From Actinomycetes bacterium (GTDB taxonomy: Bacteria; Actinomycetota; Thermoleophilia; BMS3ABIN01): a stretch of 44,248 nucleotides of DNA. A program made the translations under genes and the position numbers. The notes under the pieces were generated by a model that saw nothing but the letters and a program-made list of their open reading frames with translations, was not told the DNA's origin and searched no databases. Numbering within the stretch: the stretch's first letter is position 1; each line of letters opens with the position of its first letter. Below, piece after piece: positions 1 to 44,248 of this stretch. The stretch covers positions 1-44,248 of the forward strand of contig JAJRWQ010000105.1 of assembly GCA_024276735.1 (NCBI GenBank). The letters are read 5' to 3'.

Positions 1-1
1 C

Positions 2-37
2 CAGGTGGCGTACCTGGAAAAGTGGGAGAAGACCTGA
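2..37 (+). CDS. 3' end of an upstream CDS cut by the window edge (...QVAYLEKWEKT*)
   Basis: Open frame from the window edge to a TGA at 35-37; too short to identify. Confidence 0.25.
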   Translation, partial: QVAYLEKWEKT

Positions 38-43
38 GTAACG

Positions 44-280
44 CTAGCGCTTCTTGTCGTATTCCAGGTGAATCACCCGGTGCAGCCGCATCCGCGTCTC
101 ACCTGGAACCTCCTCGCTGGGCAGGGAGTGGTAGAGCGTCACCGTTTTCCGCAGCGTGTTCACCACTATCCGGCAGTTGCGGCAGCCATCGAGATGTTTC
201 TCGATCTCGCGGCAGGCGTCATCGGAGAGCTCGGCGTCGATGAAGTCGGATAGCGATTCGAAGATCTCGTTGCAGTTCAT
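44..280 (-). CDS. Short soluble zinc-finger anti-sigma factor (ZAS type)
   Basis: EKHLDGCRNC (Hx3Cx2C) motif; ATGA overlap with the upstream sigma gene; no TM segment. Confidence 0.8.
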   Translation of the reverse strand: MNCNEIFESLSDFIDAELSDDACREIEKHLDGCRNCRIVVNTLRKTVTLYHSLPSEEVPGETRMRLHRVIHLEYDKKR

Positions 281-897
281 GAAGCTGCCCCCTCGGTCTG
301 GTAGCTGTCGAAGTAGCCCGACAGCTGGTTCCGCAGGTAGAGCCTGGCCCGGTGCAGGCGTGACTTGACGGCCGCCTCGGTGAGGTCGAGCACCTCCGCC
401 GTCTCGGCGGTGGAGAGCTCTTCGACGTCCCTGAGGACGAACACGGCCCGGTAGATCTCCGGCATTCCTTCCACGGCACGGTTCATGACTTCGATGGCCT
501 CCTCGCTGAGGAGCTCGTCCACGGGGCTGTTGGACCAGTCGGCGATGAGCTCTCCCGAGCGGGCGGCCTCCTTGACGGCGTAGACTTCGTCGAGAAACTC
601 GTCCTCGTTGCGGTTGAGGCGGTTTTGCTTGCGCAGGCGCGAGAGGGCGGCGTTGGCAGCGATGCGGTACAGCCAGGTGGAAAAGCGGGACCGTCCCTGG
701 AACCGGTCGAGGGCGCGGATGACGTTGAGAAAGGTGTCCTGTAGTACATCCTCTGCATCTTCCCTGTTTCCCAGCATGCGCAACGCCAGGTTGTAGACGC
801 GGTCCTCGTACCGCGAGATAAGCTCCCCCAGGAGCTCTTTCTCGCCGGCGTTGATCCGCTCAACTAGTTGCCTGTCGCTGGGAACTCTATCACTCAT
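277..897 (-). CDS. ECF RNA polymerase sigma factor (RpoE/SigW-like)
   Basis: Region 2 (YNLALRMLGNREDAEDVLQDTFLNVIRAL...FSTWLYRIAANAALSRLRK) and region 4 (VFVLRDVEELSTAETAEVLDLTEAAVKSRLHRARLYLR). Confidence 0.93.
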   Translation of the reverse strand: MSDRVPSDRQLVERINAGEKELLGELISRYEDRVYNLALRMLGNREDAEDVLQDTFLNVIRALDRFQGRSRFSTWLYRIAANAALSRLRKQNRLNRNEDEFLDEVYAVKEAARSGELIADWSNSPVDELLSEEAIEVMNRAVEGMPEIYRAVFVLRDVEELSTAETAEVLDLTEAAVKSRLHRARLYLRNQLSGYFDSYQTEGAAS

Positions 898-1085
898 TTG
901 TTAGACTGTAACCTGCCGTCAAAGGATTCACCGGTCTCAACCAGCACTTGCCGTCTTTGAGTCTATCATGGATGGCGTTTTTTCGGCATCGTTGAAACCT
1001 TTGTCCCGCGGGGCCGTCAAAAGGACTGATCGAGAATTTGGCCGGAGCGGCCCACGGGGCCCTGAAGGCGAACGGAGGTAGAGAA

Positions 1086-1280
1086 GTGGCGATCTACGAC
1101 CTGAAATGTGATGAGTGCGGTCACGTGTTCGAGAAATTCGTGACCGGCTTTCTCAAGGACGAAGACAAGCGCTGCCCGCGCTGCGGCAGCAGCGAGGTTT
1201 CCCAGAAGTTCACCAGCTTCTTCGGTGGCACTTCGCGGGATGGCGGCTGCACCGCTCCCCCGGGCAGCAGCTTCGGCTGA
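1086..1280 (+). CDS. FmdB-type zinc-ribbon protein (GTG start)
   Basis: AIYDLKCDECGHVFEKFV...RCPRCGSSEVSQKFTSFF. Confidence 0.8.
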   Translation: MAIYDLKCDECGHVFEKFVTGFLKDEDKRCPRCGSSEVSQKFTSFFGGTSRDGGCTAPPGSSFG

Positions 1281-1332
1281 GCGTGAACGGCGCGGCCGGT
1301 TTGGCCGCAGGGAAAAAGGGGAAAATGCAAAG

Positions 1333-1527
1333 GTGCAGCTCGCGCAGGTAGACTTCGAAAAGTGCGAGGGACACGACAAGTGCCCCGCGAGGCAGGTGTG
1401 TCCCACCAAGGCGATCGTGCAGCTGGATCCCGGTGAGACGGTAATGATCGCCGGCGATCTCTGCCAGGGGTGCGGCGATTGCGTTGCCGCCTGCCCGGTG
1501 CATGCAATCGAGCTGCATCAATCCTAG
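1333..1527 (+). CDS. 4Fe-4S ferredoxin-like protein (GTG start)
   Basis: CQGCGDCVAACP canonical motif; degenerate first motif CEGHDKCPARQVCP. Confidence 0.75.
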   Translation: MQLAQVDFEKCEGHDKCPARQVCPTKAIVQLDPGETVMIAGDLCQGCGDCVAACPVHAIELHQS

Positions 1528-1595
1528 GGGCGCCAGCGAGGGCACGGGGCTCTTGGGGAGCGCGATCGATCGCAAAGGAACGAAAGGAGATCAAA

Positions 1596-1919
1596 TTGTC
1601 AGCCAACGGAGTTATCGAGGTGGGCGACGCCAATTTTCAGAGCGAGGTGCTGGAGTCCGACAAGCCGGTGATCGTCGACTTCTGGGCTGCCTGGTGCGGC
1701 CCCTGCCGCATGGTGAGCCCCATTGTCGAGGAAATCGCCAGCGAGTACGGTGACAAGGTGAAGGTAGCCAAGCTGAACGTGGACGAAAACAAGGAGACCG
1801 CCACCAGGTACGGCATCATGAGCATTCCCACCATCCTGCTTTTCAAGAACGGCGACATCGCCAAGCAGGTCGTGGGGGCCATGCCCAAGAGCGCGCTGGT
1901 GAAGGAACTGGGTCTCTGA
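1596..1919 (+). CDS. trxA: Thioredoxin (TTG start)
   Basis: VIVDFWAAWCGPCRMVSPIVEEIA...MSIPTILLFKNG; upstream AAAGGAGA RBS. Confidence 0.93.
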   Translation: MSANGVIEVGDANFQSEVLESDKPVIVDFWAAWCGPCRMVSPIVEEIASEYGDKVKVAKLNVDENKETATRYGIMSIPTILLFKNGDIAKQVVGAMPKSALVKELGL

Positions 1920-1947
1920 GCCGAGCCCACGGGTAAGCGCCTGATCG

Positions 1948-1979
1948 CCGCCGCCCCTGGACCGGGCGGCGGTTTTTTT
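1948..1979 (+). terminator. Intrinsic terminator after trxA
   Basis: CCGCCGCCC / GGGCGGCGG stem followed by T7. Confidence 0.85.
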
Positions 1980-1983
1980 GTTC

Positions 1984-3387
1984 CTAGTAGTGAATGGAGA
2001 CGATCGTTCCCACCGGCGCCCACTGGTAGACGAAGTGGGCATCTTCCACCGGCAGGCCGATGCAGCCGTGGCTCGAGGGCACGCCGAAGCTAGTGGACCA
2101 GTAATTGCCGTGGATGGTGTAGTCGCCGTTGAACATCAGCACCCAGGGCACGTCTGGCAGGTCGTAGTCGTCCCCCCGCATGTGCACCTTCTCGGACTTG
2201 GCGTAGATGGCATAGGTGCCGGTGATACTGGGGTTGGCCTCGGTGCCGCTGGAACAGATCATCGTGCGTACCTGCCGGTCCTCGTCGTAGAGCGTCACCG
2301 TCTGCGTCGTCAGGTTGACGTCGATCAGCTTTGCCGGCTGGATGGTGAAGGTGCTGGAGACGTCCTCGCGCAGGAAGCCGCCGCCGGTGCCCCGGAGACC
2401 GTCGGGCCCCCCGGCGAGGCTGATGGTGACCTGCTGCCCCTTGCTCCACTCGCTCTCCGGTTTGAACTGGAGTGTGTCGCCCGAGACCCACTCCCAGGAG
2501 CCGGCGGTGGGTGGATCGATCGTCAGCAGCGACTCGGCCGCATCCGGGTTGCGTATCTCCTCGCTGAAGGTGAGGGTGGGTCGCGCCCCCTGGCTCACGG
2601 CGGACTCGCCGTCGCCCGGCACGAAGAAGACCTTCAGGGGAGTGGTGGTGGCGATCGACTGCGCGTGTCGCTGGTCGCTGTATGCGCCGCCGGCGCCGGT
2701 GACGCTGGTGACGGTGAGCGTGAAGTGTGCCCCCTGGCGGTAGTCGCTCAACTCGATGTAGGCCCTGGTGGGGTTGTCGGCGTCGATGCTCGAGGTGGTT
2801 TCGATCTCCGGGTCCAGTTCGTAGGTGAAGTCCTCGATCTCGGTGTTGAATTCCACCACTATCGGCTGGCCGATCTCCACCACCTGCGGCTCATCGGAGA
2901 ATATGGGCGTCGGGGTCACCGTGGTGTAGAAGGTGGCATGTTCCTCGATCTCGCTGCTGCCGAGAAAAGACAGCACGAAGCGGTTCGCCCGTGCCCGCAC
3001 GGTCACGTCGTAGCGCGCGTCGGGCTCGAGGCTCTCACCGCCGGCGGGAACGAAGACACCGCCCTCGAGGTGGCCGTCCAGCTTGCTGTTGCCGAGGGGC
3101 TTGCCGTAGGGATCCAGCCTGGTTTCCCGTACCTCGACCTCTTCCACTTCCACCCGCAGGTGGCTGCCGGAGACCTCGATCCGGGAGTCCACCGGCAGCC
3201 CGCGCGATCCGTCCCTGGGGCTGATCGACAGCGAGGGTGGCGAAATCGCGGCATAGAGCAGCGCCACCAGCAGCACGGCGGCGATGCCGGCGGCGATGAG
3301 CACGATCGATTTTCTCCTGGCAGGCGACGATCGGCGGGTGATCTCCCGCCCCACCCTGGTCGCCCCTTCGGCGGAATTCATCATCAT
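1984..3387 (-). CDS. L,D-transpeptidase (YkuD) with N-terminal TM and Ig-like repeat domains
   Basis: Catalytic region IHGNYWSTSFGVPSSHGCIGLPVEDAHFVYQWAPVGTIV; N-terminal TM helix. Confidence 0.85.
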   Translation of the reverse strand: MMMNSAEGATRVGREITRRSSPARRKSIVLIAAGIAAVLLVALLYAAISPPSLSISPRDGSRGLPVDSRIEVSGSHLRVEVEEVEVRETRLDPYGKPLGNSKLDGHLEGGVFVPAGGESLEPDARYDVTVRARANRFVLSFLGSSEIEEHATFYTTVTPTPIFSDEPQVVEIGQPIVVEFNTEIEDFTYELDPEIETTSSIDADNPTRAYIELSDYRQGAHFTLTVTSVTGAGGAYSDQRHAQSIATTTPLKVFFVPGDGESAVSQGARPTLTFSEEIRNPDAAESLLTIDPPTAGSWEWVSGDTLQFKPESEWSKGQQVTISLAGGPDGLRGTGGGFLREDVSSTFTIQPAKLIDVNLTTQTVTLYDEDRQVRTMICSSGTEANPSITGTYAIYAKSEKVHMRGDDYDLPDVPWVLMFNGDYTIHGNYWSTSFGVPSSHGCIGLPVEDAHFVYQWAPVGTIVSIHY

Positions 3388-3504
3388 CGGGGGTTGGGTG
3401 CGTGAAACTTCGTTTACTTATTGATACCCGCCGGCCCGACGTTCAACCACCGGCGGCGCATTTCTTATCGAAGGCAGCAGGATGCCGATACACATTATAG
3501 GACG

Positions 3505-3600
3505 AAAAGGCAAACCCATCGCGAGGTGGGGACGCAAAGCCAGGGGTCTTTCCGTCACGGGAAGACAGCCCGGCTGCCGAAGCTGGTTTGCTGCCATCTA
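3505..3600 (+). ncRNA. GEMM-I / cyclic-di-GMP-I class riboswitch aptamer
   Basis: GGCAAACCCAUC-GCGA-GGUGGGGACGCAAAGCCA core with GNRA-capped P1b, then GUCUUUCCG-UCA-CGGGAAGAC stem and CAGCCCGGCUGCCGAAG. Confidence 0.87.
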
Positions 3601-3620
3601 GCAGCGTTGACGTGTTGCGA

Positions 3621-3668
3621 TAAGGCTCATTTGCTCCGACGGCCGGGTGCGAGTGAGCTTTGTTTTTG
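3621..3668 (+). terminator. Candidate riboswitch-controlled intrinsic terminator
   Basis: TAAGGCTCATTTGC pairs with GCGAGTGAGCTTTG (about 14 bp with G-U pairs), followed by TTTTTG. Confidence 0.65.
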
Positions 3669-3703
3669 TCCCCTGGGAGGTACCGGGTACGGGCGAGACG
3701 GTT

Positions 3704-3730
3704 TGCTCATTGAGGCAGCGGCAATGAGCA
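3704..3730 (+). promoter_or_regulatory. Hairpin sequestering the start codon
   Basis: Perfect 8-bp stem TGCTCATT/AATGAGCA; the right arm contains the ATG (3724-3726), the loop contains GAGG. Confidence 0.6.
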
Positions 3731-4074
3731 GGCGTATCCTTCATAGGAAGTGTCTCGGGGCAGCACTGGCGTTGACGGCCGTCGTCGCCTGTACCTGGTT
3801 GGTTTTCAGCACGCCGGCGCTGGCGCTTTCGGCGGGATCCACCACCACGGTCAAGGTAATGGTGGTGCAGTCGGTGGCAATCGACGCCAGTGGTTTCGAA
3901 ACCGGTGCCCATCTCTCTCCCGGAGAACTCCAGGTCCAGGTCGAGCTCGATCCCCTGGCGGGCGCGGCACGGGACGGGGCCGTGGAAAAGCACCAGTCGC
4001 CAACAAGCGGCCTCTTTGCCTGTGACTTCACGCAACTGGGAATCAGCGTGATCAGGACCATGACCCGCCTCTAG
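3724..4074 (+). CDS. Small secreted hypothetical protein (116 aa, signal peptide)
   Basis: MSRRILHRKCLGAALALTAVVACTWLVFSTPALA signal-like N-terminus; downstream of the riboswitch; terminator after the stop. Confidence 0.7.
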   Translation: MSRRILHRKCLGAALALTAVVACTWLVFSTPALALSAGSTTTVKVMVVQSVAIDASGFETGAHLSPGELQVQVELDPLAGAARDGAVEKHQSPTSGLFACDFTQLGISVIRTMTRL

Positions 4075-4100
4075 GCGTTCGTGGCGGGTGAAGAGCGACG

Positions 4101-4140
4101 GCGGTCCCCGGCCGGGGCGGCGGGGACCGCCTTTTGTTGT
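4101..4140 (+). terminator. Intrinsic terminator
   Basis: GCGGTCCCCG/CGGGGACCGC perfect 10-bp stem then CTTTTGTT. Confidence 0.8.
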
Positions 4141-4283
4141 GGGCGGCAGGAATAGGTCCCGTACCCGTAGAAATAAAGAGGCGCCGCGCCCCGCGGGCGC
4201 AGCGCCAGCCGCCCTTCGGGAGAGAGGCGGCCGCGGCGTATTTTTTTTGTCAGTTGCAAGGCCGAGGTACAGAGGGAGAACGA

Positions 4284-4712
4284 ATGGACATTCAGCGCAT
4301 GGTAGAGAGCAGGATCCGGGAGCTGGAAGAGCGCCGTGAAGCTGCGCCAGCGTCCGGCGGCGGCGGCGACGAGCCCCGCGCCGGCGAACGCCGCCTGCCT
4401 GAACGCGGCAGCGCGGACATTGAAGATTTCATTCTCAGTGCCGACGAAAAACTGGCAGAGGTGGCCGTCAGGGTGCTGGAGCTGACGGAGAGGCTCTCGG
4501 GCGACCTGGGGCGCATGGAACAGGAGCTGCTTCGTTCGCGCCTGGAAGTTCTCCAGGGCGCGGAGACGGTGATGGACCTGGCCATGATGCTCAGGCGCCG
4601 CTGCCGCGAGTTCCTGGCAGAAGGAGGCGGCGCCGCCATGGGCATCGAGGAGCCCGTTACGCCGCCCGGCGGGCGTCACCGGGGCGTCGCCGATCTCTTC
4701 CGCCGTACCTGA
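4284..4712 (+). CDS. Hypothetical coiled-coil protein (142 aa)
   Basis: AGGGAGA RBS then ATG; amphipathic heptad-like composition; immediately upstream of a GGDEF gene. Confidence 0.6.
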   Translation: MDIQRMVESRIRELEERREAAPASGGGGDEPRAGERRLPERGSADIEDFILSADEKLAEVAVRVLELTERLSGDLGRMEQELLRSRLEVLQGAETVMDLAMMLRRRCREFLAEGGGAAMGIEEPVTPPGGRHRGVADLFRRT

Positions 4713-4758
4713 GGCCACCGGCGTGGCGACGTTCTCGTCCTGGGGAGGCGCGTCCTAG

Positions 4759-5787
4759 ATGCCGGAAGAACCGAGTTTCGGCGCCCGGCAGAGGCAGCCG
4801 GCGTCGAGAGAGCAAGACCAGATGCTGGCGGCGGTGGCCGCCAAGTCGGGACGGTCCCTGCGTTCCCGCGGTGACCAGGCCGTCGAGCAGTGGCTTGAGC
4901 CGCTGATCGCGGACCTGGACCTGGAATCCCTCAAGTCCTTTCCCGCCAGCGAGCTGGCGGAGGCCTTCCCGGGCCTGGTGGACGAGCTCGCCCGGGCCAT
5001 CGAGCTTCCCGGCGACGACGCGCCCCAGGCTGAAACCATCGAGGCCGTCGCCGCGCTCATCGCCTCGCTGCGGCGGAGGTCCCCCTCGCTGGAGAAGCTC
5101 ATCGACGACCTGGCGCGGCTGAAGCAGGTGCTCCTGGACGCCGCCTCGCGGGACCTGCGCCGTACCGACCAGGCGCCCATCGCCATGGCTGGCAGGCTGG
5201 ATACGGGCTTTACCCGGCTGCTCAAGGCCGCCGTGATCACCCACGTGGAGAACAACTCGCGCCAGCTGCAGCAGCTCGCCGATACCGATCCCCTCACCGG
5301 CCTCTACAACGTGCGCTACTTTCGCCGCCAGCTGCACAAGCAGCTGGAGCTCTACAAGCGCTACCGGATCCCCTTTTCGCTGCTGATGATCGACCTGGAC
5401 AACCTCAAGGAGCTCAACGACACCTTTGGGCACGAGGTGGGCGACCGCGCCATCCGCAACCTGGCCGACATCATGAAGGCGGAAAAGCGCGAGACCGACA
5501 TCGCCGTCAGGTACGGCGGCGACGAGTTTTTCATGATCCTGCCCAGCAGCGACGCCGACGAGGCGGAGCGGCTGGCGCAGCGCATCAGCCGCCACAGCCG
5601 GGCCCTGAATTTCGCCAGCGGCGGCCGGGAGATGACCGCTGCCTCCATCGGCGTCGCCGCCTGCCCCGCCGACGGCACCGACGTGGGCTCGCTCCGGGCC
5701 CGGGCCGACCGGGCCCTGTACCTGGCCAAGACCCTGGGCGGCGGCACCGTGGCCCGCTACCGCGAGTTCGAGGTGGCCAACATGTGA
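4759..5787 (+). CDS. Diguanylate cyclase (GGDEF domain)
   Basis: DPLTGLYNVRYF...LLMIDLDNLKELNDTFGHEVGD...VRYGGDEFFMILP. Confidence 0.93.
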   Translation: MPEEPSFGARQRQPASREQDQMLAAVAAKSGRSLRSRGDQAVEQWLEPLIADLDLESLKSFPASELAEAFPGLVDELARAIELPGDDAPQAETIEAVAALIASLRRRSPSLEKLIDDLARLKQVLLDAASRDLRRTDQAPIAMAGRLDTGFTRLLKAAVITHVENNSRQLQQLADTDPLTGLYNVRYFRRQLHKQLELYKRYRIPFSLLMIDLDNLKELNDTFGHEVGDRAIRNLADIMKAEKRETDIAVRYGGDEFFMILPSSDADEAERLAQRISRHSRALNFASGGREMTAASIGVAACPADGTDVGSLRARADRALYLAKTLGGGTVARYREFEVANM

Positions 5788-5812
5788 CCGGCAGTCCCCG
5801 GTTGCCGACCGG

Positions 5813-6295
5813 TCAGAGCTTGTAGCCGATCTTTCTCAGGAGCTCTTTTCGCTCGGCGGCGTCCTCCTCGCTCTCCAGGCCCTTGCTGGCGAGGCCGTCC
5901 ACCACGCCCATCACCCCCCGCCCCAGCTCCGTCTCGGCGACCAGCACCTCCACCTCGTTGGCGGTGGCGCAGTAGATGCGACATACCTCGGGCACCTGCT
6001 TGATGGCGTTGAGCACGTGGATGGGAAAGCCGCCCTCCATGAAGATAATGAACAGGTGCCCGGCGGCAAGCGCCAGGGCGTTTTCCCGCGCCAGGCGGGT
6101 GAGCTCCTCGTCGTTTCCCGAGTAGCGTACCAGGCAGGGACCCGAAGCTTCGCAGAAGGCGATACCGAACTTGAGCCCCGGCGCGGCGGTGGCCATCGCC
6201 TCGTGCAGGTCCTCGACGGTCTTGATGAAATGCGACTGGCCGATGATCACGTTCATCTCCGCCGGTTTCTCGATCTTCACCACCGTGGTATTCAT
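5813..6295 (-). CDS. Adenosine-specific kinase / DUF355 family protein
   Basis: [24 protein letters not shown]...[20 protein letters not shown]...[21 protein letters not shown]. Confidence 0.8.
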
Positions 6296-6369
6296 GCCTG
6301 CTCCTTTCCTCGATGTTCATCCGCCGCCGGCCGCCCTTGCCGACGGCCGTGCTCCCCGCGGCGCACGCC

Positions 6370-7197
6370 TCACTCTTCCTGGCAGCGGGGCCAGAGGTAG
6401 GTCCCCCTCCCCCCCACCTTGATCTTCTCGATGGCGGTGCCACAGCGAGGGCAGGGCTCCCCCTGGCGCCGGTGCACCTGGAAGACGTCCTGGTAGCCGC
6501 CGCGGGCGCCGCGGGCGTCGCGGTAGGTATCCACGGAGCTTCCCTGGAGCCGGATGGCCTTGCGCAGGGTGTCCCTGATGGCACGATGCAGCCGGGCGAT
6601 CTCCTCTTCGTCCAGGCTGGCGGAGGATCTCAGGGGGTGGATGCCGGCCAGGAAGAGCGATTCGTCCGCGTAGATGTTGCCGATGCCGGCGATGAGGCCC
6701 TGTTCCATCAGCAATGGCTTCACCGGTTTCTGGCGCCGGCGGGCGATCTCGCCCAGGCGGGCGGCGGTGAAGGAGCGCGACAGCGGCTCCGGTCCCAGCC
6801 GCTGCCAGTATTCCTCGGCGTCGGCGGCGGGCAGGAACAGCACCCGGCCGAAGCGCCGCTGGTCATGGAAGGCGATCAGGGTGCCGTCGTCCAGCTCCAG
6901 CAGCAGACGCAGGTGCCGGCGCTCTTCGCCGCGGGGCCGGCCGGCGGCCACGGTGAGCGTGCCGGTCATGCGCAGGTGGACCACCAGGGCGTCGCCGCCG
7001 GCAAGGAGGAAACGCAGGTACTTGCCCCGGCGTTCCAGCGCCTCGATGCGGCGCCCTCGGACCTGGCGGCGCAAGGCAGCCGGCGAAGCGGGGGCAGTGA
7101 TCTTTTCGTCGGAGATGGTGACGCGGTAGATGGCGCGGCCCCGCACCACCGGTTCCAGCTGCCGCCTGATGGTCTCCACCTCGGGAAGCTCGGGCAT
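6370..7197 (-). CDS. mutM: Formamidopyrimidine-DNA glycosylase
   Basis: N-terminal MPELPEVETIRRQL; GIGNIYADESLF; C-terminal zinc finger CPRC...WPRCQ. Confidence 0.93.
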   Translation of the reverse strand: MPELPEVETIRRQLEPVVRGRAIYRVTISDEKITAPASPAALRRQVRGRRIEALERRGKYLRFLLAGGDALVVHLRMTGTLTVAAGRPRGEERRHLRLLLELDDGTLIAFHDQRRFGRVLFLPAADAEEYWQRLGPEPLSRSFTAARLGEIARRRQKPVKPLLMEQGLIAGIGNIYADESLFLAGIHPLRSSASLDEEEIARLHRAIRDTLRKAIRLQGSSVDTYRDARGARGGYQDVFQVHRRQGEPCPRCGTAIEKIKVGGRGTYLWPRCQEE

Positions 7198-7299
7198 CGG
7201 CGTTTTCCTCCTGCAGGAGATCGCAAACAAAGGCAGGGACACGCACCGGGCGCGCCCCTGCCGGGATTGCCGGTTGAAAGCGGCTTGAGCCGCCGGCGC

Positions 7300-8418
7300 T
7301 TACGAGGTGCGCTCCGCCTCCGCCATGTCGGTGAAGCGGTCCTTGAGCTTCTCCACCACCAGCGGCAGCGTGGTGTACTCCATGTCCTCCAGGGGCAGGC
7401 GCTCGGGCTCGAACGGGCCCATGCTGCGCATGTAGTCCGCCTGCTCCAGGGCGATCTGCCGGGCGCGGTCGAAACTGATGTCGCCCAGCATGTCACGCGG
7501 CCCGATGAGCTTGCCGTTGGCCAGCTGGAAGCCCAGCCCGATCACCCGCGGCGGGCCGTCGAAGCGCGACGGGGTGGCATCGTTCATGGAGCAGGGCATC
7601 AGCGGGCCGCAGTGGGAGCCGCGCATCCAGCCGAACACCAGGTGCGGCTTGGCAAAGGGCTCCAGCACCTCGCCCACCGCCGGCAGGCCGCTCTGGGAGC
7701 GCACGATCAGCACCGGGTCGTCCTTGCCTACGTAGCGGCCGGCCATCATGCTCAGGCGCTGCGTGGAGGTGACGGCGCAGACTTCGTCGGTGCCCTTGCG
7801 GAAGACGTGCTTGATCACGTAGCGGCTCTGGGCGCCGATGAAGATCAGCAGGTCGTAGAGCTCCTCGGGGCTGCTGAAGATGACCTTCTTGTGCTCGATC
7901 ACGTCGTGAACCTCGAGATCGAAGCCGTCGTGCATGTTGGGATCGATCACCAGGCCGGCGGTGTTGAAGGGGTCACAGAAGATCTTGTAGATGGGCAGGT
8001 TCCAGGCACCCGGTTCCGTCTTGTCGGCCAGGAAGACGAAGATCGGCTCGCTCTTGCGCTCCTCGAACTCCAGCTCGGCGACGCCGGGGCCGGCGCCCTT
8101 GATGTTGCCGGAGAAGGCGTCGGAGAGCAGGTCCTGGCCGGCGCCGTACATCTTCAGTTCCTTGGCCACGTCGGTGCAGGCGAGGAACACGTCCCACGCC
8201 AGCTTGTGAATCTCCTCGGAGTCCACGCCCTTGTCGTGGGTCATGATCAGCGCGATGTCGTCGCCGACGCCGTTCACCTGGCCGTCCACCAGGGTACCCG
8301 CGTCCACGGCGGCGGCGATCATCTCCTTTGCCTTGGCGGTCATGTCGGGGTGGATATCCGCGTGCCCCACGTAGCCGCCTACGTCGGCCTTGATCACGGA
8401 AAGGGTTATCTTGGACAT
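7300..8418 (-). CDS. Archaeal-type bifunctional fructose-1,6-bisphosphate aldolase/phosphatase
   Basis: MSKITLSVIKADVGGYVGHADIHPDM...GQVNGVGDDIALIMTHDKG...FGWMRGSHCGPLMPCSMNDATPSRFDGPPRV. Confidence 0.9.
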   Translation of the reverse strand: MSKITLSVIKADVGGYVGHADIHPDMTAKAKEMIAAAVDAGTLVDGQVNGVGDDIALIMTHDKGVDSEEIHKLAWDVFLACTDVAKELKMYGAGQDLLSDAFSGNIKGAGPGVAELEFEERKSEPIFVFLADKTEPGAWNLPIYKIFCDPFNTAGLVIDPNMHDGFDLEVHDVIEHKKVIFSSPEELYDLLIFIGAQSRYVIKHVFRKGTDEVCAVTSTQRLSMMAGRYVGKDDPVLIVRSQSGLPAVGEVLEPFAKPHLVFGWMRGSHCGPLMPCSMNDATPSRFDGPPRVIGLGFQLANGKLIGPRDMLGDISFDRARQIALEQADYMRSMGPFEPERLPLEDMEYTTLPLVVEKLKDRFTDMAEAERTS

Positions 8419-8649
8419 TGCTCGAGGACCTCCTGGTTAGCTTGAGGGTTGAAAAGACGAAAAAGGGAAAGCACCGTTTTTTACCTCGCTCTCACGCTCC
8501 TCTCCATCGCTAGCCTGCAGCCGTATGCCAGGCGCTCCCGACATGTTCCGCTCCGGTGCTCGCCGGGCGGGAAGCAGCGGGTCTCGGGATGAAAACCACC
8601 AAAACGCGGCTGGTATTCTATCACAAGCAGCAGGCGACGAAAACAAGTG

Positions 8650-9867
8650 TCAGCCGCCGGCGCGGTAGCGGACGCTTCCCCGCCGGATGACGCGCGACAG
8701 CGACAGGGAGAGCAGCACCGTGGCTGCCAGCACCAGGAAGGACAGGCCCAAGGGAGCGTCGGTCCCGGAGTAGCGCCAAAGCAGCGGCGCCAGGAGGCTG
8801 CCGCCGGCGATGCTCCCCCACTCGGCGAGGGAGCCGATGAAGCCGGAGACGGCTCCCCGCTCGCCCATGGTGGTGATGTCGCCCACCAGGGAGAAGAAGG
8901 AATTGAAGTAGGCCGGGGCGCCGGTGCCGCCGATGATGAAGCCGGCCATCACCGCGGTTCTCCCCGGGTGCAGGTAGATGGTCAGGGCCTCCAGGGCCAT
9001 GAAGACCAGGCCCGCCGCCATCACCAGGATGCGGGAGCCGCGGCGGTCGGACAGGCGGCCGAGAAAGGGGCTGGCGGCCGCGGCGGCGATGCCGCTGACC
9101 CCGAAGGCGACGGCGATATCGGTAGCGTCCCAGCCCAGGGCCTCGGCGGTGACGATCGGCGCCGCCGCCAGGAAGACCGCCAGGCTCATCATCTGTAGGA
9201 AATGGATGCCCGCCAGGGACATCGCCGGCGGGGTGATCACCACCGATAGCAGACGCTTTGCCCGCTCGAGCAGGGAAGCACCCGCCGCCACGGCCTTCCG
9301 GCGGGGAATGGCGGGGATCAGCAGGCTCAGCAGGAAGCAGCCTCCTCCCAGCGCCCCGCCGGCCCAGAAGGGCGCTTTCAGCGAGTAGGCCTGGTAGAGG
9401 ATCCCACCCAGCAGGGGGCCCACCACCACGCCGATGTTGATGGCGCTGCTGTTGATGCCGTGGGCCAGCCCCCGCAGGCGGGAAGGGGTACGGTCGTTGA
9501 CGTAGGACTGGAAGCCGACGATGAAGCCCGCCGAGGAGACCCCCTGCAGGAAGCGGAGCAGCACCATGGGCGCCGCCTCGGTGGTGAGGGCGAAGGCGGT
9601 GGTGGCCAGGGCGAACAGCAGCAGCGAGGAAGACATCACCAGCTTGCGGCCCACGCGGTCCGAGAGCACGCCCAGGGGAAACTGCGAGGAAACCCGGCCC
9701 AGGAAGAAGGAGCCCACCAGCAGGCCGATGACGAAGCCATCGAAGTGCAGCTGCTCGGCGTAGCGCGGCAGCAGCGGCACCATCATCATGAACCCGGTCA
9801 TGATCACCCCGTTCGCCAGCGAGAGAACGTAGATGCTCCAGTGGAGCTGTCTCGCCTGGGAGAGCAT
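8650..9867 (-). CDS. MFS transporter
   Basis: 12-TM pattern; GVLSDRVGRK and FLGRLSDRRGSR motifs. Confidence 0.88.
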   Translation of the reverse strand: MLSQARQLHWSIYVLSLANGVIMTGFMMMVPLLPRYAEQLHFDGFVIGLLVGSFFLGRVSSQFPLGVLSDRVGRKLVMSSSLLLFALATTAFALTTEAAPMVLLRFLQGVSSAGFIVGFQSYVNDRTPSRLRGLAHGINSSAINIGVVVGPLLGGILYQAYSLKAPFWAGGALGGGCFLLSLLIPAIPRRKAVAAGASLLERAKRLLSVVITPPAMSLAGIHFLQMMSLAVFLAAAPIVTAEALGWDATDIAVAFGVSGIAAAAASPFLGRLSDRRGSRILVMAAGLVFMALEALTIYLHPGRTAVMAGFIIGGTGAPAYFNSFFSLVGDITTMGERGAVSGFIGSLAEWGSIAGGSLLAPLLWRYSGTDAPLGLSFLVLAATVLLSLSLSRVIRRGSVRYRAGG

Positions 9868-9873
9868 GGGGGT

Positions 9874-11559
9874 TTACATGCGTTCGGGGGCTTTAACGCC
9901 CACCAGCGAAAGCGACCGGGCGATGACGTCGCGCGTGAGCGTGCAGAGTGAAAGCCTGAAGGCGGCCGTCTCCCCGCCGGCGCGCAGCACCGGGCAATTG
10001 TGGTAGAAGACGTGGAAATCGGCCGCCAGCGAGCGCATGTAGGTGGTGAGGCGATGCGGCTCCCGCGATGCGGCTGCCGCGGCTACCGCACCCGGGAAAC
10101 TCAGCAGCTGCAGCACCAGCTGCCGTTCCTCGGGCTCGAGGCTTCCCGGGGGCGCCGCCTCCACCGCCTCCGTCTCGCTGCCCGCGGCCTTTCTCAGGAT
10201 GCTGCAGATGCGGGCGTGGGCGTAATGTACGTAGTAGACCGGGTTTTCCTCCGAGCGCATCCTGGCCTTTTCCAGGTCCAGGTCCAGGGCGCTGTCGTGG
10301 CTGCGCTCCACCAGGAAGAAGCGGGCGGCATCGACGCCGATGGCATCGATCAGCTCGTCCAGCATCACCATCGTTCCCGCCCGCTTGGACATCTGCTTGC
10401 GCTCGCCGCGCTCGATCACGTTCACCAGCTGGCCGATGATGATCTCCAGCTTGTCCGGGTCCTCGTCCAGGGCGGCGAAGGCCGCCTTCATGCGGGCCAC
10501 GTACCCGTGGTGGTCGGCGCCCCAGATGTTGATGAGGCGGTCGTAGCCGCGGTCCAGCTTTTGGCGGTGGTAGGCGATGTCCGAGGCGAAATATGTGGGC
10601 TCGCCGCTGCTGCGGATCAGCACCCGGTCCTTATCGTCGCCGTGCCGGCTGGTGAGCATCCAGGTGGCGCCGTCCCTGTCGGTGACGTCGCCGCTGCGAC
10701 GCAGGGCGGCCAGCAGCGTCTCCAGGGCCTGGTCCCGGTAGAGGCTGGACTCGGAGAACCAGCGGTCGAAGTGCACCCGGAAGCGCCCCAGCGTGGCCTC
10801 GATCTCCGCCAGCATCAGCTCGCAGCCGCGCCGGCGCAGGAAGGACAGCGCCTGCTGTCCGTCGCCGCCGGTGAGGTCGTCGAGCAGCGCCTCCCCCTTT
10901 TCCCCGACGATCGTTGCCGCGATGCGGTCCAGGTAATCGCCGCGGTACCCGTCCTCGGGGAGCGGCAGCTCTTTCCCCAGCCGGCGGGCATAGGCCACCG
11001 CCAGGGAACGGGCGAAGAGATCCATCTGGGTGCCGTAGTCGTTGATGTAGAACTCGGTGTCCACGCGGTGGCCGGCAAAGGTGAGTATCCGTGCCAGCGA
11101 ATCGCCGTAGGCGGCGTAGCGCGCGTGACCCACGTGCAGGGGGCCGGTGGGATTGGCGCTCACGAACTCCAGCAGGATCGACAGCGGCGCCGGCGGCTCG
11201 CCGCGGCCGAAATCATCGCCGGCGGCCAGCGCCGCCAGGGCTGCCGCCCCCAGGGCCGCGTCGTCCAGGAAGAGGTTGATGAAGCCGGGGCCGGCGATCT
11301 CCAGGCGCCGGCAGTAGGTGGAGAGCCTTTCATCGGCTTCCAGGTCGGCCACCAGCTCCGCCGCCAGCTCCCGCGGCGGCCGCCCGGCCCTGCCGGCTGC
11401 CGCCAGGGCCAGGTTGAGCGAGAGATCGCCGTGCTGGCGCTGCGCCGGCCGTTCCAGCTCGATCTTCTCCGCCAGCTCGCCGGCTCCCCAGGAGCGTAGC
11501 CGCCCGGCGGCGGCGGCGCTCACCGCCTGCTTCACCTCGGAAAAGAGGTCAGCGCTCAC
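9874..11559 (-). CDS. argS: Arginyl-tRNA synthetase
   Basis: VSANPTGPLHVGHARYAAYGDSLARIL; KQMSKRAG; C-terminal ALERM-like VGVKAPERM. Confidence 0.95.
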   Translation of the reverse strand: MSADLFSEVKQAVSAAAAGRLRSWGAGELAEKIELERPAQRQHGDLSLNLALAAAGRAGRPPRELAAELVADLEADERLSTYCRRLEIAGPGFINLFLDDAALGAAALAALAAGDDFGRGEPPAPLSILLEFVSANPTGPLHVGHARYAAYGDSLARILTFAGHRVDTEFYINDYGTQMDLFARSLAVAYARRLGKELPLPEDGYRGDYLDRIAATIVGEKGEALLDDLTGGDGQQALSFLRRRGCELMLAEIEATLGRFRVHFDRWFSESSLYRDQALETLLAALRRSGDVTDRDGATWMLTSRHGDDKDRVLIRSSGEPTYFASDIAYHRQKLDRGYDRLINIWGADHHGYVARMKAAFAALDEDPDKLEIIIGQLVNVIERGERKQMSKRAGTMVMLDELIDAIGVDAARFFLVERSHDSALDLDLEKARMRSEENPVYYVHYAHARICSILRKAAGSETEAVEAAPPGSLEPEERQLVLQLLSFPGAVAAAAASREPHRLTTYMRSLAADFHVFYHNCPVLRAGGETAAFRLSLCTLTRDVIARSLSLVGVKAPERM

Positions 11560-11785
11560 CGCGGCCTCCCTCCCCCTCCCCTTGCAGGCGTCTTCTCAGG
11601 GTATCGATCTCCTGCCGGGCCTCCACCCCGGCGGCGGTGTCGACGGTGAGCTCCGCCTTGAGCCAGTCGCCCTCGCCGGCCCCCGCGGGCAGCAGCCGCC
11701 GTGGCAGCTCCAGCGTCTCACCTTCGACCAGCAGCACCGCGGTTTCACCCTCCAGGCGGTCGATGTAGGCCCTGAGCTGCTTCAA
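11549..11785 (-). CDS. DUF3006-type small protein
   Basis: YIDRLEGETAVLLVEGETLELPRRLLPAGAGEGDWLK. Confidence 0.7.
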   Translation of the reverse strand: MKQLRAYIDRLEGETAVLLVEGETLELPRRLLPAGAGEGDWLKAELTVDTAAGVEARQEIDTLRRRLQGEGEGGRGER

Positions 11786-12803
11786 CTCCCGCCCGCCGCG
11801 TCGTTGATCATGCTTTCCAGCGAGCTGATCTCCTCGGGAGTGCCGGCGGTGATCAGGACGTCGTTCTCCTCCAGCAGGGTGCCGGGATCAGGGTTGGTAT
11901 CGAAGGTGCCGCCTGGCTTGCGGATCGCCAGCACCGAGGTGCCGGTGCGCTGCCTGATCTGCAGTTCCTCGATGCTCTTGCCGATCACCGGCGAGCCGGC
12001 CGCCAGGCGAAACTGCTCGATGCGCAGCTCCAGCTCGCCGCCGCCGGTGACCACCTCCAGGTAGTCGCTGACCATGGGTTTCATCATCAGCGTGGCCATT
12101 TCGCGGCCGCCGATGGCATAGGGCGAGACCACCTTGTCGGCGCCGGCCTTTCCAGCTTGTTGCGCGTGTCTTCCGAGTTGGCACGGGCGACGATCTGGAT
12201 GTCGGGCGCCAGCACCCTGGCGGTGAGCGTCACGAACACGTTGTCGGCGTCGGTGTCGACGCAGGCCGCCAGGCCCCGGGCCTCGAGGATGCCGGCGCGC
12301 CTGAGGATCTCGTCGTCGGCGGCGTCACCCTTGAGGTGCAGGTAGCCGGCCTCGGCGCAGGCGGCGAGGCTCTCGTCGTGGTTGTCGATGACCACGAACT
12401 CTTCGCCGGCACGCGCGAACTCGCGCGCCACCTGGCTGCCCACGCGGCCGAAGCCGCAGATGATGTAGTGATCGGAAATGCTGGAGATCTTCTTCTTCAT
12501 GCTGCGCTCCCCCAGTATCTCGGCAAGGTAGCCGCCGATGAGAAAGTCGGCAACCGTCGTCAGTACGTAGAGCAGGGTACCCACGCCCACGACGATGATC
12601 AATACCGCCAGTATCCGTCCGCCCACGCTCGCGGGCATCTCTCCCATTCCCACGGTGGACAGCAGGTTGACCGTGGTCAGGAAGGCCAGCATCGGGTCCT
12701 GGCCCTCCAGGAGCACGAAGCCGACCGTTCCCGCGGCGGCCATGCCGGCGAGCATCAACACCAGCGCCAGTATACGCAAGGGAGACAGCCTGCGAAAGTT
12801 CAT
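11782..12803 (-). pseudogene. K+ channel with TrkA-N (RCK) and TrkA-C domains, split by an apparent single-base frameshift (ORFs 12087-12803 and 11782-12132)
   Basis: TM + STVGMGE pore + HYIICGFGRVG Rossmann fold runs out of frame after DTRNKLE; the adjacent frame continues VSPYAIGGREMATLM...TrkA-C. Confidence 0.8.
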
Positions 12804-12898
12804 ACGGGTAACCTGCGGAATGTAAGGCGGTCAAAGTCTATCCCATGACCGCGGCGTATTCAACGAGGCGACGCCGGGCCGGGGATCGGCGGCGGGCG

Positions 12899-13600
12899 TC
12901 AGAGGAAGGGAAGGTCGCCGGCGTGGCGTTCCTGCTCGTACATCCGTACCTCTTCGTTGCCGGGGTCGAAGATACTCTCGCGCACGCGCACCGCCATGTT
13001 ACGCCAGAGGCAGATGCCGTCGCGGAGGTACTTGCGTCGCTGCTCGGGGCTGCACTCGGAGCTGCAGTGGGCACAGAGGTCGTGCCCCGGAAGCTCCGGT
13101 TTCTCCCGGCTGGGCCGCTGCCCCTCGTCCAGCCGCCGGCTCACCTCCAGCAGCAGGTGCTGCACGTTGATCTGCGGCGAGATGGGGAACCGCACCGGCT
13201 CCGCGGGCTCGTCGTAGCTGAACGTGCCCCGCACCCAGTTGGACAGCTCCAGGGTGTTGTCGTAGGCCTGCTCCCTGACGGCGGCCACTACCACCTCGGG
13301 CTTCACCAGGCCGCTCTTGAGCAGCGTCAGCCCCAGGAACTCGTTCTCCCCCTTGAGCCCGGAAGCCAGTATCACCCGCCGCAGCTGCACCTCCGTCAGG
13401 TGGCCGCCCTTCACCAGCCGCGAGCCCAGCATGTGGTCCGAGCGGGGCACCGAAACGGCGTCCACCCGTCCATCGGTGAGATAGATGGCCGCCCTTTCCT
13501 GGTTGTCTTCCAGTTCCAGCACGCCGGTCTTCTCGTGGCTGGCGAGCAGCTGCAGTATCATGAACACGGAGAAGTGGCTGATCTTACCCCAGAGAACCAT
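12899..13600 (-). CDS. DUF4388/PATAN-like protein with Cys-rich C-terminus
   Basis: FSVFMILQLLASHEKTGVLELEDNQERAAIYLTDGRVDAV; CAHCSSEC...C. Confidence 0.75.
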   Translation of the reverse strand: MVLWGKISHFSVFMILQLLASHEKTGVLELEDNQERAAIYLTDGRVDAVSVPRSDHMLGSRLVKGGHLTEVQLRRVILASGLKGENEFLGLTLLKSGLVKPEVVVAAVREQAYDNTLELSNWVRGTFSYDEPAEPVRFPISPQINVQHLLLEVSRRLDEGQRPSREKPELPGHDLCAHCSSECSPEQRRKYLRDGICLWRNMAVRVRESIFDPGNEEVRMYEQERHAGDLPFL

Positions 13601-13700
13601 CTTACCTGCCGGTAGCGAAGAGGGAGTGTCCGTTAACGGTATCGGCACCGGTGAAAACCGGCTTGATTTTTCGCCGTGCATGCAACCAGGGAGGTGTACC

Positions 13701-14219
13701 ATGGAAACACTCGCGGCCATCGCCGCCAGGCGTTCCGTGCGCCGCTTTCAGCGGCAGGCGCCGTCGCCGGAGCAGCTCGAGACCGTCCTGGAGGCCGCCG
13801 TCCGCGCGCCGTCGGCGGGGAACGTGCAACCCTGGCACTTCTACGTCGTCCGCGGCCGGGCCGCCAGGGAAGCCCTCGCGGCTGCCGCTTCCCAGGAACA
13901 CGTGGCCCGCGCCCCGGTGGTGATTGTAGTCTGTGCCGACCCCGGTGCCGCGGCCGGGCGGTACGGGTCCCGCGGCCGGAAGCTCTACTGCATCCAGGAT
14001 ACCGCCGCCGCCGTGGAGAACATGCTGCTGGCAGCCGTGGACCTGGGGCTGGGCGGCTGCTGGGTGGGAGCGTTTTCAGAAAAGAAGGTGGCGCGGATCG
14101 TGGGGGCGCCCCGTGGCTTGCGCCCGGTGGTGCTGGTGACGCTGGGATACCCGGAGCGTACCGCCTCCCGGCGCACGTCGCGGCGGCCGCTTTCCCAGGT
14201 GGTGAGCTTCGTGGACTGA
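13701..14219 (+). CDS. Nitroreductase family protein
   Basis: RRSVRRFQRQAPSPEQLETVLEAAVRAPSAGNVQPWHFYVV. Confidence 0.9.
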   Translation: METLAAIAARRSVRRFQRQAPSPEQLETVLEAAVRAPSAGNVQPWHFYVVRGRAAREALAAAASQEHVARAPVVIVVCADPGAAAGRYGSRGRKLYCIQDTAAAVENMLLAAVDLGLGGCWVGAFSEKKVARIVGAPRGLRPVVLVTLGYPERTASRRTSRRPLSQVVSFVD

Positions 14220-14244
14220 GGGCGGCGGGCCGGGCCGCCGCGGG

Positions 14245-15162
14245 TCAGCCCCTCTCGTTGCTATGGGGCGACTCCGCCGAATCCAGGTCCACCTCGCCGG
14301 TGTAGACCTGGTTCTTGCCCAGCTTCTTGGCCTGGTACATGCGGGCGTCGGCGATGCGGATCAGCTTGTCGCCGGAGTCGGCGTCGCGGCCGAAGGACGC
14401 CAGCCCCACCGAGACGGTGATGTCGCGCCTGATGTTGGGGTCGGCGAGCGTCGAGCACCGCTCCTCGATGCTGGCCCGCAGCCTCTCGGCGACCTTCACG
14501 GCGGTTTCGAAGTCGCAGCCGAGGATGAGCGTGAATTCCTCGCCGCCGTAGCGGGAGGCGATGTCTTCGCCCCGGGCCTCGCGGGTGATCGTCTGGGCCA
14601 CCTTCCTCAGCACGTAGTCCCCTTCCTGGTGGCCGAACTCGTCGTTGTACTGCTTGAAGTCGTCGATGTCCAGGAAGAGTATCGTCAGCTCGGTGCCGTC
14701 GCTCCTGAGGTTGCTCACCTTGTTGAGCAGGTAGGTCTGGAAGAAGCCGTGCGTGTAGAGCGACGTCAGGTCGTCGGTGGTGGACTGACGCTTGAGCTTC
14801 AGTGTGTCCCGGTGTTCCGTGGTGTACAGGTAGTAGAAACCGGCGGCGAACAGCACCACGAACAGTGACTCGGTTACCTCGTAGACCATCTCCATCTGGA
14901 TGATCTTCAGCGCCCGGAAGACGCCGATTATCTCCGCCACGCCGAAGGTGATGGCCGAGAGGCTGAGGAACAGCCAGGAACGCTTGCGCACGTCGCGGGA
15001 GATGGTGGGCAGGATGCGCACCGCGAAGTAGAGGGCGATCATGGCCACCGTCAGGTTGAAGAACTCGACGAAGGCCTCGGCGGTCTCTTCCAGCGTTTCC
15101 TCCTCGGCGCCGCCGGCGGCCTCACCCAGCAGGTGGAACAGCGGTGACAGGTGCTCGATCAT
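14245..15162 (-). CDS. Membrane diguanylate cyclase (GGDEF/GGEEF)
   Basis: N-terminal TM helices; TDDLTSLYTHGFFQTYL...SRYGGEEFTLIL. Confidence 0.92.
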   Translation of the reverse strand: MIEHLSPLFHLLGEAAGGAEEETLEETAEAFVEFFNLTVAMIALYFAVRILPTISRDVRKRSWLFLSLSAITFGVAEIIGVFRALKIIQMEMVYEVTESLFVVLFAAGFYYLYTTEHRDTLKLKRQSTTDDLTSLYTHGFFQTYLLNKVSNLRSDGTELTILFLDIDDFKQYNDEFGHQEGDYVLRKVAQTITREARGEDIASRYGGEEFTLILGCDFETAVKVAERLRASIEERCSTLADPNIRRDITVSVGLASFGRDADSGDKLIRIADARMYQAKKLGKNQVYTGEVDLDSAESPHSNERG

Positions 15163-15313
15163 CGTGGCTCCTTCTCCGGCTCATGCCCGCAGCGGCTCCG
15201 GCCCGTGCCGGATCCAGGTGACAAGCAACCGCTGGCTGCAGGCGGTGACAACGACGTTTGAATCTTCGCTGCCAGCATCCCGCCTCCTGCAGGTCTCCTT
15301 GGCGTCCCCTGCC

Positions 15314-17737
15314 TCAGGCGCCCGCTTCTGCCCGGGCCGTCAACGGCTTCTCTTCGCCGACTATGGCCACGAAGGCGTCTACCACCCGGGGATCGAACTG
15401 GGTGCCCCGGTTCCGCACCAGCTCCTCGATGGCCATCTGCGTCGACAGCGCCTTGCGGTAGGGACGGTCCGAGGTCATCGCCTCGAAGGAGTCGGCCACG
15501 GCGAGGATGCGCGCCCCCAGCGGTATCTCCTCCGCCGCCAGGCCGTCCGGGTACCCCTTGCCGTCGTAACGCTCGTGGTGGTGGCGCACCAGCGGCTGCA
15601 CCGGGAAGGGGAAGTCCACCGGCTTGAGGATGCGGTCGCTCATCACCGGGTGCTTCTTGATAATCGCGAACTCTTCCACCGTCAGCTTGCCCGGCTTGGT
15701 GAGGATGGCGTCGGGGATGCCGATCTTGCCTACGTCGTGGAGGTAGCCGGCGTAGCGGATCGTCTGCAGCTCGTCTCCCTCCAGGCCCAGGCTGCGGGCG
15801 GTGGCCTCGGCATAGAGGGAGACCTTCTCCGAGTGGCCACGGGTATACGTATCCTTGGCGTCGATGGTCTCCGCCAGGGACTTGATGGTGCCCACGAAGG
15901 CGTCCTGCAGGTTCTCGTACATCTGCGAGTTCTCGATGGCGATGGCCGCCTCGTTGGCTGCCGTCGCCAGCAGGTCCACCTCGCTCTTCTTCAGTTCGCG
16001 CGGCTCGGCGAAGTAGATGCAGATGACACCGATCGCCTGGTCCTTGGCCATCAGCGGCAGGGCGATCAGCGACGAGTATCCCTGGATACGCGCCAGCTGC
16101 CGCCAGGGCTCGTACTCCTGGCTTTGTTCCACGTCGTTCACGGCCACCGGTTTCTGTTCCAGGAAAGCGCGGCCGATGGGGCCTTTGCCCATGGGAATCC
16201 GGTTCTTGCGGTTGATGGTCCAGACATACTCGGCGGACAGGTTGTAGCTGGCGGTGATGTTCAGGTGCCGGCCCTGCTCGTCGGGAAGCAGCACCGAGGC
16301 GTACTGGGCGCCCACGAAGTTGCCCACCCGCTGGGCGACGATGCTCACCACTTCCTGGTAGTCCAGCGTAGAGGTGAACGCCTGGCTGATGCGGTGCATC
16401 ACCGACAGCTCGCGTACCTGCCACTCCGACCGCTCGTAGAGGCGGGCGTTCTCGATGGCCACCGCCGCCTGGCTCATCAGGATCTGGTAGAACTCGATCT
16501 TCTTGGTGGAGAAGGGGCTGCGCTCCCAGCGGCGCATCTCTCCCAGCGTCACCACTCCCAGCACGTCGCCCTTGGAGATAAGCGGTAACAGCAGCGCCGA
16601 TGCCGTGTCCTTGGTGAGCACCCACTCCCATTCGTCTTCCGCGATCTCGCCGTCGTCTTCCTCGCGCCGGAGGACCTGCGGCTTCCGGCTGTCGATCGCC
16701 GCCCGGTGGTACTTGGCCCTCTCCAGGGGGATCCTCCGGTCCACGCTCTCCGACCAGTGTTCCACCTTCCTGGTGGTGGACTCCGCCTTCACCACCAGGA
16801 AGTCACCGCTGTCGTCCAGCAGCGAGATACGGCAGTAGGTCACCTTCTGCGAGGCCGCTATCTTCTCGCACAGGATCTGCAGGATCCGGTCCACGTGCAG
16901 CTCCGAGGAAACGGCCACGCTGGCGCTGAGCAGCAGGCGTACCTCCTCCTCGCGGCTGCCGAGCGATACCGCCATGCGGTCGAAGGCGCGCGCCAGGTCG
17001 CCGATCTCGTCGTGGCGCCTGCTGTCGATGGTGGTGACCCGGTTCTCTTCGACGATCTTCTCGGTGGAGGCGGTGAGCTGTTTAACCGGCCTGATCAGCA
17101 GCCGGTGCAGCGAGAAGTAGAGGATTGCGATCAGCACCAACAGGCCCAGGTTGGAGATGACCGCGAACTTCACCTGCTGGGCCAGGATGGTCTCGTCCCG
17201 GCCGCTGGCGTCGAGGTAGATGCCGATCGACGCCACCGGGTTGCCGTCCCGGTCGTGGAGCGGGGCGAGCATCTCCAGCTCGTTCCCGCTCCCTTCGCCT
17301 CCCTCGCCGCTGCCGCCCTCTTCCTCTTCCTCGCCGCTTTTCTCTACGAAGCGGGTCTCGTTGCTGAAGATGGGTGCGGCGTCGTTCTCGTCCGCCGTCT
17401 CGCCCAGCGACTGGTGGTCGCTGCTGGCGATGACCTTCACTCCCTCCGGGGTGGGCGCATAGAGGGAGACCTTGAGCAGGTTGTCGTCGCGGGCGATCAA
17501 GGCGTCGATCTCCTCCTGCAGCTCTGCGGTGTTGATGGTGTCGCCGTCGCTGTGGATGAAGAGCTCGCTTTCGAAGAAGCTCGCCATCTGGCGTGCCCGC
17601 TCCACGTATTCCCGGTTGATGGTGTCGGCCAGGTTCCGCGAGGTGTAGAAATTGAGCATCACGGAGAGGCCGGCGACAGTGACCGCTATCAGGAGGGAAA
17701 GCTTGCCCCGCAAGCCTATCTTTGAAATCACGCCCAA
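15314..17737 (-). CDS. Sensor with TM, HAMP, GAF domains and C-terminal HD-GYP phosphodiesterase
   Basis: IRPVKQLTASTEKIVEENR HAMP; two GAF-like regions; YLHDVGKIGIPDAIL...HHERYDGKGYPDGL HD-GYP. Confidence 0.92.
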   Translation of the reverse strand: MGVISKIGLRGKLSLLIAVTVAGLSVMLNFYTSRNLADTINREYVERARQMASFFESELFIHSDGDTINTAELQEEIDALIARDDNLLKVSLYAPTPEGVKVIASSDHQSLGETADENDAAPIFSNETRFVEKSGEEEEEGGSGEGGEGSGNELEMLAPLHDRDGNPVASIGIYLDASGRDETILAQQVKFAVISNLGLLVLIAILYFSLHRLLIRPVKQLTASTEKIVEENRVTTIDSRRHDEIGDLARAFDRMAVSLGSREEEVRLLLSASVAVSSELHVDRILQILCEKIAASQKVTYCRISLLDDSGDFLVVKAESTTRKVEHWSESVDRRIPLERAKYHRAAIDSRKPQVLRREEDDGEIAEDEWEWVLTKDTASALLLPLISKGDVLGVVTLGEMRRWERSPFSTKKIEFYQILMSQAAVAIENARLYERSEWQVRELSVMHRISQAFTSTLDYQEVVSIVAQRVGNFVGAQYASVLLPDEQGRHLNITASYNLSAEYVWTINRKNRIPMGKGPIGRAFLEQKPVAVNDVEQSQEYEPWRQLARIQGYSSLIALPLMAKDQAIGVICIYFAEPRELKKSEVDLLATAANEAAIAIENSQMYENLQDAFVGTIKSLAETIDAKDTYTRGHSEKVSLYAEATARSLGLEGDELQTIRYAGYLHDVGKIGIPDAILTKPGKLTVEEFAIIKKHPVMSDRILKPVDFPFPVQPLVRHHHERYDGKGYPDGLAAEEIPLGARILAVADSFEAMTSDRPYRKALSTQMAIEELVRNRGTQFDPRVVDAFVAIVGEEKPLTARAEAGA

Positions 17738-17845
17738 TTGCTCCGCCCGTCCCTAAAAGTACGCCGAATCAGCCGCGTTCGGCCTCACTACATAATCGGC
17801 GGTTAGGGATCCAGCTTTAGCGGGCGTTTTATCGCCGGGGCCGGC

Positions 17846-18223
17846 TCAGGAAGAACCGTGGCGCGAGCGGTAGTCCTCGATGGCCTTTTTCAGCCCGTCG
17901 GAGGCCAGGTTGGAGCAGTGCATCTTCTGCGGCGGCAGCCCGCCCAGGGCGTCGGCCACCATCTTCTTCGATATCTCCTCCGCCTCGCCCAGGGTCTTGC
18001 CCTTGGCCATCTCCGTCACCATGCTGCTGGTGGCGATGGCGGCGCCGCAGCCCAGCGTCTTGAACTTGATGTCCTCGATCCGCTCCTGGTCGTCGACCTT
18101 GATGGTGATCCGCATCACGTCGCCGCACTGGGGGTTGCCCACCTCGCCGACGCCGTCGGGATCCTCCACCTCGCCCATGTTGCGGGGGTTCTGGAAGTGA
18201 TCCATCACCTTTTCCGAGTACAT
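17846..18223 (-). CDS. nifU: Fe-S cluster scaffold, NifU/IscU N-terminal type
   Basis: GEVGNPQCGDVMRITIKV...KTLGCGAAIATSSM...MHCSNLASDGLKKAI. Confidence 0.93.
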   Translation of the reverse strand: MYSEKVMDHFQNPRNMGEVEDPDGVGEVGNPQCGDVMRITIKVDDQERIEDIKFKTLGCGAAIATSSMVTEMAKGKTLGEAEEISKKMVADALGGLPPQKMHCSNLASDGLKKAIEDYRSRHGSS

Positions 18224-18257
18224 TCGTGCCTCCTTGTGATCAGCGGCCGCGGCAGGT

Positions 18258-19505
18258 TCAGCCTGCAGCCTCGCAGTCGCAGCCGTCGTTGTCGTTGCCG
18301 GTGGCGCACTTGCTGGCGCCCCGCTTGTATACCGGGGACATGCTGCGCAGGCGCTCCACTACCTCGAACAGTGTCTCCAGCACGTAGTCGCACTCCTCGC
18401 GGGTGTTCTCGTGGGAAAGGGTGAGCCGCACCGAGCCGTGGGCCATCTCCACCGGCACCCCCAGCGCCAGCAGGATGTGCGAGGGCTCCAGGGTGCCGGA
18501 CACGCAGGCGGACCCGGTGGAGACGTATACCGGCCGCGAGCCCTCCGCCGTGGGATAGGAGAGCGAGAGCATGATCGACTCGCCCTCGATGCCCTCGATG
18601 GAGAAGTTCACGTTGTTGGGCAGGCGCTCGCTGCGGGAGCCGTTCAGGCGCACGTCGTCCAGCCCCTTCTCGATGCCCTCGATCAGGTAGTCGCGCAGCT
18701 CCACCAGCTTCTTCGCCTCGGACTGCATGCGGTTGCGCGCCAGCTGCGCCGCCTTGCCCAGGCCCACGATCCCGGGCACGTTGTGGGTGCCGGGGCGTCG
18801 CTTGCGCTCCTGCCCGCCGCCGTGGAGCAGCGGCGTGGTCCTCACGCCCCGGCGCATCCAGAGGGCGCCGACGCCCTTGGGGCCGTAGAACTTGTGCGCG
18901 GAGAGCGACAGCAGGTCGCATTCCAGCTCGGCCACGTCCACCGGCACGTGGCCCACGGTCTGGGCGGCGTTGACGTGGAAGGTCACCCCCCGCTCGCGGG
19001 TGACGGCGCCGATGGCGGCTATCGGCTGGATGGTACCGATCTCGTGGTTGCCGTGGGCCATGGTCACCAGCACCGTGTCGTCGCGAATGGCGTCGGCGAC
19101 GGCCTCCGGCGTCACCAGCCCCTCCCCGTCCACCGGCAGGTAGGTGACTTCCCAGCCGTTCTTCTCCAGGTGGCGGCAGGGCATCAGCAGCGCGTGGTGC
19201 TCAGCGTTGGTGGTGATGATGTGCTTTCCCTTGGAGGCCAGTGCCTCCGCGGTTCCCTTGATCGCCCAGTTGTTGGCCTCGGTGGCGCCGCTGGTGAAGT
19301 AGATCTCCTTCACGTCGGCGCCGATGAGGTCGGCGAGACGCTGGCGGGCTTCCTCGATAGCCTGCTTCGCCTCGGCCCCCATGGCGTAGAGCGTTGCCGG
19401 GCTGCCGTACCGCTCGTCGAACCAGGGCTTCATTTCTTCGACGACCTCGGGATCGGTGCGGGTAGTGGCCGCGTTGTCCAGGAAAATGGGATCTTTCAAG
19501 TCCAA
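18258..19505 (-). CDS. nifS: Cysteine desulfurase (NifS/IscS)
   Basis: IFLDNAATTRTDPEV...SLSAHKFYGPKGVGALW...STGSACVSGTLEPSHIL. Confidence 0.94.
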   Translation of the reverse strand: MDLKDPIFLDNAATTRTDPEVVEEMKPWFDERYGSPATLYAMGAEAKQAIEEARQRLADLIGADVKEIYFTSGATEANNWAIKGTAEALASKGKHIITTNAEHHALLMPCRHLEKNGWEVTYLPVDGEGLVTPEAVADAIRDDTVLVTMAHGNHEIGTIQPIAAIGAVTRERGVTFHVNAAQTVGHVPVDVAELECDLLSLSAHKFYGPKGVGALWMRRGVRTTPLLHGGGQERKRRPGTHNVPGIVGLGKAAQLARNRMQSEAKKLVELRDYLIEGIEKGLDDVRLNGSRSERLPNNVNFSIEGIEGESIMLSLSYPTAEGSRPVYVSTGSACVSGTLEPSHILLALGVPVEMAHGSVRLTLSHENTREECDYVLETLFEVVERLRSMSPVYKRGASKCATGNDNDGCDCEAAG

Positions 19506-19548
19506 GCACCTCCCCCCGCCGCCCGGCTGCGGCGGAGACGTTTACGTT

Positions 19549-20220
19549 TCATTGCGCCTTGCGCACCAGGAACTTCATCTGCCTGCCGAATTCCTGGCGC
19601 CCCAGGAACTCGTTGCCGGTTCCGGTGCACCATGCCGGTATATCTGCTTTTGCCCCTTCGTCGTCCGCCCAAACCTCCAGCACCTGTCCCGGTGCCAGCT
19701 GCATCATCTTCTCCGAGATGCGGACGATGGGCATCGGGCAGCTCCAGCCGATACAATCGAGTTTATCGTCGGGGACGATTTCCTCCTGCTTTTGCTCCTC
19801 GCCAGCCCCCACGCCGGCAATGATGTCCTCGAGGGTCGTTTCCGCGAGCACATCCTCGCTGGCGCTCTTCAGCCGCGCCCAGACTCCCGCCAGCCCGCAG
19901 CTGTCGCTGCGGCCGCAGGGCTCGTCGGCCTCGGCGGCGCTGCACTGGGTGGGATTCACGGGGCCCTGGAGCGCCGTCACCACCTCCAGCAGCGTGATCT
20001 CTGCTACCGGCCGGGAAAGCCGGTAACCGCCCGTGGGGCCGCGGCTGCTTTCCAGCAGGCCGGCCGACACCAGCTCGCCCAGCACCTGCGTCAGGTAAGG
20101 CAGGGGGATCTCCTGCCGCGAGGCGACCTGGGAGCGCCGCACCGGCTCCCCGTCGCCGTTCACGGCGATATCAACCAGCGCCCTCAGGCCGTACTCGCTC
20201 TTTTGGGAAATGAGCACCAT
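19549..20220 (-). CDS. Rrf2 family regulator fused to a C-terminal TusA/SirA-like sulfur-carrier domain
   Basis: Rrf2 wHTH + CSAAEADEPCGRSDSC; then KLDCIGWSCPMPIVRISEKMMQLAPGQVLEVWADDEGAKADIPAW in one continuous frame. Confidence 0.9.
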   Translation of the reverse strand: MVLISQKSEYGLRALVDIAVNGDGEPVRRSQVASRQEIPLPYLTQVLGELVSAGLLESSRGPTGGYRLSRPVAEITLLEVVTALQGPVNPTQCSAAEADEPCGRSDSCGLAGVWARLKSASEDVLAETTLEDIIAGVGAGEEQKQEEIVPDDKLDCIGWSCPMPIVRISEKMMQLAPGQVLEVWADDEGAKADIPAWCTGTGNEFLGRQEFGRQMKFLVRKAQ

Positions 20221-20347
20221 CGTTGAGAACAGGAAAAAATCATTTGTTCGATTGTGTAGTAAACATTAGCACATCTCCATTTCCATAGGAACTTTTCGCC
20301 CGTGCTTTCGTGTGGGTGGGAAGGTTGCGGCGCCGTGCCGGAAGCGG

Positions 20348-21118
20348 TCAGGCTTCGCCGCCACGCGGGGAGAAGGCCCGGCGGTAGTTCTGCATCACTG
20401 TCTCCGCCAGCGCCTCCACACCGGTCTCCCGGGCGGCGGCCAGTGTTTCCAGGACGTACTTCACGTTCGCCGGATGGTTGGGGCGGCCGCGGCGGGGAAC
20501 CGGCGAGAGAAAGGGCGAGTCGGTCTCGGAAAGCAGCAGGTGCCCGGGCACCGCTGCCGCCGCGCCCCGCAGGTCGTCGGCTCCGGGAAAGGTGACGTTG
20601 CCGGCGAACGACACGTAGTAACCGGCCTCGGCGCATTCTTCGACGTGTTTCACCAGGGAAAAACAATGGAGCACCACCGTGAGGCCCGCTGCCTCCTCGG
20701 CGAGGATCTCCAGCACCTGCCGGTCGGCCTCGCGCGCGTGCACCACCAGGGTGAGGCCGGCCTCGCGGGCCAAGGAAACCTGGGCGCGGAACAGGCGCTC
20801 CTGCTCGCGCCGGGACGATTTCATGCGGTAGAAGTCGAGACCGGTCTCCCCCACCGCCACCACGCCCTCCCGGCGTGCCAGGCGCGCCAGCCGGGCGATG
20901 GCTTCGTCCTCCACGCCGGCGGCGTCGTGGGGGTGGATTCCCACCGCGGCATCGATCTCCGGGCGGGTAGCTGCCAGCTCGGCCGCGCGGCGACTGGACT
21001 CGAGGTCGATGCCCACCGCCAGCAGGCGGTCGACGCCGGCGGCAGCGGCTGCCGCCAGCGCCTCCCGGGGGTCATCGAGCATGTCCAGGTGGGCGTGTGC
21101 GTCGACCAGCGCCGTCAT
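20348..21118 (-). CDS. tatD: TatD family metal-dependent hydrolase
   Basis: LVDAHAHLDMLDD...AAVGIHPHDAAGV...VAVGETGLDFYR...LLSETDSPFLSPVP. Confidence 0.92.
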   Translation of the reverse strand: MTALVDAHAHLDMLDDPREALAAAAAAGVDRLLAVGIDLESSRRAAELAATRPEIDAAVGIHPHDAAGVEDEAIARLARLARREGVVAVGETGLDFYRMKSSRREQERLFRAQVSLAREAGLTLVVHAREADRQVLEILAEEAAGLTVVLHCFSLVKHVEECAEAGYYVSFAGNVTFPGADDLRGAAAAVPGHLLLSETDSPFLSPVPRRGRPNHPANVKYVLETLAAARETGVEALAETVMQNYRRAFSPRGGEA

Positions 21119-21137
21119 CTCGCCCGCCACCCGCGCT

Positions 21138-22649
21138 TCAGTCCAACTTGGCGAAGAGCACGTCGCCGTCGCTGACCGAGCCACCCGGCGCCAGCCCTCC
21201 CCAGGCGGCGCCGTCGATGGACAGGTCGCCGTCCTGGCCCTCGAGCCCGAGGCGGCGCAGGATCTCCACGCTGGTGCGGGGAATGAAGGGATGCAGGTAG
21301 ACGGCGCAAATGCGCAGTCCCTCCGCCAGCTCGTACAGCACCTGGTCCAGCTCGCCGGCGCGTTCTTCCTCGCGCGCCAGCTTCCAGGGGGCGCTAGCCT
21401 CCACGTGGCGGTTCAGCGAGCGCACGAAACCCCAGATGGCTTCCAGGCAGCCGCTCAGGTCCACCACCGACATCTTCTCCTCCACCACGCGGGATAGCTC
21501 CGCCGCGGCGCCGGCCAGCGAGGAATCGCCGCCAGGCGCCGGTATCACGCCCTCCCGGTACTTCCTGATCATGGCGACCACGCGGCTGAGCAGGTTACCC
21601 AGCTCGTTGGCGAGCTCCGAGTTGTACCGGGTCTCGAAGCCGTTCAGCGAGACCACCCCGTCCTGGCCGAAGGTCACTTCCCGGAAACAGTAGAAACGAA
21701 AGGCGTCGACACCGTACTTCTCCATCACCGCGAAAGGATCGAGTACGTTACCGCGGGTCTTGCTCATCTTGCGGCCGCCCATCAGCAGGTAGCCGTGCAC
21801 GAACAGGTGGCGCGGCAGCTCCATCCCCGCCGCCAGCAGCATCGCCGGCCAAATCACGGCGTGAAACTTGAGGATGTCCTTCCCCATCAGGTGGTAGTCG
21901 GCGGGCCAGAAGCGCCCGGTGAGGTCCTCCTCGCCGGCGTAGCCCAGGGCGGTGATGTAGTTGAGCAGGGCGTCCACCCAGACGTAGACCACCTGCTCCG
22001 GGTCCCAGGGCACGGGCACCCCCCACTTGAGGGTGGCGCGGCTGATGCTGATGTCTTCGAGGCCGCCGCCGATGAAGCTCAGCGCCTCGTTGTAGCGGCT
22101 TTGCTGCAGGACGAAGTCGGGATGTTCGCGGTAGTGCCTTTCCAGGCGATCGGCGTACCGGGAGAGCCGGAAGAAGTAGTTCTCCTCCTCCACCAGCTCC
22201 GGCTCGGTGCCGTGGTCGGGACACTTGCCGTCGTCCAGATCCTTTTCCTGGTAGAAGGCCTCGCAGGAGCTGCAGTACAGGCCCCGGTACGACTTGAGGT
22301 AGATATCCCCCTGGTCGTAGAGGCGCTGGATGAATTCCTGCACCCGGCGGCAATGCTCCGCGTCGGTGGTGCGGATGAAGAAATCGTTGCTGGCGTCCAC
22401 CTGCCTGACCAGCTCCTGGAACTTGACCACCATCTCGTCCACGTGCTCCTGGGGCGTGACTCCCCGTCGCTCCGCCGCCCTGGCGGCGGGGCTGCCGTGC
22501 TCGTCGGTGCCGGTGAGAAAGAAGACCTCCTCGCCCAGCTGCCGGTGATAGCGGGCCAGCACGTCGGCGGCAATGGTGGTGTAGGCGTGCCCGATGTGGG
22601 GCACGTCGTTGACGTAGTAAATGGGGGTTGTCACGTAGAAGCTTTTCAT
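21138..22649 (-). CDS. metG: Methionyl-tRNA synthetase
   Basis: TTPIYYVNDVPHIGHAYTTIAADVLARY; GRKMSKTRGNV. Confidence 0.95.
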   Translation of the reverse strand: MKSFYVTTPIYYVNDVPHIGHAYTTIAADVLARYHRQLGEEVFFLTGTDEHGSPAARAAERRGVTPQEHVDEMVVKFQELVRQVDASNDFFIRTTDAEHCRRVQEFIQRLYDQGDIYLKSYRGLYCSSCEAFYQEKDLDDGKCPDHGTEPELVEEENYFFRLSRYADRLERHYREHPDFVLQQSRYNEALSFIGGGLEDISISRATLKWGVPVPWDPEQVVYVWVDALLNYITALGYAGEEDLTGRFWPADYHLMGKDILKFHAVIWPAMLLAAGMELPRHLFVHGYLLMGGRKMSKTRGNVLDPFAVMEKYGVDAFRFYCFREVTFGQDGVVSLNGFETRYNSELANELGNLLSRVVAMIRKYREGVIPAPGGDSSLAGAAAELSRVVEEKMSVVDLSGCLEAIWGFVRSLNRHVEASAPWKLAREEERAGELDQVLYELAEGLRICAVYLHPFIPRTSVEILRRLGLEGQDGDLSIDGAAWGGLAPGGSVSDGDVLFAKLD

Positions 22650-22696
22650 CGTTCCCAACCGGTTCGCGGTCCCGGCGGCTAGCGGGCCGGGTCCGC

Positions 22697-22705
22697 TGGT
22701 ATACT
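22697..22705 (+). promoter_or_regulatory. Extended -10 promoter element (TGGTATACT)
   Basis: TGn-TATACT in the divergent gap upstream of the FAD oxidoreductase; no good -35. Confidence 0.4.
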
Positions 22706-22770
22706 AACAGCAACCACTGCCGAGGCAAAGAAGGTCAGCAGCGGTATGGCCTGGGAAAGGGGGCCGATCG

Positions 22771-23862
22771 TTGAGGGGCGGCCAGCCTGCCAGCGAATAC
22801 GATGCCGTGGTCGTGGGCGCCGGGCCAGCAGGCTGCGCGGCCATCCTGGGAGCGCCCGCGGGCTTGCGCCTGCTCCTGGTGGATCGCCTGGAGCTACCCC
22901 GCGACGTCATCTGCGGCGGGGTGCTGGTGCCGCGGTTGGCTCGCCACCTGGCGGCCATGGGCCTGCCGCTCCGGGACACCGTCATCGCGGAGCCGCGGCG
23001 GCTGCACTGGAGCCTCTTCGACTGGCGGCTTGGTCGCGGCGGCCCGCTCACCGACACCGCGTACATCAACATCGCCCGCGACCGTTTCGACGCCTGGCTG
23101 CTGGAAGCGGCGGTCAACCGCCCCGGCGTCGAGCTCTGGGACCGCACCAGCTTCCTGGGTGTCCGCGAGCGGGCCGGCGCCGGGCTCAGGGTGCTGCTGC
23201 GCCGGCAGGGCAGCGAGTCAGCCGTCGTCTGCCGCACCCTGGTCGGAGCCGACGGTGCCCGCTCGCGGGTGCGCGGCGCCGCCGGCCTGCCGGCAGCGGA
23301 CTACTGGGTGGCCGTGCAGGGGGAGATCGCCTCCCCGGGCAACGGGGTGGACCGTTTCCTGGCCGTACTGGGCGAGGACATCGACTTCTACGGCTGGGTG
23401 ATCCCCAAGGACCAGCACCTGGTGGTGGGGCTGGGCTGCCGGCGCTCGCGCCAAGACCCCGGGAGCAGCCTCGAATCCTTCCTGGGGGAACTGGACCGCC
23501 GGCACGGGATAGGCGGCAGCCTCCTCTCCCCCGCCAGGGCCAGGGCCACCTTGCGTTTCCGCCGCCGGCGCGAGCTGTTTCCCGGCCACGGCGACATCCT
23601 GCTGGCCGGCGAGGCCGCCGGCATCGTTTGCCCCTGGAGCGGTGAGGGAATCAGCGGCGCCGTCTTCAGCGGCTCACTCGCCGGTGCCGCCCTCGCCGAC
23701 GGCCGGCCTCTCCGGGCTTACCGCCGTGGGCTTGCGCGCATGCTGCCGGCGCGTCTCTTCGACCGCCTTGCGTTCGCCGTCATGAGAAGGCCGTGGGCCC
23801 GGCGGCTGGTGGCGACGGCAGCGCCCGCCAGCGAGTTCAAGCCCCTGGATGCTGCTGGTTGA
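22771..23862 (+). CDS. Geranylgeranyl reductase-family FAD-dependent oxidoreductase (TTG start)
   Basis: YDAVVVGAGPAGCAAILGA; LVGADGARSRVR; GEAAGIVCPWSGEGIS. Confidence 0.85.
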   Translation: MRGGQPASEYDAVVVGAGPAGCAAILGAPAGLRLLLVDRLELPRDVICGGVLVPRLARHLAAMGLPLRDTVIAEPRRLHWSLFDWRLGRGGPLTDTAYINIARDRFDAWLLEAAVNRPGVELWDRTSFLGVRERAGAGLRVLLRRQGSESAVVCRTLVGADGARSRVRGAAGLPAADYWVAVQGEIASPGNGVDRFLAVLGEDIDFYGWVIPKDQHLVVGLGCRRSRQDPGSSLESFLGELDRRHGIGGSLLSPARARATLRFRRRRELFPGHGDILLAGEAAGIVCPWSGEGISGAVFSGSLAGAALADGRPLRAYRRGLARMLPARLFDRLAFAVMRRPWARRLVATAAPASEFKPLDAAG

Positions 23863-24894
23863 CCAACATGGTTCATGCCGCTTCCCGCCGCCGTGCCGCC
23901 GGCGATCACCCCGCCCGGCTATGACAGCCCCTCCGGAAACCGCCAGCAGGAGGGCCGCCGGCAGCGTGGTTTTCATCCCTTCCCCGCGGGCAGCCGCCGG
24001 TGCGGTCGCCCGCGCCCGGACCCTGCCGGTAGATAACGGCTGCCCGTCCGGCGCCGGCAGGCGCCAGTCGGTCACGATCGGTGGCGGTTTCGATTGGGGA
24101 ACCGCCGGGCGGTCGTCGGCCCTGGCGCCGGCGCTGCCGTGGTTTTCCGCGTGGTTAGCGGCAGGCACCGTCTCCGGAACCGCTGGCGATGGCGCTGCTG
24201 CGGCTTTCGGCGTCGCGGGTGCAGCGGCGAAATCTGCAGGCGCGGCGGGTGCGGCGTCGGGCGCCACTGCCGCGGCATCCGGGATATCCGGGCCCGCGCC
24301 CGGCCCCGGCGCGGCAGCAACCTCTTTCTCCTCCGGCCCGTCTCCGGGCGCCGGGGTGCCGCCGGCAGCAGTCGACGTTCCTTCCTCGTATCCGGCGGCA
24401 GGCAACAGGTCCAGCGGGTTGAGGTAGCGCCGGTGTCCCGAGACGGACTTGATGCCGAAGTGCAACGGGCGGCCGTCGCCGGTGCCGATTTCGTCGCCGC
24501 CATCCACTACCTGCCCCCGCTCGACGCTTGCCTCCCGAAGGTGCAGGTAGCTGCTCCTGATCCCGCCCACGTGCTCGATCACCACGGTGAGGCCGCCGCC
24601 CTCTGCCGGAGTGTACCCGGCGAAGACCACCTTGCCGCCGGCGGCGGCTTTCACCGGCCCGCCCGCCGCCAGCGCGATATCGATGCCCCGGTGGCCGCGG
24701 TCGCTGTGGCGGTCCAGGGTCCAGGTGCGAGTGATCTCTCCCCGGGCCGGCCACGAGAATTCAATGCCGGCCGGTACGGGGTCCGATACCGGGTGAACGG
24801 CAGCCAGGCAGGTGCCAGCTTGATGCTGAAGTAAAAGAGGGGTGATAACAACGAGTGAAAACAGCAACCACCGTACCCGCTTCCGCGTCCGCAT
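23674..24894 (-). CDS. Secreted M23-type peptidase with Ala/Pro-rich linker and C-terminal hydrophobic segment
   Basis: Signal-like N-terminus; DRGHRGIDIALAAGGPVKAAAGGKVVFAGYTPAEGGGLTVVIEHVGGIRSSYLHL; C-terminal end uncertain. Confidence 0.75.
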   Translation of the reverse strand: MRTRKRVRWLLFSLVVITPLLLQHQAGTCLAAVHPVSDPVPAGIEFSWPARGEITRTWTLDRHSDRGHRGIDIALAAGGPVKAAAGGKVVFAGYTPAEGGGLTVVIEHVGGIRSSYLHLREASVERGQVVDGGDEIGTGDGRPLHFGIKSVSGHRRYLNPLDLLPAAGYEEGTSTAAGGTPAPGDGPEEKEVAAAPGPGAGPDIPDAAAVAPDAAPAAPADFAAAPATPKAAAAPSPAVPETVPAANHAENHGSAGARADDRPAVPQSKPPPIVTDWRLPAPDGQPLSTGRVRARATAPAAARGEGMKTTLPAALLLAVSGGAVIAGRGDRRRHGGGKRHEPCWSTSSIQGLELAGGRCRRHQPPGPRPSHDGERKAVEETRRQHARKPTAVSPERPAVGEGGTGE

Positions 24895-25002
24895 CGTCTA
24901 CCTCCACTCGAGCCTTCGTCACCGGCGGTGACGCGAATTTATCACGGGGAAAGCGCGGGTGCAAGCAGGGCCTGGATGAAATATCGCAAAATGGGGGAAA
25001 AA

Positions 25003-26499
25003 TCAACGCCGCTGGCGCAGCAGCTCTTCCACCACCTCCCGGTCGTTGAAACGCCGTTCACCGTCCGGCATCAACTGCAGCTCCTCGTGCCCCTTGCCGG
25101 CCACCAGCACCACGTCGCCGGCACCGGCGGCATCCAGGGCGGCGGCGATGGCGCGCCGCCGGTCTTCCAGTCGCCGGTACTCGCCGCCGGTGGCTGCCAG
25201 GCCCGCTTCCACCTCGTCCATGATCACTGACGGTGACTCCTGGTAACAGTCGTCGGTGGTGAGCACCGAGAGGTCGGCGGCCTCACCGGCGATGCGGCCC
25301 ATCAGCGGCCGCTTGCCCCGGTCCCGCATTCCCGGGCAGCCGAATACCAGGATCAGCCGGCCGCGGGCCAGCTGCCTGGCCGCGGCGATCGCCCGCCGCA
25401 GGCCGTCCTCGTTGTGGGCATAGTCGATGATCACCTTGAAGGGCTGATCCACGTCGAGCAACTCGAACCTGCCCGGCGCCCCCCGGAAGCGCTCCAGCCC
25501 CGTGACGATGGCGCCCGGCGCGGCCCCCAGGGCGACCGCGGCCGCGGCGGCGGCAGCCGCATTCTCGGCGTTGAAGCCGCCGTTTACGCCCAGCTGCAGC
25601 TCGCCCTGCCAGCCGGGAAGCTCCAGGACGATGCGCAGGCCGGGGCCCGTAGCATCGGCCGCTTGCACGGTGACCGTGGCGTCGTGTCCACCGGTGGCGA
25701 AGGTCACCAGCTCGACGCCGGTTCCCGACAGCTCCGCCGCCAGGCGGCGGCCATGCTCGTCGCCCACGTTGACCGCCGCCGCCGACGGCGGCTGGAGGCC
25801 CCTGCCGTCCCCGGTGAACAGCCGGCGCTTCACCTGGTAGTAATCGTCCAGGTCGCCGTGAAGGTCCAGGTGGTCGCGGCTCAAGTTGGTGAAGACGGCC
25901 ACGTCGAGGTCCAGCATGTCCGCCCGGTGCAGCGCCAGGCCGTGCGATGAAATCTCGGCGGTGACGAAATCGAGACCGTGGGCGACGGCCTCGGCCAGCA
26001 TCGCCTGCAGGTCGGGGGCCTCGGGGGTGGTGCGGCGCGCCTTGCGTGGGCGCGCCCCCGTACGGTACTCGATGCCGCCGATCAGCCCCGTGCGGGCGCC
26101 GGCGGCCGCCATGATCGACTCCAGCATGAAGGTGGTGGTGGTCTTGCCGTTGGTGCCGGTGACGCCGGCGAGCGTCAGCTTCCGCGAAGGGTGGTCGTAG
26201 AACTCGGCGGCAACCGCGGCCATGGCCCGCCGGGCATCGGTCACCTCGACCAGGGGCAGGCCCGCGAGCTCCACCTTCCTGGTGACCAGTGCCGCCGCGG
26301 CGCCGGCAACCCGCGCCCGGGGCAGGAACTCGTGGCCGTCGCGCTGAAAGCCCTCTATGGCAAAGAAGAGATCGCCCGGCTCAACGCGCCGCGAGTCGTA
26401 GGCCAGCCCGCCGATCTCGATATCTTCGGCGGGTATCTCGCCGGCCGTCTCCACGCCCGAAAGCAGGCGCCGCAGGCTTTTTTTCATCGTCGCCGGCAA
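25003..26499 (-). CDS. murE: UDP-N-acetylmuramyl-tripeptide synthetase family (MurE)
   Basis: GVTGTNGKTTTTFMLESI; NLSRDHLDLHGDLDDYYQVKRRLF; VFGCPGMRDRGKRPLMG; VLVAGKGHEELQ. Confidence 0.88.
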   Translation of the reverse strand: MPATMKKSLRRLLSGVETAGEIPAEDIEIGGLAYDSRRVEPGDLFFAIEGFQRDGHEFLPRARVAGAAAALVTRKVELAGLPLVEVTDARRAMAAVAAEFYDHPSRKLTLAGVTGTNGKTTTTFMLESIMAAAGARTGLIGGIEYRTGARPRKARRTTPEAPDLQAMLAEAVAHGLDFVTAEISSHGLALHRADMLDLDVAVFTNLSRDHLDLHGDLDDYYQVKRRLFTGDGRGLQPPSAAAVNVGDEHGRRLAAELSGTGVELVTFATGGHDATVTVQAADATGPGLRIVLELPGWQGELQLGVNGGFNAENAAAAAAAAVALGAAPGAIVTGLERFRGAPGRFELLDVDQPFKVIIDYAHNEDGLRRAIAAARQLARGRLILVFGCPGMRDRGKRPLMGRIAGEAADLSVLTTDDCYQESPSVIMDEVEAGLAATGGEYRRLEDRRRAIAAALDAAGAGDVVLVAGKGHEELQLMPDGERRFNDREVVEELLRQRR

Positions 26500-26502
26500 C
26501 GA

Positions 26503-27633
26503 TCAGGCCTCACCGTCACCCTCTTTCTCCGGCAGCGGCGGCTCCCGCTTCTCGAAAACCACCCGGGGCCTGAAGAAGATGAAGAGCTGGCGCCCCAGCG
26601 CCACCGTCGGCAGGGCGATGATCATGCCGGCGATCCCGTAGAGCTCGGCGCCGGCGAGCACGGCGAAGATCACCAGCAGCGGGTGTACGCCCACCAGTGA
26701 CCCCATGATGGTCGGTACCAGCACGTGCCCTTCCACCTGCTGGATGAAGATGAAGAGGATCACCACCGCCAGCGCCGCCCACGGCGAGCTGAAGAGAGCC
26801 AGGATCACCGGCGGCGTGGCGCCCAGGATGGGGCCGATGTAGGGTATGAACTCGGTGAGGCCGGCCCAGGCGCCGAAGAAGATGGAATACTCGCCGCCGC
26901 CGCTCCAGATGCCGGTGATATCCAGCAGCCAGATACCCACGCCCACGCTGAGGCCGATGAGGAAGCCCAGCAGCACCTGGGCCCGCACCCACTGGTTGAG
27001 CGCCTTCTGGCTGGACTGGATCAGCTCGTCGGCGTCGTCGCGGCTGCCGGCGGGAAAGAGGTTGCGGAAGGCGTCCCCGATGCGCCGGGCGTCCAGCAGC
27101 ATGTAGATGGAGATCACCACCACTACCAGCAGCTGCGTGAGCACGGTGATCACGTTGAAGGACTGTGACACCAGCCAGGTTCCCAGGGAAGCGCCGTAGT
27201 CTTCCAGCCTGCTTATGATCTTCTCACTCTGGGCGCTCACGTCTATGGGCAGGTTGAGTCTCTCGAACGATGCCTTCCAGCGCGCCAGCTCGTCACCTGC
27301 CTCGGTGATGTAGAAGGGCAGCCGGTCCACCAGCTCCTGGAGCTGGTCGATCGCCGGCGGGATGACCACGATGAAGAAGGCCACCAGCAGCGCCAGGAAC
27401 AGGCTGTAGACGATCAGCACCCCCAGCGGCCGCGGCACCTTCAGGGTCTCCAGGTGCTTCACCAGGGGGTTGAGCATCAGGGCGATGATGGTCGCCGCCA
27501 GGAAGATGAAGATCACCTTGTTGACCTCGGCGACGGCGAACCAGACCAGCAGCACCAGCACCGGCAGCAGTACCATCTGCGCCCACCGGGGAACGATGAT
27601 ACGCATGCTTTTTTCTCCGTCCGCGCCCTTCAT
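26503..27633 (-). CDS. AI-2E family transporter (PerM/YdiK-like)
   Basis: Multi-TM; IPYIGPILGATPPVILALF; QQVEGHVLVPTIMGSLVGVHPLLVIFAVLAG. Confidence 0.9.
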   Translation of the reverse strand: MKGADGEKSMRIIVPRWAQMVLLPVLVLLVWFAVAEVNKVIFIFLAATIIALMLNPLVKHLETLKVPRPLGVLIVYSLFLALLVAFFIVVIPPAIDQLQELVDRLPFYITEAGDELARWKASFERLNLPIDVSAQSEKIISRLEDYGASLGTWLVSQSFNVITVLTQLLVVVVISIYMLLDARRIGDAFRNLFPAGSRDDADELIQSSQKALNQWVRAQVLLGFLIGLSVGVGIWLLDITGIWSGGGEYSIFFGAWAGLTEFIPYIGPILGATPPVILALFSSPWAALAVVILFIFIQQVEGHVLVPTIMGSLVGVHPLLVIFAVLAGAELYGIAGMIIALPTVALGRQLFIFFRPRVVFEKREPPLPEKEGDGEA

Positions 27634-27769
27634 TCTTCGCTCCGGTTTCCTATCCCTGGCAATGCAGCCTGATTATAACAGCACCCGGTGCGGCGAAGTG
27701 CTCCGGCTTCTTGCAACGATCATCACATGCCCGGTTGAAATCCGCCGCGCAGATGTTAGGGTTCAGACA

Positions 27770-28555
27770 ATGGCTTCAGAGATGCACACTCTACGGCCAC
27801 GGACCGCCACGCGGTATCGATACCGGTGGCATTCCGTGGCCTTTGTTGCGGTCATGCTGATCCTGGCCACGGCGGCAATGGCGCTGCACATTGCTTCTTC
27901 GCGGGCGGACCCTTCTCCCCTGCTGGACGAGGAGACCGTGGCCGCCGCTCACGAGCAGGCACTGGTGCGCCTGCCGGAGGGCCTGCCCATGGCCAACGTG
28001 GATGGCTTGCAGCTGGTGCTGCCCATCTGCCGGGACCAGCTGACGGCGCTGGGCTACCATGCCGCCACCGGTGACGACGGCGGCGAGGTCGTGCCCCTGG
28101 AACCCCTGGGCGACCGCCTGAACGCTTCCATCCTGGGGCGCGGGCTCGGCTCCCGGGAGAACGGTGAGGGACAGCCGGGATACTACCTGATGGAGAGCGA
28201 CGCCGCGGGCGAGGACACCGGCGCCCTGGACGTGGGCGCGCCCCCGGGCACTCCCGTTTACACCCCCGTCGACGGCGTGGTCGCCGGCGTGCGCTCGTAC
28301 CGCCTGCGCGGCGAGTGCGACGACGTCGAGGTGAGGATCCGGCCGCGCGACCAGTCGGGGCTGCTGCTGGTGCTGACCCACCTGGACAACGTCGAGGTCT
28401 CGCTGGGGCAGCCGGTCCGGGCCGGCGTCACCCGCCTGGGCGCCGTGCGCAAGATGGACGGCTGCTACCGCCAGCTGCTGGGCGGGTTCACCTACGACGA
28501 CGGCAACCACCTGCACCTGCAGGTGGAGCGCAACCTCTACCGCGCGGGGTCGTGA
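27770..28555 (+). CDS. Membrane-anchored M23-like (lysostaphin-fold) protein
   Basis: TM near N-terminus; LDVGAPPGTPVYTPVDGVVAGVRSY...LTHLDNVEVSLGQPVRAGVTRLGAV...NHLHLQV. Confidence 0.7.
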   Translation: MASEMHTLRPRTATRYRYRWHSVAFVAVMLILATAAMALHIASSRADPSPLLDEETVAAAHEQALVRLPEGLPMANVDGLQLVLPICRDQLTALGYHAATGDDGGEVVPLEPLGDRLNASILGRGLGSRENGEGQPGYYLMESDAAGEDTGALDVGAPPGTPVYTPVDGVVAGVRSYRLRGECDDVEVRIRPRDQSGLLLVLTHLDNVEVSLGQPVRAGVTRLGAVRKMDGCYRQLLGGFTYDDGNHLHLQVERNLYRAGS

Positions 28556-29370
28556 GCGGCAGCGAGGTACCTGCCGTTTCCTGGGCGGTGATCGGCGGCT
28601 CCGCCACCCGGGGCTGTTCTTTCCCGGACGACGCCGGCGCCGGGGCCGAGGTGATCGAGACCGGCCTTTCCTTCGAGACCCCTTACGGCCCCTCGCCGGA
28701 AATGAAACTCTTCGTCACCGCCGGCGGCAGGCGCTGCCTGGCCGTGGAGCTGCACGGGTGGCAGCCGCAGCTGCCGCGCGGCGAGGCGTCGCGCCGCCTC
28801 TTCTGGGTATTCTCCCGCGCCGGCGTGCGGCACATCGTTGCCGATGCCGGCGTCGGCAGCCTGAACCCCTTGCTGGATCCCCGTGATATCGTTATTGCCG
28901 ACGATTTCGTCGACCTGACCACCGACCGCGATCCGCGCCCGGTGGTGGGAGGCAACCTGATGGTGATGCGTGATCCCGTCTGCCCGGTGCTGGCCTCGGC
29001 GCTCACCGCCGCCGCCCGCCGCCATGCCCGCGGCCGCGTCTTCGATCGCGGCACCTGCGTGGTCACCGAGGGTCCCCGCTTCGAAAGCCGTGCCGAGATC
29101 CGCATGATGCAGGCACACGGCGACATCATCGGCCAGAGCATGTGTCCCGAGGTATGGCTGGCACGCGATATCGGCGCCTGTTACGCGGCCCTGTACGTGG
29201 TGGTGAACTACGCCGAGGGCGTCGTCAGGGACTGGGACCACGACCTGCTGGCGGAGATCTTCACGGCCGATGCTGCCCGGCATGCCCGCATCGTGCTGGA
29301 GGCGATCGATGCCACCGGGGAAGACGCGCCCTGCCAGTGCCTCGAGCTGAGGAAGCCCACCCTGCTCTAG
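28552..29370 (+). CDS. Purine nucleoside / methylthioadenosine phosphorylase family (GTG start)
   Basis: WAVIGGSA; ADAGVGSLNPLLDPRDIVIADDFVDLT; GTCVVTEGPRFESRAEIRMMQAHGDIIGQSMCPEVWLARDIGACYAAL. Confidence 0.88.
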   Translation: MSGSEVPAVSWAVIGGSATRGCSFPDDAGAGAEVIETGLSFETPYGPSPEMKLFVTAGGRRCLAVELHGWQPQLPRGEASRRLFWVFSRAGVRHIVADAGVGSLNPLLDPRDIVIADDFVDLTTDRDPRPVVGGNLMVMRDPVCPVLASALTAAARRHARGRVFDRGTCVVTEGPRFESRAEIRMMQAHGDIIGQSMCPEVWLARDIGACYAALYVVVNYAEGVVRDWDHDLLAEIFTADAARHARIVLEAIDATGEDAPCQCLELRKPTLL

Positions 29371-29379
29371 CCGCCGTGC

Positions 29380-29399
29380 CGCTGCCGGCGCCGGCAGCG
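29380..29399. repeat. 20-bp perfect palindrome CGCTGCCGGCGCCGGCAGCG between convergent genes
   Basis: Direct reading; no adjacent T-tract. Confidence 0.6.
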
Positions 29400-29414
29400 A
29401 TGGTTCCTCGCCAG

Positions 29415-30857
29415 CTAGCCCTTGATCACTCCCAGGGGCCGCAGCCGCGCCACTTTCTCCGAGAGCCCTGCCCGGTGGCAGACCTCCACCACCACGTCGA
29501 TGTCCTTGTAAGCCTCCGGCGCCTCCTCGGCCAGCGAGGCGGCGCTGCCGGCGCGCACGGTGATCCCCTGCTCCTCCAGCCGGGAGCGGAGCTCGTTGCC
29601 GCGGATGCGGCGCTTGGCCGCCCGCCGGCCCATCACCCTGCCGGCGCCGTGACAGGTGGAGCCGAAGCTGGCCGCCATGGCGGTCTCGGTACCCTTGAGC
29701 AGGTAGGAGGCCGTGCCCATGTCGCCGGGGACGATCACCGGCTGGCCCACGCCGCGGTAACGGGCCGGCACCTCTTCGTGCCCCGGCGGAAAGGAACGCG
29801 TGGCCCCCTTGCGGTGGACGCAGAGGCGCTTTTTCGTGCCGTCCACCTCGTGGTCTTCGAACTTGGCGATGTTGTGCGAAACGTCGTAGACCACGTCCAG
29901 GCCCAGCCTCTCCGCCGCCGTCCCGAAGATCCGCTCGCAGGCCTGCCTGGCGAGATGGGCCATCACCTGCCGGTTGGCGCGGGCGAAGTTGACCGCACAG
30001 GCCATGGCGGCGAAGTATTCCTGCCCCTCCCGGCTGCCGATGGGCGCGCACGCCAGCTGCCGGTCGGGAAGCCGTATCCCCTCGCGGTGGGCCACCCGGT
30101 CCATCACCCGCACGTACTCGCTGCAGACCTGGTGCCCCAGCCCCCGGGAACCGGAGTGTAGCATGATGCAAAGCTGGCCTTCCTCCACGCCGAAGGTGCT
30201 CGCCGCCGCGGTATCGAATACCTGGTCCACCTGCTGTACCTCGATGAAGTGGTTACCGGCTCCCAGGGATCCCGGCTGGGAGAAACCACGCTTGCGTGCC
30301 CGCGGGCTCACCCGCTCCGGGTCGGCGCCCCCGAAGCGGCCGCCGTCCTCGATCACTTCCAGGTCTTCAGGCCAACCGTACCCCTGCTCCACCGCCCAGG
30401 CCGCCCCCCGGGTCATCAACCGGTCCAGCTCCCGGTCGTCCAGGCGCAGCTCGCCGCCGCGGCCGACACCGGCCGGTATCGAGCGCGAGAGCTCGTGCAC
30501 CAGCTCCGGCACCCGGCTTCCCGCCTCGTCGACGGATATGTCGCTGCGCAGCAGGCGCACGCCGCAGGCGATGTCGTAACCCACGCCTCCCGGCGAGATC
30601 ACGCCCTCCCCGGTATTGAAGGCGGCGACGCCGCCGATGGCGAAACCGTAGCCCCAGTGAATGTCGGGCATCGCCATCGAGGCCACCTCGATTCCGGGCA
30701 GGCAGGCGACGTTCCTTACCTGTTCCAGCGCCTTTTCCCGGTCGGCCTTCTCGATGAGCTCCTCGCTGGCGAAGATGCGCCCGGGCACCCGCATCTCGCC
30801 CTCGGCGGGTATCTCCCAGATATTCGGTGATGTCTCCCTGGCGGCAGACGTCGGCAT
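29415..30857 (-). CDS. rtcB: RNA-splicing ligase RtcB
   Basis: AMPDIHWGYGFAIGGVAAF; SPGGVGYDIACGVRLLRSD; GSLGAGNHFIEVQ; HSGSRGLGHQV; GSTCHGAGRVMGR. Confidence 0.95.
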   Translation of the reverse strand: MPTSAARETSPNIWEIPAEGEMRVPGRIFASEELIEKADREKALEQVRNVACLPGIEVASMAMPDIHWGYGFAIGGVAAFNTGEGVISPGGVGYDIACGVRLLRSDISVDEAGSRVPELVHELSRSIPAGVGRGGELRLDDRELDRLMTRGAAWAVEQGYGWPEDLEVIEDGGRFGGADPERVSPRARKRGFSQPGSLGAGNHFIEVQQVDQVFDTAAASTFGVEEGQLCIMLHSGSRGLGHQVCSEYVRVMDRVAHREGIRLPDRQLACAPIGSREGQEYFAAMACAVNFARANRQVMAHLARQACERIFGTAAERLGLDVVYDVSHNIAKFEDHEVDGTKKRLCVHRKGATRSFPPGHEEVPARYRGVGQPVIVPGDMGTASYLLKGTETAMAASFGSTCHGAGRVMGRRAAKRRIRGNELRSRLEEQGITVRAGSAASLAEEAPEAYKDIDVVVEVCHRAGLSEKVARLRPLGVIKG

Positions 30858-30870
30858 CGGCGTTCACCCC

Positions 30871-31317
30871 CTAGACGTCGAAGACGATGGTTGCTTCCCA
30901 GGCATCTCCGCGCCTGCTGACCTCGAGCATGTGGTAGGTCACGGCCTTCACCTCGGCGAGCAGCAGGTGGCGGCCGGGATCGTATGGCTCCCCGCGCAGC
31001 TCCCCCTCGATCTCGTTCTCCCCCTTTTCCGTCACCTTGAAGCCGGCAAACAGCATCGATTCCGTCTCGTGCAGGAAGAGCAGCTCGCTCAGCCATTCCA
31101 CTGCCAGCGCCTCGTCGTCCGGCGCCGAGACCTCCACGCGGCGGACCTCCCTTTCCTCCACTAGGCCGAGATCGGTGATGATGCTGAACAGCCCCCTGGC
31201 GGCGTTTTCCAGCAGCTGCTCCCGGCTGCGCCCGTAGGCGCGGATGCCCGTGTCGGCGGTGTGCTCGATTATCTCGAAAGACTTCGTTTCCGGCACCGCC
31301 CTTCCTGCTGTCACCAC
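30871..31317 (-). CDS. Archease (RtcB cofactor)
   Basis: FEIIEHTADTGIRAYGRSREQLLENAARGLFSII; adjacent to rtcB. Confidence 0.92.
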   Translation of the reverse strand: MVTAGRAVPETKSFEIIEHTADTGIRAYGRSREQLLENAARGLFSIITDLGLVEEREVRRVEVSAPDDEALAVEWLSELLFLHETESMLFAGFKVTEKGENEIEGELRGEPYDPGRHLLLAEVKAVTYHMLEVSRRGDAWEATIVFDV

Positions 31318-31437
31318 TGTTTCCGGGGCTACTTATCCCCTGTCGGCTCCGGTGTGAAACCAGCCCCCGCGGCCGGCGGCAAACGCCCCGGAGAGCAATA
31401 AAATCAAGAAAACCATTTAGATACACTTATATTTAGT

Positions 31438-31457
31438 ACAAAATTGCTCAATTTTGT
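31438..31457. promoter_or_regulatory. Perfect inverted repeat ACAAAATT-GCTC-AATTTTGT, candidate operator
   Basis: 8-bp arms, 4-bp spacer, about 20 bp upstream of the -35 of the Rrf2 gene. Confidence 0.6.
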
Positions 31458-31477
31458 AAAAAATTTTGATTTTTGCC

Positions 31478-31506
31478 TTGACAAAGCCAAAATCAACGTG
31501 TATCAT
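31478..31506 (+). promoter_or_regulatory. Sigma70-type promoter TTGACA-N17-TATCAT
   Basis: -35 TTGACA at 31478-31483, 17-bp spacer, -10 TATCAT at 31501-31506; upstream of the Rrf2 ATG at 31547. Confidence 0.8.
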
Positions 31507-31546
31507 TCATTAACCCGATAAGATCTATCAATTTTATGGAGTTAAC

Positions 31547-31987
31547 ATGAACATTTCAGCAAAGAGCAAGTACGCAGTAAGGGCGCTGGTGGAGCTGGCC
31601 CAGCACAACGGTGACCAGCCGGTCCCCATCGCCGACATCTCCGCCCGCAAGGACATACCCCTGCAGTTCCTGGAACAGCTATTTTCCAGCCTGCGCAAGG
31701 CGGGCATCCTAAACAGCCACCGGGGAGTGCGCGGCGGCTTCAGCTTCAAGCGCCTCCCGGAGGAGGTGAGCGTGCTCGACGTGGTGGAGGCACTGGACGG
31801 CAGCGTGGCGCCGGCGGCCTGCACCGTGGGCGCGCCCTGTGACAAGAAGGATCACTGCGCGGTACAGGACGTGTGGATGGACGCCAAGACCAGCCTGGAG
31901 TCGGTGCTGTCCGCGGCCACCATCGCCGACCTGGCCGAGAAGGAAAGCATGATGTATACCAGCACCGAGGAGATGTACTACATTTGA
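31547..31987 (+). CDS. Rrf2 family regulator with IscR-like Cys motif
   Basis: NISAKSKYAVRALVELAQHNGDQPVPIADISARKDIPLQFLEQLFSSLRKAGILNSHRGVRGGF; CTVGAPCDKKDHC (Cx5Cx5C). Confidence 0.93.
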   Translation: MNISAKSKYAVRALVELAQHNGDQPVPIADISARKDIPLQFLEQLFSSLRKAGILNSHRGVRGGFSFKRLPEEVSVLDVVEALDGSVAPAACTVGAPCDKKDHCAVQDVWMDAKTSLESVLSAATIADLAEKESMMYTSTEEMYYI

Positions 31988-32014
31988 TGACCGCGACTAC
32001 CGGCGGAGGAACCA

Positions 32015-33010
32015 ATGGGAACTGAAGGAACAGCCATGTCGCAGACCGAAGCGAGCAGCGCCGAGGACGTGACGGCGAACACCAGGATCGCCGCCGACCT
32101 CACCGAGCTGGTGGGAAACACCCCCCTGGTGCGCCTGTCGCGGGTGGCCGAGGGCCTGGAGGCGGAGCTGGTCGCCAAGCTGGAAAGTTTCAATCCCGGC
32201 GGCAGCGTCAAGGATCGTATCGGGCTGAACATGATCCTGGCCGCCGAGAGGGAAGGGCGGCTGACGCCGGGCAAGAGCGTGGTCATCGAGCCCACCAGTG
32301 GTAACACCGGCATCGCGCTGGCCTTCGTTTGCGCCGTCAAGGGTTACCGCCTGATTTTGACCATGCCCGACACCATGAGCGTGGAGCGCCGGGCGCTGCT
32401 CAAGGCTTACGGCGCGGAGCTGGTGCTCACCCCCGGCCCCGAGGGCATGAAGGGTGCCGTGAAGAAGGCCGAGGAACTGGCCGCCGAGACCGGGGACGCC
32501 TACCTGCCGCAACAGTTTCGCAATCCCGCCAACCCGGAGGTTCACCGGCGGACCACCGCGGAGGAGATCTGGCGGGACAGCGGCGGCGCCGTGGACATCG
32601 TCGTCTCCGGCGTGGGCACCGGCGGCACCATCACCGGCGTGGGCGAGGTGCTCAAGCGCTACAAGCCCTCGGTGAAGATGGTGGCCGTGGAGCCCAAGTC
32701 TTCTCCCGTGCTCTCCGGCGGCGAGGCCGGCCCCCACCGCATCCAGGGTATCGGCGCCGGCTTCATCCCCGAGATTCTCAATACCGAGATTTACGACGAA
32801 GTGATACAGGTTTCCAACGAGGATGCCGAGGACGCCGCCCGCAAGCTGGCGGAGCGGGAAGGCATTCTCTGCGGTATTTCCTCGGGTGCCGCCGTGCACG
32901 CGGCCGTGACCGTTGCCAGGCGACAGGCGAGTCGCGGCAAGATGATCGTGGTGGTGCTCCCGGACACCGGTGAGCGCTACCTGACGACGCAGCTGTTCGA
33001 AGCCACCTGA
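32015..33010 (+). CDS. cysK: Cysteine synthase (O-acetylserine sulfhydrylase)
   Basis: [12 protein letters not shown]...[13 protein letters not shown]...[12 protein letters not shown]...[13 protein letters not shown]...GISSGAA. Confidence 0.93.
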
Positions 33011-33170
33011 GGCAGGAGGAAGCCCGGAGAGGGCTTGGTCGAGACGGGCCCGGGCCCGCGGGAGGAGCGGCGCTCCGCTGCCGGGGGAAGCAGCGGTGCC
33101 CGCCTCGTCCCCTTCACCGGCCCCGGTCACGGCCCCGCCGTCAGCGGCGGTTGACAGGCAGGAACTCGAG

Positions 33171-33425
33171 ATGGAGGCGGCAAGGAACGTGGACGTGAAA
33201 GAAGACATCTTGCTCGATGCCCGCGGGCTCAAGTGCCCGATGCCGTCGGTGAAGACGGCGCTGGCACTGGAACAGCTCCAGGGCGGAGAGGTGGTGAAAG
33301 TGCTCGTGGACGACCCCACCAGCAACCGGGACCTGCCGCAGTGGGTGCGCGGCAACGGCCACCAGGTGCTGGGGATGGAAGAGCACGAAGGCTACACGGA
33401 GATATACGTCAAGAAAGCGGGGTGA
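33171..33425 (+). CDS. TusA-family sulfur carrier protein
   Basis: LDARGLKCPMPSVKTALALEQLQGGEVVKVLVDDPTSNRDLPQW. Confidence 0.88.
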   Translation: MEAARNVDVKEDILLDARGLKCPMPSVKTALALEQLQGGEVVKVLVDDPTSNRDLPQWVRGNGHQVLGMEEHEGYTEIYVKKAG

Positions 33426-33430
33426 GAGGC

Positions 33431-33730
33431 ATGGCCGGGATCGGCCTGGATGCAGAAAAGGACAGCAAGGTGCTATCATTTGAAACGAAGTGCCGCGAGG
33501 GCGAGGCGCAGACGCTGAGCCTGGTGGTGCAGGGCAAGAAGGTCACCTACCGCGGTCCGGCCGACATGCGATCGCTGCTGGAATCGCGCGGAGAGAACAC
33601 CCTCTACGCCAACGTGCGCATCAACGGCGAGGTACTTAACCGCAGGGACTTCGAGAACATCCCTATCGCCGAGGGCGACGAGATCGACATCCTGTATTTC
33701 ATGGGTGGTGGCATTGTTCAACCTGACTGA
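33431..33730 (+). CDS. MoaD/ThiS-like ubiquitin-fold sulfur carrier with residues beyond the terminal Gly motif
   Basis: LYANVRINGEVLNRRDFENIPIAEGDEIDILYFMGGG-IVQPD*; operon position before E1 and JAMM genes. Confidence 0.85.
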   Translation: MAGIGLDAEKDSKVLSFETKCREGEAQTLSLVVQGKKVTYRGPADMRSLLESRGENTLYANVRINGEVLNRRDFENIPIAEGDEIDILYFMGGGIVQPD

Positions 33731-34481
33731 AGAAGAGATACAGCGCTACGCGCGCCACATCATCCTGCCCGAGGTGGGCGGTGCCGGGCAGGAAAAGCTC
33801 AAGCAGGCGCGGGTGCTGGTGGTGGGCGCCGGCGGCCTGGGTTCGCCGGTGCTGCTCTACCTGACGGCGGCCGGCGGGGGCAAGATCGGCCTCATCGAGG
33901 ACGACGTCGTCGACATCACCAACCTGCAGCGCCAGGTGCTGCACTTCACACCCGACCTGGGCCGCCACAAGGCCGAGAGCGCCGAGGAGACGATGAAGAA
34001 GATCAATCCCCTGGTGGAGATCGACGTCTACAAGGAGCGCCTCACCAAGGACAACATTTTCCCGCTGCTGGAGAAGTACGACATCGTCGTCGACGGCGTG
34101 GACAACTTCCCCACCCGCTACCTTTTGAACGACGCCTGCGTGATGAAGCGCAAGCGGCGGGTGGAAGGCGGCATCCTGCGCTTCATGGGCCTGATCATGA
34201 CCATCGACGGCGGCAGCAGCGCCTGCTACCGCTGCGTCTTCGAGGAGCCGCCGCCCCCGGGCACGGTTCCCAGCTGCGCCGAGGCCGGTATCCTTGGTGC
34301 CGTCGCCGGCGTGGTGGGCACCCTGCAGGCAACCGAGGTACTGAAGCTGATCACCGGCGTGGGCAAGCCGCTTTACAACCGCATGCTGCAGTTCGACGCC
34401 GAGGAGCTTTCCTTCCACGAGGTGAAGGCCCAGCGCAATCCCAAGTGTCCCGTCTGCGGCGAGAACCCCACCATCACCTAG
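33705..34481 (+). CDS. MoeB/ThiF (HesA) E1-like adenylyltransferase
   Basis: [56 protein letters not shown] C-terminal Zn ligands. Confidence 0.93.
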   Translation: [258 protein letters not shown]

Positions 34482-34528
34482 CTCATCGAGTACGCCTACG
34501 CCTGCGAGTCCCAGGCCCCTGGCAGCTG

Positions 34529-34972
34529 ATGCCCACGGCGCTGCGCCTCTCTTCCCGCCAACTGGACACCATCCTCCGGCACGCGCGTGCCTGGAAGCCG
34601 GAGGAGGCCTGCGGCATTCTCGCCGGCAACGGCGACGGCCGCGTGGAGCGCGTCTTTCCCATGGAGAACGTCGAGCACAGCTCCACCCTCTACATGATGG
34701 ATTCGCAGGAGCAGTTCCGGGTCTTCGACGAGATCGAGCGCGAGGGCTGGCAGCTGGTGGCGATCTTTCACTCCCACCCCCACTCCCCCGCCGTGCCCTC
34801 GGCGCGCGACTGCGAGCTGGCATTCTACCCTGATTCCCTCTACCTGATAGTGTCGCTGATGGACGACGCTCTCCCGGAGCTGCACGCCTACCGCATCGTC
34901 GACGGCGAGGTGGAGGAAGTGGACATCTTCGTGGACGGCAACCGCCTGGAGCCCCCGGGAGAGGGCGGATGA
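34529..34972 (+). CDS. JAMM/MPN+ metalloprotease (Mec+/HcyD/QbsD-like)
   Basis: PEEACGILAG...VAIFHSHPHSPAVPSARDCELA (E...HxH...SxxD). Confidence 0.92.
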   Translation: MPTALRLSSRQLDTILRHARAWKPEEACGILAGNGDGRVERVFPMENVEHSSTLYMMDSQEQFRVFDEIEREGWQLVAIFHSHPHSPAVPSARDCELAFYPDSLYLIVSLMDDALPELHAYRIVDGEVEEVDIFVDGNRLEPPGEGG

Positions 34973-35871
34973 GCACCGGGGGCGAAACCGGGGGCGTGGA
35001 GACGGCGCCGGTCGCCGGTGACGCCCGGGAGCTGCTCGACCGCCTCGAGGATCACCTGCGCCGGCTGGGTAGCGTCGCCGTGGGCTATTCCGGCGGCGTC
35101 GACTCCACCCTGGTGGCGGCGGCCGCCCTTTCGGCCCTGGGCAGGGGTTCCGTGCTGGCGGTGACCGCCGATTCGCCCACGCTGCCCCGGCGCGAGCTGA
35201 AAGCGGCCGCGGCCCTCGCCCGCGAGCTGGGTATCCCCCACGCGGTGATCGAGACCCGGGAGCTGGAGGACGACAATTTCCGCGCCAGCCCCGTGGACCG
35301 CTGCTACCACTGCAAGCACGAGCTCTGGTCGCGGGTAAGGAAGCTGGCCGAAGAGCGTGGCCTCGCCGCCGTGGTTGACGGCGTCAACGCCGACGACGGC
35401 GACGATCACCGCCCTGGCATCCGTGCCGGGGACGAGGCGGGGGTGCTGCATCCCCTGGCCGCCATCGGCGCCGGCAAGCAGGCGGTGCGGGCGATGGCCC
35501 GCCTGGCGGGGCTGCCCAACTGGGAGAAGCCGGCCCAGGCCTGCCTTTCCTCGCGTTTTCCCTACGGCCAGGAAATCACCCCGGAGGAGCTGTCACGGGT
35601 GGAGGCGGCCGAGGAATACCTCGCTTTGCTGGGATTCGGGGAGCTGCGCGTGCGCTGCCACGACGGCATCGCCCGTATAGAGGTTCCCGCCGCGGACGTC
35701 GGCGAGCTGGCGGGGCCCCTCAGGGAGAGGGTGACCCGAAGGCTCAAGGAGCTGGGCTTCCGCTACGTCACCGTTGACCTGGAGGGCTTTCGCAGCGGCA
35801 GCATGAACGAGGTGCTGAGCGGCGGTGAGGATGCGGCCGCCGGCAGGGCACGGAAAAGCGAAGGCGGATGA
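34969..35871 (+). CDS. larE: LarE-family ATP-dependent sulfurtransferase
   Basis: VAVGYSGGVDSTLVAAAA; DRCYHCKHELW; DGVNADDGDDHRPG; KPAQACLSSRFPYG. Confidence 0.9.
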   Translation: MSTGGETGGVETAPVAGDARELLDRLEDHLRRLGSVAVGYSGGVDSTLVAAAALSALGRGSVLAVTADSPTLPRRELKAAAALARELGIPHAVIETRELEDDNFRASPVDRCYHCKHELWSRVRKLAEERGLAAVVDGVNADDGDDHRPGIRAGDEAGVLHPLAAIGAGKQAVRAMARLAGLPNWEKPAQACLSSRFPYGQEITPEELSRVEAAEEYLALLGFGELRVRCHDGIARIEVPAADVGELAGPLRERVTRRLKELGFRYVTVDLEGFRSGSMNEVLSGGEDAAAGRARKSEGG

Positions 35872-35900
35872 CTACCGGGGGCACGCGTTCCGCCGCCCGG

Positions 35901-36137
35901 CTACTCGACGAACGATTCCAGGTACTCGATCTCGATCCCCAGGTCCTGCAGGAAACGGAAGGCCCGCTCCAGCTCTTCCTCCTCCCCGCTCAGCTCCATC
36001 ACGATCCAGCCGTACTTCTCGTCCACGTTGGCGCGCCGGATGTTGGGGACGACGTCGAAATCACGCACCATCTCGTAGATCACCGGGCGCTTGATCAGCT
36101 TCTCGGGAAAGGTCAGCTCCAGGCGTTGCGTCTTCAT
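35901..36137 (-). CDS. Stand-alone NIL-domain protein (78 aa)
   Basis: RLELTFPEKLIKRPVIYEMVRDFDVVPNIRRANVDEKYGWIVMELSGEEEELERAFRFLQDLGIEIEYL. Confidence 0.8.
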   Translation of the reverse strand: MKTQRLELTFPEKLIKRPVIYEMVRDFDVVPNIRRANVDEKYGWIVMELSGEEEELERAFRFLQDLGIEIEYLESFVE

Positions 36138-36261
36138 CGTTCCTCCAGTCTAGAAGCCTGCCTGTGCGCGCTTATTCTGGTAAGATAAAATCATCGCTGC
36201 GGTTAGATACTATCGGCAAGTGCCCATTAAATCAAAGCGCGGCGGCGGGAGTCGATCGACG

Positions 36262-37074
36262 ATGAGAATCCTCAGGAAGACAGCAACGGCCATCGCCGCG
36301 GCGGCTGCCGTGGCCGGTTGGCTGGCGAGCCGCGGCGACCTGGAACGGGCCGTGGAAACGGTGAAGGACGACGTGGAGGCCATACGCGAGCGCGACCCGG
36401 CGGCGTCGGGCATGGTGGAAGCGCTCACCTGCTACTCGGGGCTGCACGCACTGCTGCTGCACCGCGTGGCCCACTTTCTCCACCACCTGGGCATCCCCCT
36501 GGTACCGCGGATCATTTCGCAGTTCAATCGCTTTCTCACCGGGATCGAGATCCACCCGGCGGCGGAGATCGGCAAGGGCTTCTTCATCGATCACGGCGCC
36601 GGCGTGGTGATCGGCGAGACCACCGTCATCGGCGACAACGTCACCCTCTACCAGGGCGTGACCCTGGGCGGCACCGGCAAGGAGACGGGCAAGCGGCACC
36701 CGACGCTCAAGAACAACGTCACCATCGGCGCCGGCGCCAAGGTGCTGGGCTCGGTGGTGATCGGCGAGAACGCCAAGATCGGCGCCGGGGCGATCGTCAT
36801 CCACAACGTGCCCCCCAACTCCACGGTGGTGGGCAACCCCGGGCGGCCGGTGCGCGAGCGCGGGCGCAAGGTGGGCGCCGCCGACGTGGACTGGACCCAC
36901 CTGCCCGACCCGGTGGCCGATGCCATGGCATCGCTGGTACGGCGGGTGGTGGAGATGGAGAACGAGTTCAAGGCCGCCTTCCCCGAGAAGGGGCCCGAGA
37001 TCGAAAAGGCCCAGGAACAGGGAGAGCGGGAACTAGACCGGGTATTCGACTATTACCACGGCTCCGGGATCTGA
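36262..37074 (+). CDS. cysE: Serine O-acetyltransferase
   Basis: IHPAAEIGKGFFIDHGAGVVIGETTVIGDNVTLYQGVTLGGTGKETGKRHPTLKNNVTIGAGAKVLG hexapeptide repeats. Confidence 0.92.
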   Translation: MRILRKTATAIAAAAAVAGWLASRGDLERAVETVKDDVEAIRERDPAASGMVEALTCYSGLHALLLHRVAHFLHHLGIPLVPRIISQFNRFLTGIEIHPAAEIGKGFFIDHGAGVVIGETTVIGDNVTLYQGVTLGGTGKETGKRHPTLKNNVTIGAGAKVLGSVVIGENAKIGAGAIVIHNVPPNSTVVGNPGRPVRERGRKVGAADVDWTHLPDPVADAMASLVRRVVEMENEFKAAFPEKGPEIEKAQEQGERELDRVFDYYHGSGI

Positions 37075-37157
37075 GCGATACCGGGTCGGCGCCCGGCGCC
37101 GTCCCTCCAGGCAGGGCTGCCGGCGGGCTCTTGTCCCGCGGCGGCGAAACCGGCAAG

Positions 37158-37487
37158 ATGAACGAGGTGAAGACACAAGTGAGCAAGGTACGCAGGCTGG
37201 TGCTGGACGTGCTCAAACCGCATCAGCCCACCATCCTCGACCTGGCCGTCAAGCTGGGTGATCTCGACGGCGTGCAGGGAACCGACCTGGTGCTCAACGA
37301 GATCGACAACAAGGTGGAGAACATCAAGATCACCCTCGAGGGCCCCGAGATCGACTTCGAAGCAGTCTCGGCCGTCATCCAGGAGAGCGGCGGCAGCATC
37401 CATAGCATCGACAAGGTGTCCACCGGCAAGCAGCTGATCGACGAGGCCAACACCCCCCAGGACATTCCTGCCCGCTGGATGCGGTAA
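37158..37487 (+). CDS. DUF211 family protein
   Basis: VRRLVLDVLKPHQPTILDLAVKLGDLDGVQGTDLVLNEIDNKVENIKITLEG. Confidence 0.85.
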   Translation: MNEVKTQVSKVRRLVLDVLKPHQPTILDLAVKLGDLDGVQGTDLVLNEIDNKVENIKITLEGPEIDFEAVSAVIQESGGSIHSIDKVSTGKQLIDEANTPQDIPARWMR

Positions 37488-37523
37488 CCGGGAACGGCAG
37501 AAAGGGGTCCGAGAGAACTTTCG

Positions 37524-38111
37524 TTGAAGATACCCAGCATCCGAACGCTGCGCAGGTACCACCGCATCGCCGGCGTGGGCGAGATAGCCAGGCGGTACTT
37601 CGCCATGAACGCCTTCGACGGCGTGCTCACCATCCTCGGCGTGCTGGTGGGAAGCTATTTCGGCGGCATCACCCGGCCCGCCTCGGTGCTCACCCTGGGG
37701 CTGGCCGCCTCCTTCGCCATGGGCGTCCCCGGCTTCTACGGCGCCTACATCACCGAGAAGGCGGAGCGCCGCCGCTCGCTGGACGAGCTGGAGCGCTCGA
37801 CGCTTTCCGACCTCAGCGACACCGACATCAGCCATGCCTCCACTTACGCCACCATCGTGGTGGCCTTCATCGACGGCATCTCCCCCTTTGCCGCCGCTGC
37901 CCTGGCCATCGCCCCCTTCTTCCTCGGTGACGCCATCGACATCACCGCCGCCTACATCGCCGCGGTGGCCATCGCCTTCGTACAGCTGTTCCTGCTGGGC
38001 GCCTACCTGGGCTCCGTCTCCCGGGACCACGTGATCTTCGCCGGCGTGAAGATGATGGTGGCCGGCTTCGTCTGCGTCTCCGTGGCCTACCTGCTGGGAG
38101 GCCTGGCATGA
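37524..38111 (+). CDS. VIT1/CCC1-family membrane protein
   Basis: YFAMNAFDGVLTILGVLVGSYFGG...SFAMGVPGFYGAYITEKAERRRSLDELER. Confidence 0.7.
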   Translation: MKIPSIRTLRRYHRIAGVGEIARRYFAMNAFDGVLTILGVLVGSYFGGITRPASVLTLGLAASFAMGVPGFYGAYITEKAERRRSLDELERSTLSDLSDTDISHASTYATIVVAFIDGISPFAAAALAIAPFFLGDAIDITAAYIAAVAIAFVQLFLLGAYLGSVSRDHVIFAGVKMMVAGFVCVSVAYLLGGLA

Positions 38112-40270
38112 ACGTCGCCGACAGCGAGAAGCTGCTGGCGGACTTGAACCCGCAGCAGCGCCAGGCGGTCACCTGCCCCGGGGGGCCGCTGCTGGTGCTG
38201 GCCGGCGCCGGCAGCGGCAAGACCCGCGTGCTCACGCACCGGGTGGCCTGGCTGGTGGCCACCGGCGCCGCCCGTCCCCACGAGCTGCTGGCGATCACCT
38301 TCACCAACAAGGCCGCCAACGAGATGAAGGAGCGCATCGAGACGCTGCTGGGGCCGGTGGCGCGCACCATGTGGATCAGCACCTTCCACGCCGCCTGCGC
38401 CCGCATCCTGCGCCGGGAGGCGCCGCTCCTGGGCTACGAGTCGAACTTCACCATCTACGACGCCGCCGACCAGGTGCGGCTGGTGCGCCGCTGCCTGAAG
38501 CAGCTCGACTACGACGTGAACCGCTTTCCCCCCAAGGGCGTGCACGCGGTGATCTCCGCGGCCAAGAACCGCCTGGTGGGGCCCGAGGACTTTGCCGAGG
38601 CCGTCGACGGCTTCTTCGAGGAGACGGTGGCGCGCACCTACGAGCGCTACCAGAAACAGCTATACGCCAACAACGCCATGGACTTCGACGACCTGGTGAT
38701 GCTCACGGTGCAGCTCTTCGAGCGCTTCCCGGAGCGCCTGGAGCATTACCGCCAAAGCTTCCGCCACGTGCTCGTGGACGAGTACCAGGACACCAACCAC
38801 GCCCAGTACCGGCTGGTGAACCAGCTGGCCGGCGGCCACCGCAACGTCTGCGTGGTGGGCGACGACGACCAGAGCATTTATTCCTGGCGCGGCGCCGACA
38901 TCCGCAACATCCTCGACTTCGAGCAGGATTACCCCGAGGCCACGGTGATCAAGCTGGAGCAGAACTACCGCTCCACGCAGACCATCCTCGACGCCGCCAA
39001 CAGCGTCGTCGACAACAACCGCGGCCGCAAGCAGAAACGGCTCTGGACCGATGCCCACGCCGGTGACCCGGTGCAGGTGGTGGAGCTGGAGGACGAGCAC
39101 GCAGAGGCCAGGTTCCTGGCCGGGGAGATCGTGCGCCTGCAGGAGCAGCACGGCTACACCCCTTCCCAGATCGCCGTCTTTTACCGCGTCAACGCCCAGT
39201 CGCGGGTGATCGAGGACATGCTGGTGCGTTACGGCATCCAGTACCGGGTGGTGGGCGGCACCCGCTTCTACGAGCGCGCCGAGATCAAGGACGCCCTCGC
39301 CTACCTGCTGCTGGTGGACAACCCCGCCGACGACGTCAGCTTCCGCCGGGTGGTGAACGCGCCCAAGCGGGGCATCGGCGCCGCCACCGTCGCCACCCTG
39401 GAGGAGGCCGCCGCCACCGAGGGACAGCACCTGCTGGAAGCGGCGGCGCACGCCGGCGACATCCCCGGGCTCCGTCCCCAGGCGGTGAAAGCCCTGAAGT
39501 CGTTCGCGGCGCTCATCGAGGGGCTGCGCGAAAAGTCCGAAAGCCTGCCGGTGGCCGAGCTCCTGGAGGAGATGCTGGAAGCCAGCGGCTACCTGGCGGC
39601 GCTGGCCGCAGAGCGCACCATCGAGGCCGAGGGCCGCATGGAAAACCTGGAGGAGCTGGTGGGCGTCGCCACCGAGTTCGAACAGCGCGTGCCGGGAGGG
39701 TCCCTGGGCGGGTTTCTCCAGGAGATCTCCCTCTACACCGACGTCGACAAGCTGGAGGCAGCGGAGGAATCGGTGACGCTGATGACCATCCACAACGCCA
39801 AGGGGCTGGAGTTTCCGGTGGTATTCATCGCCGGCGCCGAAGAGGGGGTGTTCCCCCACTCCCGCGCGCTGGACGAGCAGAACCTGGAGGAGGAACGGCG
39901 CCTCTGCTACGTGGGCATGACCCGGGCCATGAAACGCCTCTACTTCACTTACGCGGAAACCCGCAACCTCTACGGCTCCCGCCATTACAACATGGCCTCG
40001 CGCTTCATCGACGAGCTGCCCCCGGAGCTGGTGGAGAAACACGCCGCTGCTTCCGTGAGGTCACCAGCGCCGCTCCCTGGCGCTTTTTCACGGGGAGAGG
40101 CCGGGGCCGGTTTCGAGACCGGCGACCGGGTGCTCCACGCCCACTTCGGCGAGGGCACGGTCACCGCGGTGGCGTCCGGGGGAATGGTCACCGTCAGGTT
40201 CGACGAGGGCGGCGACGAGCGCACGCTGCTGCTGGAGTACGCGCCGCTCAAGCGCCTCCGCCGCGGCTAG
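38108..40270 (+). CDS. UvrD/PcrA-type superfamily 1A DNA helicase
   Basis: LNPQQRQAVTCPGGPLLVLAGAGSGKTRVLTHRVAWL; VDEYQDTNHAQY; VGDDDQSIYSWRGAD; MTIHNAKGLEFPVVFIAG. Confidence 0.95.
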   Translation: MNVADSEKLLADLNPQQRQAVTCPGGPLLVLAGAGSGKTRVLTHRVAWLVATGAARPHELLAITFTNKAANEMKERIETLLGPVARTMWISTFHAACARILRREAPLLGYESNFTIYDAADQVRLVRRCLKQLDYDVNRFPPKGVHAVISAAKNRLVGPEDFAEAVDGFFEETVARTYERYQKQLYANNAMDFDDLVMLTVQLFERFPERLEHYRQSFRHVLVDEYQDTNHAQYRLVNQLAGGHRNVCVVGDDDQSIYSWRGADIRNILDFEQDYPEATVIKLEQNYRSTQTILDAANSVVDNNRGRKQKRLWTDAHAGDPVQVVELEDEHAEARFLAGEIVRLQEQHGYTPSQIAVFYRVNAQSRVIEDMLVRYGIQYRVVGGTRFYERAEIKDALAYLLLVDNPADDVSFRRVVNAPKRGIGAATVATLEEAAATEGQHLLEAAAHAGDIPGLRPQAVKALKSFAALIEGLREKSESLPVAELLEEMLEASGYLAALAAERTIEAEGRMENLEELVGVATEFEQRVPGGSLGGFLQEISLYTDVDKLEAAEESVTLMTIHNAKGLEFPVVFIAGAEEGVFPHSRALDEQNLEEERRLCYVGMTRAMKRLYFTYAETRNLYGSRHYNMASRFIDELPPELVEKHAAASVRSPAPLPGAFSRGEAGAGFETGDRVLHAHFGEGTVTAVASGGMVTVRFDEGGDERTLLLEYAPLKRLRRG

Positions 40271-40272
40271 GG

Positions 40273-40728
40273 CTAGCCGTGGTGGTCCGAGATGCAGTCC
40301 CACTCCTCGCGGGTGAGCTTGGTTCGCAGCGCTTCCACCGCCTCGCGGCCGGCTAGCAGGTCCTTTCTCTCCTTTTCCAGCTTTTCCGGTTTCAGCCGGA
40401 AGACCCACCCCTCGCCGTAGGGATCGCGGTTCACCAGGCCGGCGTCGTCCAGCACCGCCTGGTTCACCTCGATCAGCTTGCCGCTCAGGGGGGCATTGAT
40501 CGGCCCCACGTACTTGCCGCTCTCGATCACCGCCACCCGCTTGCCCCTGCCGATGCTCTTCCCCAGCTTCCTGGGCTTTATGTAGAGCAGGTCGCCGGCG
40601 ATGTGCTGGCCGATGTCGGTGAGGCCAGAGGTGATGCTGCCGTCATCGTCGAAACGCACCCACATCTGGTTCTCGATGTCGTAGAGGATTCCCTCCTCGG
40701 GGAAGTTGCACCCCTTGATTACCACCAT
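40273..40728 (-). CDS. Lipoyl-carrier (GcvH-like) protein
   Basis: GLTDIGQHIAGDLLYIKPRKLG...VAVIESGKYVGPINAPLSGKLIEVN...DPYGEGWVFRLKP. Confidence 0.85.
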   Translation of the reverse strand: MVVIKGCNFPEEGILYDIENQMWVRFDDDGSITSGLTDIGQHIAGDLLYIKPRKLGKSIGRGKRVAVIESGKYVGPINAPLSGKLIEVNQAVLDDAGLVNRDPYGEGWVFRLKPEKLEKERKDLLAGREAVEALRTKLTREEWDCISDHHG

Positions 40729-40803
40729 TGCTCAGCCCTCCGCCTCGGTTGCCGGGCGCCACGGGGGTGGCCCGGTCAACGCCAGTGTAGACCCCGGGCG
40801 GTG

Positions 40804-40812
40804 ATTATATCA
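40804..40812 (-). promoter_or_regulatory. Extended -10 promoter (TGATATAAT on the minus strand) for the GcvH-like gene
   Basis: Perfect TGn-TATAAT 76-84 bp upstream of the start codon. Confidence 0.5.
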
Positions 40813-40972
40813 GAGCCGGCGCCGGGAGCCGAAAACCGTCCGTAAATACGGTAGATCGCCATTCATCGATGCATATTTGGCAAGTAAAAGATACATCGTT
40901 CTAGGTCGATATGATGTTTTGGCAGCTTTTATCTCCCCTCCATGAGCCGGTTGGTGGTGCGGGAAAACGTGC

Positions 40973-41353
40973 CTAGAAGTACATCACCTGGTCGACCTCG
41001 AAACTGAGGTCGATGATGCCGGCGGCGCCGGCCACGCGGCAGCCCTCGATCAGGTCATCGATGGTCAGCCCCTCCGCCTCCATCGCCTGGGCGCAGACCA
41101 GGAACTCGACGCCGGCCTCCCGGGCGCGGTCCAGCCAGGTCTTCAGGGTGACGCCGCTGCCGGGCACCAGCTCCACCTTTTCCGCCTCACCCCGCTTCAG
41201 CTGGTCGACGCCCTCCATGGTGAACCAGATGGTGACTTCCATGTCCATGGCCGCCGCCGAGTTGGCGATGAAGAGCGGCGCGTAGGTGCGCCGCGGCTCG
41301 CGGAGGCCGCTCGTCTGCAGGATCAGCAGTTTCTTGCCCTCGGTGTCGTTCAT
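40973..41353 (-). CDS. DsrE-family sulfur-relay protein
   Basis: KKLLILQTSGLREPRRTYAPLFIANSAAAMDMEVTIWFTMEGVDQLKRG...GVEFLVCAQAMEAEGL. Confidence 0.85.
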   Translation of the reverse strand: MNDTEGKKLLILQTSGLREPRRTYAPLFIANSAAAMDMEVTIWFTMEGVDQLKRGEAEKVELVPGSGVTLKTWLDRAREAGVEFLVCAQAMEAEGLTIDDLIEGCRVAGAAGIIDLSFEVDQVMYF

Positions 41354-41520
41354 CCTTGCCTCCCTCTCGCTGTGGCTAGATTCTATCACCGGGCGTGCCG
41401 GGGTGCCGTTGGTGACGAATATCACCAAGCGCCCCCGCGGCGGCGGGTATATTGTTTCAGCAGGCCATATTCCCGGAAAAGCCTTACCAGGAAAGGTTCG
41501 GCGTAACGAGAGGTGATTCC

Positions 41521-42156
41521 ATGAGCAACGATTTTCGCGCCACCATAACCGAAGTGCCGCCGCTGGTGCTGCGCGAGCCGCTGGCGGCGACCCTGGGCGC
41601 CTTCAACGGCGACGACCATAACGTGGCCTTCTCCTTTGACGACGTGGTAAAGGCCGCCGGTCACGTCTGCCCCACCGTGACCGGCACTTACCTCGCCGTC
41701 TCCCGGGCCCTGGATGCCCTGTACGGTGACGAGGTGCCGCTGCGCGGCGGTATCGCCGTCACCATCGCCGGCAGCCGGGAGGAAGGCGCCCTGGGGGGGA
41801 TGGCGCAGGTGATCACCCACGTCACCGGCGCCGCGGGCGCGGGAGGGTTCAAGGGATTGTCGGGCCGGTTCGCGCGCCGCGGCCTCCTGCGCTTCGAGGG
41901 CGAGAGCGACGGCGCCGCCGTCATTACTTTCGAGCGTGTCGACACCGGCGCCGCAGTGACCGTGCGCTTCTCTCCCTGGCTGGTTCCCTTCCCCGTGGAG
42001 AAAGGCAGCCGGGCGGTCGCGCTGATGGAGAAGGTGGTGGGCGGCGACGCCACCGCCGACGAGGCGCGCGAGTTCGCGGACCTGTGGATGGAAAAGATCG
42101 CCGTCATGCTCAGGGGAGAGGACATCGAGGAATGGCTGGTGCTGGAGGAAGCTTGA
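41521..42156 (+). CDS. FmdE-like domain protein
   Basis: FSFDDVVKAAGHVCPTVTGTYLAVSRALDALYGDEVPLRGGIAVTIAG. Confidence 0.7.
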   Translation: MSNDFRATITEVPPLVLREPLAATLGAFNGDDHNVAFSFDDVVKAAGHVCPTVTGTYLAVSRALDALYGDEVPLRGGIAVTIAGSREEGALGGMAQVITHVTGAAGAGGFKGLSGRFARRGLLRFEGESDGAAVITFERVDTGAAVTVRFSPWLVPFPVEKGSRAVALMEKVVGGDATADEAREFADLWMEKIAVMLRGEDIEEWLVLEEA

Positions 42157-42944
42157 ACAGGGCTTTCCGTTCCTGGCTGCCGCGCGAGCACGGAGCTTGG
42201 GCGATCCTGGCGGTTTCCTACTTCACCGGTGCCTTCGCCGGCGCGGAGCCGCTGGTCGCGGCGCTCTTCTTCCCGCTGGCCCTGGCGCTGTTCGTTGCCC
42301 GCCGGCCGGTGGTGACCTGGATCGCCTGGCAGCTGCGGCGGCCGGCTCCCGCGCCGCTCGCGGGCACCGCCCTCGCCTTCGCCCTGGCGGCCGCTGCCGG
42401 GGCCGCCATGCTGCTGTTCCTGGTGAGGGCCGCCGGCGCGCGCAGCACGCTGCTGCTGTCGCTGGCGGCGCTCTCGCTGCTGGCGCTGGTGACCTGGCGT
42501 TCGCTGGGACGCCGTGACCGTTCGCTCTCGTCCGAGATGGCAGGTCTGCTGCTGGTGACGCTCTCGGCTCCGGCCGCCTACTTTCTTGCGGGCGGGCCGA
42601 ACGCGGGCACGGCGGTCACCGTCTGGCTGCTGGCGTCGGCTTACTTCGCCACCGGCGTGCTCTACGTGCGCCTGCGGCTGCGCGGCTTCAGCCGCCGGCG
42701 GCGGCGCCGGCTGAAGCTCACTGCCCTGGTCTACGTGCTGGTTTCCGCGGCCGCCATCGCCGCCGCCGTGCTGGCGGGGCTGTTGCCGTGGCCGGTGTTG
42801 GTCGCCTTTGCGCCGCTCCAGGCTTACGTGCTCTTTCGCGCCGCCTTTCCCGCAGACGGCAACATCCGCGGCGAGGGTTTCCTGCTTGCCGCTCTCTCGC
42901 TGGTCTTTGCCTTCCTGGTGGCGGCCGCCTGCTCCGGCTCCTGA
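42153..42944 (+). CDS. YwiC-like membrane protein (TTG start, TTGA overlap)
   Basis: LPREHGAWAILAVSYFTGAFAG...; multi-TM. Confidence 0.75.
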   Translation: MNRAFRSWLPREHGAWAILAVSYFTGAFAGAEPLVAALFFPLALALFVARRPVVTWIAWQLRRPAPAPLAGTALAFALAAAAGAAMLLFLVRAAGARSTLLLSLAALSLLALVTWRSLGRRDRSLSSEMAGLLLVTLSAPAAYFLAGGPNAGTAVTVWLLASAYFATGVLYVRLRLRGFSRRRRRRLKLTALVYVLVSAAAIAAAVLAGLLPWPVLVAFAPLQAYVLFRAAFPADGNIRGEGFLLAALSLVFAFLVAAACSGS

Positions 42945-42955
42945 AGGAGGGCATG

Positions 42956-42984
42956 AAAAAAGGGCGGCCTGAGCCGCCCTTTCG
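42956..42984. terminator. Bidirectional intrinsic terminator between convergent genes
   Basis: AAAAAAGGGCGGC-CTGA-GCCGCCCTTTC, perfect 10-bp stem with T6 on the minus strand. Confidence 0.85.
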
Positions 42985-42999
42985 GCGCATGTTCTACGA

Positions 43000-43467
43000 T
43001 CAGATGAACAGGCTCATGCTGGCTTCCGCGGCGTAATCCAGGAAAGCCCCGGCGCCGCAGCTTTTCTCCGCCTCGTCGATGATGTCCTCGGGCGAGATGC
43101 TCATCACGTCCAGCGTCATCTGGCAGGGCCAGAGCTTGACGCCGCTCTCGGCGCAGATCTCGATCAGGTCGGGGATCGAGGGCATGTTGCCCTTTTCCAT
43201 CATCCCCTTCATCATCTTGGTGGCCATGGCGGTCATCCCCGGGAGCATGCCCAGGATGTTGGGAACCGGCATCGGCATCGCCGGGTTGGCGATGGGCGCC
43301 ACCTTGAGATTGGCGTACTTCTTCTTGTTGATGATGTTCAGCCCGTAGAAGGTGAAGAAGATACCCGCTTCCATGTCCATGGCCGCTGCCGTGCTCGCCA
43401 GGATCAGCGGCGGGTATGCCATGTCCAGGGTACCCTTGGACGCGATGATTGCGATTCTGTTAGCCAT
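43000..43467 (-). CDS. DsrE2/DrsH-like peroxiredoxin-family protein
   Basis: RIAIIASKGTLDMAYPPLILASTAAAMDMEAGIFFTFYGLNIINKKKYANLKVAPIANPAMPMPVPNILGMLPG...WPCQMTLDVM. Confidence 0.88.
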   Translation of the reverse strand: MANRIAIIASKGTLDMAYPPLILASTAAAMDMEAGIFFTFYGLNIINKKKYANLKVAPIANPAMPMPVPNILGMLPGMTAMATKMMKGMMEKGNMPSIPDLIEICAESGVKLWPCQMTLDVMSISPEDIIDEAEKSCGAGAFLDYAAEASMSLFI

Positions 43468-43478
43468 TCTTTCTTCTG

Positions 43479-43730
43479 TTATCCTTTCTTGACGAAGAAG
43501 TGGAACACCTCGCCACCCTCTTCTTCAGTAGATCCCAGGAACTCGTGACCGGCCCTCTTGGCCCAGGCGGGGATATCGCCCTTGGAACCGGCATCGGTGC
43601 CGATTATCTCCATGATCTGGCCCGACTCCAGGCTGTCGATGGCCTTCTTGGCCTTGACCACCGGCATCGGGCAGCAGAGACCCTTGACGTCGAGGATCGA
43701 GTCCGGCTTTATATCGAGCGCATCTCCCAT
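43479..43730 (-). CDS. TusA-family sulfur carrier protein
   Basis: LDVKGLCCPMPVVKAKKAIDSLESGQIMEIIGTDAGSKGDIPAWAKRAGHEFLG. Confidence 0.9.
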   Translation of the reverse strand: MGDALDIKPDSILDVKGLCCPMPVVKAKKAIDSLESGQIMEIIGTDAGSKGDIPAWAKRAGHEFLGSTEEEGGEVFHFFVKKG

Positions 43731-43855
43731 TTGCTCCTCCTCCTGTGTTTCTTTTCGGGATTCTCGGCTCCGCCCGGTGCGGAACCACGCAATTTACCTC
43801 GAAACGACCGCTCCGAATCTTCTCACATAGTCAAGGCTCTTTCTACCCCCTTTCG

Positions 43856-44248
43856 CTACCTCTGCGCTTGGCGAAGCGGCTCGTGTTTCTTCACCGCCGG
43901 ATCGGCGTACGTCGCCAGCTGCATCTTGACCATGCTGACGTCCTCCGCCTCCAGGGGAAAGGGAAAGCTGCGAATGTCCCCCGGGGGCCCGTCACCGAAG
44001 GGACGGTTGCAGGCGCAGTCACGTGCCTGCCCCGGACAGCCGCTGGTCAAGAAGGGCTCTCCTGATTCTAGCAATTTCTCGAGCTCTTTGCCGACGCAAC
44101 CGAATCCCACCAGCCGGTCGTGCTCATCGTACTCCATTGCCTCCCCGGCGGCGAGGTCGTGGTCGATCAGGTAACGGGCCAGCTGCGCGCGCCTGAAGGT
44201 GCCGGCGGGGCAGGGTTCCGCGCCCTCCAGGCGTGATCCCTTTTCGGG
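43856..44248 (-). CDS. C-terminal part of a radical SAM-like protein (truncated by the window edge)
   Basis: Frame is open past the listed ATG: EGAEPCPAGTFRRAQLARYLIDHDLAAGEAMEYDEHDRLVGFGCVGKELEKLLESGEPFLTSGCPGQ...CACNRPFGD. Confidence 0.55.
   Translation of the reverse strand, partial: PEKGSRLEGAEPCPAGTFRRAQLARYLIDHDLAAGEAMEYDEHDRLVGFGCVGKELEKLLESGEPFLTSGCPGQARDCACNRPFGDGPPGDIRSFPFPLEAEDVSMVKMQLATYADPAVKKHEPLRQAQR

What the first reader, a model, noticed from the sequence alone, without database searches (positions are those of the whole stretch)
3505..3730. c-di-GMP-class riboswitch with both a terminator and a start-codon hairpin downstream
Seen: a GEMM-I core (GGCAAACC...GNRA...GGGACGCAAAGCCA...) is followed by a ~14-bp hairpin plus TTTTTG (3621-3668) and then a perfect 8-bp hairpin enclosing the ATG (3704-3730). 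The conserved GCAAACC (3510-3516) is also perfectly complementary to GGTTTGC (3585-3591), a plausible ligand-free alternative. Established: GEMM-I aptamers bind c-di-GMP, and a subclass binds cGAMP. Inference: one ligand may gate both transcription and translation. GGDEF/HD-GYP genes in the same window supply a plausible signal source.
Basis: partly seen in the sequence, partly recalled or inferred. Interest (0 to 1): 0.75.

Follow-up and report, generated by a model that had tools for sequence, protein, structure and literature searches.

The report
c-di-GMP riboswitch guarding a start codon
The window carries a genuine cyclic-di-GMP-sensing RNA switch, shared by about a dozen related uncultured bacteria, in which a rival fold of the sensor is wired to a hairpin that hides the start codon of a small secreted protein; it is a new layout of a known kind of switch.

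Summary
Window 3500-3582 is a GEMM-I aptamer (Rfam E 2e-14). A terminator-like hairpin and a hairpin enclosing the ATG follow at the stated places. Twelve orthologous leaders from relatives (class Thermoleophilia, Actinomycetota) keep all three parts. The start-codon hairpin covaries between 5' UTR and codon 2 (14 double-change cells; 0/500 shuffles), so it is a selected RNA structure. A second copy at 3700-3707, inside the 5' arm of the start hairpin, is; with segments beyond the terminator it forms an anti-aptamer in 13/13 leaders. Pilin-gene paralogs carry the same anti-core element in their terminator arm. Best reading: a c-di-GMP OFF switch acting mainly on translation; whether the terminator responds to ligand is not shown. 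The pocket (G20/A47/C92) is canonical c-di-GMP-I, and all 76 distinct relatives have A47, so neither cGAMP nor the 'GGC' variant fits. New: these leaders start just downstream of WhiG/sigma28-type promoters, and the genome encodes WhiG and the c-di-GMP-armed anti-sigma RsiG, so one messenger may act at promoter and leader. New variant of a known kind.

The parts
3484..3491 (+). WhiG/sigma28-type -10 element GCCGATAC (consensus GCCGATAA); the -35 is weak (TTAT 3465-3468, spacer 15)
   Evidence: CGAT[A/T] at -23 to -27 from GGCAAACC in all 13 group-A leaders; published WhiG consensus in PMC8325347
3500..3582 (+). c-di-GMP class I (GEMM-I) aptamer; pocket G20=G3509, A47=A3536, C92=C3577
   Evidence: numbering by the Rfam structure line
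3621..3668 (+). Terminator-like hairpin with U-rich tail (TTTGTTTTTG)
   Evidence: hairpin -24.4 kcal/mol; present in 13/13 orthologous leaders, most with 6-7 T
3667..3673 (+). Anti-aptamer segment 1 (UGUCCCC), complementary to aptamer 3528-3534
3693..3707 (+). Anti-aptamer segment 2 (GCGA 3693-3696; GGUUUGCU 3700-3707), complementary to aptamer UCGC 3519-3522 and GGCAAACC 3509-3516
   Evidence: UUUG invariant in 13/13
3701..3733 (+). Start-codon hairpin: 5' arm 3701-3712, loop 3713-3721, 3' arm 3722-3733 holding the AUG; SD-like GAGG 3712-3715 at the edge of the loop
   Evidence: compensatory changes between the 5' UTR arm and codon 2
3724..4074 (+). Regulated gene: 116-aa secreted protein (signal peptide), no Pfam match, unknown function
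4100..4135 (+). Terminator after the small gene, so the riboswitch transcript probably ends here
   Evidence: sequence
4284..4712 (+). Syntenic gene of unknown function ('MDIQ' protein)
   Evidence: next to the leader in 12/13 loci
4759..5787 (+). GGDEF diguanylate cyclase, conserved neighbour
   Evidence: same order in 11/13 loci

Best explanation
The leader is a c-di-GMP-I riboswitch that turns its gene off when c-di-GMP is bound, mainly at translation initiation. Transcription starts a few bases before the aptamer from a WhiG/sigma28-type promoter. Some transcripts stop at the terminator. In those that read through, two folds compete. Without ligand, the 5' half of the aptamer (GGCAAACC...UCGC...GGUGGGGACG) pairs with segments lying between terminator and start codon, including GGUUUGC; this takes the foot of the 5' arm away from the start-codon hairpin and loosens it. 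With c-di-GMP bound, the aptamer keeps GGCAAACC, GGUUUGC returns to the hairpin and the AUG is buried. Shown by sequence and conservation: aptamer, terminator, covarying start hairpin, complementary anti-aptamer in all 13 leaders. Inferred: ligand identity, direction (OFF), and that the two folds exchange in cells. Not shown: that the terminator responds to ligand.
For: Aptamer E 2e-14. Thirteen orthologous leaders, tied by synteny to the same small secreted gene, an MDIQ gene and a GGDEF gene. Start hairpin: 90.9% of cells paired against 35-55% when slid, 14 double-change cells, covariation 0.334 against 0.211 +/- 0.024, 0/500 shuffles; 20000 permutations never reach the observed pairing. RNAalifold on 12 leaders chooses the anti-aptamer as consensus fold. 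Duplex -29 to -43 kcal/mol in 13/13, matched by 1-32 of 1000 shuffles each; in every leader it is stronger with its own aptamer arm than with the average arm of groups B, C or D. Group A aptamer arms vary at 2 of 36 positions against 6 of 36 in paralog group B. Fourteen pilin-gene leaders carry the same anti-core element (GUGGUUUGCC, altered slightly in three) inside the terminator 5' arm: the same design applied to a terminator. Pocket bases G20, A47, C92 as in c-di-GMP binders.
Against: No experiment. In the window itself the anti-aptamer is the weakest of the set by energy (27/1000 shuffles do as well) and its forced fold lies 9.6 kcal/mol above the aptamer fold; across members the difference runs from -8.0 to +9.6. 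With the anti-aptamer forced, the inner 6 bp of the start hairpin can still form in many leaders, so opening is partial and the predicted gain in AUG accessibility is modest; in L116 it has the opposite sign and in L044 and L056 it is nil. The aptamer side hardly varies, so the anti-aptamer has almost no covariation of its own. The 13 sequences are related and the counts are not independent events.
Confidence: 0.62

Rival explanations
1. The aptamer controls only the terminator, and the start-codon hairpin is a separate constant or temperature-sensitive translation brake.
For: Terminator conserved in 13/13. In L080, L044, L089, L040 and L041 it is predicted more likely with the aptamer formed than with P2 blocked. 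The hairpin's inner 6 bp survive in the anti-aptamer state of many leaders.
Against: In the window, L047, L052 and L116 the terminator folds with probability at least 0.9 in either state. No conserved antiterminator was found, and the U-tract is eroded in L038 and L078 while the start hairpin stays. Conserved GGUUUG inside the hairpin arm is unexplained by this view.
Confidence: 0.2
2. The ligand couples both terminator and start codon (true dual gate).
For: Both hairpins conserved; termination would be coherent with translational OFF. A c-di-GMP-I riboswitch with terminators plus start-codon trapping has been described (Bc1, PMC11218506).
Confidence: 0.3
3. The RNA senses something other than c-di-GMP (cGAMP, or the ligand of the c-di-GMP-I-GGC variants if that differs).
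For: Rfam's best E-value is to RF03167 c-di-GMP-I-GGC; P1 is very short.
Against: Base 47 is A, whereas the RF03167 consensus has G there; 76/76 distinct class members have A47. Base 20 is G, whereas cGAMP binders have A (G20A). RF01051 gives more bits (72.2 against 69.1), although its E-value is worse.
Confidence: 0.12
4. The GGUUUG/GGCAAACC complementarity is coincidental, and the leader is an ordinary attenuator with a chance start hairpin.
For: Individual shuffle probabilities in the window and L052 are only about 0.03.
Against: Same register in 13/13, most at 1-5 per 1000; covarying start hairpin; recurrence of the element in the pilin paralogs' terminator.
Confidence: 0.08

Closest known systems
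c-di-GMP-I riboswitch (GEMM-I, Rfam RF01051), e.g. Vibrio cholerae Vc2
   Same: Aptamer core, tetraloop hairpin P2, P3, pocket bases G20/A47/C92
   Different: Very short P1; switching sequence pairs with the P2 arm and lies about 150-200 nt downstream, beyond a terminator
Bc1 riboswitch of Bacillus thuringiensis (PMC11218506)
   Same: c-di-GMP-I aptamer, long (about 220 nt) expression platform with terminators and ligand-linked trapping of the start codon
   Different: Bc1 has two terminators, and its start codon is trapped with the poly(U)/poly(A) pairing; here one terminator plus a dedicated covarying start-codon hairpin and an anti-aptamer. Bc1's two effects are opposed; here they would be coherent
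c-di-GMP-I-GGC (Rfam RF03167)
   Same: Passes its gathering score (69.1 against 59 bits), similar P1 and junction
   Different: The base at Vc2 position 47 is A, not the G of the family consensus
RsiG-(c-di-GMP)-WhiG sigma/anti-sigma switch (PMC8325347)
   Same: Same class of bacteria has single-motif RsiG and WhiG; promoter consensus TAAA / GCCGATAA matches these leaders
   Different: That work reports control of promoters only; the word riboswitch does not occur in it

Membership tests
c-di-GMP-I (RF01051) | Covariance-model score above gathering score | tested here: met
   72.2 bits against 35
c-di-GMP-I (RF01051) | Pocket bases G20, A47, C92 | tested here: met
   G3509, A3536, C3577 by the Rfam structure line; Vc2 residues as named in PMC11218506
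c-di-GMP-I (RF01051) | GNRA tetraloop on P2 | tested here: met
   GCGA loop 3521-3524
c-di-GMP-I (RF01051) | Binds c-di-GMP | not testable with these tools
   Needs ITC or in-line probing
c-di-GMP-I-GGC (RF03167) | Covariance-model score above gathering score | tested here: met
   69.1 bits against 59
c-di-GMP-I-GGC (RF03167) | G at position 47 (my reading of the name as G20-G47-C92, supported by the model consensus GCGAAgCc) | tested here: not met
   A47 in the window and in 76/76 distinct class members
cGAMP riboswitch (GEMM-Ib) | A at the position of Vc2 G20 | tested here: not met
   G3509; G20A is the cGAMP-type base
Transcription-terminating riboswitch platform | Ligand-dependent terminator/antiterminator pair | tested here: inconclusive
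   Terminator conserved; no conserved antiterminator
Translational riboswitch platform | Start-site hairpin and aptamer-linked fold that exclude each other | tested here: met
   Shared bases 3700-3707, conserved in 13/13. Conservation only; the exchange itself is untested
WhiG regulon | -10 GCCGATAA-like element, with WhiG and RsiG in the genome | tested here: met
   transcription start not mapped, -35 of the window weak

The most novel reading that the evidence does not exclude
One second messenger controls the same gene at up to three successive stages: promoter use through RsiG-(c-di-GMP)-WhiG, possibly termination, and start-codon exposure through the riboswitch. Pairing of WhiG-type promoters with c-di-GMP riboswitches would then be a general wiring rule of class Thermoleophilia.
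Probability: 0.35. Interest if true: 0.75.

Novelty: new variant of a known kind. Interest (0 to 1): 0.6.

Why it matters
It would be a clear case in which the anti-aptamer strand is built into the hairpin that hides the start codon, on the far side of a terminator, with paralogs in the same genomes using the same strand in a terminator instead. That shows how one aptamer is refitted to different expression platforms. The WhiG promoter link joins two c-di-GMP outputs that the literature found here treats separately, and makes layered control by one messenger directly testable.

Tried and rejected
GGTTTGC 3585-3591 as the switching partner: only in the window, rejected. cGAMP and GGC readings: pocket bases do not fit. 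Conserved antiterminator for the group-A terminator: forced and free folding of transcripts ending at the U-tract gave no shared element. The start hairpin aligned automatically was misplaced in four rows, so arms were anchored on the AUG and TTTG instead, with the loop replaced by a fixed linker. Structure prediction of the small protein: mean pLDDT 53, only the signal-peptide helix is confident; uninformative. Viral contigs: no match to the aptamer pattern. The consensus terminator scan did not flag the 3621-3668 hairpin, probably because of its bulge, so that terminator rests on folding and conservation.

Full report
What is there. The aptamer at 3500-3582 is a c-di-GMP class I riboswitch aptamer by covariance model: RF03167 69.1 bits, E 2e-14; RF01051 72.2 bits. 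It is followed by a hairpin with a U-rich tail ending at 3668 and a hairpin that encloses the ATG at 3724-3726. The ATG opens a 116-residue protein with a signal peptide and no Pfam match. A terminator follows the gene at about 4100-4135, so the switch probably controls this one gene.

Where it comes from. The genome held is a 1.61-Mb assembly in 120 contigs, 89.6% complete, with four such aptamers: the window, a type IV pilin gene, and two other secreted-protein genes. Of 80 genomes searched among relatives 48 have matches.

Orthologs. Twelve leaders from relatives are true counterparts (group A): same aptamer sequence, terminator, start hairpin, a small secreted protein with conserved ends, then an MDIQ protein (12/13 loci, window included) and a GGDEF diguanylate cyclase (11/13). 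The exceptions are L116, where neither neighbour was seen, and L052, whose fetched stretch ends before the GGDEF gene would be reached.

Start-codon hairpin. With arms anchored on the AUG and on the invariant TTTG, 90.9% of 143 cells pair, against 35-55% when slid; 14 cells show changes on both sides and the covariation score exceeds all 500 shuffles. The key case is codon 2: AGC, GGC or GAC, matched by GCU, GCC or GUC in the 5' UTR (one G-U exception, L080). Two closely similar leaders (L040, L041) already differ by such a double change. The hairpin is therefore a selected RNA structure, not a by-product of coding.

The switching strand. The copy at 3700-3706 is the conserved one. RNAalifold on 12 leaders prefers a fold in which the 5' half of the aptamer pairs with sequence beyond the terminator. 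In the window the main pairs are 3509-3516/3700-3707, 3519-3522/3693-3696 and 3528-3534/3667-3673. Each of the 13 leaders forms this duplex at -29 to -43 kcal/mol; 1-5 of 1000 shuffles do as well in eleven leaders, 27 in the window and 32 in L052. Each duplex is stronger with its own aptamer arm than with the average arm of the other groups. Because GGUUUG is also the foot of the start hairpin, the two folds exclude each other there. Forced folds differ by -8.0 to +9.6 kcal/mol, a range compatible with a switch, but in the window the aptamer fold is favoured by 9.6, and in many leaders the inner 6 bp of the start hairpin survive in the anti-aptamer state. Direction and size of effect are therefore inference.

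An internal comparison. Fourteen pilin-gene leaders in the same family (group C) carry GTGGTTTGCC, the complement of their own GGCAAACCAC, inside the 5' arm of an intrinsic terminator; three have extra bases in it. In group A the same anti-core element sits in the 5' arm of the start hairpin. In both, binding of ligand by the aptamer would free the element to build the repressing hairpin: OFF in both.

The terminator. It is conserved in 13/13, with an eroded U-tract in L038 and L078. Folding transcripts that end at the U-tract gives a higher terminator probability with the aptamer formed in L080, L044, L089, L040 and L041, no effect in the window, L047, L052 and L116, and small or mixed effects in the rest. 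No conserved antiterminator was found. Dual gating is possible, not shown.

Ligand. The pocket bases are G20, A47 and C92, as listed for Vc2 in PMC11218506. cGAMP riboswitches have A at the position of G20 (PMC6274999). The RF03167 consensus has G at position 47, whereas all 76 distinct class members examined have A. The best-fitting Rfam name therefore misleads; c-di-GMP is the expected ligand. The genome has 11 GGDEF domains, two in the window, and the window has an HD-GYP motif at 15580 on the minus strand.

Promoter. Group A and B leaders have CGATA-type -10 elements 23-42 nt before GGCAAACC, often with TAAA or TCAA about 15-16 nt further upstream. Counting CGAT[A/T], 25 of 46 family loci against 4.2 expected, and 16 of 30 other loci against 2.1 expected by single-base shuffling, have it. 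This is the WhiG/flagellar consensus TAAA / GCCGATAA (PMC8325347). The genome encodes a FliA/WhiG sigma (287 bits) and a single-motif RsiG (PF22802, 67.5 bits against 27); RsiG is in 18 of 19 genomes searched, the own genome included. In Rubrobacter, c-di-GMP arms RsiG to hold WhiG, which drives type IV pilus genes (PMC8325347). So c-di-GMP may act on these genes both at the promoter and in the leader. A search for papers joining riboswitch, c-di-GMP and Thermoleophilia found none in the library held.

Prior art. A c-di-GMP-I riboswitch with terminators and start-codon trapping is known (Bc1, PMC11218506). What is new here is the layout, its conservation, and the WhiG promoter link.

Verdict. 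New variant of a known kind; interest 0.6.

Noticed in passing
L007 and 13 other pilin-gene leaders (group C): The complement of the aptamer core (GTGGTTTGCC) lies inside the 5' arm of a strong terminator in front of type IV pilin genes: a clean predicted c-di-GMP OFF attenuator.
   Followed up: partly
G000:C64:15100-15693: A sigma-70-family ORF ends about 170 nt upstream of the pilin-gene riboswitch (C64:15866); its upstream motif GTCTAGGAAAA...GGGTAGTATAGGGG is conserved and differs from the WhiG type.
   Followed up: no
L006 and 10 other group B leaders, plus L103: A conserved CTGGGC before the terminator is complementary to GCCCAG in the aptamer's 3' part (11 bp perfect in L006), and in several it can instead form a local GGGC/GCCC hairpin.
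   Followed up: no
G000:C65:20408-20623: Single-motif RsiG homolog (PF22802), the c-di-GMP-armed anti-sigma factor of WhiG.
   Followed up: yes
Class Thermoleophilia aptamers, 76 distinct: Rfam RF03167 (c-di-GMP-I-GGC) claims many of them although all have A at position 47, where its consensus has G; family assignment by score misleads about the pocket.
   Followed up: yes
L119:2373-2502 (minus strand): Two near-identical c-di-GMP aptamers in tandem before one gene in a Solirubrobacterales record.
   Followed up: no
window 3667-3669 and L044/L040 counterparts: The anti-aptamer begins inside the terminator's U-tract, so the two elements overlap by a few bases.
   Followed up: partly
window 280-897 (minus strand): ECF-type sigma factor gene (Sigma70_r2 and r4_2) about 2.6 kb upstream of the riboswitch.
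   Followed up: no
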